A DNA stretch of 64,000 nt from Faecalibacterium taiwanense (GTDB lineage Bacteria > Bacillota > Clostridia > Oscillospirales > Ruminococcaceae). A program made the position numbers and the translations under genes. The notes beneath the pieces were generated by a model. That model searched no databases and was not told the origin of the DNA. It saw only the letters and a list, made by a program, of their open reading frames with translations. Below, piece by piece: positions 1 through 64,000 of this stretch (the first letter of the stretch is position 1; each line of letters opens with the position of its first letter). The DNA lies in contig NZ_CP155552.1 of assembly GCF_036632915.2 (NCBI RefSeq), forward strand, positions 2,891,390-2,955,389, given 5' to 3'.

Positions 1-2
1 GG

Positions 3-572
3 ACCCATGTGGGCCACTTCCGCCCGGACCAGAACATCCTGATGCACTCGGTGATGTACCGCACCGAGGTGCTGCGCAAGTGCGGCATGGTGCTGCCCAA
101 GCACACCTTCTATGTGGACAACATTTTTGTCTACCAGCCCCTGCCCTATGTCAAGAGCATGTACTACATGGATCTGGATCTGTACCGCTACTTCATTGGC
201 CGTGCCGACCAAAGCGTGAACGAGAGCATCATGGTAAAGCGGGTGGATCAGCAGCTGCGGGTCACCCGGCACATGATCGACTGTCAGGATCTGGATGAGC
301 TGAAGGATCAGAAACGTCTGCACGCTTACATGGTGCACTATCTGTCCGTGATGATGGCCGTGAGCGACATCTTCCTGCTGCTGGACGGCAGCGACGAGGC
401 AAAGGCCAAGCGCACCGGGCTGTGGCAGTACCTCAAGGACCACGTAAGCACCGGTGTTTACCGCGCCGTGCGCTACAATCTGGGCGGTCTGACCGACCTG
501 AAGTTCCCCGGCGGCGACAAGCTCACTCTGGGCGTCTACCGCCAGCTGCGCAAGGTCTTCAAGTTCAACTGA
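3..572 (+). CDS. Glycosyltransferase family 2, C-terminal part
   Basis: The reading frame is open from the left edge, so the true start lies outside the window; the GTG at position 9 is not a convincing start. The visible 190 residues resemble the C-terminal part of family 2 glycosyltransferases that build surface polysaccharide, with a YRTEVLRKCG-like stretch followed by an FYVDNIFV segment. The nucleotide-sugar binding half is missing because of the window edge. A membrane-associated role in exopolysaccharide or teichoic-type glycan synthesis is inferred, and a flippase gene lies nearby on the other strand (2656-4146). Moderately sure of the family, not of the substrate. Confidence 0.7.
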   Translation, partial: THVGHFRPDQNILMHSVMYRTEVLRKCGMVLPKHTFYVDNIFVYQPLPYVKSMYYMDLDLYRYFIGRADQSVNESIMVKRVDQQLRVTRHMIDCQDLDELKDQKRLHAYMVHYLSVMMAVSDIFLLLDGSDEAKAKRTGLWQYLKDHVSTGVYRAVRYNLGGLTDLKFPGGDKLTLGVYRQLRKVFKFN

Positions 573-585
573 TTCTTTGGAATTT

Positions 586-719
586 ACTCCTTCCGTCACG
601 TCTTACGCCGTGCCAGCTCCCTCAAAGAGGGAGCCTTTGGCAGAATGGAACACCTCTCCTTCTCGCCAGAGCCTCCCTCCGTGAGGGAGGTGGCATCGCG
701 CAGCGATGACGGAAGGAGT
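586..719. repeat. MITE-like palindromic intergenic element
   Basis: A 134-bp element bounded by a perfect 13-bp terminal inverted repeat (actccttccgtca / tgacggaaggagt). Inside are several smaller hairpins (gctccctc/gagggagc; cctccctc/gagggagg; atcgc/gcgat). It has no coding capacity. Such compact palindromic elements are typical of small non-autonomous repeats between genes; I recall similar ones in Faecalibacterium genomes but cannot check that here. It sits between the glycosyltransferase gene and an antiporter gene remnant. Confidence 0.7.
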
Positions 720-878
720 TTCTTTTATTTGCCCGACCGGAGCTCTTTGCCGGGGCTCCATATTCCGGTTGCTTTTTGTCTGGGCGGATAGTATACTGGA
801 CGTATATACGTTTTTTCTGGCTGTGCTGCGTTTTCCCTTTTCGTTCTTTCCTTTCGCTGATCGCGGGCCCGCTGCAGT

Positions 879-1124
879 GATGATATCCAGAAGTACCTCG
901 GCATCACCCTGCTGCCGCAGGCCGGTGTGGCACTTGGCATGGCTGCCACAGCCGCCCAGCTCTCGGACGGCCACATGGTGCGCAACGTGGTGCTGTTCTC
1001 GGTGCTGGTGTATGAGCTGGCAGGCCCCACGCTGAACAAGATCGCACTGACTGCCGCTGGAGAGATCCGTCCCGAGGGACGCACCAGCGCCCGTGTGGAG
1101 AACAAGCCGGAAGAAGTTGCATAA
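879..1124 (+). pseudogene. C-terminal remnant of a cation:proton antiporter
   Basis: The frame reads DDIQKYLGITLLPQAGVALG and ends with a charged cytoplasmic tail. This is the last membrane segment and tail of Na+/H+ (CPA1-like) antiporters. There is no start codon with a ribosome site, and a stop sits just upstream at 858-860; only about 80 of the usual 400 or more residues remain. I read this as the 3' end of a gene whose 5' part was lost. The palindromic element immediately upstream may mark the rearrangement. The family is fairly clear; that it is non-functional is inferred from truncation. Confidence 0.6.
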
Positions 1125-1157
1125 AAGGTTGTTTTTTGTCGAAATGTCACGCAATCA

Positions 1158-1186
1158 TTGACGAACCCTGTTATTTTTTGTATACT
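1158..1186 (+). promoter_or_regulatory. Sigma-A-type promoter for the AbrB-like gene
   Basis: TTGACG (1158-1163), a 17-bp spacer, then TATACT (1181-1186). It lies about 80 bp upstream of the ATG at 1269 and is correctly oriented. Confidence 0.75.
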
Positions 1187-1268
1187 GAGCATAGCGCCAC
1201 TGGAACAATTTTCCTATTGTGTCACAGACTGGCTATCACAGGAAAAGGATAAAGGAGAATGGAATACT

Positions 1269-1520
1269 ATGAAAAGTACCGGTATCGTCCGCGGCATCGA
1301 TGCGCTGGGCCGCATCGTTCTGCCCAAGGAGCTGCGCACCAGTATGCATCTGGACACTGACACCAAGCTGGAGATCTTTGTGGATGGCGACTCCATCGTG
1401 CTCAAAAAGCATCGGCCCGCCGGCAGCTGCGATTTCTGCGGCGAGGTGGATGAGTCTTCGGTGCAGTTTGCGGGCTACTGCATCTGCCCGGCCTGCCGCC
1501 GCAAGATCGGTGCACTGTAA
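1269..1520 (+). CDS. AbrB/SpoVT-family DNA-binding protein with zinc-ribbon-like tail
   Basis: 83 residues. The N-terminal part (MKSTGIVRGIDALGRIVLPK...) is the swapped-hairpin AbrB fold, and the C-terminal half has CDFC and CICPAC pairs that could bind zinc. AbrB-type regulators of this length act as dimers or tetramers on AT-rich promoters, usually at the transition to stationary phase. The ATG at 1269 is chosen because it follows a good ribosome site (aaggagaa, 1252-1259); the frame is open further upstream but starts there would cut off the conserved N-terminus. A promoter at 1158-1186 serves it. The alpha/beta hydrolase follows after 24 bp and may be co-transcribed. Target genes unknown. 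Confidence 0.85.
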   Translation: MKSTGIVRGIDALGRIVLPKELRTSMHLDTDTKLEIFVDGDSIVLKKHRPAGSCDFCGEVDESSVQFAGYCICPACRRKIGAL

Positions 1521-1544
1521 AACACACAAAAAGGAGGCTCTACT

Positions 1545-2474
1545 ATGAGCCAGATGATTGATTTCACCGTCCCGTCCACTGTGCCGGGGCGGACTTTGCA
1601 TGCCTTCCGCTGTGTGCCGGAGGGTGAAGTAAAGGCGGTTCTGCAGCTGTCCCACGGCATGGTGGAATTTATTGACCGCTACAAGCCGCTGGCGGAATAT
1701 CTGGCCGGGCGGGGCATTCTTGTTACCGGCCACGACCATTTGGGCCACGGCGGCTCCATCCGCACCAAAGCGGACTACGGCTACTTTGCCGAGCCGGACG
1801 GCAACCGCGCCGTTCTGGCCGACCTGCACGCCATGACCGTGCGCACCAAAGAGCTGTACCCGGGCGTGCCTTATTTTCTGCTGGGGCACAGCATGGGTTC
1901 GTTCTATGCCCGGCAGTATTTATGCGAATACGGCCATGAGCTGGACGGAGCCATCATCATGGGCACCGGCTTCCAGCCCAAGGCACTGGTGCAGTTTGCC
2001 AAGACCCTCTGCCGGGTGCTGGCGGTCTTTCATGGCTGGCAGTACCGCAGCAAGTTCGTGGCCAACATGTCCTTTATGGGCTACAACAAAGGGCTGGAGG
2101 GCCGCACCACCCACGACTGGCTCAACCGCGATCAGGCCGAGGTGGACAAATATCTGGCCGACGAACGCTGCACCTTTACCTTTACGCTGAACGCCTACTA
2201 CAGCATGTTCAGCGGCATCCTGCGCCTGCACGACCCGGCGTTCCTTGCAAAAATGCCCAAAGACCTGCCGCTGCTGTTCTTGGCTGGCGATGCCGACCCG
2301 GTGGGCGAACAGGGCAAGGGCGTGCAGCGTGCCATCCAGAGCCTGAAAGACGCCGGTGTGCAGAACATTGAGTGCAAGCTGTACCCCGGTGCCCGGCATG
2401 AACTGCTGGTGGAAACGAACCATCAGGAAGTGTTTGAAGATATCGGCAGCTGGCTGGAAAAGCATCTTGCCTGA
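1545..2474 (+). CDS. Alpha/beta hydrolase, monoacylglycerol-lipase-like
   Basis: 309 residues, the normal size for the serine aminopeptidase S33 / lysophospholipase family. The nucleophile elbow is LLGHSMGSF, the acid residue is likely the aspartate in LAGDADPVG, and the histidine is in YPGARHELL. The N-terminal GMVEFIDRYKPLAEYL segment is typical of PldB-like enzymes that cleave monoacylglycerols or lysophospholipids. No signal peptide, so cytoplasmic. A strong ribosome site (aaggagg) precedes the ATG. The gene ends before two hairpin terminators (2491-2522 and 2600-2631). Substrate is inferred from family only. Confidence 0.85.
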   Translation: MSQMIDFTVPSTVPGRTLHAFRCVPEGEVKAVLQLSHGMVEFIDRYKPLAEYLAGRGILVTGHDHLGHGGSIRTKADYGYFAEPDGNRAVLADLHAMTVRTKELYPGVPYFLLGHSMGSFYARQYLCEYGHELDGAIIMGTGFQPKALVQFAKTLCRVLAVFHGWQYRSKFVANMSFMGYNKGLEGRTTHDWLNRDQAEVDKYLADERCTFTFTLNAYYSMFSGILRLHDPAFLAKMPKDLPLLFLAGDADPVGEQGKGVQRAIQSLKDAGVQNIECKLYPGARHELLVETNHQEVFEDIGSWLEKHLA

Positions 2475-2490
2475 TCTGCCGCATCCGTTT

Positions 2491-2522
2491 TACCGTCATT
2501 CTGAGGAATGGCGGTACTTTTT
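2491..2522 (+). terminator. Hairpin terminator after the hydrolase gene
   Basis: Stem taccgtcatt / aatggcggta (with one G-T pair) followed by a T-run, 17 bp after the hydrolase stop. Confidence 0.6.
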
Positions 2523-2599
2523 GCCCTAATGGCTGGCGGCACTTTTGCCAGCCTGACCGGCAAAAATGCCCGGCACTGAAAGTTTTCCCGATTGCTGAA

Positions 2600-2631
2600 A
2601 AAGTCCCCGGAACCAGCGTTCCGGGGACTTT
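2600..2631. terminator. Bidirectional terminator between convergent genes
   Basis: A perfect 14-bp stem (aaagtccccggaac / gttccggggacttt) with a 4-base loop, A-rich on one side and T-rich on the other. It can serve both the hydrolase on the plus strand and the flippase on the minus strand. Confidence 0.8.
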
Positions 2632-2655
2632 CTGCGTTTATTTTCAGTTATGCTG

Positions 2656-4146
2656 TTATGCTTTCTTGGGTGCGATCCAGCCGTCGATCACATTTACCAG
2701 TGCCTTGCCGCGGCGGCCCAGAAGCTTGGGCAGCAGGACACGGGCCATGGCCCACACACCGGCAAAGTTGTACAGGATGATCAGCGCCGTGATGATGCCG
2801 GTCCACAGGCCATAGAGCGGCGTTTCGGCCAGCAGCACAAAGGCTTCGATCACCAGCGCAGCCGCATTCACCAGCACGCGGCCCGGATGTACCTGCATCC
2901 CGATCATGCGGTGGGCATCGATGGCGCGCAGGGTGAACACCAGCGCAAGGCCAAGGAAGGACGCATAGGTAGCGCCCACAGGCCCCCACCACTTGATGAA
3001 GAAGTAGTTCATGATGCAGTTGCTCACAGCACCCGCCATCATGGTGATCATGCTGCGGGCGGACTTTTTATTCACCACATACACGCTGTTCATGAACTGG
3101 TTGAAGCAGCTGCAGGTGGAAGCCAGCACAAGGAAGGGCACAAAGTGCCATGCATAGTAGTAGTTGGACTTCATCACGTGCATCACCGGGCGGCACAGCC
3201 AGATGATACCGGCTGCGCAGCAGAACAGCACACTGGAATAGGTGCGGAAAATTTTGGTAAAGAACTTTGCGCGGCCCTCTTCCTCGGTCACAGCGGAAAG
3301 CTGCCATGCATCGTAGAAGATCAGGCCCAGCGTAGTAAGGATGGTGGGCAGGAAATAGCCGGTGGAAAGCAGGCCGCTCCATGCATTGCCGTCGCGGCCG
3401 TCCAGACCGTTGCACATCTCACGCACAAAGAACAGGTCGGATGCGTTGATGATCCAGAAGCTGATCTGTGCCGGGATCATGGGCAGCGAGAAGCGCAGCA
3501 TCTGCTTCCACAGATCCTTGTTGATGCCCTTCAGCTCCACATAGTTCCACAGCTTGCCGGTGAACATCAGGAACAGCACACTGGAAAGGTCGCCGCTGAT
3601 GATGGCCAGCAGGTAGCCGTTGGCACCCCACTTGAAGCCCACCAGATACAGCACGTAGAAAGCCATAGTGGCTACGGTGCACAGCACGCCGTCCACGGCC
3701 ACCAGCTTGTTCCACTGGCGGCTGCGCACGAACTGGGTGCACAGGGTGCGCAGGCAGCTCATGAGCACATAGATGTAAATGAGCAGGCCGTACTGTGCCA
3801 TATCGGGCAGGAACTGCGCAATGGGCCAGCACAGCACCAGAATGCCAAAGCCGCCCAGAATGGTCAGCAGGCCGTTGGTGAACACCTGTTTTTCGCTGTT
3901 GCCCTTGTCCAGACCAAAGCGGATGATGGCGTTGGACATGCCCATGGACACGAACGGGATGAGCAGGTTCGCGTACTGGCTCAGGATCTTGGAAAGGCCC
4001 AGATCGGAGATCTCCGCCATTGCATAGGTCAGGAACGGCTGGACGATCAGGGTGAGCAGCTTTGACGAAAAGCTGGAAATTGCAAAGATCAATGTGTTGC
4101 CGGCCAGCTTTGAATATTTATCGCCGGACTTTTTTTCGTTTTCCAA
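2656..4146 (-). CDS. Wzx/MATE-type polysaccharide flippase
   Basis: 496 residues with about twelve to fourteen hydrophobic segments, matching the oligosaccharyl-lipid flippase superfamily that moves undecaprenyl-linked glycans across the membrane. The N-terminus (KLAGNTLIFAISSFSSKLL) is characteristic of Wzx proteins. The start is taken as TTG at 4146, nine bases after an aggagg ribosome site; no ATG fits better. A glycosyltransferase at the left edge on the other strand supports a surface-glycan context, though the two are not in one operon. Exact substrate unknown. Confidence 0.85.
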   Translation of the reverse strand: MENEKKSGDKYSKLAGNTLIFAISSFSSKLLTLIVQPFLTYAMAEISDLGLSKILSQYANLLIPFVSMGMSNAIIRFGLDKGNSEKQVFTNGLLTILGGFGILVLCWPIAQFLPDMAQYGLLIYIYVLMSCLRTLCTQFVRSRQWNKLVAVDGVLCTVATMAFYVLYLVGFKWGANGYLLAIISGDLSSVLFLMFTGKLWNYVELKGINKDLWKQMLRFSLPMIPAQISFWIINASDLFFVREMCNGLDGRDGNAWSGLLSTGYFLPTILTTLGLIFYDAWQLSAVTEEEGRAKFFTKIFRTYSSVLFCCAAGIIWLCRPVMHVMKSNYYYAWHFVPFLVLASTCSCFNQFMNSVYVVNKKSARSMITMMAGAVSNCIMNYFFIKWWGPVGATYASFLGLALVFTLRAIDAHRMIGMQVHPGRVLVNAAALVIEAFVLLAETPLYGLWTGIITALIILYNFAGVWAMARVLLPKLLGRRGKALVNVIDGWIAPKKA

Positions 4147-4222
4147 GGGAACTTCCCTCCTGTTTTACAATTCGGATGCGGGCCGGTCTGTGACTGCCCG
4201 CATCCGCTTTCCCACTATTTAG

Positions 4223-4777
4223 TCACTTTAAAAGCGCCCGCCGGGCTTTCCAGTCCGGCAGCAGCTTTGCCACCTCGGCCCAGAACGCCGGGCTGTGGTT
4301 GGGCTGCAAAAAGTGGCAGTACTCATGCACTACCACATAAATCTGCGCCGCCGGGGGCATATGATACAGCTGCAAAGCAAAGGTGATCTGCCGCTTTGCC
4401 ATAAAGCACACGCCCCACCGGCTGGTCATGCTGCGCACTTTGATAACAGGCTTGTGCCCGCCCAGCACTCCGGCAAAGGCCGGGTAGACCTTATCGCTCA
4501 TGGCCGTAAAATAGGCCAGCGCTGTTTCCTTATCCGGCAGAGACCGCGCTTCCTGCGCTGCGCGCCGCATGGCACGTTCCCGGGCCTGCTGCACCCAGTC
4601 GGCGCGTGCGGCCACAAAACGGTCTGCCGCTTCTGCGCTCGTCCGCAGGGGGATGCTCACCGCCACGGTGCCATCCTCCCGCACACGGATGTTCAGGTTC
4701 TTGACCCGTTTGCGGGTCAGCTCGTATTGGATGCCGCCTGCCGTGCGCAGCTGTGTCTCCTGCTTTCTGCCCGCCAT
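4223..4777 (-). CDS. YgjP/SprT-like M48-type metallopeptidase (DUF45)
   Basis: 184 residues. The zinc-binding motif VVHEYCHFLQPNHSPAFW has the HExxH pair and a third histidine, typical of DUF45/YgjP proteins. The upstream CFMAKRQITF segment and the C-terminal LPDWKARRALL are also usual in the family. The ATG at 4777 lies 5 nt after the stop of the EamA gene, so translation is probably coupled; an upstream in-frame start would read into that gene. Cytoplasmic, function in the cell uncertain. Confidence 0.8.
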   Translation of the reverse strand: MAGRKQETQLRTAGGIQYELTRKRVKNLNIRVREDGTVAVSIPLRTSAEAADRFVAARADWVQQARERAMRRAAQEARSLPDKETALAYFTAMSDKVYPAFAGVLGGHKPVIKVRSMTSRWGVCFMAKRQITFALQLYHMPPAAQIYVVVHEYCHFLQPNHSPAFWAEVAKLLPDWKARRALLK

Positions 4778-4781
4778 GAGG

Positions 4782-5702
4782 TCAGGTAGTCTTTTTTGCC
4801 CGGTGCAGCATTTCCAGCGGCAGCTGGGCCAGCACCACGGCAGCAAAGATCAGCACGCAGCCAAAGACTTCCCGGGCAGAAAGGTTCTGGTGCAGCAGCA
4901 TCCAGCCGCCCAGCGCACTGAACACGCTTTCCAGACACATGATCAGGCTGGCAATGGCGGGGTTCAGGTCCCGCTGGCCCAGAATTTGCAGGGTGTAGGC
5001 CACGCCGCTGGACATGATGCCGCAGTAGAGGATCGGCAGCGCATTCTCCGCGAACTGCGCTGCGGAAGGTGTCTCGAACAGCAGAGCCGCAGCGGTGCTT
5101 TCCACCGACACCACCAGAAACTCGGCAAGGCTCAGCCGCACGCCGTCCACCTGCGGGGCAAAGTGATCCACCGCAATGATCTGGAAGCTGAACAGCACCG
5201 CGCAGCTCAGCAGGAGCCAGTCGCTGGATTCGATGCTGCCAAAGCCGTTTTTCATGCACAGCAGATACAGGCCCAGCACGGCTACCACCATGCTCACCCA
5301 CAGCTGCGCGCTTCCCTTGCGGCCCAGAAACAGGCCGAACACCGGCACCAGCACCACGTACATGGCGGTCAGGAAGCCAGCCTTTGCCGTGGACGGATTG
5401 ATGGTAATGCCGATCTGCTGTGCAGCGGAAGCAGCAAACAGAAGGGTGCCGCACACAAAGCCTGCCGCCCGCAGCTTTTTCTTCTCGGCAGCAGTTTTGG
5501 GCTTTGCATCGGTGCCGCTTTTGCGGCGGATGGCATCAAACACCATCACCGTGGGGATCAGCACCAGTACAGCCAGCCAGCTGCGCCCGGCCAGAAAGCT
5601 GTAGGCTCCCATGCCGGAACCGGCGCTCTGGGCCACAAAGGCTGTGCCCCAAATAAGGGAGCACAGCAGCAAAAGCAGAGAGTTCTTGGTTTGTGTGTTC
5701 AT
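4782..5702 (-). CDS. EamA/DMT-family transporter
   Basis: 306 residues with ten predicted membrane helices in two homologous halves, the standard drug/metabolite transporter architecture. The first helix carries LLLCSLIWGTAFVAQ, a hallmark of EamA N-termini. The start ATG (5702) overlaps the stop of the lipoprotein gene in a TGATG arrangement, and the metallopeptidase gene follows, so the three genes form one minus-strand operon. The transported metabolite cannot be told from sequence. Confidence 0.85.
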   Translation of the reverse strand: MNTQTKNSLLLLLCSLIWGTAFVAQSAGSGMGAYSFLAGRSWLAVLVLIPTVMVFDAIRRKSGTDAKPKTAAEKKKLRAAGFVCGTLLFAASAAQQIGITINPSTAKAGFLTAMYVVLVPVFGLFLGRKGSAQLWVSMVVAVLGLYLLCMKNGFGSIESSDWLLLSCAVLFSFQIIAVDHFAPQVDGVRLSLAEFLVVSVESTAAALLFETPSAAQFAENALPILYCGIMSSGVAYTLQILGQRDLNPAIASLIMCLESVFSALGGWMLLHQNLSAREVFGCVLIFAAVVLAQLPLEMLHRAKKTT

Positions 5703-6241
5703 CAGCCAATGCCCTCCACCTTCAGCAGGCCGTACAGGTAGTACTTGCTGGAGTCATAGGAGATGGTCACACGGTACTGCGCCGCCGGGTCCAGCCCGGA
5801 GATGGTGCAGCGGTAGTCGGTGCCGTCGGTATGGATATAATAGGTGCTGTCGGTCACATACTCTGCGCCGCCGTCCACCTTTTTCCACACGGCCACCTTG
5901 AACCGCTGGGTGCCCTCAGCCGTGCCGCAACCCATAATACTCAGCGTGCCGGAGGGCACGGTAAAGTAGCTGGTCTGGCGGCTCCAGATGCCGTTGAACA
6001 CTGCATACAGGCAGCCATCCGCCGTGGCCGTGGCAAACTTGGCTGAGGAGTCTGCAATGCCCTGAATGATCAGCGGATCACCGGTCTGGTCGGCCCAGCG
6101 GGTAGTGTCCTCTTCCTGCACTTCGTCTGAAGTGCCCGATGCCTTGTGCACGATGCTCTTCAGGGTGTCCTTGCAGCCGATCAGGCCCACTGCAAGCACC
6201 AGCGCCATCAGCAGCACAACGATCCTTTTTTTCATCTTCAT
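5702..6241 (-). CDS. Small lipoprotein, function unknown
   Basis: 179 residues starting MKMKKRIVVLLMAL, with a lipobox LIGC at about residues 18-21, so it should be lipid-anchored on the outer face of the membrane. The mature part is threonine/serine-rich with a beta-sandwich feel and matches no family I recognise. The start at 6241 follows a gaggaaa ribosome site; the ATG two codons later is an alternative. The promoter at 6321-6349 is well placed. First gene of a three-gene operon with the EamA transporter and the metallopeptidase. Confidence 0.75.
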   Translation of the reverse strand: MKMKKRIVVLLMALVLAVGLIGCKDTLKSIVHKASGTSDEVQEEDTTRWADQTGDPLIIQGIADSSAKFATATADGCLYAVFNGIWSRQTSYFTVPSGTLSIMGCGTAEGTQRFKVAVWKKVDGGAEYVTDSTYYIHTDGTDYRCTISGLDPAAQYRVTISYDSSKYYLYGLLKVEGIG

Positions 6242-6320
6242 ACGTTTCCTCACGAAGCAATGCGCTTCTCTTTGTTTTTCATCCTTCCGCCCTGTTCTTG
6301 TACAGAGCAGATACAGATAT

Positions 6321-6349
6321 AGTATACCGCATTTTCCGGCGCTGTACAA
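6321..6349 (-). promoter_or_regulatory. Sigma-A-type promoter for the lipoprotein operon
   Basis: Read on the minus strand: TTGTAC, 17-bp spacer, TATACT. It lies 80 bp upstream of the lipoprotein start. Confidence 0.75.
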
Positions 6350-6373
6350 GACGTTTGTCCTGTGCCGTACTGC

Positions 6374-6400
6374 AAGAAAAGCCCCGCCGGGGCTTTTCTT
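6374..6400. terminator. Terminator after the GH10-like gene
   Basis: Perfect 12-bp stem aagaaaagcccc / ggggcttttctt with a 3-base loop, 24 bp beyond the stop codon of the minus-strand glycosidase gene and just upstream of the next operon promoter. Confidence 0.75.
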
Positions 6401-6423
6401 TTTGTGCGGTTTGCCGCCCGATT

Positions 6424-7716
6424 TTACGTTTCTTTGCCAGTGACCGCCCGCAGGGCAGCACACTCGGCAGCGGCCTGCTCCGGTGCGCCCGCACCAAACA
6501 GACTGCCGTACCGGTACAGCGCCCAGCCGCCCGCGTTCTGGCTGCGCAGGTCCTGCACCTGCCGGGCCAGCACATCGCCGGTGCTCCAGCCGCTCACGCT
6601 GTCCGGGTTCGCGCCGCCGTCACCTGCGCCCACGCGGTACGCGCCCAGCCCGAAGTACAGGGCCACGCCCTCTGCGCGCGGGTACGCCAGCCACGCGGGC
6701 ACGATGTTCTCAAAGGCAAATCGGGTGCTGCCGCTCTGCAGCGTGTAGCCATAGCCCCAGTAGATCTGCGGGCAGAGATAATCCACCACCTGTTCTTCCC
6801 CGCCCGCAGCCAGCCACGCCGTCACATCGCTGTACTGGCTGTTGAGGTCGTTGTCGGGATTCCCCTGCGGACTGATGCCAAAGCGCAGCGTCGGGTCTGC
6901 AGTCTTCACCGTGTCGTGCACCTTCTTGACCAGAGCGGTCACGTTCTGCCGCCGCCATGCTGCAAGGTCTGCCGCACCGCTGGCCGCAAACTGCGCCGCA
7001 TCGATGCTTTCTTCGGTCGTAGGGTAAAAATAATCGTCAAAGTGGATGCCGTCCACCGCGTAGTTCTGCAAAAGCTCGGCCACGCCCTGCACCACATAGT
7101 CCGCCGCTGCAGGCTCGGCCGGGTTCAGATACAGCCCGTCGCCCACTGCACACACCCATTCCGGGTGGGTGTTGGCAAGGTTGTTCTCTGCCAGATTCGG
7201 CGGCATGGCTGCAGAGGACCGCAGCCGGTAGGGATTCAGCCACGCCTCCACCGAAAGGCCTCGCCCGTGGGCCTCCTGCAAAAGGATGTCCAGCGGGTCA
7301 AAACCGGGGTCCTGCCCTTGCACGCCGGTGCACAGGTGGCTCCACGGGAACAGCTGGCTTTTGTAAAGTGCATCTCCGAAGGGCCGCACCTGCGCAAGCA
7401 CCGTGTTCAGCCCAAGGCCCGCGCAGTTTTCCAGCATTTGCACGCACCCGGCGCGGAAGGCATCCGCCGAGGAAAAATCCATTGCTGCCCATTCCAGATA
7501 GCTCACCCATACGGCCCGCCACTCGCCTGCAGGCAGGGCAGGGTTCTCAACAGGGTGTTTTTCTGCTTTCGTTTTGTCCTGTTTGGAAAACTTTTTTCTG
7601 CGCAGCCACAGCCCCGCACCCACACAGGCAGCAGCACCGGCCCCCGCCAGAAAGGTGCGCCGGTTCACACGGCGCGGTTCCGCTTCCGTTTTTTTGGACT
7701 TGCGCCGCTGGGTCAC
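6424..7716 (-). CDS. GH10-like glycosyl hydrolase (GHL10/YddW type), exported
   Basis: 430 residues. The N-terminus has a twin-arginine-like NRRTFLAGAG stretch and a hydrophobic segment, so export (Tat or Sec) is likely. The body matches the GHL10 family of peptidoglycan- or glycan-active hydrolases: EWRAVWVSYLEW, ENCAGLGLNTVLAQVRPFGD, GLSVEAWLNPYRL, VDGIHFDDYFYP and QIYWGYG blocks are visible in order. The start is GTG (7716), overlapping the upstream membrane protein stop as GTGA, so the two genes are coupled. Precise substrate not known. Confidence 0.85.
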   Translation of the reverse strand: MTQRRKSKKTEAEPRRVNRRTFLAGAGAAACVGAGLWLRRKKFSKQDKTKAEKHPVENPALPAGEWRAVWVSYLEWAAMDFSSADAFRAGCVQMLENCAGLGLNTVLAQVRPFGDALYKSQLFPWSHLCTGVQGQDPGFDPLDILLQEAHGRGLSVEAWLNPYRLRSSAAMPPNLAENNLANTHPEWVCAVGDGLYLNPAEPAAADYVVQGVAELLQNYAVDGIHFDDYFYPTTEESIDAAQFAASGAADLAAWRRQNVTALVKKVHDTVKTADPTLRFGISPQGNPDNDLNSQYSDVTAWLAAGGEEQVVDYLCPQIYWGYGYTLQSGSTRFAFENIVPAWLAYPRAEGVALYFGLGAYRVGAGDGGANPDSVSGWSTGDVLARQVQDLRSQNAGGWALYRYGSLFGAGAPEQAAAECAALRAVTGKET

Positions 7717-8213
7717 AGGGTCTCCTCCTGGGTCTTATACAGCACAAGCGCTGCCCAGCCCCGGGCGCAGGCCAGCAGCACGAACATGATGTTCGTCCAG
7801 AAGGCAAGGGCGCTCATACCCGCATACTTCGTCAGCAGCCAGAACAAAAGGCGCAGCGCTTCCGAGATGCACACCAGCTGCAGCGGGCGCTGAACGGGCC
7901 TGCCGTGGCCGTACTCGATGGCAAGCAGGCCCGGCCACACCAGTGCCGAGCACAGGTCGCCCGCCCAGCCGCCTGCAGCCAGCTTGCTGAGCATCAGCAG
8001 CACGAACACCAGCGTGTAGCTGCGCTTATCCTTGGCGGGAGCACCCTTCTGTGCGGCCAAAAACAGCACTGCAATGCCGGTGATGCAGAACACGATCAGT
8101 TCCAGCCCCGAAAAATCCATGCCGCCCAGCACGGCAAAGCCGCCCAGCATGGACATTGCCGCTGCCGCCAGCAGGAAAAAATACCAGGTCTTGCGTGTAA
8201 ATTTGAGCTTCAT
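7713..8213 (-). CDS. Polytopic membrane protein, unknown
   Basis: 166 residues with about five hydrophobic helices and a basic N-terminus (MKLKFTRKTWYFF). No family recognised. It overlaps the GH10-like gene by four bases (GTGA) and shares its transcript. A good ribosome site is visible just upstream (gggaggaacacaATG on the minus strand). Confidence 0.65.
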   Translation of the reverse strand: MKLKFTRKTWYFFLLAAAAMSMLGGFAVLGGMDFSGLELIVFCITGIAVLFLAAQKGAPAKDKRSYTLVFVLLMLSKLAAGGWAGDLCSALVWPGLLAIEYGHGRPVQRPLQLVCISEALRLLFWLLTKYAGMSALAFWTNIMFVLLACARGWAALVLYKTQEETL

Positions 8214-8275
8214 TGTGTTCCTCCCGCCTGCAGCAGTGCGCAGGCTCCTGACAAAATTTTCAAAGAATTAAAAAT

Positions 8276-8284
8276 ATTATAGCA
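8276..8284 (-). promoter_or_regulatory. Extended -10 promoter for the membrane protein/GH10 operon
   Basis: On the minus strand TGCTATAAT, a consensus -10 hexamer with the TGn extension, 63 bp from the start codon. No good -35 at 17 bp, which the extension can compensate for. Confidence 0.55.
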
Positions 8285-8336
8285 CAAAAGTATGCGGGTT
8301 GTGTTACAATAAGAAAAACTCTTCAGGAGGATCTTC

Positions 8337-8756
8337 ATGAACGCCGCAGTTTCCATTGTCCTGCTTGCCGCCGTACTTGGCGTGATCGTTTTTCTTTTGT
8401 CCCGGCGCGAGAATACCCGCCGCAGCCAGTACGGCCCCGCCGGCCTTTCGGAGTTCCGCACCGACCTGCCGCTGGACGAGTGCTTCGACCGGCTGGACGA
8501 GCACAGGGATGCCGACGAGTTCGTGTACGAGTGCCGCCGGGAAAAGGACGGCGGCTTTCTGCTGCATCTCACCCTGCACCAGCCCACCCAGCAGCCGCTG
8601 GACACCCTGTATACCCTCCGGCTGGACCCCGGTCGTCAGACCGTAGTGACCCTGATCTTCATCCGCGAGGCCTTTGGCTACAAGGAGCCGCTGTTCCCGC
8701 AGGAAATGCTTGATCGTTTTATGCAGCAGAAGCTGGATGCCCACCGTACCAAATAA
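8337..8756 (+). CDS. Small membrane-anchored protein, unknown
   Basis: 139 residues: one N-terminal membrane helix (VSIVLLAAVLGVIVFLL) followed by a soluble acidic domain of about 110 residues. Strong ribosome site (caggagg) before ATG. It is divergent from the membrane protein at 7713-8213. No recognised family. Last core gene before the tRNA integration site. Confidence 0.65.
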   Translation: MNAAVSIVLLAAVLGVIVFLLSRRENTRRSQYGPAGLSEFRTDLPLDECFDRLDEHRDADEFVYECRREKDGGFLLHLTLHQPTQQPLDTLYTLRLDPGRQTVVTLIFIREAFGYKEPLFPQEMLDRFMQQKLDAHRTK

Positions 8757-8772
8757 AGTTTTGTGTAAATGC

Positions 8773-8801
8773 TTTTCATTTTGCGCTGTTTTTGGTATAC
8801 T
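8773..8801 (+). promoter_or_regulatory. Promoter of the broken tRNA gene
   Basis: TTTTCA, 17-bp spacer, TATACT with an upstream TGG (extended -10). Transcription would start about 20 bp before the tRNA fragment. Confidence 0.6.
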
Positions 8802-8827
8802 TGTAAGTGCCGCAGCGCAGAATATGC

Positions 8828-8872
8828 GGGCTAGTAGCTCAGTTGGTCAGAGCTGGCGGCTCATAACCGCCA
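8828..8872 (+). pseudogene. 5' part of a tRNA(CAU), 3' part missing
   Basis: The acceptor strand GGGCTAG, a normal D-arm (TAGCTCAGTTGGTCAGAGC) and an anticodon arm with loop CTCATAA are present, but no T-arm or matching 3' acceptor strand (CTAGCCC) follows. The gene has its own promoter, so it was probably functional before disruption. The break just after the anticodon arm fits integration or excision by a tyrosine recombinase in a tRNA gene. Anticodon CAU, so Met or lysidine-type Ile2. Confidence 0.65.
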
Positions 8873-9013
8873 GACCTTACCGTTTCCACCTTTTCAAAAC
8901 AGCGTTTTTTCGTTATTTTTTGAAGTTTCAAACTTCAAAAAAGCGGTTTCACCTACTTTTCACCTACGAAGGGTCATTTGAACGTCCCTCACAGGTACGT
9001 TCAAATTTCATAA

Positions 9014-9089
9014 GGGCCATTAGCTTAACGGTTAAAGCCGGCGGCTCATAACCGCTCCAGTGGGGGTTCGAATCCCTCATGGCCCACCA
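9014..9089 (+). tRNA. tRNA with CAU anticodon (Met or Ile2)
   Basis: 76 nt with paired acceptor strands GGGCCAT/ATGGCCC, an encoded ACCA end, anticodon loop CTCATAA, and a T-arm ggggg-ttcgaat-ccctc. The loop sequence suits lysidine-modified tRNA-Ile2 as well as tRNA-Met; the D-arm (TTAGCTTAACGGTTAAAGC) is not initiator-like. Its 3' end abuts the integrase gene with only a terminator between, the usual layout of a tRNA attachment site. It shares 16 bp (GGCGGCTCATAACCGC) with the tRNA fragment 185 bp upstream. Confidence 0.85.
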
Positions 9090-9090
9090 A

Positions 9091-9121
9091 AAAAGCACGA
9101 GATTTTGCGTCTCGTGCTTTT
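9091..9121. terminator. Terminator between tRNA and integrase
   Basis: Stem aaaagcacgaga / tctcgtgctttt followed by more T; works for the tRNA and, in the other direction, for the integrase gene. Confidence 0.8.
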
Positions 9122-9143
9122 TCTTTTGCCTGATGGAGCAATC

Positions 9144-10622
9144 TCACTTGTACAGTTCCTTGCTCATCTGCTTCCGAATCTCATCACGCCGCCTGTCGTA
9201 GACCTGCGTATAGATTGCAAGGGTCGTGCTGGGTTGCGCGTGTCCGGCTTCTGCGGCCACCGTTGCCACACCGATGTTTGGATTGGACAGCAGGATACTG
9301 ACGAAGGTGTGCCGGAACATATGCGGGTGAATTTTTTCGATGCCCGCTTTTTTCCCGACCCGGCGCACCAGTGCTGCATAGCTGTCGGGGTTGATGGGAA
9401 AGCCGTAGTCGTTGCAGATCACAAAGTCATTCCCACGCAAATCCAGAAGCGACTGTGCGTACTTAGCACCTTTCTTTTCCAGATTTTTCTGCCAGCTTGC
9501 ACCCATCAGCTTTTTTCTGGACTTCCACTGTTCGTGATAGTCCTTCAAAAAGGCCATAAACTCCGGGGCAACATCCACATCACGGATGTTGCTTTCTTTC
9601 GTTGTGGTAAGCTGATAGCCATAATTAGGGAAAACCAACAAAGATTTTGACACATGGATTGTTCCATCACGGAAATTCACATCTTTCCATGTAAGACCAG
9701 CCAGTTCTCCACGCCGGACACCAGTGTTCAGCAGGCACAAAACGACTGCCTTTTCCAGCATGGAGCACTCTTTCAAAGCCACTTGTAAGGCTTCTACTTC
9801 ATCACTATGTAAGCAGTCCACAGATTTTCCTTTTCGCCCAGATGCTTTTATCATTGGCATTTGAAGTGATGTTCCATAGTTATCATTGGCGTAGTTCAGG
9901 ACTGACCGAATGAACAGATTGTACTCTCGCATCGTCTTTTTCGTCATGGGGCGGCGGTCAATCTCCACCTCAAACATCTGCCCAACGGTCTTACCCAAAG
10001 CCATTGCCACCTGTTGTGCCGAGTCCAAAGAAACCGTTTCACCACGGAAAATCCGCTCAATGGTTTCCTCTCGGATGGTGCATTTTTTCGCAATTTTAGG
10101 GCAAGACACCGTTTTGAACTCTTTAGATTCTGGCTTCAAAACCGCACGTTTATAAACGCGTGCATCACTATCTTCCAGAAAGCGAATGACTGCATCGCAG
10201 TCTTGCCGGGTAATCGTCCCAATCGCTTTTTCAGAAAATTCCGGGTAACTTTGGATGCGTTGAAGATACTTTTCTTTTTTCAAGCTAGTGTTCTCTTTGT
10301 TGCGGTTTGCGTCATAGTCACCTTTCAGACGAACCGAGGGAGCCATCCGAGAACGGTTTGAAGCTATGTACTCTTGCGCTACAACCGCAAAGGTCTTTCC
10401 TGCGTTGCTGGCTTCTTTATCGGCCTTTTCCTGTTCCTGCCGCTCAAATTCAGCGGCGGCAGCATTCGCAGCAGCGTTGCGCGCACGAGCGTTTTTCAGT
10501 TCGGTGGGGTCAAAATCGAACCGACCATAGCGACGTTCGATTTTGCCGTTCACCAGAACATTTGCGGTGATTTGGTAATACCGGGGTTTCTTTTTGGGTT
10601 CGATCAGCTTAATGGATGCCAT
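9144..10622 (-). CDS. Tyrosine-recombinase integrase with internal XRE-like HTH
   Basis: 492 residues. The catalytic domain shows the expected residues: Arg in LNTGVRRGELAGL (about 303), HMFRH (434-438), GHAQ (His461) and Tyr471 in AIYTQV. An arm-binding/SAM-like region lies at about 75-160. Between them, residues about 174-219 (CPKIAKKCTIREETIERIFR and on) read like a Cro/C1-type helix-turn-helix, which is not standard in this family. The ribosome site aaaggacgg precedes the ATG. Location next to the tRNA supports site-specific integration there. Confidence 0.9.
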   Translation of the reverse strand: MASIKLIEPKKKPRYYQITANVLVNGKIERRYGRFDFDPTELKNARARNAAANAAAAEFERQEQEKADKEASNAGKTFAVVAQEYIASNRSRMAPSVRLKGDYDANRNKENTSLKKEKYLQRIQSYPEFSEKAIGTITRQDCDAVIRFLEDSDARVYKRAVLKPESKEFKTVSCPKIAKKCTIREETIERIFRGETVSLDSAQQVAMALGKTVGQMFEVEIDRRPMTKKTMREYNLFIRSVLNYANDNYGTSLQMPMIKASGRKGKSVDCLHSDEVEALQVALKECSMLEKAVVLCLLNTGVRRGELAGLTWKDVNFRDGTIHVSKSLLVFPNYGYQLTTTKESNIRDVDVAPEFMAFLKDYHEQWKSRKKLMGASWQKNLEKKGAKYAQSLLDLRGNDFVICNDYGFPINPDSYAALVRRVGKKAGIEKIHPHMFRHTFVSILLSNPNIGVATVAAEAGHAQPSTTLAIYTQVYDRRRDEIRKQMSKELYK

Positions 10623-10729
10623 ATATTTACCGTCCTTTCTGTGTGGTGGTTATCTCTGTCACAATGAGTATAGCAGTTCAGGCGGTTAATTTTTAGGATG
10701 TCGCAGTTTATGCCCGCATCCTTGACAAG

Positions 10730-10954
10730 TCAGGAAGTTGTCGTTCCACCGTTGAAGTAGTCAGCCATTTTTCCAAGGTTGATATACCATTTAATGCCCG
10801 ACTGAAATGCCATGCCCGGCACTTCCCGGCAAAGGCGGCGGATGTAATATTCAGGCAAGCCCATACGCTGACTTGCCTGCTTGATGCTGACGATCTGCGG
10901 CAGTACAACTGCTTCGCTCTGGATCTCCGGCGATACCATCACTTTTTCATTCAT
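10730..10954 (-). CDS. Excisionase-like HTH protein
   Basis: 74 residues from the ATG at 10954, seven bases after an aggagg site; an upstream in-frame ATG is too close to that site. A winged-helix/MerR-like motif is visible (VSIKQASQRMGLPEYYIRRL). Small HTH proteins directly upstream of an integrase gene usually act as recombination directionality factors. Its start overlaps the end of the MazF-like gene. A role in excision is inferred from context. Confidence 0.65.
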   Translation of the reverse strand: MNEKVMVSPEIQSEAVVLPQIVSIKQASQRMGLPEYYIRRLCREVPGMAFQSGIKWYINLGKMADYFNGGTTTS

Positions 10955-11333
10955 CGGCATTCCTCCTGTCCCATTCATTGATTTCCAAACTATTCAGAAG
11001 TGCTTCTTCGATCCGGCGCATTTCGTTCCGCGTAGTCCGCCCCAAGAAGCGTTGTATGCGGCTTTTGTCTATCGTGAAGATCTGTTCCAGTTGAACCACA
11101 GATGGCTTCTCAAAGGCTGTATTGTGGGCTATCAGAACGTGTGTGGGCTGGTATTTCTTTTTCTCGGTGCGGGAAGTCACTGTCGCCACGATAAGGGTAG
11201 GCGCATAGCGGTTCCCTACATCGTTTTGCAGAACCACCACAGGGCGGGTGCCGCCCTGCTCGGAGCCGATGTGCGGCTCCATGTCTGCATAGTAAATGTC
11301 CCCTCTGAGGTATTTCCAGTCTTTTGGTATGAT
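10947..11333 (-). CDS. MazF/PemK-type endoribonuclease toxin
   Basis: The conserved MazF N-terminus RGDIYYADMEPHIGSEQGGT and following TRPVVVLQNDVGN are intact, as is the VVQLEQIFTIDKSRI block. These proteins cleave mRNA at short motifs. The first ATG (11282) would remove the essential N-terminal strand. In-frame upstream codons are ATA, ATC and CTG; the ATC at 11333 is 10 nt after an aggagg site, and CTG at 11342 is another candidate. No classical antitoxin gene is adjacent. It overlaps the excisionase-like gene. Confidence 0.75.
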   Translation of the reverse strand: MIPKDWKYLRGDIYYADMEPHIGSEQGGTRPVVVLQNDVGNRYAPTLIVATVTSRTEKKKYQPTHVLIAHNTAFEKPSVVQLEQIFTIDKSRIQRFLGRTTRNEMRRIEEALLNSLEINEWDRRNADE

Positions 11334-11370
11334 AGCTATCAGACCTCCTATCCTTCTATATGTAGCAAAA

Positions 11371-11393
11371 GCCGCCCGTTTTTGGCAGGCGGC
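11371..11393 (-). terminator. Terminator between the ParB-like operon and mazF-like gene
   Basis: GCCGCC/GGCGGC stem followed on the minus strand by TTTTGCT, 40 bp after the end of the ParB-like gene at 11433. Confidence 0.65.
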
Positions 11394-11432
11394 TCTTGCA
11401 GGAAAAGGAGTATGCCTAGAAAGGCGAAAATG

Positions 11433-12278
11433 TCACTGCTTGATGGGGAGATTGAAGCGGCGGCTGGAGCCGTTGTAGGTGCGAAGAATCAGCATCATAT
11501 ACTTGTAGCTGACGGTGCCGCTCATGGCCTTTTCATCACGCACCAGCGTCATGGGGTGAACGGTACGCAGCCGCTTCACCAGACGTTCCGGGTCATACTC
11601 GCCCTGATAGAGTGCCACGAAGCGAACCATGCCCCGCAGGATGCCGGAGCGGAGGGAATCGGGGTCACCCTCCCAGCCCTTTGCCAGCATGGTCAGGGCT
11701 TCTTTGTAGAGGTCTGCGCCATAGGTCTTGTACTCCTTAAAGGCGGTGCGGATGCAAATGATCTTCCACGGAGCGCGATAGGCATCCAGACCAAGCTGCA
11801 AGCCGGTGCTTTCGGTGGCATTCAGGAATGCGATGGACTGTGCATCCTTGCCGACCAGTGCAGCACGAAGTTCTGCGCCAGCAGTCAGAGGTCTGGAAAC
11901 GCCGGTCTGCTTGGAAAAGAGAATTGCTTCCTCCTCTTTCGTCAGCCCGGTGTACACCTTGCAGATGATGGGAAGGTCAGCACCGCCGTTCATGGTTTTC
12001 CGGGTTACAATGGTGTGCTGACCATCGAACACAAAGTAATGCCCGTCCCGGTAGCTGACCTTGGGAGGGTTGGCGATCAGTTCAGTGAACTCAGCCGACA
12101 TCTTCTCAACATTCGGGATGCTCAGACCCCGCTGGTAGTCGGCAGGGATTTCGAGGAAGGCACTGTTGATAACCTTTTCCTCGTAAGGCCGCTGGGCAAA
12201 GAGGGCTTCGATGATGGCTTCATCGGTGATTTCGGGCATGATCTCAGGCATGGTGTTGACGCAGTTCATATTCTTCAT
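11433..12278 (-). CDS. ParB/Srx-like domain protein (DUF6551-like)
   Basis: 281 residues. The N-terminal third contains a ParB/sulfiredoxin-like core: IPADYQRGLSIPNVEKM, then HYFVFDGQHTIVTRK, the equivalent of the DGxHR motif. The rest is helical and resembles the DUF6551 proteins of Clostridia mobile elements. A ggagg site lies seven bases before the ATG, which overlaps the preceding stop as ATGA. Role in partition, regulation or nuclease activity cannot be decided. Confidence 0.65.
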   Translation of the reverse strand: MKNMNCVNTMPEIMPEITDEAIIEALFAQRPYEEKVINSAFLEIPADYQRGLSIPNVEKMSAEFTELIANPPKVSYRDGHYFVFDGQHTIVTRKTMNGGADLPIICKVYTGLTKEEEAILFSKQTGVSRPLTAGAELRAALVGKDAQSIAFLNATESTGLQLGLDAYRAPWKIICIRTAFKEYKTYGADLYKEALTMLAKGWEGDPDSLRSGILRGMVRFVALYQGEYDPERLVKRLRTVHPMTLVRDEKAMSGTVSYKYMMLILRTYNGSSRRFNLPIKQ

Positions 12279-13317
12279 AGCAGTTCCTCCATCTTATCTT
12301 CCAGATTTTTCAGGTAGTCTCTCAATTTCTGAATCGTTCGTCCTACGGATGCACGGTTCTCTGCATCGGACAGAATGTCGGGATATTCCCGGAAAACGCT
12401 TTCCCAGCGGCGCATCATACTGTTGGCGGCTCCCGATACTTCGCAAAGCATCGCAGTCCCATCGGCAAGTCGTTTGGGTACATAGCGGCTGTTTGCGATA
12501 TCAAGAATCTGCTGACGGTCGATTTTCAACGGTTCATTCACTCTTTGTGGAAAAGTCTGCTCCTGCGGAGCCGGAGTGTGAACCAGTTCTTCGTCCGTGG
12601 ATTCTTCCTCGGATGTACTGGCATTGGGCAGCGGTGCAGCTACGGCTGGGGAGCTTTCTGCTTTTGTGCAGGCGGTTTTGGGGGCTTCGGCTTGCAAATC
12701 TCAGCCACCAATGCCGGACGTTCTTCGGGAGGGGCACGGGCAACAGATGCAATCTCGGCGGCGGTCGGCTTGACCTCGCCGGAAAGCACTTTCTGGCGTG
12801 TGCCGGGAACAGCTTCTTCGGCAACATCCACACCTTTTGCAAAATGTTCAGCCCTTCGTACAAAGCTGTCTGTCGTATTCGTTTCACGAGCGATTCGTTC
12901 ACGAGTCTTTTCGGGTTTTATCAGGTGGTCAAAATGACCACCTGATTTTGCCGCAGGGCTTTTTCGATCACCGCCATTAACGCATTTTTCGGCTTCATAC
13001 TGTTTCCCGATAAGGTACTTCTTCTGTTCCGGGGTGAGATTGCGCCGCCCCAGCTGATTCTTGCAAATCCAGATGATGGCTTCATAGCGGTTTGCAAACT
13101 CCGTTTCGTGAACGGTGAACGGGATTTCCGGGTGCTTCTTGGCGATGATGAAACGGTTGTGTCCGTCCACGATCAGCCCCTCCCACACGATGATGGGATT
13201 GATGATGCGTCCATCCCGCAGGATGTTGGCTTCCAGCTGGTTCAGTTCTTCAAAGGTAAGCGGCGGAATCTTGCCCTGAAACTCTGGGTCGATCTTAAGC
13301 GCAGATAAGTTCATCAT
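12275..13317 (-). CDS. ParB-like nuclease-domain protein, probably one gene with a frameshift
   Basis: The ATG at 13317 follows an aaaggacgg site and opens a 225-residue frame with a clear ParB core (LTFEELNQLEANILRDGRI, GLIVDGHNRFIIAKKH) and a HTH region. It stops at 12640. A second frame (12697-12275) starts only at TTG with no ribosome site and continues with an alanine/proline linker and a helical domain ending LKNLEDKMEELL. The two overlap at a C5A4 run (12676-12684). One extra A would fuse them, as in the many other homopolymer breaks in this window; a programmed -1 shift at CCCAAAA is possible but less likely. Confidence 0.65.
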
Positions 13318-13540
13318 CGAACCGTCCTTTCTTCGTGTAGGTGGATTTCGGGCTGGTGGGCTGGATGTAGTAGTCGTAGCCGAAGCTGGTCTGGCAGTAG
13401 GTGCAAGGCTCCTTGGTGAGCTGATAGGGGTCTGCACGGCGGACACGGATGCCACGAGTGTTCCGAAAGGCATTCAGGCAGCGGGGGCAGAGGGTGGTCA
13501 GGGTCGATTCATCGGTCTTGTGGGTAAAAGTACGGCTCAT
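13295..13540 (-). CDS. Small zinc-ribbon protein
   Basis: 81 residues with CPRC (N-terminal) and CTYC (middle) pairs that can bind one zinc. Starts at the ATG eight bases after ggagg; overlaps the start of the ParB-like gene, so it heads that operon. No known function. Confidence 0.6.
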   Translation of the reverse strand: MSRTFTHKTDESTLTTLCPRCLNAFRNTRGIRVRRADPYQLTKEPCTYCQTSFGYDYYIQPTSPKSTYTKKGRFDDELICA

Positions 13541-13583
13541 AATCATTTCCTCCGTTTCGTATGGGTGAGTGTTCGGTATGGAA

Positions 13584-13628
13584 AAAGCCCGCCGCCAAGG
13601 TTCAAAAGAATCCCCGGTGGTGGGCTTT
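13584..13628 (-). terminator. Hairpin terminator, minus strand
   Basis: Outer stem aaagccc/gggcttt extended by mostly paired gccgcc/ggtggt, with T-run on the minus strand. It would end transcripts entering from the right. Confidence 0.55.
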
Positions 13629-13639
13629 GAAGTTTTGTT

Positions 13640-14034
13640 TTAAGTTTTTCCAACCTATTTGTCCTCGACGCCCGTTGGATTTGGAATGCACCTCGGTAAG
13701 TGGGGACTTGCACCCACACTCCACATTGGCTTCTTCAGCCACCCCGTCTTCTTTATGACCGGGCCGCGAGTTACGGAAGTTTCATTATTTTGTCCGAGGG
13801 AATGATATTCAATTTTCAAGGTACGGCTTCCAGCTTTGGGCTTCTCCCCGTCTGGGGTGTTGCCCTTGCTGTGACCATAGTGTACCTGAAAACTGAACGC
13901 ATTTTTAGGAAGTAATAGTTCCGCTTTTTTCGCCAAAAACCGGAACTATCACTTCCGGTTTTCCACGAAAATCGACGTCAAATCAAATGTTTTTAATTTA
14001 CAAGTTCTAAAAAGAAATTTTGATATTTTTCAAA
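13640..14034. other. Non-coding stretch with short conserved-looking hairpins
   Basis: No convincing gene. The minus strand contains gtgggtgcaagtccccac, an arm that could fold, and a ggctgaagaagcc hairpin. A 93-codon frame exists on the minus strand but starts at TTG without a ribosome site, so I do not call it. It may be a regulatory or structural RNA region between the ParB-like operon and the XRE gene. Confidence 0.35.
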
Positions 14035-14087
14035 GAAAAAAGCCCTTCCAGATGGCGGCTCATACAAGCCGACCATCCAGAAGGGCT
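14035..14087 (-). terminator. Terminator of the XRE gene
   Basis: Long stem agcccttccagatgg / ccatccagaagggct, followed on the minus strand by a run of seven T. Confidence 0.75.
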
Positions 14088-14099
14088 ATTCTATAAAGA

Positions 14100-14405
14100 T
14101 TATAAATCGTCTGCAATCGCATCTAAACTGCGTGCAAGGCGGTGCAATTTAGCGCAGAGCTTTTTCCTCAGCTGTTCTTCTTTTTCTGAGGGTGTCTTTC
14201 CCACAATCAAATAGTCAAGTGTCGTATTGAAGGTTTCCATGATTTCAACCAAAAGGTCAATCGATGGAGCTTCTTCCCCTCGTTCAATGTTACGAAGATG
14301 GCGGTCGCTGATGTTCAGCTTGATAGCCAATTCTTCTTGCGTCAGTCCCTTGGTTTTACGCAGTTGCTGAATGCGTTTTCCTGCGGAGTAAGAATCAAAG
14401 TACAT
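14100..14405 (-). CDS. XRE-family regulator
   Basis: 101 residues. Classic Cro/C1 helix-turn-helix at residues 8-62: IQQLRKTKGLTQEELAIKLN, then ISDRHLRNIERGEEAPS. The C-terminal 35 residues are a basic helix. Likely represses its own module. Terminator follows directly. Confidence 0.85.
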   Translation of the reverse strand: MYFDSYSAGKRIQQLRKTKGLTQEELAIKLNISDRHLRNIERGEEAPSIDLLVEIMETFNTTLDYLIVGKTPSEKEEQLRKKLCAKLHRLARSLDAIADDL

Positions 14406-14538
14406 AAGCCAGCCCTCCGACCACAGTGCAACGCAGTCGCAAGCTGCGCCATAAGGTCGGAGCGCAAAGATACAGTCGGCGGCGAACCAAGTTCTGGTTG
14501 CCGGGGCTCAGTTGGTACTCGATCAATCTCCTTTTCAT
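14395..14538 (-). CDS. Possible 47-residue leader peptide before the XRE gene
   Basis: ATG at 14538 has an aaaggac site and the frame ends overlapping the XRE start codon. The product is arginine- and leucine-rich (MKRRLIEYQLS...). Position and coupling suggest a real short gene, but codon content alone is not persuasive. Confidence 0.3.
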   Translation of the reverse strand: MKRRLIEYQLSPGNQNLVRRRLYLCAPTLWRSLRLRCTVVGGLAYVL

Positions 14539-14668
14539 AGTTCTTCGTCCTTTCTTTGTCGATGATGGCAAGGCGGGCGGAGCATGAAGAACGCACAGTG
14601 CGCTCTCCATGATAGTAAAAGGGATAAATCCCTATTGCTATCCATGATAAAAAGGGAAATACGGCTGT

Positions 14669-14989
14669 TTACGGCATGGTACTCAGCAAATGAACGACTG
14701 CTTCTTTTTGCTCTGGACGCAACGCAGACCATTTTTCAAGCATTTCTGCCTGTTCATGAGTAAGTACAACAGCTTCCCGTTCGCCGGATTCAACCACTGA
14801 GAAAAATTCTGTCAATGTGATTCCGAATGCATCACAGATTTTCAGAAGCGTCGGTACAGTAGGGACGATGTTCTTTCTGTACCATGAGGAAATGGTAGTT
14901 GGCTTGATTCCGGCGTGAGATGCCAAATCATAATTCGACCAGTGCCGAGCTTCACGGTAAGATGTTATCGTGTCCAAGACATTTTTCAC
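14669..14989 (-). CDS. XRE-family regulator
   Basis: 106 residues from a GTG start, seven bases after ggagg. HTH at about residues 4-58 (REARHWSNYDLASHAGIKPT, TISSWYRKN), then a short tail with LTHEQAEMLEKWSALRPEQK, common in Clostridia SinR-like regulators. A TATAAT hexamer is visible at 15023-15028 on the minus strand, though without a good -35. Divergent from the AT-hook gene, whose promoter region it may control. Confidence 0.8.
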   Translation of the reverse strand: MKNVLDTITSYREARHWSNYDLASHAGIKPTTISSWYRKNIVPTVPTLLKICDAFGITLTEFFSVVESGEREAVVLTHEQAEMLEKWSALRPEQKEAVVHLLSTMP

Positions 14990-15135
14990 CGAAAAGCCTC
15001 CTCTGCCGTAAAACTTGCGCTCATTATACCGTAGAAAAAGAAAAATTATAATCCTTTTAGACGTACATTCGCGACGACTTTCGGGCATACCGAACAAGAT
15101 TTGCATTGGCAGTTGAAAACGGCTCAGATTACCTA

Positions 15136-15164
15136 TTGCAATTCTGACTATTTGGAAATATACT
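15136..15164 (+). promoter_or_regulatory. Promoter of the AT-hook/coiled-coil gene
   Basis: TTGCAA, 17-bp spacer, TATACT; about 40 bp upstream of the start codon at 15206. Confidence 0.7.
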
Positions 15165-15205
15165 TGTAAGTATCAAATTATTTCACTGTATGGGAGGACA
15201 TTATC

Positions 15206-15541
15206 ATGGCAAGACCCAAGGGAAGCAAGAATAAGACCCGTGCTGTAAAATCCACTGTTGATTATGTAGCCGTCGTTGTAGAAAAGACTGCTGAAAAGGA
15301 AAAAATCGAATCTGAGATCGCTGTATTGATTGCCAACATTGACGATCTGAAGGCACAGCTGAAAACGAAAAAAGACGAGCTGAAAGCAGCTACCAAAGAC
15401 CTGACTAAGGCTGAAGCCAAGAAAGCTGCTATCGAGAAAAAAGCTGCTGAAGAAGCCAAAAAGGGCGAAGCCGAAGATGTGCTGAAAAAGCTGCTTGCCA
15501 ACGGTATGACCGCCGAAGAAATCCTTGCCAAACTGCAATAA
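15206..15541 (+). CDS. Small basic AT-hook-like coiled-coil protein
   Basis: 111 residues. The N-terminus ARPKGSKNKTR resembles an AT-hook. Residues 28-88 are a Lys/Glu/Ala-rich coiled coil, and the end (LLANGMTAEEILAKL) looks like a small helical tail. It could be a nucleoid-associated or H-NS-like silencing protein of the element, by composition only. Strong ribosome site (gggagg). Followed after 6 bp by a zinc-ribbon gene. Confidence 0.6.
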   Translation: MARPKGSKNKTRAVKSTVDYVAVVVEKTAEKEKIESEIAVLIANIDDLKAQLKTKKDELKAATKDLTKAEAKKAAIEKKAAEEAKKGEAEDVLKKLLANGMTAEEILAKLQ

Positions 15542-15547
15542 TCCAGC

Positions 15548-15748
15548 ATGGGTGCAAGCAACCACGTTTGTCCGAACTGCGGACGCAAAATGAAGCAGCA
15601 GTTCATAGGGCTGTTCCATTGTAAGTGCGGAATGAGCTGGAAACGGGATATTGGCTTCTTTGAACGTACTCCAGACATGGTTTTTGCATTAGAGCGCAAG
15701 AAGGTTGGCACGAAGATAAAACAGCTTCCAGTAATACGGTATAAATAA
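15548..15748 (+). CDS. Small zinc-ribbon protein
   Basis: 66 residues with CPNCGRK and CKCG pairs. No separate ribosome site, so translation is probably coupled to the gene before it. Function unknown. A strong terminator follows. Confidence 0.55.
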   Translation: MGASNHVCPNCGRKMKQQFIGLFHCKCGMSWKRDIGFFERTPDMVFALERKKVGTKIKQLPVIRYK

Positions 15749-15750
15749 TA

Positions 15751-15786
15751 AGAACGCTCATCAGCCTGAAAACTGATGAGCGTTCT
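15751..15786. terminator. Bidirectional terminator
   Basis: Perfect 14-bp stem agaacgctcatcag / ctgatgagcgttct between convergent genes. Confidence 0.85.
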
Positions 15787-15787
15787 T

Positions 15788-16284
15788 TCATTCCTCGGCT
15801 ATACCAAGATACTTGTCGATTTCTATGATGCCCTCCCCGCTGACCTCCACCAGATCTTCAAAGGGCACCACGGTGTCTCCCACCTGCAGAGTGCGGAACA
15901 CCGGGTCGATACGGTCTGCTTTCCCGGTCAGTGTCACATAATTGCCAACTGCCGGAACCTCCGGGTGGGCGGTGTCCTCCTTGAAGTACCGCACCGTGAT
16001 GCTCATGCCCTTGGTGACCTGCATCAGCCTATCGGACAGAGCGGACATTTCTTCCTCGGTCAGAATGCGCTTGGTTACACGCTCGGTACGCTGCTTTTCT
16101 GCGGCAAGCTGCTCATCATAACCACGCAGGGCTGCAAAGGAGAGAAGATCTTTGCCCGGTTCTGTAAGGTCATGCGGGGATGCTTGCGAAGGGATTCTTC
16201 GGTCTGGGGACGTTCCATCTCTATGATGTCCCCGTATTTTTGGGCAGTCTCCAGCCCGATTTTGCTATTTTTGTAGTTTTCCAT
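15788..16284 (-). CDS. YolD-like protein, frameshifted
   Basis: The ATG at 16284 has a ggagg site and opens with MENYKNSKIGLETAQKYGDI; the frame runs out near 16136. In the next frame the protein continues through MSALSDRLMQVTKGMSITVR to the stop at 15788, with the YolD core (VEVSGEGIIEIDKYLGI). One base added to the AAA run at 16136-16138 restores a single protein of about 165 residues. YolD proteins commonly accompany Y-family polymerases in Gram-positive mobile elements, as here. The gene overlaps the polymerase stop. Confidence 0.7.
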
Positions 16285-17797
16285 CTGAGCCTCCTGCCGA
16301 ACCTCCTGCACTGTGCCCGCCGATTTGCGCATTGCGCTGGCGCATGGTGGCACCTTCTTCGTAGCTGCTGGCTTTCAGCACGGCGTTTTTTCCGTACTTG
16401 TTCTTGATGCCCAGCATGGCTTGCTGGAGTTTTTTCTCCTTTTCCAGCTTCTTGGTGTCGGTGAAAAAGTCCACCTGATAGATGCCCTCGTCCGGCGTGA
16501 CCTTGTTGGCGTTGAGGGTGATACGCCGCACCGTCAGCGCTGGGTTAGTGATGCGCTCAAACAGCTTTGCGCTTTCGTTGATGATGGTGCTGCCCAGATT
16601 GGTAGGAGCATCAAACCGGACGGTGCCGTGGGCTGCCTTGGGGATAACTCTGCCGTAGCGGTCGGTCTGGGTCAGACCACGGTAGTCGCCCTTGTCCACA
16701 TTCTCCCGGTCGTAGCCTATCTCCAAGGTGATGGATTCCGTCACCAGCTTCTTTTCCGTGAGCCGGAACATCAGAATCTCTGCCATCTCCCGGACGATGA
16801 GTTTTGCCTTATCGTTGGGGTAGGGGCAGGTCAGCACCTGTCCCTCACTGATGCTGTTGGTGCTGGGCTTGTAGCTTTTGATCTGCTCCATGCCGCAGGG
16901 TTCGTAACCCCATGCGTGGTCGATGAGGATCTCTGCATCCACGCCAAAAATCTCATACAGACGATCTTCTCCGTGGATGGAAAACCGTGCCAAGTCCCCC
17001 ATGGTATAGATGCCGTGAGATTCCAGCCGCTTGACGGTGCCGGGACCGGTCATCCAGAAATCTGTCAGCGGGCGATGGTTCCACAGCAGATACCGGTAGG
17101 ACTGCTCGTCCAGCTCTGCAATGCGGACACCATCTTTGTCTGCCGGGATGTGCTTGGCCACGATGTCCATGGCCAGCTTTGCAAGGTAGAGGTTGGTGCC
17201 GATGCCTGCCGTTGCGGTGATGCCGGTGTTGTACAGCACTTCCCGCACCATGGTCATGGCAAGCTCGTGGGCGCTCATGTGGTAATAGGGCAGGTAGCCT
17301 GTCACATCAATAAAAACTTCGTCGATGGAGTATGGGTAGATGTCCGCCGGGGACACATATTTGAGATAGGTCTTGTAAATCTGGGTGGACACATCCAGAT
17401 ACCGCTGCATCCGGGGCGGCGCAACGATGTAGCTCAGCCCTAGCGTCGGGTCTGTGTTCAGGGCATTGGCATCAAAAGAGGTGCTGGCAAAGTGGTATTT
17501 TCCATCTTCTCCCCGGACTGCCTTTTTCTGCCGGATGGCAGTTTGCAGCCGCTGAGCGTTGACCTCCCGGACACGCTGAACGGCTTCAAACAGCCGTGCT
17601 CTGCCGGGTATCTTGTAGGCTTTCAGGGAGGGCGACACCGCAAGGCAGATGGTCTTTTCGGTGCGGGAGGCGTCTGCCACAACCAGATTGGTGGTCAGAG
17701 GGTCCAGATGACGGTCTACGCACTCCACCGAGGCATAGAAACTTTTCAGGTCGATTGCCAGATAGGTGCTTGCCAGATAGGTGCGCGGCGGTGCCAT
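16265..17797 (-). CDS. Y-family DNA polymerase (UmuC/UvrX-like)
   Basis: 510 residues. Catalytic motifs are intact: AIDLKSFYASVECVDR (first metal aspartate) and YSIDEVFIDVT (Asp-Glu pair). TATAGIGTNLYLAKLAMDIV and the little-finger region follow. The length and the extra loops match the UvrX/ImpB group of plasmid- and prophage-borne translesion polymerases rather than housekeeping DinB. Neighbours YolD and a small 95-residue protein form the usual cassette. Probably induced by DNA damage, though I see no clear LexA box. Confidence 0.9.
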   Translation of the reverse strand: MAPPRTYLASTYLAIDLKSFYASVECVDRHLDPLTTNLVVADASRTEKTICLAVSPSLKAYKIPGRARLFEAVQRVREVNAQRLQTAIRQKKAVRGEDGKYHFASTSFDANALNTDPTLGLSYIVAPPRMQRYLDVSTQIYKTYLKYVSPADIYPYSIDEVFIDVTGYLPYYHMSAHELAMTMVREVLYNTGITATAGIGTNLYLAKLAMDIVAKHIPADKDGVRIAELDEQSYRYLLWNHRPLTDFWMTGPGTVKRLESHGIYTMGDLARFSIHGEDRLYEIFGVDAEILIDHAWGYEPCGMEQIKSYKPSTNSISEGQVLTCPYPNDKAKLIVREMAEILMFRLTEKKLVTESITLEIGYDRENVDKGDYRGLTQTDRYGRVIPKAAHGTVRFDAPTNLGSTIINESAKLFERITNPALTVRRITLNANKVTPDEGIYQVDFFTDTKKLEKEKKLQQAMLGIKNKYGKNAVLKASSYEEGATMRQRNAQIGGHSAGGSAGGSDGKLQK

Positions 17798-17816
17798 GAT
17801 TCAGCCCTCCTTTGTG

Positions 17817-18104
17817 TTATTTGGTTTCCACCTCCACGAACCATCTGCCAAACCGGGATGGAAACCGTGGGTCGGAACGCTCGAAAAACAGGTGCCGCTC
17901 CTGTCCCTTTACCATTACAGTATAACAGTCACCGGACATATCGGCAATGGTATTTGCAGGGCGAAAGTCCCGCACCTGCTCGATGGGATATGTCCGGCCA
18001 TCGCCCCATGTGATCTGCCGGGGCTGCATATAGCCAGTCGCGTCAAAATCAGAGTTCACCTTCACATAGACCTTTTCCGTTTTGCGGCGGCAGTTCCGAT
18101 TCAT
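17817..18104 (-). CDS. Small protein upstream of the Y-family polymerase
   Basis: 95 residues with a beta-rich domain (VYVKVNSDFDATGYMQPRQI). No family I can name. It is 19 bp upstream of the polymerase on the same strand and very likely co-transcribed. Ribosome site aggagctg precedes the ATG. Confidence 0.6.
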   Translation of the reverse strand: MNRNCRRKTEKVYVKVNSDFDATGYMQPRQITWGDGRTYPIEQVRDFRPANTIADMSGDCYTVMVKGQERHLFFERSDPRFPSRFGRWFVEVETK

Positions 18105-18385
18105 TCCTCACAGCTCCTTTGCAAAATTTACCACAACTATTTATCTTATTATAATAAATCTTTACGCTGTTTTCAAGGCGAAATAGCTATTTGTTTGTGA
18201 TTCGGACAACAAAAAGATTTGTCCTGACTTTTGAATGGCTCAAAAAGACACATTCAATCCTTCTAAAGCATTAAATCTAACGTCTATAATGTTTTCCTTG
18301 ACAGATTTTTGCATTTCAAGCTGCGCAAAACGCAGAATTAGATATAAAAATATTCTTTTGTATGTAAAAAGCCTTCAAAATCAAC

Positions 18386-18414
18386 TTGAAACGCTTTTGT
18401 TGCAATGATACAAT
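18386..18414 (+). promoter_or_regulatory. Promoter of the sensory operon
   Basis: TTGAAA, 17-bp spacer, TACAAT. It leaves a leader of about 150 nt (18420-18570) containing a gcgg-acaga-ccgc hairpin and a ggtgt/acacc pairing. The remaining sequence between 18105 and 18385 is AT-rich with no gene. Confidence 0.65.
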
Positions 18415-18570
18415 AAAAATGTCACTTTATGGGAAAATCGGCGTATGCGCAGTGCGGACAGACCGCGAGCGTCGGAGTTCCTGTGGGGTGTGTAAAAATA
18501 GCTAAGGCAACACCGCGCTACTGCACCTGCGTGGTACTGCTTTCTGAAAATGTGAGGAAGATATATTTAT

Positions 18571-20483
18571 ATGATGAAAAAAATCTCCCGCCGCTCCTTT
18601 TTGCAGGCTTGCGGCATTGCAGCAGCCACAGCAGCGCTGACCGCCTGCGGCGGCGGCAAGGCTGAAGCCGACAAGAGCAGCAGCCAGAACGGCAAAATTC
18701 AGATCACCTTTTATCTGTGGGATCGCTCCATGATGAAAGAGCTTACGCCGTGGCTGGAAGAAAAGTTCCCGGAGTATGAGTTCCACTTCATTCAGGGCTT
18801 CAACACCATGGACTACTACCGCGATCTGCTGAACCGTGCGGAGCAGCTGCCGGATATCATCATCTGCCGCCGCTTCTCCCTGAACGATGCGGCTCCTCTG
18901 GCAGAGCACCTGATGGACCTGAGCACGACTGAGGTTGCAGGCACCTTCTATTCCAGCTACCTGAACAACAATCAGGAGCCGGACGGTGCGATCCGCTGGC
19001 TGCCCATGTGCGCCGAGGTGGACGGCACGGCAGCCAATGTTGATCTGTTTGCTCAGCACAACATCCCCCTGCCTACCAACTATGCCGAGTTCGTGGCGGC
19101 TATTGATGCCTTTGAAGCTATCGGCATCAAGGGCTATCAGGCAGACTGGCGGTATGACTACACCTGTCTGGAAACCATGCAGGGCAGTGCTATCCCGGAG
19201 CTGATGAGTCTGGAGGGCACCACATGGCGCATGAACTACGAGAGCGAGACCGAGGACGGCTCCACCGGTCTGGACGATGTGGTATGGCCGAAGGTCTTTG
19301 AAAAATATGAGCAGTTCCTCAAGGATGTGCGGGTGCAGCCCGGTGACGCTCGGTTGGAGTTGAACCCCATTGCCAAGCCTTTCTATGAGCGGCAGACCGC
19401 CATGATCCGCACCACCGCAGGCATAGCGGATGTAATGCCTGACCAGTACGGCTTTAACGCATCTATTCTGCCCTATTTCGGCGAGACTGCCAACGATAGC
19501 TGGCTGCTGACCTACCCCATGTGTCAGGCGGCAGTTTCCAGCACAGTAGCGCAGGACGAAGCAAAGCTGGCTGCTGTGCTGAAGGTACTTGAGGCTGTGT
19601 ACAGTGCAGAGGGTCAGAGCAAGATGGCTGGCGGTGCTGCTGTACTGTCTTATAACAAGGAGATCAATATTACCTCCTCCACTTCTCTGGAACATGTTGC
19701 GGATATCATCAGCGCAAATCATCTGTATATGCGTCTGGCCTCCACCGAGATCTTCCGCATTTCGGAAGATGTAGGACACAAGATGATGACCGGCGAATAC
19801 GATGCCAAGGCCGCATACGATGCGTTCAATGAGCAGCTGGTCACCCCAGAGCGGACCCCGAAGCCGAGGTGCTGTTCACCCAGAATACCGCATACTCCAT
19901 CGACATGACCAACCACGGCAGCGCTGCGGCTTCCTCGCTGATGAACGCCCTGCGCGCCACCTATGATGCGTCTATTGCAGTCGGCTATTCGCCGCTGGTG
20001 TCCACCTCCATCTACTGCGGCGAGTACAGCAAGCAGCAGATCTTGTGGGTGATGGCCGGCAACTACGCTGTCTCACAGGGGGAATATACCGGTGCAGAGC
20101 TGCGGCAGATGATGGAGTGGCTGGTAAACGTGAAGGACAACGGCGCAAACCCCATCCGGCACCGGAATTATATGCCCGTGACCAGCGGCATGGAATACAA
20201 GGTGACCGAATACGAGCAGGGCAAGTTCCGTCTGGAAGAGCTTACCATCAACGGTGCACCGCTGGACGACACCGCCACCTATACCGTATTTGTGGCGGGC
20301 ACTGATGTGTGGATAGAAAACGAGGTCTACTGCAACTGCCCCATGCCGGAGAACCTGAAAGCTAAGCGGACGGAATACGCCATTGAAGGGGCAGAAAGCC
20401 GCTCCTGCCTGAAGGATTCGCTGGCGGTCAGCAAGCAGTTCCCCGCCCCCTCCGAGTATCTGACCATTGTACAGGGAGAATAA
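18571..20483 (+). CDS. Solute-binding lipoprotein with 5'-nucleotidase-C-like tail, frameshifted
   Basis: Restored length about 637 residues. The N-terminus has RRSFLQACG and a lipobox-like LTAC, so an exported lipoprotein. Residues about 45-425 are an ABC-type extracellular solute-binding fold (QITFYLWDRSMMKELTPWLE). The tail (SQGEYTGAELRQMMEWL, YKVTEYEQGKFRLEELTING) resembles the 5'-nucleotidase C-terminal domain. The frame breaks at about 19851 (one G apparently missing in the codon after PE) and continues to 20483. No permease genes follow; instead there is a sensor kinase, so it probably works as a ligand receptor for signalling. Confidence 0.7.
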
Positions 20484-20487
20484 ACTC

Positions 20488-23033
20488 TTGAAAAATGAAA
20501 CTAAGATGCGGCCTGCGATAAAAAACCGTATCCTCGCAGTTTTGGCAGTGCTGCTGCTCGGCGTCAGTATTTTGACAAGCTACGTTGTCTTTACAGATTT
20601 CATGTCGCACACCATCTACGAGGAAAGCACTGCACACCTTACGGAGATCTACCATCAGGCAAACCAGACCCTTTACAATAAGGTATCCCTCAACTGGCGC
20701 GTCATGCGGATGTGGACACCTTATCTGGAAAGTGCGCAAAGCGATGCCGATGTCTGCGCTTTCCTTGCACAGGCAAAAGAAGAATACCATTTTACAGATT
20801 TTTTCTTCGTCTCACGGGATGGCTCCTATATCACGCTGGACGAAGAACGAGGCTATCTCGATCTGGGACGAATGCTGTCGCAGCTGGTTCTGGAGCAGCA
20901 GCCTATCGTGGCAAACTCGGTGGTACCGGACAAGCCGGAGATTATGGTGTTTGCAGTCCCCACGGAAAAAGGCAGCTATCAGGGCTTTGATTACGAGGCC
21001 ATTGCCGTCACCTACAACAACAAAGATCTGGTGGACTCCCTGAAGATCTCTGCCTTTGAGGGACACGGCAGCACCTTTGCCGTGCTGCCGGATGGCCGTG
21101 TGGTACTGGACAGCAGCAGTGAAGATATGCGCGGCGTGCACAACATCCTTGCCATGCTCAAAAATTCGGCTGGCTTTACGGACGAACAGATCACTGCCCT
21201 GCAAAAGGCTTTTGCCGCCGGGAAGCCCGGCAACCTTGAGTTTTCCATCAATGGCACCGGCTATTACATGGTTTACGGCTCAGCTTCTTTCCAGAACTGG
21301 ACGATCCTTGGCATAGCGCCTAAAGCTATCGTGAATGCCAACATGAACCGGCTGCAATACACCACCATGGCTGTGATAACCGGCATCGTGGGGATACTGG
21401 CCGTTACTATCTTACTGCTGGTGGTACAGAACAACCGGCAGAAGCTGCGGAAAAAGGATCAGCAGCTACTGGCGCGCGAGGAGTTGTTCTCGAATCTTTC
21501 TCGCAATGTGGACGATGTGTTCCTGATGATCGACACCGAAACCAGCAAGGTGGAATACGTCAGTCCCAATGTCCAGCGCATTCTGGGCATTTCCCCGAAG
21601 CGGTGCAAGAGGATTTTCACGTCCTATACTCTGCTGGAGACGATAATTGCGCACCGCAGCTGGAAAACCTGATGCAGATGGAGCAGGGCGTTCAGCAGGA
21701 ATGGGATCGAGACTTTATCCATCAGGAGACCGGCGAGTCCCGCTATATCCATGTGACCGGCTTTATCAATGATGTGCAGGGCGCAAAAAAGTGCATCGTG
21801 GATCTGTCTGACCGCACAGGCGAGCACCAGACCACGCTGGCTGTGGAAGCCGCGCTGGAAGTAGCCGAAAAGGCCAGCAAAGCCAAGACGGACTTCCTTT
21901 CCAACATGAGCCACGATATCCGCACCCCCATGAATGCTATCATCGGCATTACCACTCTGATGAAAAACGAGCTGCACGAGCCGGAAAAGCTGGCCGAGCA
22001 TCTGGGCAAGCTGGAAACATCCGGCCAGCTTCTGCTGGGCATCATCAACGATATTCTGGATATGAGCCGGATTGAGAGCGGCAAGACTACCCTGAATGTG
22101 GAAAAGATGAACCTGCCCCAGCAGGTCAGCCAGCTGGACAGCGTTATTCGCCAGCAGGCAAGCCAGCGCCGCCAGACCTTTACGGTAAACACCCTTGTGC
22201 AGCACGAAAACGTACTGGCCGACCCCAACCGCCTAAATCAGGTGCTGATGAACATCCTCTCCAACGCGGTCAAGTACACGCCCACCGGTGGGTACATCCG
22301 GCTGGATGTAGATGAGCTCACCCATACCGAGCATTACGCCAAATACCGCTTTGTGGTGCAGGATAACGGCATCGGCATGAGCGAGGAGTTCCAAAAGACC
22401 CTTTTTGAACCCTTTACCCGCGAGGAAAAATCCGGCACCAACAAGGTGCAGGGCACCGGCCTTGGCATGGCTATCACCAAGAGCATCGTAGACCTGATGG
22501 GCGGCTCCATCAGCGTGGAGAGTGCCACCGGCAAGGGCACCCGCTTTGAGGTCGTGCTGGAATTCCCCATTGATGCCGAGGCAGACACGGCACAAAAGGC
22601 GCAGGAGCTGCCGGAGGAAACAGAAGACACTTCTCCCCTGTGCGGCATGAAGTTCCTCTGCGCCGAGGATAACGCCCTCAACGCCGAAATTTTGCAGATG
22701 CTGCTGGAGACCAAGGGAGCCAGCTGCACCATCTGCTCCAACGGTCAGGAGATCGTGGATGCGTTTGTCCGCGTCAAGCCCGGCGAGTATGACATGATCC
22801 TGATGGATGTGCAGATGCCGGTGATGGACGGCCTCGAAGCCGCCCGCCGCATCCGCAGCAGCGAAAACCCGCTGGGCCAGGTCATCCCCATCCTCGCCAT
22901 GACGGCAAACGCCTTTTTGGAAGATATGCAGAAGAGCAAGGAAGCCGGGATGGACGAGCATCTGTCCAAGCCCGTGGACATCGACGCGCTGGAACAGGCC
23001 GTCAAGCGCTTCCGCGTTACCCCCCGAAAATAA
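20488..23033 (+). CDS. Hybrid sensor histidine kinase, frameshifted
   Basis: Restored length about 848 residues. Order: membrane helix near the N-terminus, extracellular Cache-like sensor of about 270 residues, second helix (GIVGILAVTILLLVV), PAS-like domain, HisKA with phospho-acceptor His in SNMSHDIRTPMNAIIGI, HATPase (NGIGMSEEFQ, GTGLGMAITKSIVDLMGG) and a C-terminal receiver with Asp in MILMDVQMPVMDG. The frame breaks in the CCCC run at 21593-21596, where one C appears missing. A TTG at 20488 or an ATG at 20506 starts it, just after the binding-protein gene. Likely senses the binding protein loaded with ligand. Confidence 0.75.
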
Positions 23034-23147
23034 ATAGTGGAATCGCACGGTTTCGCAGATGACCGACACCCACGACCTAGCAGGGCCGCCCATTTGCGGC
23101 CCAGCTCTTTTTTGTGAGAGAGCAATCATAATGAATCAAAGTATTGG

Positions 23148-25102
23148 ATGGTATTGCGTATGGAACAACAGCCAAATAAAATCCAGCCTATGTTGCTATC
23201 GGCACTTGCCCAATTGAGCGCCTGCCTGATCGTCTGGAATTTTCATATTCCAAATCCAAATATCGTGCTTTTTGTTGTTCTTTCTGCTGTGCTCGTGAAA
23301 TACGGCTATGCAGCAGGAATCGTAAGCGGCCTCATTGCATTCCTATACTCCGCGTTTTTCTTTTCTACCGACCACAGCTTTTTCTTTACACCTCTTTGAA
23401 CCTTCATAAGCTCATTGTGATCGGCCTTGGTATTGCTGCGAACATTCTGCTGATCGGTCGCCTGCCAAGGCAGGTCGAGCGCTCTAGCATGGAAAAGGCG
23501 CAGGCCGAAGCCGAGGAAAAGCTTCAGGAAACAACAGAGAGCTACCGTGCAAAACTTTACCACGATGTCTTGACTGGCGCATACAACCGCCGCTATTATG
23601 AAGATATCGCATCCCGTATCGTCGGCCCTGCAGGCATCGCGCTGATGGATGTGGACGATTTCAAAATCTGCAACGACACCTATGGACATTACGCCGGAGA
23701 TATGGCACTGGAAACTGCGGCAAATGCCATCCGCTCCTGCATCCGAAACGCCGACCTGCTCATCCGCTACGGCGGGGATGAATTTCTGCTGGTGCTGCCC
23801 GGCATTCCGAGCGACATCCTGCAAGCCAAGCTGGAGCAGATCAGAGCCGCCGTGCAGCAGGCTGCTGTACCCGGCTATTCGCATTTTCGCCTCTCACTGA
23901 GCATCGGCGGAACGATGCAGGCCATCACCGACCCGATGGAGAATGCGGTCCGCCGGGCAGACCGGCTGATGTATCAGGCAAAGGGCAGCAAGCGTTCGGT
24001 CGTGGTTGAACTCCCCGAAAACGCACTGACCGCACAGGAAGAACTGGTGGAGGAGAAGCCGCAGATCCTTCTTGTGGACGACTCTGAAATGAACCGCCTC
24101 ATCCTGACCGAGATTCTGCAAGGCGACTACCGTATTCTGGAAGCAAAAGATGGCCGGGAATGTATGGATGCCTTGCAGGCTGAAGCCGGGAATCTTGTGC
24201 TAGTGTTGCTGGACATCAATATGCCGGTCATGGACGGTTTCGAGGTACTCAAGGCTATGAACGCCAACCACACCATCGAGGACATCCCGGTCATCATGAT
24301 CTCCAGTGATGACTCTGACGCTGCAATTCGGAAGTCCTATGAACTAGGCGCAAGTGATTATGTCAATCGACCTTTCGATGCTCGTATCGTCTACCGCCGC
24401 GTGACCAACACCATCAAGCTGTACGCCAAGCAGCGGCGGCTGGTGCAGATGGTGTCAGACCAGATCCGCGCTCGTGAAAATAATACGGATATGCTGGTGG
24501 GTGTACTGAGCCATATCGTAGAGTTCCGCAACGGCGAAAGCGGTGCTCATGTGCGGCATATCCGTATCATTACAGAAATGCTGCTCCACCGTCTATTGGA
24601 GATCAGCAGCAACTACTCGATTTCTGCAGAACAGCAGGATATGATCCCGCTGGCCTCCGCTCTGCACGATATCGGCAAGATCGGCATTGACGAAAAAATC
24701 CTCAACAAACCCGGCAAGCTGACCCCGGCGGAATTTGAGGCCATGAAGACCCACAGTATGCTGGGAGCCGAGATGCTGCATGATCTGGATGAATTTGCCG
24801 AGCAGCCGTTGCTGCAAACCGCCTACGAGATTGCCCGCTGACATCACGAACGCTGGGATGGCCGGGGCTACCCGGATGGACTGAAGGGCGATGAGATCCC
24901 CATCAGCGCACAACTGGTCTCGCTGGCCGATGTGTACGATGCACTGACCAGCGAACGCTGCTATAAGAAAGCGTTTTCCCACGAAAAAGCCGTGCAGATG
25001 ATCCTGAACGGCGAGTGCGGAGCGTTCAACCCGCTGCTAATGCAATGCCTGACAGATATGCAGTCCAAGTTGAAAGAAGAACTGCACCAGCGTCTTGAAT
25101 GA
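23148..25102 (+). CDS. GGDEF-REC-HD-GYP signalling protein, frameshift and in-frame stop
   Basis: Restored length about 650 residues: N-terminal membrane helices, a GGDEF domain with intact RYGGDEF, a receiver domain (LLDINMPVMDG), and an HD-GYP phosphodiesterase domain (ASALHDIGKIGIDEKIL ... HERWDGRGYPDGL). Having cyclic-di-GMP synthase and hydrolase modules together is known, but with a receiver between them is less usual. The frame breaks in a T-run at about 23387. A TGA at 24839-24841 interrupts the HD-GYP domain in frame, just before HHERWDG. After it the frame is open to 25102. Confidence 0.7.
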
Positions 25103-25115
25103 TTTGCAATAAGTA

Positions 25116-25152
25116 AACAAGGCCACCCGTCATTCCGACAGGTGGCCTTGTT
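25116..25152 (+). terminator. Terminator of the sensory operon
   Basis: Perfect 12-bp stem aacaaggccacc / ggtggccttgtt, 14 bp after the last stop codon. Confidence 0.75.
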
Positions 25153-25212
25153 GCGTTTAAACCCGCAAAATGATTTTACTGTGACAGTTCAAATTGCGGA
25201 CTGAAAGGACGC

Positions 25213-25340
25213 ATAGCTTACGCAAGCAATGTTTTCGTCTATACAAAAACACTTTTTGCGTTGCAAAATGCTTGTTGGGGGAATGCCCCAAGCCCCTTTG
25301 ATCTGCATTTTCCAATGCAGGCTGCGCATCCCTTCGGGAC
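25213..25340. repeat. Dispersed two-hairpin element, copy 1
   Basis: Shares TGCAAAATGCTTGTTGGG and AGGCTGCGCAT blocks with 41640-41772. Two adjacent hairpins: TTGGGG-gaatg-CCCCAA (25275-25291) and CTGCATT-ttcc-AATGCAG (25303-25320). Stems differ between copies but remain paired. Possible structured RNA or protein-binding element carried by ICEs. Confidence 0.55.
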
Positions 25341-25345
25341 GCTTT

Positions 25346-25471
25346 TTATCCGGTGATGTGCTCCGGGTCGTTGAGGACTTGTATGAGGTGAGAAGCGGCT
25401 TCTGCCAGAGAAGCATACTTCATCTGTTCCGGGACAGGCGCATCCAGAAACGAAATGCCCCATTCCTGCAT
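25346..25471 (-). pseudogene. Short ICE-type coding remnant
   Basis: A 41-residue frame (MQEWGISFLDAPVPEQMKYA...) ends at 25346 next to the hairpin element. It looks like the C-terminus of a conserved mobile-element protein but no upstream domain or ribosome site is present. Family not recognised. The flanks (25153-25212 and 25472-25689) hold nothing else I can support. Confidence 0.35.
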
Positions 25472-25689
25472 ACAGAAAAAGCTAATTTGAACAAGCTACG
25501 CGGGATGCAGCATAGAAAAGTGGCTCATCGAGCGTATAGACGATAAATGCGAAAGCAAATACGACCAGTACACACAATTGTTTTCAAGATTGGCGAAAGA
25601 TATTAACACTTTAGCTAAAGCATGATAGCATATAAAGGGGATTTTTTGTTTTCAAAAGTGGTTGTTCCTTTTACTAAGCATGTTTTTGA

Positions 25690-25855
25690 GATGCCGCTGC
25701 TGAGGCAAAGACCCATTCAGTCAGCCTACGGCTGACAGCTTCCTCACAAATGGGAAACCTTTTGAGATGGCACAAAGCGCAAGCTTTTCCCTTAGGGAAA
25801 GGTAGCAATTGCGAAGCAAATGACGAAAGAAGTTTCCGCCCTCAGTCGGTATTAG
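25690..25855. repeat. Degenerate MITE-like palindromic element
   Basis: Contains hairpins gtcagcc-tac-ggctgac (25720-25736) and ttttccc-tta-gggaaa, and a plan similar to the element at 586-719, but without exact terminal repeats. Lies just upstream of the AT-rich RiPP cluster. Confidence 0.4.
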
Positions 25856-25929
25856 TTGCTGACCCAAAGGGATAACCACTTTTTAAAAGTCGCCGAATAT
25901 TATTTTAAAAACAAAGTCGGTTTATCATC

Positions 25930-27573
25930 ATGAAAAGAATCTTTCAATTTTCCCATTGCACATTGCATCTTTACCGAAAAAAGATTATCCTTTTTTCTGT
26001 TCTCAGCATAGGATCTTCGTTAATATCCCTCTTTAACACTTTGTTGTCCGGTCGATTTATTGACTTTTTGGCTTCGCCTAATTGCGTGGAATGGAAACCT
26101 CAACTATGCTACTATTGTATTCTTTTCTTGGCGACTATTATGATAAGTTTTGCGATATCTTTTGCACTCGGGCGAATACGCGAAAAACTTCATACAATGG
26201 TAAGCTACAATATAAACAGACAAATGCTCGTCCACATCCAGCAGATCCCTTTTTCCAAAACTTTTTTTGGACAGTTCACGCATTACTCAGCAACTTCAAA
26301 CTGATTCCAATGAAATCGCTTCATATTGCATAAACGTGATACAAAATGTTCCTGTAAGTTCGGTACGGCTTATTACGGTGAGCGTTATAACATATCAAAT
26401 CAACAAAACAGTATTCGGTATATTACTTATACTAGCTGCACTTTATATCGTCTTCTTTGAAATATTCAAGGGCAAACTATATAATACCACAAGGGAATTC
26501 AAAAACGAGCAAGCCCTGTTCTTTTCTAAAGCACAGGAGCAATTGCGTTATATTAAATTTGTCAAAAGGCACGGGTTGATAGATGTATTTATAAATCGAG
26601 TGGACTTAGCATTTCAATCTCTTTTCAAGACGGCTATGCACGCTCAAATTTTTCAATATATTTTTTCTGGTATTGATTCAATGCTTTTGGCTTTAAGCCA
26701 AATCGGTTTATTCCTTGTAGGAGGTGTAGCCGTACTAAATGGAGAAATGTCTATCGGCGGTTTTACGACAATCAATGTTTATTTCTCTTCTGCATTGGGA
26801 TGTATTAGATATTTTTTTCACTTACTTCCTCTACACAAAATGCATTGGTATCTTTAAACCGTTTGATGGATGTTGCTAAGATGCAATCCGAATCCGACGG
26901 AAAACAAATTGTGTCAAACATCAAGGCTATATACCTACAAGACATATCATTGAGTTTTGACAAACCAGTCTTAAAGTCTTTTAGTGCAGCGTTTTATAAA
27001 GGAAATATATATGCCTTGTGTGGTGATAATGGTACTGGAAAATCCTCGGTATTACATTTAGTTGCAGGGCTGTATAATAATCTTTATGGCGGTAACATTT
27101 ACTTCGACGATTTTGACATCAAGAAATTAAATATGAATTTTTTGAGAAAATCTCTTATTGGCTTTGTTGAGCAGGAGCCGCAGCTTCTCGCAGACAAAAT
27201 CATTTCAAATTTGTATCCATATAACATTAATGAAAATTACGAACCTGAAGAAATCGACGCTGCAATATATTATATTAACAAACTTGGAATGAATGACTGG
27301 CTAGATAAATGTTGTGATGGTTTGAACACATATATAAATGAAAAAAGTGATAATATTTCGGGAGGGGAAAAGCAAAAATTGTCTATTATTCGCGAATTGC
27401 TAAAAAAGCCTCTTGTGCTATTATTGGATGAGCCAACTTCAGCTATGGATGCAGATAGTATAAATACTTTCTTTGAGTTGCTGAATGCGATAAAAAACGA
27501 TACAATTATTATAATTGCCACACATGATTCAAGAGCTTTACATTACTGTGATTCCATTGTACCATTAAAATAA
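25930..27573 (+). CDS. ABC exporter (permease-ATPase fusion), frameshifted
   Basis: Restored length about 547 residues: N-terminal transmembrane domain with about six helices, then an ATPase with Walker A GDNGTGKSS, signature ISGGEKQKLS, Walker B VLLLDEPTSAMD and the switch histidine in ATHDSRAL. There is no N-terminal peptidase C39 domain, so leader cleavage must be done elsewhere. The frame breaks at about 26270 (T7GG, one G too many) and in a T7 run at 26812-26818 (one T too few). AT-rich like the following genes. Probable exporter of the modified peptide encoded at 27721. Confidence 0.75.
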
Positions 27574-27649
27574 TTACTTGTCTTTTTGGGCGACAAACCA
27601 CAATTCTTCTGCGAAAGTGAATGCCGAATTTAACGCGATAGACATCCAT

Positions 27650-27685
27650 AGGATTTGACAAAATCCTTAGGTGTTCAGATATGAT
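27650..27685 (+). promoter_or_regulatory. Promoter of the RiPP precursor with palindromic operator
   Basis: TTGACA (27655-27660) and TATGAT (27680-27685) with a 19-bp spacer. The -35 lies inside a perfect 7-bp inverted repeat aggattt-gaca-aaatcct (27650-27667), which could be the binding site of a regulator. The spacing is longer than ideal. Confidence 0.5.
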
Positions 27686-28011
27686 AGTACTGCCAGCCGA
27701 AGAGTAGAAAGGAGTCGATTATGACTACATATATTGGAAATGCCTACGATAACAATACGAATCCGATTGGATTATGCTTGGGACAAATCTCTCCATGTGC
27801 AAAAGATGCGAGTGCCTGCGTTGCAGACTTTGGCGGATGCACCACAAATGTTTCGGGCTGTATTTCTGACGTGTCTATTTGTGGAAGCAATGCTGGGCTT
27901 TGCGGTTTAAATTCCGTTTCTTGTACAGTAAATAGTGAGTCTTGTGGAATTAATACACCTGATTGATAATTGCGCAATTTACGATGTTTTGTTTTGGCTG
28001 GCAGTACTATC
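27683..28011. repeat. 16-bp perfect inverted repeat flanking the precursor gene
   Basis: GATAGTACTGCCAGCC (27683-27698) upstream and GGCTGGCAGTACTATC (27996-28011) downstream. The left arm lies in the 5' leader before the ribosome site, the right arm 30 bp after the stop codon. Either the ends of a small cassette or arms that pair across the mRNA. Confidence 0.85.
27721..27966 (+). CDS. RiPP precursor with nine heptad-spaced cysteines
   Basis: 81 residues. An 18-residue cysteine-free leader (MTTYIGNAYDNNTNPIGL) is followed by nine repeats in which Cys falls at 19, 26, 33, 40, 47, 54, 61, 68 and 75, exactly every seven residues. The residue three after each Cys is Q, D, D, N, D, N, N, N, N. 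There is no CxxC zinc motif and no lanthionine-type Ser/Thr-Cys partner genes. A strong ribosome site (aaaggag) precedes the ATG. With a radical SAM/SPASM enzyme and an ABC exporter adjacent it should be a thioether-modified peptide (sactipeptide/ranthipeptide type). It recalls the clostridial Cys-rich peptides matured by CcpM-like enzymes, from memory only. Confidence 0.85.
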   Translation: MTTYIGNAYDNNTNPIGLCLGQISPCAKDASACVADFGGCTTNVSGCISDVSICGSNAGLCGLNSVSCTVNSESCGINTPD

Positions 28012-28058
28012 TATTTTCTGAACATGTGATGAAGATAACAGTATAAAGGGGGCTATAT

Positions 28059-28421
28059 ATGATTTTTTCAGACGGCTCATATATTCCAACATTTATAATA
28101 TTTTCTGCAACTGGAATTATAATAAAGTACGCTCCCGTGGAATATCCTCTTTTCCATAAAAGCTTTCCGTTCCATAGTTACTACGGTTTCCGTTTTTCCT
28201 TGCCTGTTGATATAAATGAAAAAAACTGGCCTCATATCAAAAGTATTGGAAGTATGATATTTTTTGCTTTTGCAGCTCTTGACCTCATTGTTTTTGTATT
28301 AGGCATCTTGAATAGAAGCTCTACATTATATATTTCTTGCACTCAGCATTTATTATTAATTGGTGTAAGTTTTTCATTTGGCGGAATGATACTAGCTGCG
28401 AACAAGCATAAGGAGGATTGA
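28059..28421 (+). CDS. Small membrane protein, possible SdpI-like immunity protein
   Basis: 120 residues with about three membrane helices. The middle stretch YYGFRFSLPVDINEKNWPHI followed by a helix resembles the C-terminal part of SdpI-type immunity proteins (conserved GxR...N..W pattern). Ribosome site aaaggggg before the ATG; the maturase gene begins four bases after its stop. Position between precursor and maturase fits immunity or transport. The SdpI likeness is by eye. Confidence 0.6.
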   Translation: MIFSDGSYIPTFIIFSATGIIIKYAPVEYPLFHKSFPFHSYYGFRFSLPVDINEKNWPHIKSIGSMIFFAFAALDLIVFVLGILNRSSTLYISCTQHLLLIGVSFSFGGMILAANKHKED

Positions 28422-28425
28422 ATTA

Positions 28426-29747
28426 ATGAAGTTCTCAAAATATAATATAATTCATACAACCGAAAATCAGGAACATATTTTATTCAACTCCTTATGGGGA
28501 AGTACGTTTGTAATTTCTCCTTCGGTTAAGCAAGCAATAGAATCATCTAATCCGACGTTGCTCACTGAAGAAGAAAATAGACTGTTTATAAAATACAATG
28601 CTTTAATCCCTGACGAATATAATGAATCGTGCATTTATAATCATTTCTATAACAAATCACGCTACGGAAAAAAATGCCTTACGGCAACAGTGCTATTAAC
28701 TTGGTCATGCAATTTTAGATGTATATATTGTTATGAAGGCGCAGGAGAACTGCGTTGTGAAAACATGACAAAAGACAGAGCTGGAGCGATAGCTAATTTT
28801 TTAATCAAATGTTCTGAAGAACAACGAGGTGAACTAATACACGTTGTTCTTTTCGGTGGCGAGCCTCTTTTGAATATAGATGTTGGTTTTCATATGTTGG
28901 GTATTCTCAAAGAGTATTGTTTAACAAGCCATAAGGAATTACAGTGTTCACTTGTTACTAACGGTTCTTTATTGACTGAAGAAATTGTTAGTGGATTATT
29001 AAATTATAATTGTAAATTTGTACAAATCACTTTGGACGGACCGGAATATATACACAATTGTCGAAGAGTTGCTAAAGATGGTTCCGGCACATTCCAGAAA
29101 GTTTTGCATGGAATAACTATCATGGAGGAGTTTTGCTCTCAAATACATACTTATATAAGAATAAATGTAGACAAGAACAATGTTGACTCGATTCCGATGC
29201 TTTTGGATACACTCAAAGATTTGGGGATTTCGCATTCACAGGTGGATTTTGGCATAACAAGAGATTCCACATCTGCATGTTCTTCTTACAAAAGCAATTG
29301 CCTTCCTGAAGAGTATCTTCCAGATATTTTAAATGAATTATGGAAATATAGCGAAGCCAATATGTTTTCCAAATATCCACAACCCATGAGAAAGTGGACA
29401 TACTGTGGATTATTTGACGAATACAGTTTTACATTTTCACCTTTGGGTGAATTGTATAAATGTTGGGAGATGGTTGGTGATAATAAACATAAAATGGGTT
29501 ATATAAAGGATGATGGCACTCTTACAGATGTTACTTTTGCATATTATGATTGGTTATCAATCGATCCTTTAAAAGAACCAGATTGTTCCGATTGTAAATA
29601 TCTTCCCATTGTGGTGGCGGGTGCAGGATGTTATCCTATCGGCAAACCGGAACATATCATGCTGCTGGCTGCGAAAAGGTCAAAGGCGTTATCGAGAAGC
29701 AGATAGAAGTATATGTGCGCAGACAAGTACAGTTTCAAAACAACTGA
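28426..29747 (+). CDS. Radical SAM/SPASM peptide maturase, frameshifted near the C-terminus
   Basis: Restored length about 440 residues. The SAM-cluster motif WSCNFRCIYCYEG has Cys95, Cys99 and Cys102 (CX3CX2C); FGGEP follows at 143-147. The C-terminal SPASM region binds auxiliary clusters (YCGLF..., LYKCWEM, CSDCKYLPI). At 29609-29610 one T appears missing. As written, the frame reads on as LPIVVAGAGC to a stop at 29706; with the T it reads LPICGGGCRMLSYRQTGTYH and ends at 29747. The restored form has the CxxxC the family needs. It should install thioether bonds on the 27721 precursor. Spacing and AT content tie it to the small membrane protein gene. Confidence 0.85.
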
Positions 29748-29966
29748 TTGCCTACTTTCACTTTATCAATATACTCAATGTATCGGAATACATCGAATCC
29801 ATGGAATTGCGCAAAAGGTTATTGATGAGTGTCCTATACTGATACTTGACATTCCGATGTACTTTGCCACGGTGCTGCTGTTCTGGTAGAAAAGTCCGAT
29901 ATTGCATTCTGCTTTTTGTGTAGTAAGTGCAATGAAGCCGGATTAAAGTTCGTTTTCATGAGAATA

Positions 29967-30013
29967 TTTCAAGAGCCAAACCTTTGTGCGACACAGAGAT
30001 TTGGCTCTTGAAA
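29967..30013. terminator. Long palindrome, probable terminator of the RiPP cluster
   Basis: Perfect 14-bp stem tttcaagagccaaa / tttggctcttgaaa. The 220 bp between the maturase stop and this hairpin hold no gene I can support. Confidence 0.6.
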
Positions 30014-30048
30014 TACAAGCTGCTTTTTATCAATCGAGCAAGCCGTGC

Positions 30049-30285
30049 TCACCGTGAGTTTTTTAAATATGCATTCAATCCACCGTTTAGCACGAGCTGC
30101 ACATACTCTCGTGGCGCGTTATAAATGAGCCAGTCAAGCTCAGTACGCACTCTTACAAATGGTAGTGTTCCGTCAATGGTATCCTCTACAACATCGCAGT
30201 CGATTGATATCATTGTCCCGTCTGCAAAGCGACATTCTACGTTGCCCGTGTCGATGTTAAATTCACAAGATAAGAGCTTATTCAT
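30049..30285 (-). CDS. Small conserved mobile-element protein (DUF6061-like)
   Basis: 78 residues starting MNKLLSCEFNIDTGNVECRF at an ATG seven bases after ggagg. The acidic beta-rich sequence and the ELDWLIYNAPREYVQLVLNG stretch are like DUF6061 proteins found in Clostridia mobile elements, as far as I recall. No function known. Confidence 0.55.
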   Translation of the reverse strand: MNKLLSCEFNIDTGNVECRFADGTMISIDCDVVEDTIDGTLPFVRVRTELDWLIYNAPREYVQLVLNGGLNAYLKNSR

Positions 30286-30375
30286 AATCAGACCTCCGAT
30301 TTTCACTTTTCAGCGTTAATGCGTTTTTATAAATCTGAATAGTGGGCAGCGGTCATTTGATTATGTAGTGTTACT

Positions 30376-30516
30376 TTATGGCACATGAGCATTGCTGCCG
30401 GGGTTGTCGTTACCGTAACCTTCCAGCAGGTTGATGGCACCCCACACGCCGAGACCGACACCCAGAGCGACAACCAGAGTCTGAAGAACTTCGATAGCAG
30501 AGTTAAAGAATTCCAT
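30376..30516 (-). pseudogene. Truncated maff2-type gene
   Basis: Starts MEFFNSAIEVLQTLVVALG, almost identical to the intact copy at 62559-62774, but homology stops at about 30397 after GNDNPGS. The last few codons come from unrelated sequence. It marks the left limit of a partial ICE copy. Confidence 0.75.
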
Positions 30517-30651
30517 AGTCGTTTCTCCTTTATAAATGAAAGTTGTAGACCGCCCGTACACACCTGAAGCTGTTGCTGTTAAGCCGCAAACTACGGCGGA
30601 AGTGGGCTTGCTGGTGTACCTCTCTGGTCAAAAATAAAACCGCCTACCGGG

Positions 30652-31465
30652 TCAGGCAGACGGAAGCGAATCAGCGTCCACCACGATGAACTCATCACCG
30701 GGGTGGATCTTTTCTTTTCGGTTCAGATATTTTTCAATATCGAAGGTGTTTTTGGGGTCGTAGTCGGAGGTCAGCTTGTAGTTGGGATGCTGGGTCAGGT
30801 CGTACTTGTCAGAAAGAAATGGTCTGACACCACGCAACTGCAAAATGCACTTGCCGCCGTCCAGCATCGCCAGCTCGTCCCGGCTCAATAATTCGTGCCC
30901 CATCTTTTGGAACGTGGTGCCGTAGCTGGGACTGTTGCCACGGGTATCCGAGGTGTTGAAGGCATCAATCGTTTCTTTGCCCAGCATCTCTGACAGGTCT
31001 TTCAGGGTGGTAGGCTCGCTGCCGCCGAGGAAAATCTGGCTGTCCATGTTGCCCACGATGGTATCCGCATTGTCCTTGTAGATGGCTTTCAACTGGCTTC
31101 TCGCCTGCAAAACAAGGCAGGCGGAGATCTCACGGCTGCGGATAGTCGCCACCAGCTTTTCCAGATTGGGGATCTGCCCGATGTTGGCGCACTCGTCGAT
31201 CAGGCACCGCACATGGATGGGCAGCTTGCCGCCGTACACATCATCTGCTTTATCGCACAGCAGATTGAAAAGCTGGGTGTAGACCATGCTGATGAGGAAG
31301 TTGAAGGTGGAATCCGTGTCCGACATAATGAGGAATAACGCAGTTTTCTTATCGCCCAGCGTGTCCAGTTGCAGCTCATCATACATGGTGAGGTCACGCA
31401 GTTCTTGGATGTCAAAGGGGCGAGCCGTGCGCCGCAGGAAATCAGGATGGATTTTGCGGTCTTTC
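30652..31465 (-). pseudogene. traG/virD4 C-terminal fragment
   Basis: The last 270 residues of a VirD4-type coupling protein: FLIMSDTDSTFNFLISMVYT, HVRCLIDECANIGQIPNLEK and the TFDIEKYLNRKEKIHPGDEF end. It is clearly a diverged paralogue of the copy at 62916-64000. Its 5' side ends at a GG dinucleotide (31465-31466), where the serine-recombinase element is inserted; the preceding piece of traG is at 40141-40317. A further one-base break is at the GGGG run 31417-31420. Confidence 0.8.
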
Positions 31466-31510
31466 CAGAGACGAAAAGTCAAGGACTTTTTCATCAAATT
31501 CAAAAAGAAG

Positions 31511-31670
31511 TCACATTTTGCGGACTTCTTCACGGAGCATACGCTTGATTTTGTCCTCCATCGTCTCCTTGGCGGTCTCGCTGAAATGGACACGGACGAT
31601 ATAGGTGGTCTTGCCAATCTGCTTTCTGACAGTCGGGCAAGTGGCGGTGTTGGTTGCGGTAGTTGTTCAT
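31511..31670 (-). pseudogene. TnpW-family small protein, frame disturbed
   Basis: The C-terminal 32 residues (TTYIVRVHFSETAKETMEDK...) are typical of the transposon-encoded TnpW family. The ATG at 31670 has an aggagg site but is in another frame, and the TnpW frame itself begins after a stop. Either a sequence error or a decayed gene. The stretch 31671-31812 holds a terminator-like hairpin for the helicase gene and nothing else. Confidence 0.55.
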
Positions 31671-31812
31671 TCAAAATCCTCCTGTAAATGAAAAATGCCC
31701 GGTGACTGTTCATCATCGGGCGGTGTCGGTATGAGGGAACAAGGCAAGGCGGCAACATTAAGGTATCTATAAAAACCTTGCCGTCTTTGCCACGCTTGCC
31801 GTGTTCCTGTTG

Positions 31813-33683
31813 TCAGTCTCGGAGATAGCAGACCCATACTGTGCCGTCTTTCTCGGTCACAAGTCTGTCTCCGATACGGCTTTTTGCCGTTCTCATGGTG
31901 CGTGAGGAAATCCCACGCTCATTGACTGCCTTTTCCAGCTCTGCACTCGGCATACGCTTTCCGTCCGCAAGCAGTTCCAGAATAAGCATTTGCGCCTGTG
32001 CGGTCTTGCTTTCCGTCTTGGCTGTGTCTGTCCCGTCAAGAAGCTCGTCAGCGGTAATGTCATAAGCCCCTATCCACTCAAAACCTTTCTCGTCTCCCAG
32101 AGAAAATGCAAGGGACTGTCCGGGCGGCGCAAGGGAGCTTTTCTCATGGATAAGCACCCTCGTTGTGAGGCTGTCCTTCAGCTTGCCGATAAAAAGCAGG
32201 CTGCGGACTGCCGCCGTAATGTCGATAGACCCCAATCCCCGGTAGGTGCTTTGCGTTCCTGCGGCTTTATTAAGGTGTCCAATCAGCACGATAGCGCACC
32301 CGGTAGCCTGTGCAATGTCTCCCAGACTGCGGAAGATGGGACGGACTTCATTTGCCCGGTTCATGTCCACATCTGCGCCCAGAAACGCCTGTACCGGGTC
32401 AATGATAACAAGCCTTGCGTTGTTTTCCCGGATTGCCCTTGCTATGCGTTCATCGGCAAGGGTCAGCGGCGTGTCTCTATCGTCAATGACAAGCACTCGT
32501 TCAAGGTCTGCGTCTGCTTCTATCAGTCGGGGATTGACGGTATCACCCAGACCGTCCTCGGCGGTCTGATAGATGATATTGAAAGGTTCAAGTGTCTCCA
32601 TACCGGGCAAAGGCTTTCGATTGGTGCAAGCCGCCGCAAGGCGCATGGCAAAGTAGGTCTTGCCCTCGCCGGGATTGCCCTGGATAATTGTCAGCTTTCC
32701 AAATGGGATATAGGGAAACCATAGCCATTCCACGCTCGTCAGCTCCACATCAGCCATACGGAGCATTGGGACAGGCTGGGCGGTTGGCAGCTCTCGCAGC
32801 GTGATTGTCTCGGCTATGAATTTGCGGCTCGGAATATCCCCTTGCTGGCGGAGAACATCGTTCCAGTCTTTCCTTGCCGGGACAAGGCGAATGACGGCTA
32901 TCTCGCAGGGAATGGACTGTGCCAGTCGGGTACAAGCTTCATTTCCTGCGGTATCGCTGTCAAGGCAGAGGAACACTTTTTGGGTGTCCTTGCGCTCAGA
33001 AAGAAAACGGTCAAGGGCTTTTCCCGAAACGCCGCCCAGGGCAAGATAGCTCCTTGTCTGCCAGTCCTGCGGATAAAGGCAGATAAAGGACAAAAGGTCT
33101 ATCGGCGCTTCAAAGACAAAGAGCTGGTTGCCGTTTCCCTCATAGCGGAACGGATAGGACTTGTCAGACCCGGTAATATCCTGTCTGAATGTGTCTGCCG
33201 TTCCTCGCACATGGGCGTATCTCGGTGTGCCGTTTCGGTCTCTGCCGACAAAGACAACATTGTGCCGCTTTGCGTCCTCATAAATATCCCCGGAAAGAAG
33301 AAAAGTCTCAACCAGCGTTTGTTGAGACCTCGGCTTTCGCAAAGATATTGAATTGCTCTGTCGGCTGTTCGGTTGTGCAAGGGCAAGTGGAACGCTGTGG
33401 GCGGTGCTGTGGTGGCTTCGGTCTGTCCCTCGCCGTTTTCGCCTGTCAACATCTGGACGGCTTCGGGAAAGGACTTGCCGTAAAACTCTATGACAAAATC
33501 AATGGGATAGCCGCCCTTGCTCTGGCTGTGGCGAAACCACTTGTTTCCCCGGACGGTCAGACTGTCATGTTCTTTCCAGCGGTATTCTCGTCCGCTTTTT
33601 ATCAGTGTCTCTCCCTGTGTGCGGAGAAAATCTTCCAGACTGACGGCATTTGCCCGGTCAATCTGTGCTTGGGTGTAATTCAT
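31813..33683 (-). CDS. Toprim plus RecA-like helicase (primase-helicase), frameshifted
   Basis: Restored length about 624 residues. N-terminal CHC2-like/DUF3991 region (LEDFLRTQGETLIKSGREYR ... GYPIDFVIEFYG), a Toprim domain (VFLCLDSDTAGNEA) and a C-terminal AAA_25/RepA-type ATPase with Walker A IQGNPGEGKTY and Walker B LVIIDPVQAFLG. The frame breaks in an A-run (TTT at 33318-33320 on the plus strand), where one base appears missing. It supports replication or priming of the element after transfer. Stop and start overlap with the relaxase gene upstream. Confidence 0.8.
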
Positions 33684-35176
33684 CGGGATAGTTCCTCCTT
33701 TTTCTGTCGTGTTTGGGGTCGATTTTGGAGCTTTTGTTCCTCTGTACGCTCGTTAAATCGGGCGGCAGTATCTACGCATGACTTGACCTTCCAAAGGCGG
33801 TGTAAATCGTCTCTGACAGCCTTAAACTCGCCATAGGTGGTTTCGTGCGCCTGTTCCAGTTCGTCATACTCGTCGGACAGCTTTTTCATATCCACCTTGC
33901 CGTCCGGGAACTCCCCGGTCAGCTTTCGTCTGGCGGCGTAGAACTGTATCAGTTCCGCTTCATGCTCTGCCTTGTACTTGGCTCTGGGCTTCTCAAACTT
34001 GATTTTCTGCAAGCCGTCATAGACAGGCTTCAAGCTCTGGAAAGCAGCGGAGCTGTCATAGAGCTGCTTAATTGCTTTCATTCGGGCAGTCTGTTCGTCC
34101 AGCGTTTTCTTCAAGCTCTCTGTGGCAGCACTGTGTTCGCTGACACGGCTTTCCAAATCTTCAAGGGAGTAAATGCCGTTTGCCCGGAGATAATTGAAAG
34201 TCTCATTCATCTCCTTTAGGTTGCTGATTTTACCTTTCTGGGAATACGCCCCGGCTTTGCGCTGGGTGTAATAGGCGTTCAGCAGAGAAACAAGGTCGGG
34301 TGCCTGCGGCTTGGCAAGCTCCGCTTTTGCTTCGGCAATCCAATCGAACAGGAGAGCGATTTTCTTCTTGATGTCTCGGATAACGGCATTGGTTGCCTTG
34401 ATCCAGCGATTGAACTCGCCCTTTTCGGTGCGTATGCCTTTCTTCTCCATCGCCCGGACGGTTGCGCCCTCATGGACGGTGGGAAGAAGCTCTACGCCCT
34501 GACGCTCATAGCTTCGGTGGTCGATACGAACATCAATACCTTTTTCCGCAAACTTGGCATTGCATAGCTCCGCCCATGTCTGCCGCCAATGTTCCAGCGT
34601 TTTGGGACTGCCCCAGTCGGTAGTGGGAACTGCGTTGAACACAAACTTTCCGTCTGCGTCTCGGATACGGTTGCCGTCCTCGTCCAGCTCATACACCCGG
34701 CGTTGCTTTAGTCCCCATTTGCCGTTCTGCTCGATGGGGCGGATGGGGCAAAGCACATGAAAATGCGGGTTTGGTATGCCGCCGTCCTCCCGGTCTGGCT
34801 GGTGTACGGCGAAGTCAACCACCATGCCCCGGCTTACAAAGTTCTCCAATAAAAATTGCCTTGCAAGAGCGATGTTTTCCTCAAGGGAAAATTCATTCTG
34901 CAAGGCAATGTCAAAGCTGTATGCAAGCTGGGCGTTCTTTCCACGCTCGGCTTTTTCCACGGCGTTCCATAGGGTCTGGCGGTCTGCGTATTCGGGCGGT
35001 GCATGGGACGGCAGAAGAATGTCAGAGCAGATCACGCCGCCCTTTCTGGTGTAGTCGCTGTGTTCGCCGTAATACTCGCTATACAGCTTTTCGCCGGAAC
35101 GATAGGCGGCAGAAGCGATAGCGGACTGTCCTGCGCTTCGCTTAGTCTGTGTGACACTCAGATGAAATAGCGCCAT
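33680..35176 (-). CDS. mobA: MobA/MobL-family relaxase (MOBQ)
   Basis: 498 residues. N-terminus MALFHLSVTQTKRSAGQSAI and the metal-binding PNPHFHVLCPIRP motif are hallmarks of MobA/MobL relaxases; the catalytic Tyr is probably in the N-terminal 30 residues or in ASAAYRSGEKLY. The C-terminal half is a coiled coil. Acts at the nic site at 35811. The helicase gene follows with a 4-bp overlap. It allows this element to be mobilized by a helper conjugation system. Confidence 0.9.
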   Translation of the reverse strand: MALFHLSVTQTKRSAGQSAIASAAYRSGEKLYSEYYGEHSDYTRKGGVICSDILLPSHAPPEYADRQTLWNAVEKAERGKNAQLAYSFDIALQNEFSLEENIALARQFLLENFVSRGMVVDFAVHQPDREDGGIPNPHFHVLCPIRPIEQNGKWGLKQRRVYELDEDGNRIRDADGKFVFNAVPTTDWGSPKTLEHWRQTWAELCNAKFAEKGIDVRIDHRSYERQGVELLPTVHEGATVRAMEKKGIRTEKGEFNRWIKATNAVIRDIKKKIALLFDWIAEAKAELAKPQAPDLVSLLNAYYTQRKAGAYSQKGKISNLKEMNETFNYLRANGIYSLEDLESRVSEHSAATESLKKTLDEQTARMKAIKQLYDSSAAFQSLKPVYDGLQKIKFEKPRAKYKAEHEAELIQFYAARRKLTGEFPDGKVDMKKLSDEYDELEQAHETTYGEFKAVRDDLHRLWKVKSCVDTAARFNERTEEQKLQNRPQTRQKKEELSR

Positions 35177-35501
35177 TGGCTTTCAACTCCTTTTCTCTGT
35201 TTGCTTGCTTGATGTGGGTAATCGCCATGTGACGGACGGCTCGCTGGACTTCGGACAGAGAAAAGATGTGTTCCATCAGCTCTGTCATTTCGGTGCGTGT
35301 GAGATCTTTGATCTCCGGGGCAAGGCTCTCAACCGTGCCGCCCAGATTGCAAAGGCGGTGGGTGCGCTTGGTGCGTTCGCCTTTCTCAAGATACTTCTTT
35401 CGGTTCTCCAGACGCTCAAGTTTGTGCTGTTCCTGTGCAAGCTGCGTCTCGGCTCGTTCCTTTTCGGCTCGGAGCTGTTCAAGGGTTTTCGGTTTTGCCA
35501 T
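35142..35501 (-). CDS. DUF3847-family protein
   Basis: 119 residues beginning MAKPKTLEQLRAEKERAETQ after an aggagg site. Coiled-coil N-terminus then LTRTEMTELMEHIFSL, typical of DUF3847 proteins upstream of mobA. Overlaps the relaxase start by 35 bp. Possibly a relaxosome accessory protein. Confidence 0.75.
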   Translation of the reverse strand: MAKPKTLEQLRAEKERAETQLAQEQHKLERLENRKKYLEKGERTKRTHRLCNLGGTVESLAPEIKDLTRTEMTELMEHIFSLSEVQRAVRHMAITHIKQANREKELKANGAISSECHTD

Positions 35502-35539
35502 TGGGATTGACCTCCTTTTTTGATTTTGGGGATAAAAAA

Positions 35540-35580
35540 AGACCGTCAACTTTTCGCAGATTGCGACCAGTCAACGGTCT
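35540..35580 (-). terminator. Terminator of the cargo gene transcript
   Basis: Stem agaccgt/acggtct with an inner tcgca/tgcga hairpin, followed on the minus strand by seven T. Confidence 0.75.
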
Positions 35581-35777
35581 GATTTTCGGTATTCGGTTTT
35601 TCAAACTTGCTGGCGGCGAACAGCATTTCATGCTGTTTGCGGACGGCAAGTCCACAAGGGATAGCCGCTTTAGCGGCGCAAGGGGGTGTAGCCACCTTGA
35701 CGGAACGAAGTGACGCAACATTCTCGGTCGGGCAGTTTTCTTCTGCTGACCGGGAATGAAGCTCCGCAGGACGCACG

Positions 35778-35812
35778 ATACTCTCGATAGGAGAGTATAG
35801 AAGTGCGCCCTT
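35778..35812 (+). other. oriT: oriT with MOBQ-type nic site
   Basis: Inverted repeat atactctc-gatag-gagagtat (35778-35798) followed two bases later by AAGTGCGCCCTTA. The layout, an inverted repeat and then a (A)AGTGCGCCCT nick region, is the one known for RSF1010/pTF1-type origins recognised by MobA relaxases. Nicking is expected after the T at 35811. Another palindrome (cccttagagttctaaggg) overlaps at 35808-35825. Confidence 0.75.
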
Positions 35813-35830
35813 AGAGTTCTAAGGGTATTT

Positions 35831-37363
35831 TTAGATAATTGGGAATGTTTCTTTGTCAAACTGCGTAACATTGAACACGATACGCCACTCGACATCATCA
35901 CCAACCGGTTCAAAGTGCAGAGCAGAACAAGCAGCATGAAGTTTTTCTTGTGAATTTGTTCCATATATAACTGCTGTCGGACCATCTGCACCACCAATAA
36001 CACCAACAACAAAACAGGAACTACTGCCAACTGGACGGAACGAATGATCGTCTGGTGTAACTTCTATCGGTCTATCGCCTTCATCACAGTCAAAAACCGA
36101 AATGTTCTCCATCGGTTCAGGGGTAAGTGTATAACTCATGGCAATATAATGTGTCGGATAAATCCAGCGATCAGAACCAAAACTATTTTGAGGAACTGTC
36201 TGCTGTTCTATTTCCTGCACGGTCAGTGTATGGGTTATTCCGCTAACAGGATGGGAAAACATAAATGAATCTCCGGGTGCGTGAACTTTGAAATGTGAGC
36301 CTGGAACTTGTCCTGGTTGCTGCTCCATTGTAAGAAAAAGTTTATTGATTTCAGGGTGATGCTTGGTTCCCCAAGGAAATACGTCTCTGCATATGACCCA
36401 GCCATAAGTACTATCCAGCCCATAATGGTCGATTGCCCATTTTGCTTCCAACTCATTGATAACGCCATCTGGCAGACAAGGATTAAAGCTCACAGCGCAG
36501 CCATGGGTTGTCTGTAATATTTTCTCGTTTAACTTCAAGCAAGGTTTGAAGTTAAAACAAAGTGGGTTTTCCCATTCCATCTGCATCTGTTGCTCACGGG
36601 TAAAATTTTCACATGAGTCATTTTCCCAGTCCAGATTCCATTTTTTCATGAAGTCACGGATGCTTTCTGAATCAACTCGCATACAAAAATCAACGACAAG
36701 TCCTTTGCTACATGAATAAGCTGCCGGAATTACCCAATGATATCCAGCCCAATCGAATTGTTTATCCAGCTTGATCTCTTTTCCGGCACGGTCTTTACCT
36801 CGATGTCCCCAGAAATCTCCATCAAAGTAGACCTTCCATTCAGGGGCAACCAATTCTGCTTCTGAAGTCATATCATTATCGTAATAATCTTCTGTGTATT
36901 TAATCTGACTGTAATCAAAGGAAGATTGCAGGTTTTTGATATATGTCCACGGTTGTTCCATAGGCAACAAATTCATCTTCTCTGAAATTTCCGATAAAGT
37001 TTGCTGTTGTTCCTGGGTTGTAGGGTTTTCATTGAGAAAGGCTTCAAACTGTGCTTCGTTCCACATCCACGCTTGTTCCACTGCCGCCACATCACCACAA
37101 GCCAGTATAAGCCGCAGAAAGTCGGTAAAATTTTCAGCTACTGGATGAACATAATCAGGAGAAGTATTCATGGGGCTGACAGAGAAAACCATCTCTCCAA
37201 ATCCACGAATGAAACAGAAGTGGATACCATCTATCCCTGCCCATCCAAAAACCGATGCCCCTTTTGGGGTACAAAAATAATTTGTATTATCCTCACGGAG
37301 TTCAACTCCCACAGGACTTAAATCGACACCCCGCTGTAAAAATTTTTTCAAAATTCTATTCAT
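35831..37363 (-). CDS. Large cargo protein of unknown function
   Basis: 510 residues starting MNRILKKFLQRGVDLSPVGV. Soluble, rich in W, F and acidic residues, with IGGADGPTAVIYG near the C-terminus, a stretch I know only from sodium-pump decarboxylase beta subunits and scattered clostridial proteins. No catalytic motif recognised. It sits between oriT and the recombinase genes as the only large cargo gene of the element. It is AT-richer than its neighbours. Good open frame with no break. Confidence 0.6.
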   Translation of the reverse strand: MNRILKKFLQRGVDLSPVGVELREDNTNYFCTPKGASVFGWAGIDGIHFCFIRGFGEMVFSVSPMNTSPDYVHPVAENFTDFLRLILACGDVAAVEQAWMWNEAQFEAFLNENPTTQEQQQTLSEISEKMNLLPMEQPWTYIKNLQSSFDYSQIKYTEDYYDNDMTSEAELVAPEWKVYFDGDFWGHRGKDRAGKEIKLDKQFDWAGYHWVIPAAYSCSKGLVVDFCMRVDSESIRDFMKKWNLDWENDSCENFTREQQMQMEWENPLCFNFKPCLKLNEKILQTTHGCAVSFNPCLPDGVINELEAKWAIDHYGLDSTYGWVICRDVFPWGTKHHPEINKLFLTMEQQPGQVPGSHFKVHAPGDSFMFSHPVSGITHTLTVQEIEQQTVPQNSFGSDRWIYPTHYIAMSYTLTPEPMENISVFDCDEGDRPIEVTPDDHSFRPVGSSSCFVVGVIGGADGPTAVIYGTNSQEKLHAACSALHFEPVGDDVEWRIVFNVTQFDKETFPII

Positions 37364-37418
37364 TAAGCATCCCCCCATAAAATTAGTGCTATCACGCTCT
37401 TTATTGTAGTAAATTTTA

Positions 37419-37778
37419 TCACAAGAGTGTGAATAAATCTACTGGCGAATGCTGAAACCGCCCGAACAGTTTCTTTCTGCTCAGGCGGCTTTCTTCATCT
37501 ATTTTCTTTCTTCTGCTGCACTTGTTCATGGGCTTCCTGCTGAACATCAGCCCAGCGGAAAAGCCATACTTGAAGTGACTTTCACTTTCTTCACATTGGG
37601 CGATTGCTGTCTGCGCCCGGAGTTCCTGCACCAGCTCATAGTCCTCTTTGCTGAGCCGTTGGGACAACTGCTCCATGAGCTTTTCACAGGCTATGACTGC
37701 CTTTCGGTATTCCGGTGATGTAGGTACAACTGTCTCGCAGGGATAAAACTCCCCATTATACATGGCTTCCAAAATCAT
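37419..37778 (-). CDS. DUF6809-like small protein, end frameshifted
   Basis: The first 78 residues (MILEAMYNGEFYPCETVVPT ... SHFKYGFSAGLM) match a small helical family seen next to TnpV. Adding one base at 37543 gives a natural ending QQEAHEQVQQKKENR and a stop at 37495. As written, the frame runs to 37419. Confidence 0.6.
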   Translation of the reverse strand: MILEAMYNGEFYPCETVVPTSPEYRKAVIACEKLMEQLSQRLSKEDYELVQELRAQTAIAQCEESESHFKYGFSAGLMFSRKPMNKCSRRKKIDEESRLSRKKLFGRFQHSPVDLFTLL

Positions 37779-37791
37779 AGCTTTACCTCTC

Positions 37792-38169
37792 TCAACAGTA
37801 GATTAGTTCCGTCTTGATGATTTCCTCTGCCCGGCAGCGGATGGAGTTCATTGACTGCACCCATAACATCTGATTTTCCGCTTTCATGGCTTCGGTCACG
37901 CCCTCGGCTTTCATCATCTGCCGGATAATCAAGTCCAGCCTGTCTGCCGCCTGCTCGTTCAGATCGGCAACGACGGTGTGGAGCCTGCCGGACAAAATTA
38001 GCTCGTTGTAAAGCATGGGACGGTGCAATTTCAGATAGGACTGGTGCAAGCGTCCCCAATGCCCAATAGGTCGGCGTTCCTCCGGCAGCTTCAAGTCCGG
38101 CACATAGTAGTCGCCCACCAACACATAGTCCATACCGTTCTCATGGATTCTCGGTTTCAACTCTTTCAT
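37792..38169 (-). CDS. tnpV: TnpV-family transposon protein
   Basis: 125 residues: GDYYVPDLKLPEERRPIGHW, LKLHRPMLYNELILSGRLH and ENQMLWVQSMNSIRCRAEEI are the TnpV signature blocks. Found with TnpX-type recombinases; function uncertain. Sits 4 bp after the recombinase gene. Confidence 0.85.
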   Translation of the reverse strand: MKELKPRIHENGMDYVLVGDYYVPDLKLPEERRPIGHWGRLHQSYLKLHRPMLYNELILSGRLHTVVADLNEQAADRLDLIIRQMMKAEGVTEAMKAENQMLWVQSMNSIRCRAEEIIKTELIYC

Positions 38170-38173
38170 AAAA

Positions 38174-40051
38174 TCACGCTCCCTTTCTCGGTCCCAGCTG
38201 CGGCAAACTGCTCACCGGGATAAATACCCCTCTGGCAATATCCTCGGTGCGGATTGCCTGTTTTCTGGCTTCAATCTCCGCTTTTTTCTTGGCTTTCGTG
38301 CGCTCCTCATACTCTTTCTGTTTACCATTGGCTTTCCGCTTCAAGTAGTTCTGGTGGAGCCTGTCCTTGCGTTCCTCACGCTTGCGGATTTCCTCTAATT
38401 CTTCCGGGGTCAGCTCCACTTCGCCAAACGCAGGGGGAACGAAACGACCCACGAAATTGAAGTAAATCTCGACCTCCTGTGTGGTCTGAATACTGCCCTT
38501 GCGGTCACGCTCATGCACAAGGATTTTCTCAATAAACTCATTGAGCATGGCAATCGTCAGCTTGTCGAAGTTCTCATACTTGTCAATCAGAGCGATAAAA
38601 CGGTCAGCGTCCTTTTCGTGTTTTTCATAGCTCTTGATAGCTTTTTCCAGAGCAGAGATTTCGGCGGTAAGCTCGGACTGTTCCTTTTCGTATTGAGCGT
38701 CCAGAGTGGCGTATCTGCTGTCGGACAGCTTGCCTAAAATGTTGTCCTCATAGATTTTGCAGAGCAGGACTTCCAGCTCGGAAACTCTCTGCTTTGCGGT
38801 GGCAAGGCGTGTCCGCTGTTTCCTGACCTCTGTGGTCTGCTGGCTGGACTGCGCTTCCTGCACCACACGGACAAACTCGGCTCGGTCATGCTTGGCATAC
38901 TCGGCAATAGCTTTGAGCATTTCGGAAACAAGGGACAGAACCACATCTTCATTGATACGGTGCTGTGTCGTGCAGAGCTTTCCAACTGGGACTTTGCTGT
39001 ATTGGGAACAGGTATATTGAGAAATACGCTTGCCGTTGTTGGTACGGTGGACATACATCTTGCCGCCGCAATCGGCACAATAGAGCAAGCCCGTGAGGGG
39101 AGCTGCTTCGCCCCAGCCGTCCGGGTAGCGTCTGACATTCCCACGGATTTTCTGCACAAGGTCAAAGGTCTGCTGGTCAATGATAGGCTCATGGGTATTC
39201 TCGAAAATTGTCCATTCGTCCTCCGGGACATAATGGCTTTTCTTGTCCTTGAAGTGCTTTCGGGTCTTGAAATTGATGGTGTGTCCCAGATATTCACGCT
39301 TTTCAAGAATGTTGCAGATGGTGGAAGAACCCCAGTCGTACACATCTTTGAAAGTCTTATTCTTGTTCACACCCTCGCCGTGCTGGGCAAGGTAAGCGGA
39401 CGGAATAAGCACCTTTTCCGATTTCAGTTTGCTGGCGATCTGATACGGACCGTAGCCGTCAATCGTCATGGAAAAGATACGCTTTACCACTTCGGCGGCT
39501 TCGGGGTCAATCAACCATTGGTCTCTGGCTTCATTCCAGAGATAGCCGTAAATGACCGTGCCTGTAAGGTGCTTGCCGGACTTGCCTTTGGACTGGAAAG
39601 TGGAACGGATTTTACGGCTGGTGTCTCTGGCGTAATACTCGTTCATAATGTTGCGGAAAGGGGTAAAATCATCGTCCCCTCTGGCACTGTCCACGCCGTC
39701 ATTGATGGCGATAAGGCGAACGCCACGCTGACGCAGGATTTCCATAATCTGACCGACTTTCAGATAGTCACGACCCATGCGGCTCATGTCCTTGATACAC
39801 AGATACTCCACATTTCCGGCTTCAACCTCTTTCATCATTGCCAGAAATCCGGGACGGTCAAAGCAAGTGCCGCTAATGCCATCGTCCGTGAAATGGACAA
39901 TGTTTGTAAAGCCCTGCCGTGCGGCGAACTCCTCCAACATAGCCTTTTGATTGGAAATGGAATTGCTCTCACGCTGTTGGTCATCATCTTTGCCAAAGTC
40001 ATCACGGCTCAGTCGTTCGTACAGAGCTGTGATTTTCTCGCTTTTTCTCAT
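38174..40051 (-). CDS. Large serine recombinase (TnpX/TndX type)
   Basis: 625 residues. Catalytic Ser15 in LYERLSRDD, RESNSISNQ, and GRDYLKVGQIMEILRQRGVR in the resolvase domain; recombinase domain in the middle; zinc ribbon with YCADCGGKM and CTTQH; C-terminal coiled coil and basic tail. Length fits TnpX. It lies 89 bp from the right end of the element and should catalyse excision at the GG core. Confidence 0.92.
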   Translation of the reverse strand: MRKSEKITALYERLSRDDFGKDDDQQRESNSISNQKAMLEEFAARQGFTNIVHFTDDGISGTCFDRPGFLAMMKEVEAGNVEYLCIKDMSRMGRDYLKVGQIMEILRQRGVRLIAINDGVDSARGDDDFTPFRNIMNEYYARDTSRKIRSTFQSKGKSGKHLTGTVIYGYLWNEARDQWLIDPEAAEVVKRIFSMTIDGYGPYQIASKLKSEKVLIPSAYLAQHGEGVNKNKTFKDVYDWGSSTICNILEKREYLGHTINFKTRKHFKDKKSHYVPEDEWTIFENTHEPIIDQQTFDLVQKIRGNVRRYPDGWGEAAPLTGLLYCADCGGKMYVHRTNNGKRISQYTCSQYSKVPVGKLCTTQHRINEDVVLSLVSEMLKAIAEYAKHDRAEFVRVVQEAQSSQQTTEVRKQRTRLATAKQRVSELEVLLCKIYEDNILGKLSDSRYATLDAQYEKEQSELTAEISALEKAIKSYEKHEKDADRFIALIDKYENFDKLTIAMLNEFIEKILVHERDRKGSIQTTQEVEIYFNFVGRFVPPAFGEVELTPEELEEIRKREERKDRLHQNYLKRKANGKQKEYEERTKAKKKAEIEARKQAIRTEDIARGVFIPVSSLPQLGPRKGA

Positions 40052-40140
40052 AGCTTGCGCTCCTTTCTTCGGTTTTAGGTTGTGTGTTCTAAGAGACTTC
40101 CCAACCGCTTGATTAAGAAGTCTTTTAGAGCATACAACAC

Positions 40141-40317
40141 CTGCAGCCAGCTTGTAAAGTTTGTACTGCCGTCCGGTAAAGCTGTTGGGCTTCTTTTTGC
40201 CAGTTCTTCAAACAGCAGATCCACCGGGTTCTGGTATTCCTCGTCGTCCTCCAGCACCTGCATGGTGTTCAGCATTTCCAGCAGGGTGGCGAAGTTTTGC
40301 TCCTCGACCGGGGCTGT
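40141..40317 (-). pseudogene. traG internal fragment beyond the insertion
   Basis: Encodes PVEEQNFATLLEMLNTMQVL and continues to the KLAAG codons at the GG insertion point (40140-40141). It matches the intact copy at 63720-63900. A T5 run at 40194-40198 is one base short compared with that copy. Homology stops near 40317, so the 5' end of this traG copy is lost. Confidence 0.75.
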
Positions 40318-40503
40318 TTGTGTGCCCGTTTCCGAAAATTTTTGCTCGCCGGGTAATATTTGCGATCTTACCGACGAATGCACTAACGGCTGTCAGGGTG
40401 GAACCATTTCAGATGCACACTCTTACTGTGGTTCCTCTTGCTGACAATAGTTCATTCACAGTAGTGGATAGCTTATAAATTTCTAATTGGGTTTGCATAA
40501 TGG

Positions 40504-40548
40504 AAAGCCTCGTTGATTTTGCTATACAAGCGAAATCAACGAGGCTTT
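40504..40548. terminator. Long perfect hairpin terminator
   Basis: 16-bp stem aaagcctcgttgattt / aaatcaacgaggcttt. The stretch 40318-40503 between traG remnant and this hairpin has no gene I can support. Confidence 0.75.
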
Positions 40549-40556
40549 TAAAGATG

Positions 40557-40585
40557 TTGACAATTTTGCTACTATGTTATACAAT
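40557..40585 (+). promoter_or_regulatory. Promoter of the PadR operon with internal dyad
   Basis: TTGACA, 17-bp spacer, TACAAT: near consensus. The -10 lies in an interrupted dyad (actat ... atagt, 40571-40590), a likely site for PadR autorepression. Confidence 0.8.
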
Positions 40586-40626
40586 ATAGTAAAGACATTT
40601 TTCAATAGAAAAGAGGTGAAGACATA

Positions 40627-40956
40627 ATGGGAAGCAACCCACAACTACTCAAAGGTGTAATAGAATTTTGTGTCCTAAAAATAATTAGTCAGAAACCGAC
40701 TTACGGATATGAAATACTATCACAGCTAAAAAGTACTGGCTTTTCAAATTTTACAGAAAGCACATTGTATCCGTTGCTCTTTCGTTTAGAACAACGCAAA
40801 GCCGTGACTGTTGAACGATTTTCATCACCCAAGGGTCCTAGCCGCAAATATTATATTGTCACATCACAAGGTTTGAATGAACTTCATCAATTCCGCGAAA
40901 ATTGGTTTGAACTTTGCCAATTAGTAGATAAAGTTTTTGAGGAGGAGTCAAAATGA
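40627..40956 (+). CDS. PadR-family regulator
   Basis: 109 residues. KGVIEFCVLKIISQKPTYGY, FTESTLYPLLFRLEQRKAV and GPSRKYYIVTSQGLNEL are the PadR winged-helix core. Dimeric repressors of this type usually control the membrane protein or pump encoded next to them. Strong promoter and ribosome site (gaggtg). Stop overlaps the next start as ATGA. Confidence 0.9.
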   Translation: MGSNPQLLKGVIEFCVLKIISQKPTYGYEILSQLKSTGFSNFTESTLYPLLFRLEQRKAVTVERFSSPKGPSRKYYIVTSQGLNELHQFRENWFELCQLVDKVFEEESK

Positions 40957-41623
40957 CAAATAAGTACTTTTCATTAAAAAGGCTAACCGTCTAAGAATGA
41001 CATTTGTTTCCGACACAAGCCAATCTCAAATAAAAGAGGTTGTACGTTATCTAAAACGTGTGAGCTGGGACTTTTGTGGAATTGAATTGCTGTATAGTGA
41101 CTTAATTGATATGACAATCGAAGCAAATAAAAATGGGCAGGAATTATTCGATGTCGTTACAGATGCAAAAACTTTTGCAAACAGCGTAAAAAACGAATTG
41201 AATCGATTGACAATATTTGATTATTTTTTGGTACTATTTCCTCCTTTTCTTTTCTGGGGATGGGGCATTGAAGGGCTTGTTTTACTGTTACTGGTGCCAC
41301 AATTTGAATTCGGATTGTCGTTGGGTTATTTAATTCAGTTCTCTATTTGCCTGATTTCCGCATGTGTCTTGTTGAGACGTATTATGGAAAAGGTCGGTTT
41401 TCCTCCTAGCAAACATCGTATGAAGTTTGCTGCATTTATGGTTGCATATGTCATTACATTGTATCTGGTGGGTCTTGTTCTTAATAACTTCTGGGGAAAT
41501 ATTGTACTTATACATTTTTCGGCCCCACTTTTAACTCTAGGTTGTCTTTTGATAGGTTCGCTATGTTACTTCATTCGTTTTTATTTCTATGAACATGACC
41601 GCCGACTAGATTCACGTGTATAA
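40953..41623 (+). CDS. PadR-associated membrane protein, frameshifted near the start
   Basis: Restored length about 223 residues. The ATG at 40953 starts MTNKYFSLK; after an A5 run (40976-40980), where one A appears missing, the frame continues as ...MTFVSDTSQSQIKEVVRYLK to the stop at 41623. N-terminal third is cytosolic and helical, then four membrane helices. This arrangement is usual for membrane partners of PadR repressors. No transport function can be assigned. Confidence 0.65.
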
Positions 41624-41639
41624 GATTTCTGCACTTTTG

Positions 41640-41772
41640 CATGTGCAAGCAGGGCGTCCGTATATACAAACGCCATTTTTGCTCTGCAAAATGCTTGTTG
41701 GGATAGTCCCAAACCCTTTGTGTACTGCATCCGCTGGATGCAGGCTGCGCATTTGCGCCAAATGCTTCTATA
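41640..41772. repeat. Dispersed two-hairpin element, copy 2
   Basis: Hairpins TTGGGA-tag-TCCCAA (41698-41712) and CTGCATCC-gct-GGATGCAG (41725-41743) in the same order as at 25213-25340, with changed but still paired stems. It directly follows the relaxase terminator, so it may be the end region of the ICE or part of its transfer-origin area. Confidence 0.55.
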
Positions 41773-41780
41773 ACGAAAAA

Positions 41781-41824
41781 GAACACCGAGGACTCCCCAA
41801 AAACGGGAAGAATCCTCGGTGTTC
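41781..41824 (-). terminator. Terminator after the relaxase gene
   Basis: Stem gaacaccgagga / tcctcggtgttc, followed on the minus strand by T-rich sequence. Confidence 0.8.
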
Positions 41825-41829
41825 TCTGT

Positions 41830-43248
41830 TTATCGGGTCTGCGCTTTATCCTTGGGGACCTTTTCTTCTGCGAAAAACATCTCTACATTCTTCTGAGCTT
41901 TCATCAGTTCCTGCATCTCGTTCCGTGCCTTGCGGTAGTCCGGGTAGGCTGCTTTCTTCTTGGTCAGCAGTTCTGCGAACTCCGCATCCAACGCCTTGAC
42001 CTTCGGCAATTTTTGTAGCCCTGCCTCGTCAAAGGCAGCCTTCGCCGCCTTGTGCAGGGTGATTTCCTCCCGATGAGCTTCCAAAAACTTTTTACTGTAC
42101 CCTGACTTGCGGTAGGCATCATAGACCGGACGGGTCTTGGCGTAGTTGATGATGTGGGTTTTCAGCACGGCAATTTCTGTCAACCTTGCTTCCGCTGCCT
42201 TGATGGAATCCCCCATAGCATGATAGCATTCTGTTGCCGCCGCTGCACGTTCCCGCAGTTCTTCGGCGCTGCCGATTTTCTGCTCCTGTAAAAATAGCAG
42301 CGTTTTGGACATCTCTTTCAGGTTGAACTTCGTTGCCCACTTTTTGTAGCCGACACTTTTGCCCTCTGCCATTTTTCCCTGAATATCCACCAGCAACTGG
42401 AAGGGCTGTTCTTTCGGCGGCTGCTTCTGGTACGGCTGGTGTTTTGCCTTGCCCTCCAGCACCGCCTTGATCTCGTCCTCACCATAGCCGGTGCCCAGAG
42501 TGCGGAACCGGATAAAACGTTTCTGTCCCTTGCCCTTCACCGCCGTGTGCTTGCCACGCTTCGCCTCATATCCCTGCCGCTCCAGTTTTTGCAGAAAGAC
42601 TTCAAAACTTGCAGGCTTCTCGTTCAGCAGGATGCCGTCGATTACGGCGCACAGCTTATCACGATTGCTTTCTTTGAGTGGATAAAGTGTGCGCTTTTGC
42701 CGCTCCCGGTACGGCTTGATTTCAATAACAGACAGCTGATGTTCCAGACAAATCAAATCGCTCAACCGCTGTACCGCAAGCCCGGACAATAAAAAATCCC
42801 GGAATTTCCGGGTGCTGTCCAGCGCAGTGGAGTTATAAATAATGTGGTTGTGGATGTGCTGCCGGTCCGTGTGGGTAGCAACGATAAAAGCGTGCTTGCC
42901 TTTCGTGAACCGCATGGCAAGCTTATAACCGACCTTGTTGGCTTCTTCGGCGGTGATTTCTCCGGGTTTGAACGACTGCCGAATCTGATATGCGATCACA
43001 TCACTTTTCTGCCTGCGCCCAGTCATCAGTTCATACTGGCGTTTGGAGATCATAAATTCTTCATCCACGGTCAAGGGACTGCATTCGTAACTGCTGACCA
43101 GCTCGCCCTGCTGAGTTTTGTCCGGGTTCTGGGCGTAATCTGTTCGGCTTTTCAGGCAGGCCGCAACGGATTTTCCCTTGTTTTTGTGCAGTGCAATCAA
43201 TCGTGTTGCAGCCAGTTTGACCACCTCCCGGCAAAGGAAATGCCGCAC
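41830..43248 (-). CDS. ICE relaxase (MOBP-type mobilization nuclease)
   Basis: 472 residues. Typical N-terminus AATRLIALHKNKGKSVAACL, then SDVIAYQIRQSFKPGEIT and the metal-binding HTDRQHIHNHIIYNSTAL motif. The C-terminal half is coiled coil. Nicks the ICE origin and leads DNA through the VirD4/VirB4 channel. The start is uncertain: GTG at 43248 or GTG at 43224 near ggaggtg. Preceded by the small membrane protein and mobC genes. Confidence 0.88.
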   Translation of the reverse strand: MRHFLCREVVKLAATRLIALHKNKGKSVAACLKSRTDYAQNPDKTQQGELVSSYECSPLTVDEEFMISKRQYELMTGRRQKSDVIAYQIRQSFKPGEITAEEANKVGYKLAMRFTKGKHAFIVATHTDRQHIHNHIIYNSTALDSTRKFRDFLLSGLAVQRLSDLICLEHQLSVIEIKPYRERQKRTLYPLKESNRDKLCAVIDGILLNEKPASFEVFLQKLERQGYEAKRGKHTAVKGKGQKRFIRFRTLGTGYGEDEIKAVLEGKAKHQPYQKQPPKEQPFQLLVDIQGKMAEGKSVGYKKWATKFNLKEMSKTLLFLQEQKIGSAEELRERAAAATECYHAMGDSIKAAEARLTEIAVLKTHIINYAKTRPVYDAYRKSGYSKKFLEAHREEITLHKAAKAAFDEAGLQKLPKVKALDAEFAELLTKKKAAYPDYRKARNEMQELMKAQKNVEMFFAEEKVPKDKAQTR

Positions 43249-43266
43249 ATCGGCGGCATAAAAATT

Positions 43267-43542
43267 TTATAGTTCTGCAATCCAACCACTGAACCATTCC
43301 ACGGCTTCTACAATGACTGTCCCAGCAGTGATAAGCAGGAAGCATCCAAACTCTGCCACCAGCAAAATCAAAAATTGCAGCCACTCCCGGCAGTACAGCG
43401 TATAAAGGCCGCAGCCGAAGATATACAGCATGGGCAGCGCCAGCACAAACGCTGACAGGTTCAGCGTCCATTTCAGCATCAGCGCAAGGAAAGCCGTAAG
43501 CAGCCAAAACGGGAAAACGATCATCTTAAAAACGAACCTCAT
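43267..43542 (-). CDS. Small membrane protein next to relaxase (CD1845-like)
   Basis: 91 residues with three hydrophobic segments (MIVFPFWLLTAFLALMLKW...). A protein of this kind sits at this place in Tn1549-type elements. Start chosen as ATG 43542; a GTG three codons upstream is too close to the ribosome site. Confidence 0.6.
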   Translation of the reverse strand: MRFVFKMIVFPFWLLTAFLALMLKWTLNLSAFVLALPMLYIFGCGLYTLYCREWLQFLILLVAEFGCFLLITAGTVIVEAVEWFSGWIAEL

Positions 43543-43647
43543 GTCCAGCACCTACCTTTCGTCCCTATTATAAAGGTGTCAACGATTGCTTTGCAAGGAT
43601 GTCAACCCTTATGTACCCCCGCAGCCCTCCAACTACGGGGGAAAATT

Positions 43648-43980
43648 TTAGAGTTCTGCCAGCCGAGCGAGAATTTTTCTGCCAATGTCGATCAGCTCGT
43701 CCAGCCGCTGCCGCAGGTCCTCCATGTCGGCGGCGTAGACTTTGCCGCACTCGTTGGCACGTTTGGCGTACTGGTTGAGGTTGTTGCTGCACATTTGGAG
43801 CAGATAAGCCATGCGGCGCAGTTCCTTCAGGTCGAGGTGCAGGCAGTAACCGTCCAGAGCCATCTTGCGGATATAGGCGCTCAGGCTGCGGATGCCTATG
43901 CCCAGCATCTTTTCATAGATACGATTTTTCTCCGCTTTTGTGGTTCTCAGGATGATGATCTCGTCCCGTTTTTCCCTCAC
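43648..43980 (-). CDS. mobC: MobC-type relaxosome protein
   Basis: 110 residues: ribbon-helix-helix start (IIILRTTKAEKNRIYEKMLG), then LSAYIRKMALDG and LLQMCSNNLNQYAKRANECG, the MobC signature. GTG start at 43980 overlaps the stop of the giant gene upstream (GTGA). Helps the relaxase bind the origin. A GC-rich hairpin follows at 43616-43641. Confidence 0.85.
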   Translation of the reverse strand: MREKRDEIIILRTTKAEKNRIYEKMLGIGIRSLSAYIRKMALDGYCLHLDLKELRRMAYLLQMCSNNLNQYAKRANECGKVYAADMEDLRQRLDELIDIGRKILARLAEL

Positions 43981-46900
43981 CGGGCATCACCGTCCTTATC
44001 CAGATAGCTTTTGAAGGGCCTCACCGGCTCCGGCTTGTCCGTTTTTCCTCCAGCGCCGCCAGCACCGAGGGGCGGCGAGGTGCATCCGCCTGTTCTTGCT
44101 CGTCCTGTTCCGGCTCGTGGCTCTTTTCGTCCACATCCAACTGGGCGTTCAATTCTGCAAGCCGTGCGGACTTCTCTGCCAGCTCTTCCTCCTGCGGGAA
44201 GGGCTTTTCCACCTCAATCTGTGCCGCCGCATGCTGCTGATGCAGGGTGCCCAGCTCGTTCTCTGCGGCGGTGATGCGCTCCGGGAAGTTGTTCAGGAGT
44301 TATCCAGACGGATAATGTTGCCTAATGGGTCGGTGCCCAAGGGTACCGTGTACTTTCGCTGCCCCTTCAAAAGTGCCTGATACTCCGTGCGGAAAGCATC
44401 GAACCGCAGGGACAGTTCAAAGCCCCGGTAGCTGCCGATGACTTTTTCCTCGGCGTTGGGCAGCTCGGAACAGGCAAGCACCAGCCGCTCACCGGCGGTC
44501 TTTTTCTCGCCGTAGGCAACGCCCTTGATGACCATACCGCAGAACTCCTCCTTGCCCTGCGGATGGGCGGCGGCAAGCTGTGCATCGGCTTTCAGCCCGG
44601 CAATGTGGGCGTTCGTTTCCTGAATGTCAGCCGGAAACTTGGTCAGCAATTTGTCTTGCAGCCGGAATTTCTGGCTCTGGTGGTCAGCTTTCAGCACCTT
44701 CAGCTTTGCAACCTGCACATCCAAATCCATCTTCTCCTTGATGAGCGGATTTCCGGCACACAGTGCCTTGATCTCTGCATAAGAAAGTGCCTGTTCGTCC
44801 ACATCCTCACAGGAGCGCACGGGGGATTTACTGGTCATAATTTGCGAGATAAATCGCTGTTTATTCTCCAAAGTCTGATACAAATACGAGTCAAATGTCC
44901 CTTCCGTGACGTAATTGAAGACCTTGACTTCCTTGTTCATGTTGCCCTGCCGGATGATGCGCCCATTGCGCTGGGTCATGTCGCTGGGCTTCCAACCAAC
45001 GTCCAGATGATGCACCGCCACAAGCCGGGACTGCACATTGGTACCCGCCCCCATTTTCGCCGTACTTCCGAGCAAAACTCGCACATCGCCGGAGCGCACT
45101 TTGGAGAACAATGCCGCCTTTTTTGCTTCGGTATCTGCGTTGTGGATAAACTCGATTTCGTTTTCCGGCACACCGGCAGCAACCAGCTTTTTGCGAATGT
45201 CATCGTAGACGTTGAAATTGCCATCGTTTTTCGGTGTCGAGAGGTCGCAGAACAAAAGCTGGGTCAACTTCTGGTCTTTGCCTTCCTCCCAAATCTTCAA
45301 CACATTTTGAACGCATACGTTCAATTTGCTGTTGGGATCATCGGGCAGCATGGGGTTCATCAAGCGAACGTCCAAGCCGATTTTTCTGCCGTCGTTTGTG
45401 ACGCAGAGCATATTGTCCACGGAGGCATCTACTGCACCGGAGTGGATGCGGGCGGCACGTTTGCTCAGTTCTTGCACCATTTCCTTTTGGATTTCCGAGG
45501 GTTTCGCCACCACGGTCTCAAACTTTGCTTCGGGCACCGGAAGATGAAGCTGGTCAGATGTTTTAATGTCCGCAACCTCCTTGAACATGGACATCAGTTC
45601 CGGGAGGTTGAAGAACTTGGCAAATCTCGTCCTCGCCCGATACCCTGTACCTTCGGGAGCAAGCTCAATGGCGGTAGTGGTCTCACCAAAGGTGGATGCC
45701 CAACAGTCGAAGTGGGTCAGCTTTTTCTGCTGGAGGGTGCTGTATTGCAGATACCGCATGACCGTGTACAGTTCGGTCATGGAATTACTCACGGGAGTAC
45801 CCGTGGCGAACACCACGCCACGCCCGCCGGTGATCTCGTCCAGATAGCGGCACTTGCCAAACATATCGCTGGATTTCTGTGCTTCGCTGGTGGATAATCC
45901 TGCGACATTCCGCATTTTTGTTGTGAGAAACAAATTTTTGAACGCGTGTGACTCGTCCACAAAGAGCCGGTCAACGCCGAGCTGTTCAAAGGTGATTACG
46001 TCATCCTTGCGCTCATCGGAACGCAGTTTTTCCAGCTTGATTTCCAGCGTTTTCCGGGTCTTTTCCATCTGCTTGATGGAGAAATTCTCGCCTGCGTGGG
46101 CTTTCAGCTCGTTGATGGCGGCAAGCGTTTCATAAATTTGCTCCTGAATGATACGCTCCTGCCGCTCAAAAGAAAGTGGGATTCTTTCAAACTGCGAATG
46201 ACCGATGATGACGGCATCGTAATCGCCGGTGGCGATGCGGGCACAGAATTTTTGCGGTTGGCGGTCTCAAAGTCCTTGCGCTGTGCCACCAACAGCTTGG
46301 CATTGGGGTAGAGGTTCAGAAACTCGCTTGCCCACTGCTCAGTCAGGTGATTGGGCACCACGAACAACGATTTCTGGCACAAACCAAGGCGTTTTGCTTC
46401 CATAGCAGAGGCTGCCATTTCGTAGGTCTTGCCTGCGCCCACTTCGTGTGCAAGCAGCGTATTACCGCCATAAAGCACATGAGCAATGGCGTTGCGCTGG
46501 TGTTCACGGAGGGTGATCTCCGGGTTCATGCCCACGAATTTGATGTGGCTTCCATCGTATTCACGGGGGCGGGTAGAGTTGAACAGCTCGTTATACTGCT
46601 TCACCAGCGCAATGCGCCGCTGGGGGTCCTGCCAGACCCAGTTGGCGAAAGCGTCTTTAATGACCTGCTGTTTCTGCTGTGCCAGCATGGTCTCCCGCTT
46701 GTTCAGCACACGCTTGGGCCTGCCATCGGCATCCTCGATGGTGTCGTAGATGCGAACATCCTTCAGGTTCAAGGTTTCCTCCAAAATCTTGTAGGCGTTG
46801 GCTCTGCTGGTGCCGTAGGTCTCGGACGAAATAATGTCACTCCGCCCGGTGGCAGTCTTGCCCTCCACACGCCACTCTGCGGTATAGGGAGAGTACCGCA

Positions 46901-49900
46901 CATTCACGGCTCGCCGCAGATAGTAGGGGATCTGGAAGGTCTCGGTCATAAACTTCTGGATAATACTGGGGTCGAGCCACGTTGCACCAAGCCGTACATC
47001 AATTTCGGAGGCTTCCAGTTCTCTGGGCTGCGCCTTGGTTAGCGCATCCACATTGACGGCAAATTCCGGGTTGGTCTCGGCGGCAAACTGCGCCATCCGC
47101 AGCTTTGCCCGGACATCGCCGGACAGGTATTCGTCTGCCATCTGCCAGCCTGCTTCCGGGTCGGTGGGGTCGGCGGCAGGGTCCTTGAAGATCACGCCGG
47201 AAAGTTCGGTGGTAATGCGCCCATAGTCACCGGGAGTGCCCAGCAGCTCTGCCATATAGGGCAAGTCCACCTTGCCATGTTCCCCGATGGACACCGCCAA
47301 CGCTTCGCTGGGGGTATCCACACTGGTGTCGGCGCGCTCCGGGCGAATGGTGCGTTTCGTAAACATTGCAGCTTTGCTCTTGAGCTGCCCCTGCTCGTCC
47401 AGATTTTCCAAGGAGCAGAGCAGATAGTAAGAGGAATCCTGCTCAAATAATCTGCCGTTTTTACGGTCATTCAGCAAGCCATATTTGGCGGTAAAGGCAT
47501 CATAGGCGGCGTTCAGTTTTGCCTGTGTCGCTTGAATGTCCTCGTCAGGGTAGTCGTTCAACTGCTGGTCGATCAGGTCGTTGACGATCTGCCGCAGTTC
47601 CACCATGCCGGTGACACGCCCCTTGGCGGTGTCGGACAGCTCCACCTGCGTCATCACGGAATTTTCCCGGTAGAACACCTCGCCGTCCACCACAGTGTAG
47701 GAGAAATTCTTCACCTCCGGGTCGGCAGGCAGGGTGAGCCGGGTGGTTTCTTCCTCAGCAATGTCGGGGGCATCCACCTCGGCGGCGGTGTACTGCCCCT
47801 CAATGTGCTGTACTGCCTCGGCAAGCTGGTCGGACAGCACGGCTCCCTCGATGGGTGCAACCGTCAATTCCTCTCGTCCGTACTGGGTGCTTTCGGCGGT
47901 CAGCTCGCCCAGAACCATCTCCGGGTGATCTACGAAATACTGGTTGATGGCAAAGTCGTCCTCGGTCTTGCCAAGTTGCACCCATGCAGGCTCAATGTCC
48001 GCAGGGCGGTCACGCTTCTGCAAAAAGATAATGTCACTGACAACATCCGTGCCAGCGTTAGCACGGAACGCATTATTCGGCAGACGGATCGCACCCAGCA
48101 AATCGGCACGTTCTGCCATGTGCTTGCGGGCGGTGCTGTCCTTGCTGTCCATGGTGTAGCGGCTGGTGACAAAGGCAATCACGCCGCCCGGCCGCACTTG
48201 GTCGATAGCTTTTGCAAAGAAATAATTGTGGATACTGAATCCCAGCTTGTTGTACGCCTTATCGTTGACTTTATATTGACCGAAAGGCACGTTGCCCACC
48301 GCCAAATCGTAGAAATCACGGCGGTCGGTGGTCTCAAAGCCAGCCACGGTAATGTCAGCCTGCGGGTACAGCTTTTTCGCAATGCGCCCGGTAATGCTGT
48401 CCAGTTCCACGCCGTACAGCCGGCTATCCTGCATGGTATCCGGCAGCATTCCAAAGAAGTTGCCCACGCCCATGGACGGCTCCAAGATGTTGCCAGACCG
48501 GAAGCCTATGCGTTCCACTGCATCGTAGATACCACGGATGACGGTGGGGCTGGTGTAGTGGGCGTTCAGGGTGCTGGAACGGGCGGCGGCGTACTCGTCC
48601 TCAGAGAGCAGCCCCTTCAGCTCTGCGTATTCCTTTGTCCAACTGTCTTTGCCGGGGTCAAAGGCATCTGCCAGACCACCCCAGCCCACATACCGGGATA
48701 GCACCTGCTGTTCCTCGGCGGTGGCACCACGATGCTCCTGTTCCAGCTTGAACAAGGTGCGGACGGCTTGGATATTTCTCGCATATTTCTGTTTTGCACC
48801 GCCCTCGCCCAGATGGTCGTCCGTGATGTGGAAGTTCCCAGCAGGCTCCGGCGCAGGAGTGAGATTGACAGTCAGGTTGTGCAGATGGATGTTGCCCGGC
48901 TGGCGCAGCAGCCGTTCCAGATTTTCCTTGCTTTCCGAGCGGGCAACCGGATAGACCTCATCCGGGTCACGAAGCTGGATGTTCAGAGTTCCGACAGTTT
49001 CGACCGTAAAATCCTTACCGTCCAGACGGATTGTATCGCCCACACGGTAATCACGCTCTTTTGGGAGAGCGAGAACAGGTTCATTTTCCGCCAAAAACTT
49101 TGCCTTTTCCACTGCAAGCCAATCGGCGGCGGTTCGTTCATCCGTCTCTTTTTTCAAAGCGGTGCAATAGGATTCGGCCTGCTCCTTGTCTGGAAATTGC
49201 GCCATTCCGTTGTCATTTGCATAGTAGCCCTCATTGAGATCATCCCAGATAGCAAAAAGCGAGGATGTACCTCCGACCACTTCGCGGACAGAAAAACGCT
49301 CATATTCCGGCACCTCGGATTCCTTGTAGATGGTTTCTGCCTGCGCCAGCATTTCATCCACACGCTGGCTAGGTTCATTCTGCCGCAGACCGTCCTCGAA
49401 TTGTCGTTTATTGATAACTTCGTTATCCCACGACTGCCCGTGTGCGCTAGTGTCGATGCGCACATCGGTATCACCGATATAGCCTACTGTTCCTTCAATC
49501 GTTCTGGTGGGAAGGTCTACTACAACTTCGTCCCCGACCTTATAGCTGACCTCTTTTTCGGCAACCAGATCAATGGCTGCGGCCTGCTGTTCTTCGTACA
49601 GTTCTCTGATGTGCGGAAGATGCTCATTGCGGAAAATGGGCAGTCTGTTTTTCGTCAGCTCCATGTCCTGTAAGCTGACGGATTTGAACGTAAAATTAAC
49701 GTGTTCCACCCGAAAATCCCGGCCATCCAGCTTGATGATGCTGCCGATTGGCAGATAATCCGCTTCCCGAAGATATTTTGTCTGGTGGTGGGAGCCATCT
49801 TTGTTCAAGCCAGCCAGATAGACGTTGTTGCCTGCTGCCCACAGCTTTTTAGATTCTGCTGCCCACTGCTCACTCGGAAAACCAGTTACTTTGACTTTGC

Positions 49901-51638
49901 CAAGCACATTTTCCTGTGACAGAAGATTGGTGCGCAGAATCCGCTCCACAGCAACGGCATCTTTGTCATAGAACAGATAGTTACCGTTCAGTTCAAAGCC
50001 CACGAGGGTGTTGGGATACTGCTCTTTCAGGGCAGTATACTCTGCGGCAACCGTGCCATCCAGTATCGGAAGCTGACGCTCAGCTTCCTGTCTGGCAGTG
50101 CGCTGTTCCTTTTCCTTATCGGTCAGGTAACGGTCGGAGTGAATCATCAGGTCGATATACTTTTCTGCCTGTGTCCAGCTCAAAGTGATTTTCTGATAAT
50201 CAGGGTAGTGGACAAATTCCAAGCCTTTTCCATCGTGATTCACGAATCCACTGCTGCCATCCAGATAATTGTGGGAACGCCCGCCGATGCCGTACTCCTT
50301 TGCCAATGCTCTGGCTCGGAGTTTTCGGTTGGACTGGTTCTCGTACAGCTCGATGATTCGCTGCTTGCTATCCTGAAAGTTGGAACCATGCTGCAATTCA
50401 TGCTCGATCTCTGCCTGTGACAAAGAAAAAGCGGAGGACGATTTCTCGTTCTCCGCTCGGTCAATTGCTTCGATTTGCTGGGCTTCGGTGGGGATGCTGA
50501 GGTTGAAAAAACTCAGCTGTAAATCAGTTCCATCAGGATCACTTCTTCCACCTGTGCTTTCAGGCTGTTCATGTGCTGCACCCACGCCAGTTGATTCTTT
50601 GCTTTGTCCGGGGCTGGGTTCTGCTTCAGCAGTTCGGTCATCATCTGCTGTTTCTGATTCTCCGCTGCCTGTTCCACTTCTAGCAGATGTGGATGCAGCT
50701 TCCCGGTCAGCAGCATCGAGTTGTACAGCACCGGGCGATGTTCCATCAGGTATATCCGGCGCATCCTGCCGTATCTGCCCAGCGGCTTCTGCGGCTGGTT
50801 CAAGGTCAGGTTCGGGAGCTGGTAGTCCCCGACGGTCGAGTAGGTCACGTTCCTGTTCTTCATATTCATGCTGGCTCCTTTCTACATTGCGGCGGCGGAT
50901 GGTGGTTTTGACGGTGCGCTCGATATTCCGCAGCACATCTCGGCTGCAATCGCTGACTGCCGTACCCAGTACATAGACTGCATCCGGGGTCGAGAAATCA
51001 TAAATTGCCTGAAAATCATCCCGGTCAAAATAGCCCTCCGGTTCAAAACCGCACCGTTCCAAGATGGTGTACATGATGCTGATTGCGGCGGCACTCTTGA
51101 ACTGAAGTTCCTGTCCGGCATCATCATAATCCATCAGGAATGAACCGTCAACGATGCCAATAATGTCGGAACTGTTGTTATCCCAGTAGGATTCTGCCAG
51201 CTTTCCGGCAATGTCCGCAATCTGCTGACTGAGCCGTTCATGGTGGATGCCGTATTCTCGTGCCAGCATTTCCGATACCGGCTGGAACAGGTCATCGTTA
51301 AGCTGCCACACCTCCGGGTCACGGGAATTTCGCCGCACCCCGGTATCACTCACATCAAAGACATAGTGCAGCCGGGGAACACTGCTGGACTGGTCGAGCA
51401 GAGCGATACCCTTAGACCCTCTGCGCACATAGCGGTTCATCCGATTGTTCCAGATGTCAAAACTTGCGCAGGCAGTCGCATCAGGACGCTGGGCGTAAAT
51501 CATCAATTGGTCGGTAAAACTGTACTTATACAGTCTGGATGCAGTTGTGAGAAAATCTGTCCAGTGTTCCCAGTACCGCGTAATACCGTTTGCTGTCCGA
51601 TTGGCAAGTTTAAGGTATTCTTGTGTCTTAGATGGCAT
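43977..51638 (-). CDS. Giant SNF2-helicase/methylase-like ICE protein, three frameshifts
   Basis: Restored length about 2,550 residues. Order: N-terminal LtrC-like domain (ITRYWEHWTDFLTTASRLYK), a disordered acidic linker at about 260-375, YodL/LPD-like small domains, an adenine-methylase-like region with DLAVGNVPFGQYKV (a DPPF/NPPF-type motif), then a SNF2-type helicase (HQRNAIAHVLYGGNTLLAHE, DESHAFKN, QRNGRIIRQGN) and an acidic tail. One base appears missing at 46249-46253, 44299 and 44042-44046; as written the protein stops at 46104. Strong ribosome site (aaaggagg). Large proteins like this may protect incoming ICE DNA; that role is inferred. A second gene is overprinted at 50513-50869. 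Confidence 0.8.
50513..50869 (-). CDS. TnpV-family gene overprinted inside the giant ICE gene
   Basis: 118 residues in a different frame of the same strand. VGDYQLPNLTLNQPQKPLGR, YLMEHRPVLYNSMLLTGKLH and NQLAWVQHMNSLKAQVEEVI match, block for block, the TnpV protein at 37792-38169. The ATG follows aaaggag at five bases. In the host frame this region is only a low-complexity Pro/Glu/Ala/Asp linker, which is what overprinting would leave. The homology makes a chance frame very unlikely. Confidence 0.75.
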   Translation of the reverse strand: MNMKNRNVTYSTVGDYQLPNLTLNQPQKPLGRYGRMRRIYLMEHRPVLYNSMLLTGKLHPHLLEVEQAAENQKQQMMTELLKQNPAPDKAKNQLAWVQHMNSLKAQVEEVILMELIYS

Positions 51639-51719
51639 AGCGTTCCTCCTTTCAATTTTGTAGCAAACAAAAAAGCGAGCAGCCCTTTCGGGTTACTCGC
51701 TATGGAATCCACTTTATTT

Positions 51720-52111
51720 TTATTCGTATTTTGCGGCAAACTTTTCTGCCGTTTCCAACAGTCGTTCAAAGGTCTGTTGTTCTTCCGGCTGCTCAATCAG
51801 CTTTGCAAGGAGCGCACGGAACACATCGGTGCTGTCCTGCCCCAGTGCGGCGGCAACTTTGTCGATGCAGTCGTGCAGCTTCTTGACCGCTTCATCGGAG
51901 GGTTTGGATTTGGCAAGCAGGTCGGACAGGTAGCTGATGAAGGGATAGGTGGAATCATTGTTGATGATCTCGTTGGTTTCCTCGATGATCTTCTGGTTAT
52001 CTTCGGGGGTCATATCGCCCTTTTCTTCCCATACATCACGGGATGAAGTGCGGCCTTTCAGAAAGGTGGCAAAAAGCAGGCGGTCGATGGGTGATCTTTT
52101 TTGGTATCCAT
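51720..52111 (-). CDS. Conserved ICE protein, frameshifted near the start
   Basis: Restored length about 130 residues. ATG at 52111 with ggagg gives MDTKK; after an A6 run (52097-52102), where one A appears missing, it reads RSPIDRLLFATFLKGRTSSR and continues through MTPEDNQKIIEETNEIINND to 51720. Helical and acidic. A short-form start at 52013 is less likely because it lacks a ribosome site. Function unknown. Confidence 0.65.
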
Positions 52112-52155
52112 TGGCTATCCTCCGCTTTCAATTTTTCTGTGCATTAAAACTGGTT

Positions 52156-52464
52156 TTAGTATAGCATGAATGGAAGGATTCTATCAAGCCCACTTTCTTG
52201 CGGTTTGCGAAAATTTTTCGGTACAAAAGAGCCTATGTACGCCGCCCGCAGGCGGCAAAAATCAGTCCGGGGAAATTCCAGCTCGGCAAACTCCGCATCG
52301 GTCAGCAGTTTCAGCTTCTCGATAACGCCCTCCGACAGTTCCCGCAGAGCAGTTTCATCGGGCATCAGGTAGCACTGCATGAGCCGCAGTTCGTGGATAA
52401 GCCCCAGCCGGGTGCCGGTGTTGTAGAGCATCATCAGGGTCAATTCCTCGTGGTCAAAGTTCAT
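52156..52464 (-). CDS. TTRAP-like transposon-transfer assisting protein
   Basis: 102 residues beginning MNFDHEELTLMMLYNTGTRL, with LMQCYLMPDETALRELSEGV, the pattern of the transposon-transfer assisting protein family. The last 30 residues look unlike the family and may follow a frame error. Overlaps the YodL-like gene upstream. Confidence 0.7.
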   Translation of the reverse strand: MNFDHEELTLMMLYNTGTRLGLIHELRLMQCYLMPDETALRELSEGVIEKLKLLTDAEFAELEFPRTDFCRLRAAYIGSFVPKNFRKPQESGLDRILPFMLY

Positions 52465-52969
52465 GTTCATCCCTCGCTTTCCGGCAGACGGTAGGATTGC
52501 ACTCCGGGGCATCGCACTTTTCCTTGAGATTCATCAGCACCGAAGGGCGTTCCGGCTGCTTGTCCAGAAACCCCTGTAAATCTTTGAAGCCGATGCTGTC
52601 CACATAATGCACAGATACATCGCCGTTGCGTTTAAGTGCGATCACATCGCTGACCGACAGGCTGTGTCCCTCAAAATCCTGCGGACGGGAGAGGTTGAAC
52701 ACCTGAAACAGTTCTTCCAAAACCTCGTTGTTCGGCACATCCTGCCACATGGCGGGCAGATCAGCATAGTAGGTGACCTCGTAATGCTCCGGGTCGGGCG
52801 TTTTGCCCCGACGATTCAACTCCCGCATAGAAGCAAATCTTTCATCGAGGATTTTTTCGTCATGCCGCAGCTGCATCACCATATAAACATCGCACCCTGC
52901 GTTCAGAAATTTCTGTGGGATGTCCGTCATGGGTTCACCGTCAAAATTCTGGTTCCATTTTTGCTGCAT
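52454..52969 (-). CDS. YodL/DUF4316-like ICE protein
   Basis: 171 residues. YMVMQLRHDEKILDERFASM, HYEVTYYADLP, VFNLSRPQDFEGHSLSVSDV and VHYVDSIGFKDL are the YodL-domain blocks. Starts at an ATG six bases after gagg, right behind the stop of the previous gene. Unknown role in ICE transfer or maintenance. Confidence 0.7.
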   Translation of the reverse strand: MQQKWNQNFDGEPMTDIPQKFLNAGCDVYMVMQLRHDEKILDERFASMRELNRRGKTPDPEHYEVTYYADLPAMWQDVPNNEVLEELFQVFNLSRPQDFEGHSLSVSDVIALKRNGDVSVHYVDSIGFKDLQGFLDKQPERPSVLMNLKEKCDAPECNPTVCRKARDEHEL

Positions 52970-52977
52970 CGTCCACC

Positions 52978-53874
52978 TCACAGTTCTGGCGCAGAACGTG
53001 CAGAGGATTTTGGCGCAGACGTATCACTTGCCAGTGCTGCCAGCTTTTCCAATGTGGAAGGGCGGTGATCTGCACTAAGTTCCTCGGTTTCCGCAACTTT
53101 GTCCATGACGGCATCGTAGTCCTGCAGTAGCCGCCGGCCCTTTTCCATGTGGTGTGCTTCCAGAATCTGCTCACGGGCTTCCTGAATTGTCAATTCGGGT
53201 GCATCAATCTGCCCGCCATCCAGCACAGAATAATCGCTGTGATAAAGGGTATAATCCCAGCCATCTTCACAGGACTGGATGGCAAGATAGCCTTTGCCGC
53301 CCAGCTCCCATGCGCCCTGCTCGTCCTGTGTCTGGATTTCAGGATAGGCGGTCGAGCCAGTGCGCTCCATCATCTCGCCAAACTGAGCGATATGATAGAC
53401 GTTCCCATACTCTCCCAGATCGAAGTGATAATCGTCCAGATGCTCCACACGCGCCGTGTAACTGCTGCCATCGGAACGGTCAACCTGAATCACACCATGA
53501 TTCGGCACACGGTAGAGATCATCATAGTGGCTGTTGATAAGCCGGACATCATCTCTGGGAATCGTGGGGTCATCCCAGATGCGCCGCCTGCGGACACCAG
53601 ACTGCGGGATGGTATCGAGGTGCTGCAAGCTGACCTCCTGAATCGCCTTGCGGTCATCGCTGGAAAGCTCAAACAGATACCAGTTCCGGGCGGCAGGAAT
53701 GGCGTTGCGGCCATCCGGCGGCAGATTTTGCTTGGAAATCTGACCGCTTTCCAGCGGCGCACCGTTCGCGCAGTTGTAGGTGGCAAAGCCGACACCGGCA
53801 CCGGTTTCCCGCAAATGCAAAAACCTGTCTCCGTTGATGAGATAGAGGGCTTCCGTTTTCTGCTCCATCAGCAT
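52978..53874 (-). CDS. Large polyvalent-type ICE protein, unknown
   Basis: 298 residues with repeated small alpha/beta modules (LYLINGDRFLHLRETGAGVG ... GWDYTLYHSDYSVLDGGQID). The middle part (NSHYDDLYRVPNHGVIQVDR) looks like an LPD-type domain. Start overlaps the topB stop. Probably co-transcribed with the YodL-like gene. Function unknown. Confidence 0.65.
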   Translation of the reverse strand: MLMEQKTEALYLINGDRFLHLRETGAGVGFATYNCANGAPLESGQISKQNLPPDGRNAIPAARNWYLFELSSDDRKAIQEVSLQHLDTIPQSGVRRRRIWDDPTIPRDDVRLINSHYDDLYRVPNHGVIQVDRSDGSSYTARVEHLDDYHFDLGEYGNVYHIAQFGEMMERTGSTAYPEIQTQDEQGAWELGGKGYLAIQSCEDGWDYTLYHSDYSVLDGGQIDAPELTIQEAREQILEAHHMEKGRRLLQDYDAVMDKVAETEELSADHRPSTLEKLAALASDTSAPKSSARSAPEL

Positions 53875-55948
53875 CCACCCTCAAATTCCAGAGAAAACTT
53901 GCTGCGGCCATCAGCTTCACAGGACAGCAGGACGGTGGCGTTGTAGGTCTTGCCCTTGGCGCTCTTGCAGTCCTTCAGGCGGACACGGCCATCCCGCAGC
54001 AGCTTGTCCGCCACATGGGAATCCAGCCGCTTGCCCAGACGCTTGAAGAACGCATTGTCCTTCCACAGCACGAAACGGCACTCCCGGTTCTCGCAGAACC
54101 AGCCCTTTTCACGCTCCACAACATTTGCACCACAGTTGGGGCAGACGCCAATCACTTTGTTTTTCATAAGCGCATTCGCTCCTTTCGCAGCCTCGGTGGT
54201 CGTTACCAGAGAGGAGATCATCTCTTTGATTTCAGTCATAAATTCGTTCGGCTCCATTTCGCCACGTTCGATTTGCAGCAGCTTTGTTTCCCAATCGGCG
54301 GTCATTTCCGGGGATTGGATTTCTTCGGGCATTACGGTGATGAGGGCTTTGCCCTTGTCCGTGGGCAGCAGCACCTTGGTTTTCTTGCTGCCCTTGCGCT
54401 CCAGAAAGCCCTTCTGCACCAGCTTTTCAATGGTGGCGGCTCTGGTTGCCGGGGTGCCGATGCCCTGACGTTCCACGCCCTCCGGCATACTGTCTGCACT
54501 GGCGGTTTCCATCGAGTGTAACAGGGTGTCCTCAGTAAAATGCTTCGGCGGGGACGTTTGACCCTCCTTCAGCTCTGCGTTGAGGATACCGCACTCGTTT
54601 TCTGCCGCATTGGGCAGGGTGGTAAGTTCCTGTTTTCGGTTCAGGATGTCTGCCAGCACCTTGCGCTCCATCGCTTTCCAGCCTTCCTCCAGAACCTCCT
54701 TGCCCTTTGCGGAGAATTCCTCTCCGGCACATTCGGTGGTGAGCAGGGTCTCCAGATACCGGAAGGGTTTGCTCACCGCCATCAGTGTCCGGGCGATGAT
54801 GAGCTTCAGGACGTTCTGCTCGCCCTTGGGCAGAGCCTCCAGATCGGCTTGCAGCATACTGCGGGTGGGCAGGATGGCGTGGTGGTCGGTGACTTTTTCC
54901 CGGTTGACGGTGCGCCGTGTCCGGGGCACCGCCCCGTCCACATCTTCCGGGGTAATGTCGAGAAAAACTTCCAGTTCCTCGGTCAGCTCCTCCAGCATCT
55001 CCTCGTCATCGTCGGTGATATAGCAGCTATCAGTTCTTGGATAAGTGGTAAGTTTCTTCTCATAAAGGCTCTGTACATAGTCTAAAGTCTGCTGTGCGCT
55101 GTACCCCAGCAAACGGTTAGCGTCCCGCTGAAGGGTGGTCAGGTCGTACAACGGCGGCGGATTCTCGGATTTCTCCTTGCGGGTGATGCGCTGGATCGTT
55201 GCCACCATCTCCTTTCGGCAGGCTTCCAGCAGGTTTTCTGCCACGGTTTTTTCAGGAATGCGGCGGCTGGATGCCGTGCAGCCGCTGGTCAGTTCCAGAT
55301 CTACGGTGTAGAATTTCTCCGGCACAAAGGCGGCAATCGCAGCCTCACGCACGACCGTCATAGCCAGCACAGGGGTCATAACACGCCCAACTGCAAGCGG
55401 CTGACCGTACAGACACGAAAAAAGCCGGGACGCATTGATACCGACCATCCAGTCGGCACGTTCCCGGCAGAGTGCTGCATTGTACAGCGCATCGTATTCA
55501 GTTGACGGTTTGAGGTGGGCAAAGCCCTCTCGGATGGCGTTTTCCTCCATGCTGGACAGCCACAGGCGGGAGAAGGGCTTTTTGCAGCCCGCTTGCTGGT
55601 ACACCAAACGGAAAATCAGTTCGCCCTCGCGCCCTGCGTCCGTTGCACAGATGATACTGTCCACATCCGGGCGGTGCATCAGCTTTTGCAGGATGCCAAA
55701 CTGCTTTTGGTGCTGGCAGACACCAGATACTGCCACTTTTGCGGCAGGATGGGCAGGTCTGCGATGCTCCACTTGACGTACTTGGCGTCGTAGATGTTGG
55801 GCGGTGCCAGCTCTACCAAATGCCCGATGCACCAACTAACCAGATAGCCGTTGCCCTCCAGATAACCGTCTTTGCGGTTTGTCGCACCAAGGACTTTTGC
55901 ATAGGACATAGCGACAGATGGCTTTTCTGCCACGACTAATTTTGCGAT
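53868..55948 (-). CDS. topB: DNA topoisomerase III, frameshifted
   Basis: Restored length about 694 residues. Toprim start KLVVAEKPSVAMSYAKVLGA and CATDAGREGELIFRLVYQ, catalytic Tyr region NASRLFSCLYGQPLAVGRVM, and a C-terminal zinc-ribbon/repeat with CPNCGANVVEREKGWFCENR. One A appears missing at 55705-55708 (T-run on plus strand). The conserved protein begins IAKLVVAEK, with ATC at 55948 seven bases after ggagg; the first normal start (GTG 55933) would delete a core strand. Relaxes or decatenates ICE DNA during transfer. Confidence 0.82.
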
Positions 55949-56008
55949 AAAAATCCCTCCAATCTGTTTCTGATTGCAATATGTACGGCGGCAAACGCCG
56001 CCTTAAAA

Positions 56009-56734
56009 TCAGATAGGTTCGGTGTCCTGCTCGTCCGGGGCTTCATCCTCGTCCGGCACATCGGTCGGAATCTCAAAATCGCCCTTGTCCTCGGTGTAAT
56101 CTACATCGGGGTCAAGGGCTTCTTTTTCTGCCTTTTTCTTCTGCATCTGCTGGCGATAGAAATAGAAGCCGCCGCCCGCAGCCAGCGCAATCAGGGCGAC
56201 TATGCCCAGAAATGCGCCTGCATACTTTGTGATTTTGTTTTCCTTGGGCGGTTCAGCGGTTGCCGCTTCTTCTTCGGCTTTCTTGGCTTCTTCCTCGGCT
56301 TTCAGCCTGTCCAGTTCAGCCTGTGCCGCTGCTTCTTTCTCCGCAGTGTAGGCATCGGCAGCTTCTTCCTCCATCAGAGCCAACAGGTCGGCTTCATCCA
56401 CCAGATTCATAAAGTGTACGGTTTGTGCGCCTTTACTGTTCCGGTCGATTACCAGATAAAATGTCGCACCCGATTTCGATACCAGCGTGATGAACTGCTG
56501 CCCGGAACCATCCGAATAATTGGTGTGGTAATCGTCCACCAGTGTCAGATTGCCCTTCGGGGTCAGTGCGCCGGAGGTTTCATCCGTGATGGTAACAACA
56601 TCTTCCTCCACGACTTCCGGCAGAACAGGCGGTTCCACCGGCGCGGTATCATCCCCATAAGCGAATGCCGGAGCTGCCATGCCGATGCACAGCACCGCCG
56701 ACAGCAACAGCGCACCAATTTTCTTAAATCTCAT
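56009..56734 (-). CDS. CD1107/DUF4366-like exported membrane protein
   Basis: 241 residues. Signal peptide MRFKKIGALLLSAVLCIGMA ending APAFA, an extracellular domain (NYSDGSGQQFITLVSKSGAT), a Glu/Ala coiled coil, one membrane helix (FLGIVALIALAAGGGFYFY) and an acidic cytosolic tail. Matches the mobile-element proteins encoded beside topB in this ICE family. Ribosome site aaggagg. Likely surface component of the mating apparatus. Confidence 0.8.
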   Translation of the reverse strand: MRFKKIGALLLSAVLCIGMAAPAFAYGDDTAPVEPPVLPEVVEEDVVTITDETSGALTPKGNLTLVDDYHTNYSDGSGQQFITLVSKSGATFYLVIDRNSKGAQTVHFMNLVDEADLLALMEEEAADAYTAEKEAAAQAELDRLKAEEEAKKAEEEAATAEPPKENKITKYAGAFLGIVALIALAAGGGFYFYRQQMQKKKAEKEALDPDVDYTEDKGDFEIPTDVPDEDEAPDEQDTEPI

Positions 56735-56989
56735 CGTTGATTTCCTCCTTGTCAAACTCTGCGCCGACTGCGGACAGCGCAGCCGGGGTCGGGGCATAGT
56801 TGCCGCCTGCCGCAGCAGGATTGCAAGCTGTTCCGGGGTCACATTGGCAGTGCGCACCATGTCGGCAACTTCTGCCGCCGATTCCTCCTGAATGCGCCGT
56901 TCCAGAATCGCAATGCGGTTGTTCAGCTTGATGCGGCGTTCCTGCTCCTTTTTGAGCATCGCCTTGAGCTTTTCCAGTCTTTCACCCAT
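56724..56989 (-). CDS. DUF4315-family protein, frameshifted
   Basis: Restored length about 88 residues: MGERLEKLKAMLKKEQERRI, a coiled coil, then VTPEQLAILLRQA. One G appears missing near 56804; with it the protein ends EFDKEEINDEI and overlaps the next start. As written it reads into the following gene. Common small neighbour of the NlpC/P60 gene. Confidence 0.75.
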
Positions 56990-57003
56990 AAAAATCCTCC
57001 ATT

Positions 57004-58736
57004 TCATTTTGAAAGCCGCCCAAAACCTGCGAGATACTTCTCCCAGTAGGACGAGTGAATGTTTGCGTACTTGATGGGGTCTCCGGCGCTGACCATCATG
57101 CCGTTGCCGAGATAGATTCCCGTATGGCTCATGCCGGGAGTGTCGTAGGTGCCTTTGAAAAAGACCAGATCACCGGGCTTTGCTTCGGCTTCGGAGATGT
57201 GCTGGCTTTTCTGCCATAATCCGTTGGCGGTGGTTCTGCCCACATTGTAGCCGTTCTGGTTGTACACCCAGCAGACATAGCCACTGCAATCAAAGCCGGT
57301 TTCTGGGGTAGAGCCGCCCCAGACATAGGGCGTGCCCACATACTTTTGGGCTTCCTTGTAGATGGCGGCAAATTCGCTATCGGTCAGGGCTTCTGCCGGA
57401 ACCTGATAGTCAATGCCCGGTGCGCCGGAACCGTCAGAGCCACCGGGCGGCAGACCGCCGTTGAACAGGTAGGGTCTGCCGCCCAAGGTGTCCTGAAAGA
57501 TCTCGTAGCGTTTCCATTGGTCGTTGTCCAGTTCCTCCCGGATGACCACCTCCAAGCCACGGTTCACCAGCTTGGTGTGGAAGATGCGGTACTCGTAGGG
57601 AACCTGCGTGGGAACCGGGATGCCTGCCGGAGTCATGACCCAGACCGTCATATACCGGGTCTGCACCTCTACCCATGTGGTGAGCTTGTACTGCTTTTTG
57701 AAGGTTTCCTTCAGCTTGCCCTGCACCTCCGACCGGGTGTAATCGTCATACAAAGTCGTGAGAAAAGAGGTGAGCTGCCACGGGTCGTGCTCGATGGGGT
57801 CAAGGTGATACTGGTACTCGTTGTAGCCGGGGTGGTCGACGGGGGTGCGCTTGATCTTTTTATCCAGCTCCTTTTCCAGCTTCTTGTAGTCCTGCTCTGC
57901 GCCCCGGATGTCCCTGTCCTCGGCAGAGTACATGGTCTGCCCGGATACCTGCGTGCCGCCGGAAAAGAGGATTCCGCAGGAGGAAAAGCCCGACATCACC
58001 ATGAGGATGAGCAAAAGAAAAACGCCCACGATCACCAGAACGTGTGCGTTGCCTTTGGCGGCGTTCACCAGCCCCTTCATGGCGGTACTGACAGCAGTTT
58101 TGCCCTTTTCTACCGCCTGTTCCATGCCGGACCGGGCGGCAGATGCACCGTTGGATGCCGCCTTGCCGCCTGCGGTCTGCGCCGCTGTACCCGAACGTGC
58201 GGCGGCATAGTAGCTCTGCCGGATGTCTTGCTTTTGCCGCCACCGGGAAAGCCAGTTGGAGCCGCCCTCGCCGGTGCCGGATGCGCCTGCATCTTGTGCC
58301 GCAGTCGGCTTCTGTGCAGAAGATTTTGCGGTTCGGGCACCTTTCTTGCCCTGCATCTTGGCTTTCTTCTTGAGTTTGCGAGCGTATCTGCCCTTGGAAA
58401 TATCCCGGACATTTCCTGCCGCCTTTTCGCCCTCGCTCAGAGCCTGCGTGCCCACATTGTCATCCTCGTACTGGTCAACCTCCTGATGCACCGCAGACCG
58501 GGCGGCATGGGCAGCGTACATCTCCCGCTTCTGCGCCTTACTCAACCGGCTCAGTTCGTCCGGGGTCAGTTCCGCCTTGCCGAACCGCAGGTGCTGGGTT
58601 TTTTCGGCGGTCTTTTCTGCATCGGTTTTCAGTTTCTTCTTTCTGGGCACCGACTGCTCCACCTTGGTTTTCTTCGGGGAGAACGGGTCTTTTTTGCGGA
58701 CGACTCTTCTTTGATGTTCAGTTTCGGCTCACTCAT
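57004..58736 (-). CDS. NlpC/P60 cell-wall hydrolase of the ICE, frameshifted near the start
   Basis: Restored length about 577 residues. Basic cytosolic N-terminus, one membrane helix (VLVIVGVFLLLILMVMSGF), an extracellular linker domain and a C-terminal NlpC/P60 domain with the catalytic Cys in TGFDCSGYVCWVY and the His in MSHTGIYLGN. A missing A in the run at 58690-58695 shifts the frame; the true ATG is at 58736 and overlaps the virB4 stop as ATGA. It opens peptidoglycan for the conjugation channel, like VirB1-type proteins. Confidence 0.85.
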
Positions 58737-61126
58737 TTCTGTGCGCCCTCCGAGACTTCACCCAACTTGGTGGTCATAATGCGGTAGAGTTCCAGATCGG
58801 TGGGGAAACGGTCCACAAAGGGCAGGATGACATTGCCGAAAAACAGCAGCCCTTCGCCCTCGCCGGAGTGGGTCACATAGGAAAGCTGATGGGGCGAAAT
58901 ATTGAGCTGCTTTGCGAGGATCTGCCGGTCTCCTGCCGCCTGATTCAGCATGATGATCATGTCACTGTTCTCGAAAATATTCTCGACTTCACGGGAAGAA
59001 AGAAGGTCTTTCACGTTCTGGGTCAGCCCCGTGGGAATACCACCCCACTTGCGGAAACGCTTCCAGATCTCCACGGAATACGCCGCAGTCTGCTCCTCTT
59101 TCAGAAGCAGGTGCATCTCGTCCATATAATACCGTGTGGACTTTCCGCTGCTGCGGTTTGCCGTGACACGCCCCCAGACCTGATCCTGCACAATGAGCAT
59201 ACCGAGTTTCTTCATCTGCTTGCCCAGTTCCTTGATGTCGTAGCAGACGATGCGGTTATTGACGTTCACGTTAGTGCGATGGTTGAACAGGTTCAGGGAG
59301 CCTTTCACATAGATCTCCAGTGCGGTGGCAACATGGTGGGCTTCTTTCTCGTCCTGTTGGAGCAGGGCATTGTACAAGTCCTCAAGGATGGGCATATTCT
59401 CCGGGCAGGGGTTCGCAAAATATTTGCGGTAAATCAGATGCACACAGCGGTCAATGACGGTTTTCTCCACCGGCAGCAGCCCTTCCTTGCCGCCCACCAC
59501 CAGTTCACACAAAGAAAGAATAAAGTCAGCTTTCAGGGAAAGCGGGTTATCTTCCTCGGAGTAGTTGGCATTGATGTCCATGGGATTGATGAACTGGGTG
59601 CTGTTGGGGCTGATTTTGATGACCTGACCTTTCAGCCGGTTCACCAGCGGGGAGTATTCGCCTTCGGGGTCGTTGATGATAATATCATCGTCCGTCACCA
59701 GAAACGCATTGGCAATTTCACGCTTTGCTGAGAAACTTTTGCCGGAGCCGGGAGTACCCAAAATCAGGCCATTGGGGTTCTTCAGTTTCTTCCTGTCCAC
59801 CATGATCAAGTTGTTGGACAGGGCGTTCAGGCCGTAATACAGGCTTTCTTTGCCAGACTGGTAAAGTTCCTGTGTGGTGAACGGAATGAAGATGGCCGTG
59901 CTGCTGGTGGTCAGCCCTCGCTGGATCTCGATCTGGCAGTCAGCCAGCGGCAGGCTGCTCATCAATCCCTGCTCCTGTTGGTAGTCCAGTCTGCACAGAT
60001 TGCAGTTGTGCTTCTGGGCAATGGAGCTGGCCTGAAAGATGTTGTTTTCCAGTTCCTGCTCCGTGCGCCCGGTGTTCAGCACCAGAAAAGTGACGAGGAA
60101 CATCCGCTCGTTCTGGCTCTGCAATTCTTTCAGCAGAGCCTTTGCATCCCGCCCGTAAGTTGCCAAATCGGACGGGATGATGTCAATATCATAACCGGCG
60201 CGGATGGCTTTTTTCTGTTCCTCAATCTTACTTCTGTCCAGTTCCGTGATGGTACGCTTGACCGTCTTTATGGCGCGGTTCTGGTCTACGGACTGGATGT
60301 GCATCGTGACGATCTGGGACGAATCCATATCCAGAAAGTCCTTCAAAAGCTGGTCACTGAGGTCGGATGCCGTGATGCTCAGAAAACTGGCGGCGCAGAA
60401 GATACCGCCCATCTGGAAGGTGCGGCTGTTCTTGAACGCAAAGGCGGTGGGCGCAATGGCATCCTTCACCGAAAGGCCGCTTTTTACGAGGTCTTTCCAG
60501 TCAAAATGAAATTTGCTGGCACCGTCCATATTGAACATATCGTGCATGAGTTTCAGCCGCTGGGCACCGTTCAGGGGCTTTGCCTGCACCCCCAGCCGGT
60601 GGAAGTTGTTCAGCAGATCGTTCTGGATGTGGTCAAGCCGGGGCTTGACCTGTGCCATGCTTTCGCCCTCCACACCAAAGGTGATGAACTTGGTCTTGGT
60701 CAGACCATTATTGCCCTTGGCAAGCTGCTGGCGCAGCATCTGGGAATACTCCGCACGAACATCATCGAAGCCGTCCTTCTGGAACGGAATGCGGATGCTC
60801 TTTTCAAACTCGGTGCTGTCCGTTGCCATGTTCACAAAGGACAGTTCAAATTTGATGGAGCTGTCGAAGAAGTTCAGAAAACTGCACCATTCCTCAAAAA
60901 TGGCGGTCTTATCCTCCTGCTGGGCGAGCTGGTAATTGATGTCCTGATACTGGATGGTGCGGGTGTAGTAGTTGGGCTTCACCCGGCAGGTGCCATCCTC
61001 GAACATCCGCTGCATGGGGATGGACTGCTGGGCGGTCCGGGGAACAGCAGGCTTTGTGTTCTGCTTGCGCTTCTGCGCAGACTGGGGCTTGCTGTGCTTA
61101 TCAGTCTTTTTCCAAAACGGGATCAT
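58733..61126 (-). CDS. virB4: VirB4/TraE-type conjugation ATPase
   Basis: 797 residues, intact. Walker A GTPGSGKS at about 457-464, DDDIIINDPEGEYSPLVNRL, and Walker B MDEMHLLL. Energises assembly of the type IV channel at the membrane. Start overlaps the prgI stop. Normal length for the family. Confidence 0.92.
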   Translation of the reverse strand: MIPFWKKTDKHSKPQSAQKRKQNTKPAVPRTAQQSIPMQRMFEDGTCRVKPNYYTRTIQYQDINYQLAQQEDKTAIFEEWCSFLNFFDSSIKFELSFVNMATDSTEFEKSIRIPFQKDGFDDVRAEYSQMLRQQLAKGNNGLTKTKFITFGVEGESMAQVKPRLDHIQNDLLNNFHRLGVQAKPLNGAQRLKLMHDMFNMDGASKFHFDWKDLVKSGLSVKDAIAPTAFAFKNSRTFQMGGIFCAASFLSITASDLSDQLLKDFLDMDSSQIVTMHIQSVDQNRAIKTVKRTITELDRSKIEEQKKAIRAGYDIDIIPSDLATYGRDAKALLKELQSQNERMFLVTFLVLNTGRTEQELENNIFQASSIAQKHNCNLCRLDYQQEQGLMSSLPLADCQIEIQRGLTTSSTAIFIPFTTQELYQSGKESLYYGLNALSNNLIMVDRKKLKNPNGLILGTPGSGKSFSAKREIANAFLVTDDDIIINDPEGEYSPLVNRLKGQVIKISPNSTQFINPMDINANYSEEDNPLSLKADFILSLCELVVGGKEGLLPVEKTVIDRCVHLIYRKYFANPCPENMPILEDLYNALLQQDEKEAHHVATALEIYVKGSLNLFNHRTNVNVNNRIVCYDIKELGKQMKKLGMLIVQDQVWGRVTANRSSGKSTRYYMDEMHLLLKEEQTAAYSVEIWKRFRKWGGIPTGLTQNVKDLLSSREVENIFENSDMIIMLNQAAGDRQILAKQLNISPHQLSYVTHSGEGEGLLFFGNVILPFVDRFPTDLELYRIMTTKLGEVSEGAQK

Positions 61127-61463
61127 GGGTCATGCCTCCCTTCATCAAAATCGCATAGTAGTTGTTGGTCTTGTAGGGGCGAATTTTCGGGCGGACAAAC
61201 CGGGACTGCACATAGTACGACAGCAGCTTTTCCATGGGCTGACCGTTTTTCTCATACATTCCAAGAAAGAACGCCGGCAGCATCACCGCCATCATGCCGA
61301 GGGTGGCGGCAGTGTTGCCGCCGGAGTCCCGGAGAACAAAAAATAGCGGCACTCCAATGAGAGCCGCTGTGCCAAAGCAGACGAGCTGCCGTTTGGTCAG
61401 ATTGAATGCGACCTTCGATTTCACCTTCGTCAGGTCACGGGGGACGGAAATATACGCAGCCAA
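61101..61463 (-). CDS. PrgI-family membrane protein
   Basis: 120 residues: YISVPRDLTKVKSKVAFNLT, two membrane helices and an RPKIRPYKTNNYYA tail. Usual partner directly upstream of VirB4; part of the inner-membrane channel (VirB3-like). Confidence 0.85.
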   Translation of the reverse strand: MAAYISVPRDLTKVKSKVAFNLTKRQLVCFGTAALIGVPLFFVLRDSGGNTAATLGMMAVMLPAFFLGMYEKNGQPMEKLLSYYVQSRFVRPKIRPYKTNNYYAILMKGGMTHDPVLEKD

Positions 61464-61476
61464 TAAAGCACCTCCT

Positions 61477-62342
61477 TTAATGCGCTCCGAGAACGGATTT
61501 TGTCACGGAACTGGTCTTGAACAGGCTGAAACAGAGCAGAACAGTGTAGCCCACAATGCTCCAAATGGAGTTGATGGCATCCCCGGAAATCGCTACCGAC
61601 TGTATCAGCACGGCGTAAATTGCCACGCAGATGAGGATGAGAAAGCCCTGAAAACCCAGCGCAAACAGGCATTTCAGATAGTTCTGCCCCATGTGGCTCT
61701 GCTCGTGGTTGCCGAAGGTCGCCATGGGGATGGGCGCAAGACTCACCATGCAGTAAATTTCGATCATTCTTCCGTAGACGATGACGAAAATTACGATACT
61801 CAATATCCGCATGGTGATGCCGATGAAAAAGGATTGCAGGAAAAGCCCGAACAGGGGCCAACGTCCATCTGCATCAGGCTGGATTGCAGCATGGAAAGCC
61901 CAATGTCGTTGACGCGGGTGTTTCCGGCAATGATGCCGCTGGAATCGGACACCACCTTTTGGGTAATGTCGAACACTGCCATCACGATGTCGAAAGTATT
62001 GCTGATGAGCCAGACCGAAACAGCAGTCTTAAAGATCCAGCGCATGATGAGGGCAGGCTCAAACTGCGCCATATTGTTATGCTGAGTGATCATCTCGATC
62101 AATTCATAACAGGCGATGAAAGTTAGGATGATGCCTGCAATGGGTAACACCACGTTCCGGGAGAGGGCTTCGATCATAGCGAACACTCTCGGCTCAAAAC
62201 TGGAGGGCTTGGTGCTCACCTGCTGGGCGATGTTTCCCACCTGCGTGTTCACATCGTCGAACAGACCGGAAAGGTTTGACATAATGCCTGCCGTCAGGAT
62301 GCCTTTGATCCAGTCGGCAATGGCCTTGAGAACGGTTTCCAT
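61477..62342 (-). CDS. TrbL/VirB6-like membrane protein, frameshifted
   Basis: Restored length about 288 residues with five to six helices. Starts METVLKAIADWIKGILTAGI. At the G-run 61854-61857 one base appears missing; with it the protein passes through PLFGLFLQSFFIGITMRILS and ends KTSSVTKSVLGAH. Forms the channel core with PrgI and VirB4. Confidence 0.78.
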
Positions 62343-62358
62343 TCAGCAGTCACCGTCC

Positions 62359-62427
62359 TTAGCTGAAGTGGTTGATAAGGGTCTTGAGAAGATTCAGGAG
62401 AAAAATAATGTGGGTCAAAAACTGCAT
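62359..62427 (-). CDS. Possible 22-residue hydrophobic peptide
   Basis: MQFLTHIIFLLNLLKTLINH plus FS, between maff2 and trbL-like genes, with aaaggcgg upstream of ATG. Could be a small membrane peptide of the transfer operon. Only short-frame evidence. Confidence 0.35.
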   Translation of the reverse strand: MQFLTHIIFLLNLLKTLINHFS

Positions 62428-62558
62428 AAGACACCGCCTTTCATTGATGGGTGGATGTTCGTCAGCAATTCGCTTCCTATTATAATAAGGGCTGTTATCC
62501 ACAGCAGAGATGGAGCGATTGCGTATTATGTACAGGCGGGAAACCCCGCCTGCGGCTC

Positions 62559-62774
62559 TTAGCCGAACAGACCAGACAGCAGAGGAATCAGGGTGATGCC
62601 CACCAGAGCGACACCGCCGCCAGCCATGAGCTGCTTCATGCCCTGAGACTTGGAGCCGGGGTTGTCGTTGCCATAACCTTCCAGCAGGTTGATGGCACCC
62701 CACACGCCGAGACCGGCACCCAGAGCGACAACCAGAGTCTGAAGAACTTCGATAGCAGAGTTAAAGAATTCCAT
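62559..62774 (-). CDS. Maff2-family small membrane protein
   Basis: 71 residues: MEFFNSAIEVLQTLVVALGA, GVWGAINLLEGYGNDNPG, then a second helix. Small two-helix protein, VirB2-pilin-like in size, always between traG and trbL in this ICE family. Ribosome site aaaggag. A truncated copy is at 30376-30516. Confidence 0.85.
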   Translation of the reverse strand: MEFFNSAIEVLQTLVVALGAGLGVWGAINLLEGYGNDNPGSKSQGMKQLMAGGGVALVGITLIPLLSGLFG

Positions 62775-62915
62775 AGTCGTTTCTCCTTTATTTTGAAAAA
62801 ATTGTAGACCGTCCGTACACACCTGAAATCGTACATTTTTGAGCCACGAACTGCGGCAGAAGTGGATTTGCCGGTGTACCTCTCTGGTCTGGATAAAATA
62901 AAACCGCCTACCGGG

Positions 62916-64000
62916 TCAGGCAGACGGGAGCGAATCAGCATCCACCACGATGAACTCATCACCGGGGTGGATTTTTGTTTTTCGGTTCAGATATTTTTCA
63001 ATATCGAACGTATTTTTGGGGTCGTAATCGGAAGTCAGCTTGTAGTTCGGATGCTGGGTCAGATCATACTTGTCCGAGAGGAAAGGCCGCACACCGCGTA
63101 GCTGCAAGATGCACTTGCCGCCATCCAGCACCGCCAGCTCATCCCGGCTCAATAATTCGTGCCCCATCTTCTGGAACGTAGTGCCGTAGCTGGGGCTGTT
63201 GCCACGGGTGTCCGAAGTGTTGAACGAATCAATCGTTTCCTTACCCAGCATTTCGGACAGGTCTTTCAACGTACCGGGTTCCGAACCGCCGAGAAAAATC
63301 TGACTGTCCATGTTGCCGATGATGGTGTCGGCATTGTCCTTGTAGATAGCCTTTAGCTGGCTTTTCGTCTGCAAAACAAGGCAGGCCGAAATCTCACGGC
63401 TGCGGATGGTTGCCACCAGCTTTTCCAGATTGGGAATCTGGCCGATGTTGGCGCACTCGTCGATCAGGCACCGCACATGGATGGGCAGCTTGCCGCCGTA
63501 CACATCATCTGCTTTATCGCACAGTAAATTGAAAAGCTGGGTGTAGACCATTGAAATCAGGAAGTTGAAGGTGGAATCCGTGTCCGACATAATGAGGAAC
63601 AGCGCCGTTTTCCGGTCACCCAGCTTGTCCAGTTCCAGCTCATCGTACATGGTGAGATCACGCAGTTCTTGGATGCCGAAGGGGCGAGCCGGGCACCACA
63701 GGAAATGAGGATGGATTTTGCGGTCTTTCCTGCGGCCAGCTTGTAAAGTTTGTACTGCCGCCCGGCAAAGGAGTTGGGCTTCTTTTTTGCCAGTTCTTCA
63801 AACAGCAGATCCACCGGGTTCTGGTATTCCTCGTCGTCCTCCAGTACCTGCATGGTGTTGAGCATTTCCAGCAGGGTAGCAAAGTTTTGTTCCTCGGCAG
63901 GGGCTTCATAATGCAGATAAGCGATCAGGGCGGTGAGCAAAAGACGTTCACTTTTCTCCCAAAATGGATCGCCACCGGACCCTTCGCCCTTGGTGTTGGT
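62916..64000 (-). CDS. traG: VirD4/TraG coupling protein, incomplete and frameshifted
   Basis: The C-terminal 360 residues are visible; the start is beyond the right edge. EEQNFATLLEMLNTMQVLED, KLYKLAAGKTAKSILISCGA, and after the break MYDELELDKLGDRKTALFLI, LIDECANIGQIPNLEKLVAT. One G appears missing in the GGGG run at 63681-63684. The N-terminal Walker A is outside the window. Couples the relaxase-DNA complex to the channel. Confidence 0.85.

Follow-up and report, generated by a model that had tools for sequence, protein, structure and literature searches.

A putative CefA/CefB-kind RiPP with cysteine at every seventh residue in Faecalibacterium

The island and its genes

The window, meaning the whole stretch of DNA analyzed here, is the final 64 kb of the one-contig genome of Faecalibacterium taiwanense. 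The G+C content of positions 25930-29710 is 35%, vs 52% for the window, and this segment encodes, in order, an exporter, a precursor peptide, a membrane protein and a maturase. The original prediction had placed a radical SAM gene, an ABC exporter and a small membrane protein beside a RiPP precursor, and the neighbors match that description:

25930..27573, + strand, ABC exporter split over three overlapping frames (25930-26304, 26267-26857 and 26845-27573), with a membrane domain and an ATPase but no visible peptidase domain
27655..27685, + strand, possible promoter, weakly supported, read by eye (TTGACA, 19 nt, TATGAT), its -10 element overlapping the left repeat arm
27683..27701, + strand, left arm of an inverted repeat, 19 nt, 95% complementary to 27993-28011, with 16 nt exact
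27710..27714, + strand, ribosome-binding site AGGAG, 6 nt 5' of the ATG, read by eye from the sequence
27721..27966, + strand, precursor peptide, 81 aa, with an 18-residue leader containing Y-I-G-N-A-Y and then nine C-x-x-[N/D/Q] units
27993..28011, - strand, right arm of the inverted repeat, pairing with 27683-27701
28059..28421, + strand, 120-aa hydrophobic protein with one strongly hydrophobic stretch (60-87, simple hydropathy scan)
28426..29706, + strand, CefB-like radical SAM/SPASM maturase (NF038107, 473.6 bits, profile 1-403 of 444)

The 120-aa protein has no Pfam match, and its one NCBIfam match (E 0.35) is far below cut-off; as a guess, it is possibly an immunity protein or export helper. 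Identification as an SdpI-like immunity protein found no support.

Among 31 genomes of the genus, the precursor region is found in two, the source genome and one of Faecalibacterium hattorii, and is absent from the other genome of the same species. The F. hattorii copy (locus L002) matches the window at 99.6% identity across 25269-28539 and at 99.8% across 29314-30401. From about 30.4 kb on, the window carries conjugation-type genes, namely Maff2 and, by reading of the open reading frames, a recombinase, a relaxase and TraG-like and TraE-like genes. Given this patchy occurrence, the near-identical second copy and the adjoining conjugation-type genes, the locus is, on the evidence of sequence, an accessory, recently moved, AT-rich RiPP island in Faecalibacterium. 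A phage or plasmid origin was rejected, as 25900-29750 has no near match in the phage or plasmid collections. Upstream of the island, F. hattorii has an agr-type set made up of a LytTR regulator, a GHKL kinase and AgrB (L167 5624-8381 and L002 1339-1491), with a possible 50-aa AgrD seen by eye; the three larger agr-type proteins have no match within the window.

Relation to CefA and CefB

Among NCBIfam models, CefB (NF038107, the 'Cys-every-fifth' maturase) fits the maturase best, at 473.6 bits, and the next best reaches 198.1. The curated cut-off of 600 bits lies above this score and above those of the relatives P0026 (524.5), P0033 (557.8), P0038 (588.1) and P0039 (591.5). P0026, an open-framed metagenome relative of 440 aa that represents a 1215-member cluster, aligns over residues 1-437 to profile 1-437 of 444 and has both the full-length CefB similarity and the radical SAM and SPASM-type cysteines. 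In an alignment of relatives, C95, C99, C102, C327, C346, C387, C396, C400 and C416 are invariant and C390 is nearly so, being replaced by Phe in P0026. A FastTree phylogeny of 46 sequences groups P0026 with P0033 (support 1.0) at a long distance from the two reference loci; support drops to 0.12 and 0.28 at the two branches next deeper.

The strongest match to the maturase, both by sequence (solved-structure profile search) and by fold (Foldseek), is PDB 5wgg, a thioether-forming RiPP enzyme to which the predicted fold of P0026 aligns over residues 5-434, and which we take to be CteB. Residues 7-80 of the P0026 model run E-E-E-H-H-H, where an N-terminal recognition element (RRE) for leader binding would have three strands and three helices; the 5wgg and TigE alignments begin at model residues 5 and 1, respectively, and the comparison barely covers the residues before 78. 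Three ubiquitin chains matched over residues 2-66 in the solved-structure profile search had no passing stretch and were taken as spurious.

The original prediction had pointed to a clostridial class with a CcpM-type maturase. Like the window, that class pairs a Cys-rich peptide with a radical SAM enzyme, but it is not the right one: TIGR04068 yields 88.3 bits vs a cut-off of 500, and CefA/CefB is the closest class. SCIFF (TIGR03974, 105 bits vs 425), PapB (NF047865, 117.3 bits for the window maturase and 125.8 for P0026, vs 340), Clo7bot and TIGR04463 were, like CcpM, rejected as the maturase family, each being far below its cut-off.

Translation of 27721-27966 bears out the predicted register of the precursor: its nine Cys, at residues 19, 26, 33, 40, 47, 54, 61, 68 and 75, lie within 57 residues, all eight steps being 7 without exception. 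They are encoded by a mixture of TGC and TGT codons. When nine Cys were placed at random in a peptide of the same length (n=200,000), the longest equal-step run was 7, in one case, and 9 was never reached; among the 836 frames of the window (stop to stop, at least 30 aa and at least two Cys), the precursor alone has an equal-step run above 4.

A comparison with RiPP precursor families, proposed along with the original prediction, came back nearly empty. Pfam gave no match, CefA (NF038108, cut-off 30 bits) gave none at E up to 10, and the sole NCBIfam model to touch the peptide was TigB (E 0.21, 11.7 bits vs a cut-off of 70). A different radical modification, for example to cyclopropylglycine as in TigB, would draw on this match and on the fourth rank of TigE in the Foldseek search with the P0026 model. 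The score is far below the cut-off and the conserved residues here are Cys and Asn/Asp; such a modification is very improbable, and a TigB-type identity was ruled out on the E value.

The window precursor begins MTTYIGNAY and the CefA of locus L008 begins METEYLGNAY; in a four-sequence alignment the leader residues Y, G, N, A and Y are invariant, the Y-x-G-N-A-Y criterion being our own and not that of NCBI. Four relatives deviate from this motif (P0184, GNSY; P0185, RLGNAY; P0195, GNPY; P0196, GNVY). In G013 (L008/L165), a genome of the same genus, a CefB gene (616.7 bits) is beside a CefA gene (48.5 bits), both above cut-off, with steps mostly of 5. In G470 (L038/L166), from another family of the class, a CefB-like gene scoring 573.7 bits, below the 600-bit cut-off, is beside two precursors, a and b, which are 66% identical to each other, have the leader Y[LI]GNAY and steps that alternate 7, 5, 7, 5, and fall just short of the CefA cut-off of 30 (26.0 and 25.3 bits). 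Precursor and maturase are paired by neighborhood only in the window/L002, L008/L165 and L038/L166.

Three step layouts are thus found among the relatives: mostly 5, alternating 7 and 5, and all 7, the last in the window. CefA/CefB systems share with the window the Y-[LI]-G-N-A-Y leader, evenly set Cys mostly with Asn or Asp at +3, and an ABC gene beside the maturase or precursor. They differ in having 5-steps where the window has 7 throughout, so that the 'Cys every fifth' criterion of CefA does not describe the precursor; the CefA model is also blank on it, the window maturase is below cut-off and the gene order differs. The alternating precursors (L038/L166, P0168, P0172, P0173, P0184, P0185 and P0188) have a similar or identical leader and the C-x-x-N unit, and roughly every second unit has the 7-residue length seen in the window, although their period is 12 (7+5) and L166 has two precursors.

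The prediction of a RiPP precursor is well supported by the CefA-type leader, the CefB-like maturase and the resemblance of the predicted P0026 fold to 5wgg. As judged from these sequence relationships, the peptide is a RiPP, a variant of the CefA/CefB kind that the cut-offs place outside formal membership. That kind is named in NCBIfam and apparently uncharacterised, with the all-7 layout as a new variant; searches of the open-licence literature for CefA/CefB and for C-x-x-N or Cys-repeat wording found no paper.

The C-x-x-N/D unit and its putative rings

Asn or Asp is located at +3 from eight of the nine precursor Cys (hypergeometric P 7.6e-8, rising to 4.6e-7 when six offsets are considered, in both cases computed after the pattern had been spotted); the first Cys has Gln (Gln22) in that position. 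After eight of the nine C-x-x-[N/D/Q] units, x-x-x leads up to the next Cys. To follow this unit across layouts, 13 precursors were counted: those of the window, L038 (a and b), P0148, P0179, P0195, P0196, P0168, P0172, P0173, P0184, P0185 and P0188. The set is our own choice, from which altered alleles and sequences close to P0148 were omitted, and units are inter-Cys stretches of at most 8 residues (n=129; three longer ones were dropped). In these few and non-independent sequences, of which L038 a and b are near relatives, P0172 and P0188 look alike and the C-termini of P0168, P0172, P0173, P0184 and P0188 look cut or fused, Asn or Asp is present at +3 in 92 of 129 units, at +2 in three and at +1, +4, +5 and +6 in none. 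By step, the +3 counts are 51/73 for five, 38/44 for seven, 3/10 for six and 0/2 for four. In the four-step units the Asn sits at +2, and in the five-step units +3 is Ala in 10 cases and Lys in 7.

Steps of 5 and of 7 put the next Cys at different distances, yet +3 is preserved in both; the constant relation is therefore that of Cys(i) to i+3, and the conserved element is, to judge by this comparison, the C-x-x-N/D unit and not the step. The original prediction had argued from the perfect register to a rigid ladder of thioether rings. The register itself stands; the argument from it is weakened, since relatives alternate 7 and 5 with an occasional 4 or 6. A ladder is plausible, and we sharpen it to putative rings between Cys(i) and Asn/Asp(i+3).

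Regular spacing of Cys and Asn is also seen in the ladders of solenoid proteins. It could be that such ladders stabilize a beta-solenoid here or bind metal, with the maturase acting elsewhere or at few sites, and +3 is indeed not always Asn or Asp. However, +3 is kept with 5-, 7- and mixed steps in one family, so that no single rung length fits, and a CefB-type maturase adjoins the precursor in three unlike loci; we regard a solenoid or metal site as improbable.

The explanation that we favor, with somewhat more confidence than doubt, is that the precursor is an all-seven-step RiPP of the CefA/CefB kind, in which a leader-guided maturase makes thioethers from Cys to +3 and an ABC exporter releases the peptide. 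The Y-I-G-N-A-Y leader would dock on the N-terminal domain of the maturase, which would link each Cys sulfur to the side chain, likeliest at the beta-carbon, of the Asn or Asp at +3. If enzymes of the CefB type link Cys(i) with Asn/Asp(i+3) in this way, the result here would be up to nine four-residue rings in line with three-residue linkers between them, 2 Da being lost per ring, and the modified peptide would exit via the ABC exporter. As to its biological role, a bacteriocin or a signal is our guess.

A ranthipeptide-type linkage, from sulfur to C-beta or C-gamma, is suggested by the relation of the maturase to 5wgg and PapB. The same RiPP could instead carry sactionine rings (sulfur to alpha-carbon) at +3 or elsewhere, with Asn/Asp serving recognition only. 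The fold is common to radical SAM/SPASM maturases of several chemistries, TigE and SkfB being among the Foldseek matches; the 5wgg structure title calls its product a sactipeptide, and sactipeptide acceptors include Asn and Asp according to PMC8326336. Against this, the strongest match by sequence and fold is 5wgg, and CteB is termed a ranthipeptide synthase in a later review, PMC11002830. The PapB family also scores higher than that of the sactipeptide maturase RumMC (117.3 vs 80.9 bits for the window maturase, 125.8 vs 79.2 for P0026), and both Asn and Asp have precedents as C-beta acceptors. Sactionine rings are accordingly unlikely, if less so than a solenoid.

Precedents for the favored thioether linkage differ in geometry. 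Freyrasin, the six-ring ranthipeptide of PapA/PapB, resembles the window peptide in its repeated Cys-acidic unit and its related maturase (117.3 bits). Its unit is C-x3-D (i+4), with Asp as acceptor and Glu accepted, according to PMC9413430, whereas that of the window is C-x-x-N/D (i+3). In NxxcA, a ranthipeptide of Streptococcus orisratti, Cys is linked via C-beta to an Asn three residues away (PMC8326336); there is a single ring, however, and the Asn precedes the Cys, which it trails here. In thermocellin, the product associated with CteB, the acceptor is Thr at C-gamma (PMC11002830). SCIFF peptides have six Cys in forty-five residues (PMC8326336), vs nine in 57 here; many genus genomes carry separate peptides that resemble SCIFF by eye.

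The spacer between units is x1 almost everywhere in 5-step precursors and x3 everywhere in the window, or the two alternate. A broader proposal, which we hold tentatively and with more doubt than belief, is that CefB-type maturases read the C-x-x-[N/D] module and ignore the step, yielding a spacer-tuned poly-thioether rod of which the window peptide would be the all-x3 extreme, and that the precursor gene, repeat-flanked in two unlike Faecalibacterium systems, may act as a switch turning production on and off. Taken together, the 5-step, 7/5 and all-7 layouts suggest a single ring unit, C-x-x-N/D, whose chemistry is testable by short designed peptides. If true, the peptide would be a modular thioether chain with a pitch that depends on the spacer, of use in engineering peptides, and would represent a new class of peptide exported by a genus abundant in the human gut.

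Flanking repeats, gene copies and distribution

The two arms of the inverted repeat flank the precursor gene (27721-27966). Twenty shuffles of the window, done locally, yielded no exact pair of 16 nt or more; the unshuffled sequence contains two other exact 16-nt pairs, hairpin-like, with arms only 13 and 19 nt apart. The 5-step system of G013 (L165) has a different repeat (17 nt, 94%, 6597-6613 and 6958-6974) that likewise flanks its precursor gene and is, within the limits of the script, the only exact pair of at least 13 nt in its 8-kb contig, whereas L166 has no inverted repeat at the corresponding place. The repeats may serve as a switch at the DNA level or may form a stem that closes the mRNA. 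The possible promoter at 27655-27685 is absent from the output of a consensus scan that permits spacers of 16-18 nt. Metagenome alleles show dozens of different deletions, frame shifts and fusions, and at least one inversion that has an end inside the precursor gene.

The original prediction spoke of a repaired maturase, and the wording fits, as the maturase frame in the window is broken near its C-terminus. The break comes immediately ahead of the last three SPASM cysteines, so that only the conserved Cys before residue 396 are retained, and the open reading frame then ends in foreign letters; P0026 aligns up to residue 400 in one frame and over 396-440 in a second. The open 551-aa ABC protein of L165 matches the exporter by tblastn in three pieces, with frame changes (residues 1-106, 112-296 and 293-540). 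The F. hattorii copy has its exporter in two frames and lacks residues 41-292 of the maturase. With maturase and exporter frames broken, the product is probably not made in either genome, unless these are sequencing errors, and the copy in the source genome is, with the same proviso, probably non-functional. Histidine kinase and GGDEF/HD-type genes at 19869-25102 are also split over frames by reading of the open reading frames; sequencing errors or general decay may be responsible.

The locus in the source genome may therefore be a remnant, truly broken in maturase and exporter, making no product and keeping its register as a recent legacy of a functional island. The damage to both copies, with the exporter here in three frames, and the many altered metagenome alleles speak for this. 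The precursor open reading frame is, however, intact in both genomes, the metagenome alleles, where they still match, spare the residues of the putative rings, intact maturase copies exist in metagenomes in a cluster that stands for 1215 member sequences, and the splitting of other window genes leaves room for sequencing error. On balance we think a remnant rather probable, and it is compatible with the thioether explanation for the intact copies.

By our reading, all 27 metagenome protein clusters of the all-7 gene (P0001-P0025, P0178 and P0193) are shifted, fused, shortened or rearranged, a count biased in that the listing lacks the intact form present in the window. A tally of 25/25 broken metagenome precursor copies is likewise unsafe, with clusters at 90% identity, length limits that drop long representatives and the intact form unlisted. 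In the still-matching stretches of the 27 alleles, substitutions occur at residues 20, 23 and 41 only, and none falls on Cys or +3. The 5-step gene of the G013 type (among P0149-P0197), for which the count is less biased, has 38 altered or shortened clusters with 93 members (27 of them in one), vs three intact clusters with 201 members. Some altered alleles may be contig ends or assembly errors. Together the alleles suggest repeated loss, through cost or lack of need, and in natural populations they would offer a handle on the cost or action of the peptide.

CefB-like genes are rare in the genomes sampled. The source genome's own gene is the only one in whole-genome samples of its family (1/297 at 1e-80) and phylum (1/398); the class sample holds two (2/391 at 1e-100, the source genome and G470, among eight matches listed at 1e-60), and G470 has the only one in its own family (1/32). 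None was found in the class of G1105 (0/395), where the control likewise gave nothing. As G013, with a CefB above cut-off, is missing from the family-sample matches, the genome samples miss members. Seven plasmid records match a CefB protein, every one below 60% identity. A separate locus brought in by a CefB-family match, L042, encodes at 725-955 another peptide, with Cys at every fourth residue, eight in a row.

A scan of viral contigs for Cys at every seventh residue produced no CefA-like peptide among the matches listed, which are by our reading mostly low-complexity tandem repeats. In 23 of 226 viral loci, an open reading frame has repeats such as C-[TP]-C-[ND]-C-N-[YF] (L171, L184, L185, L186, L189, L209, L210, L213, L225, L233, L234, L244, L256, L257 and nine more). 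Fourteen of these 23 also have one to four radical-SAM-like open reading frames (by motif, above 200 aa), vs one of the 203 loci without the repeat, although the repeat loci are partly dependent, one open reading frame being common to L189, L225 and L244 and another to L186 and L257. One viral repeat protein has no match in an annotated phage collection. PHROG 26958 (unknown function) matches all three of the repeat proteins tested, and radical SAM families match all three of the L189 neighbors tested; from their sequences, these loci look like a phage-borne radical SAM system for peptide or protein modification.
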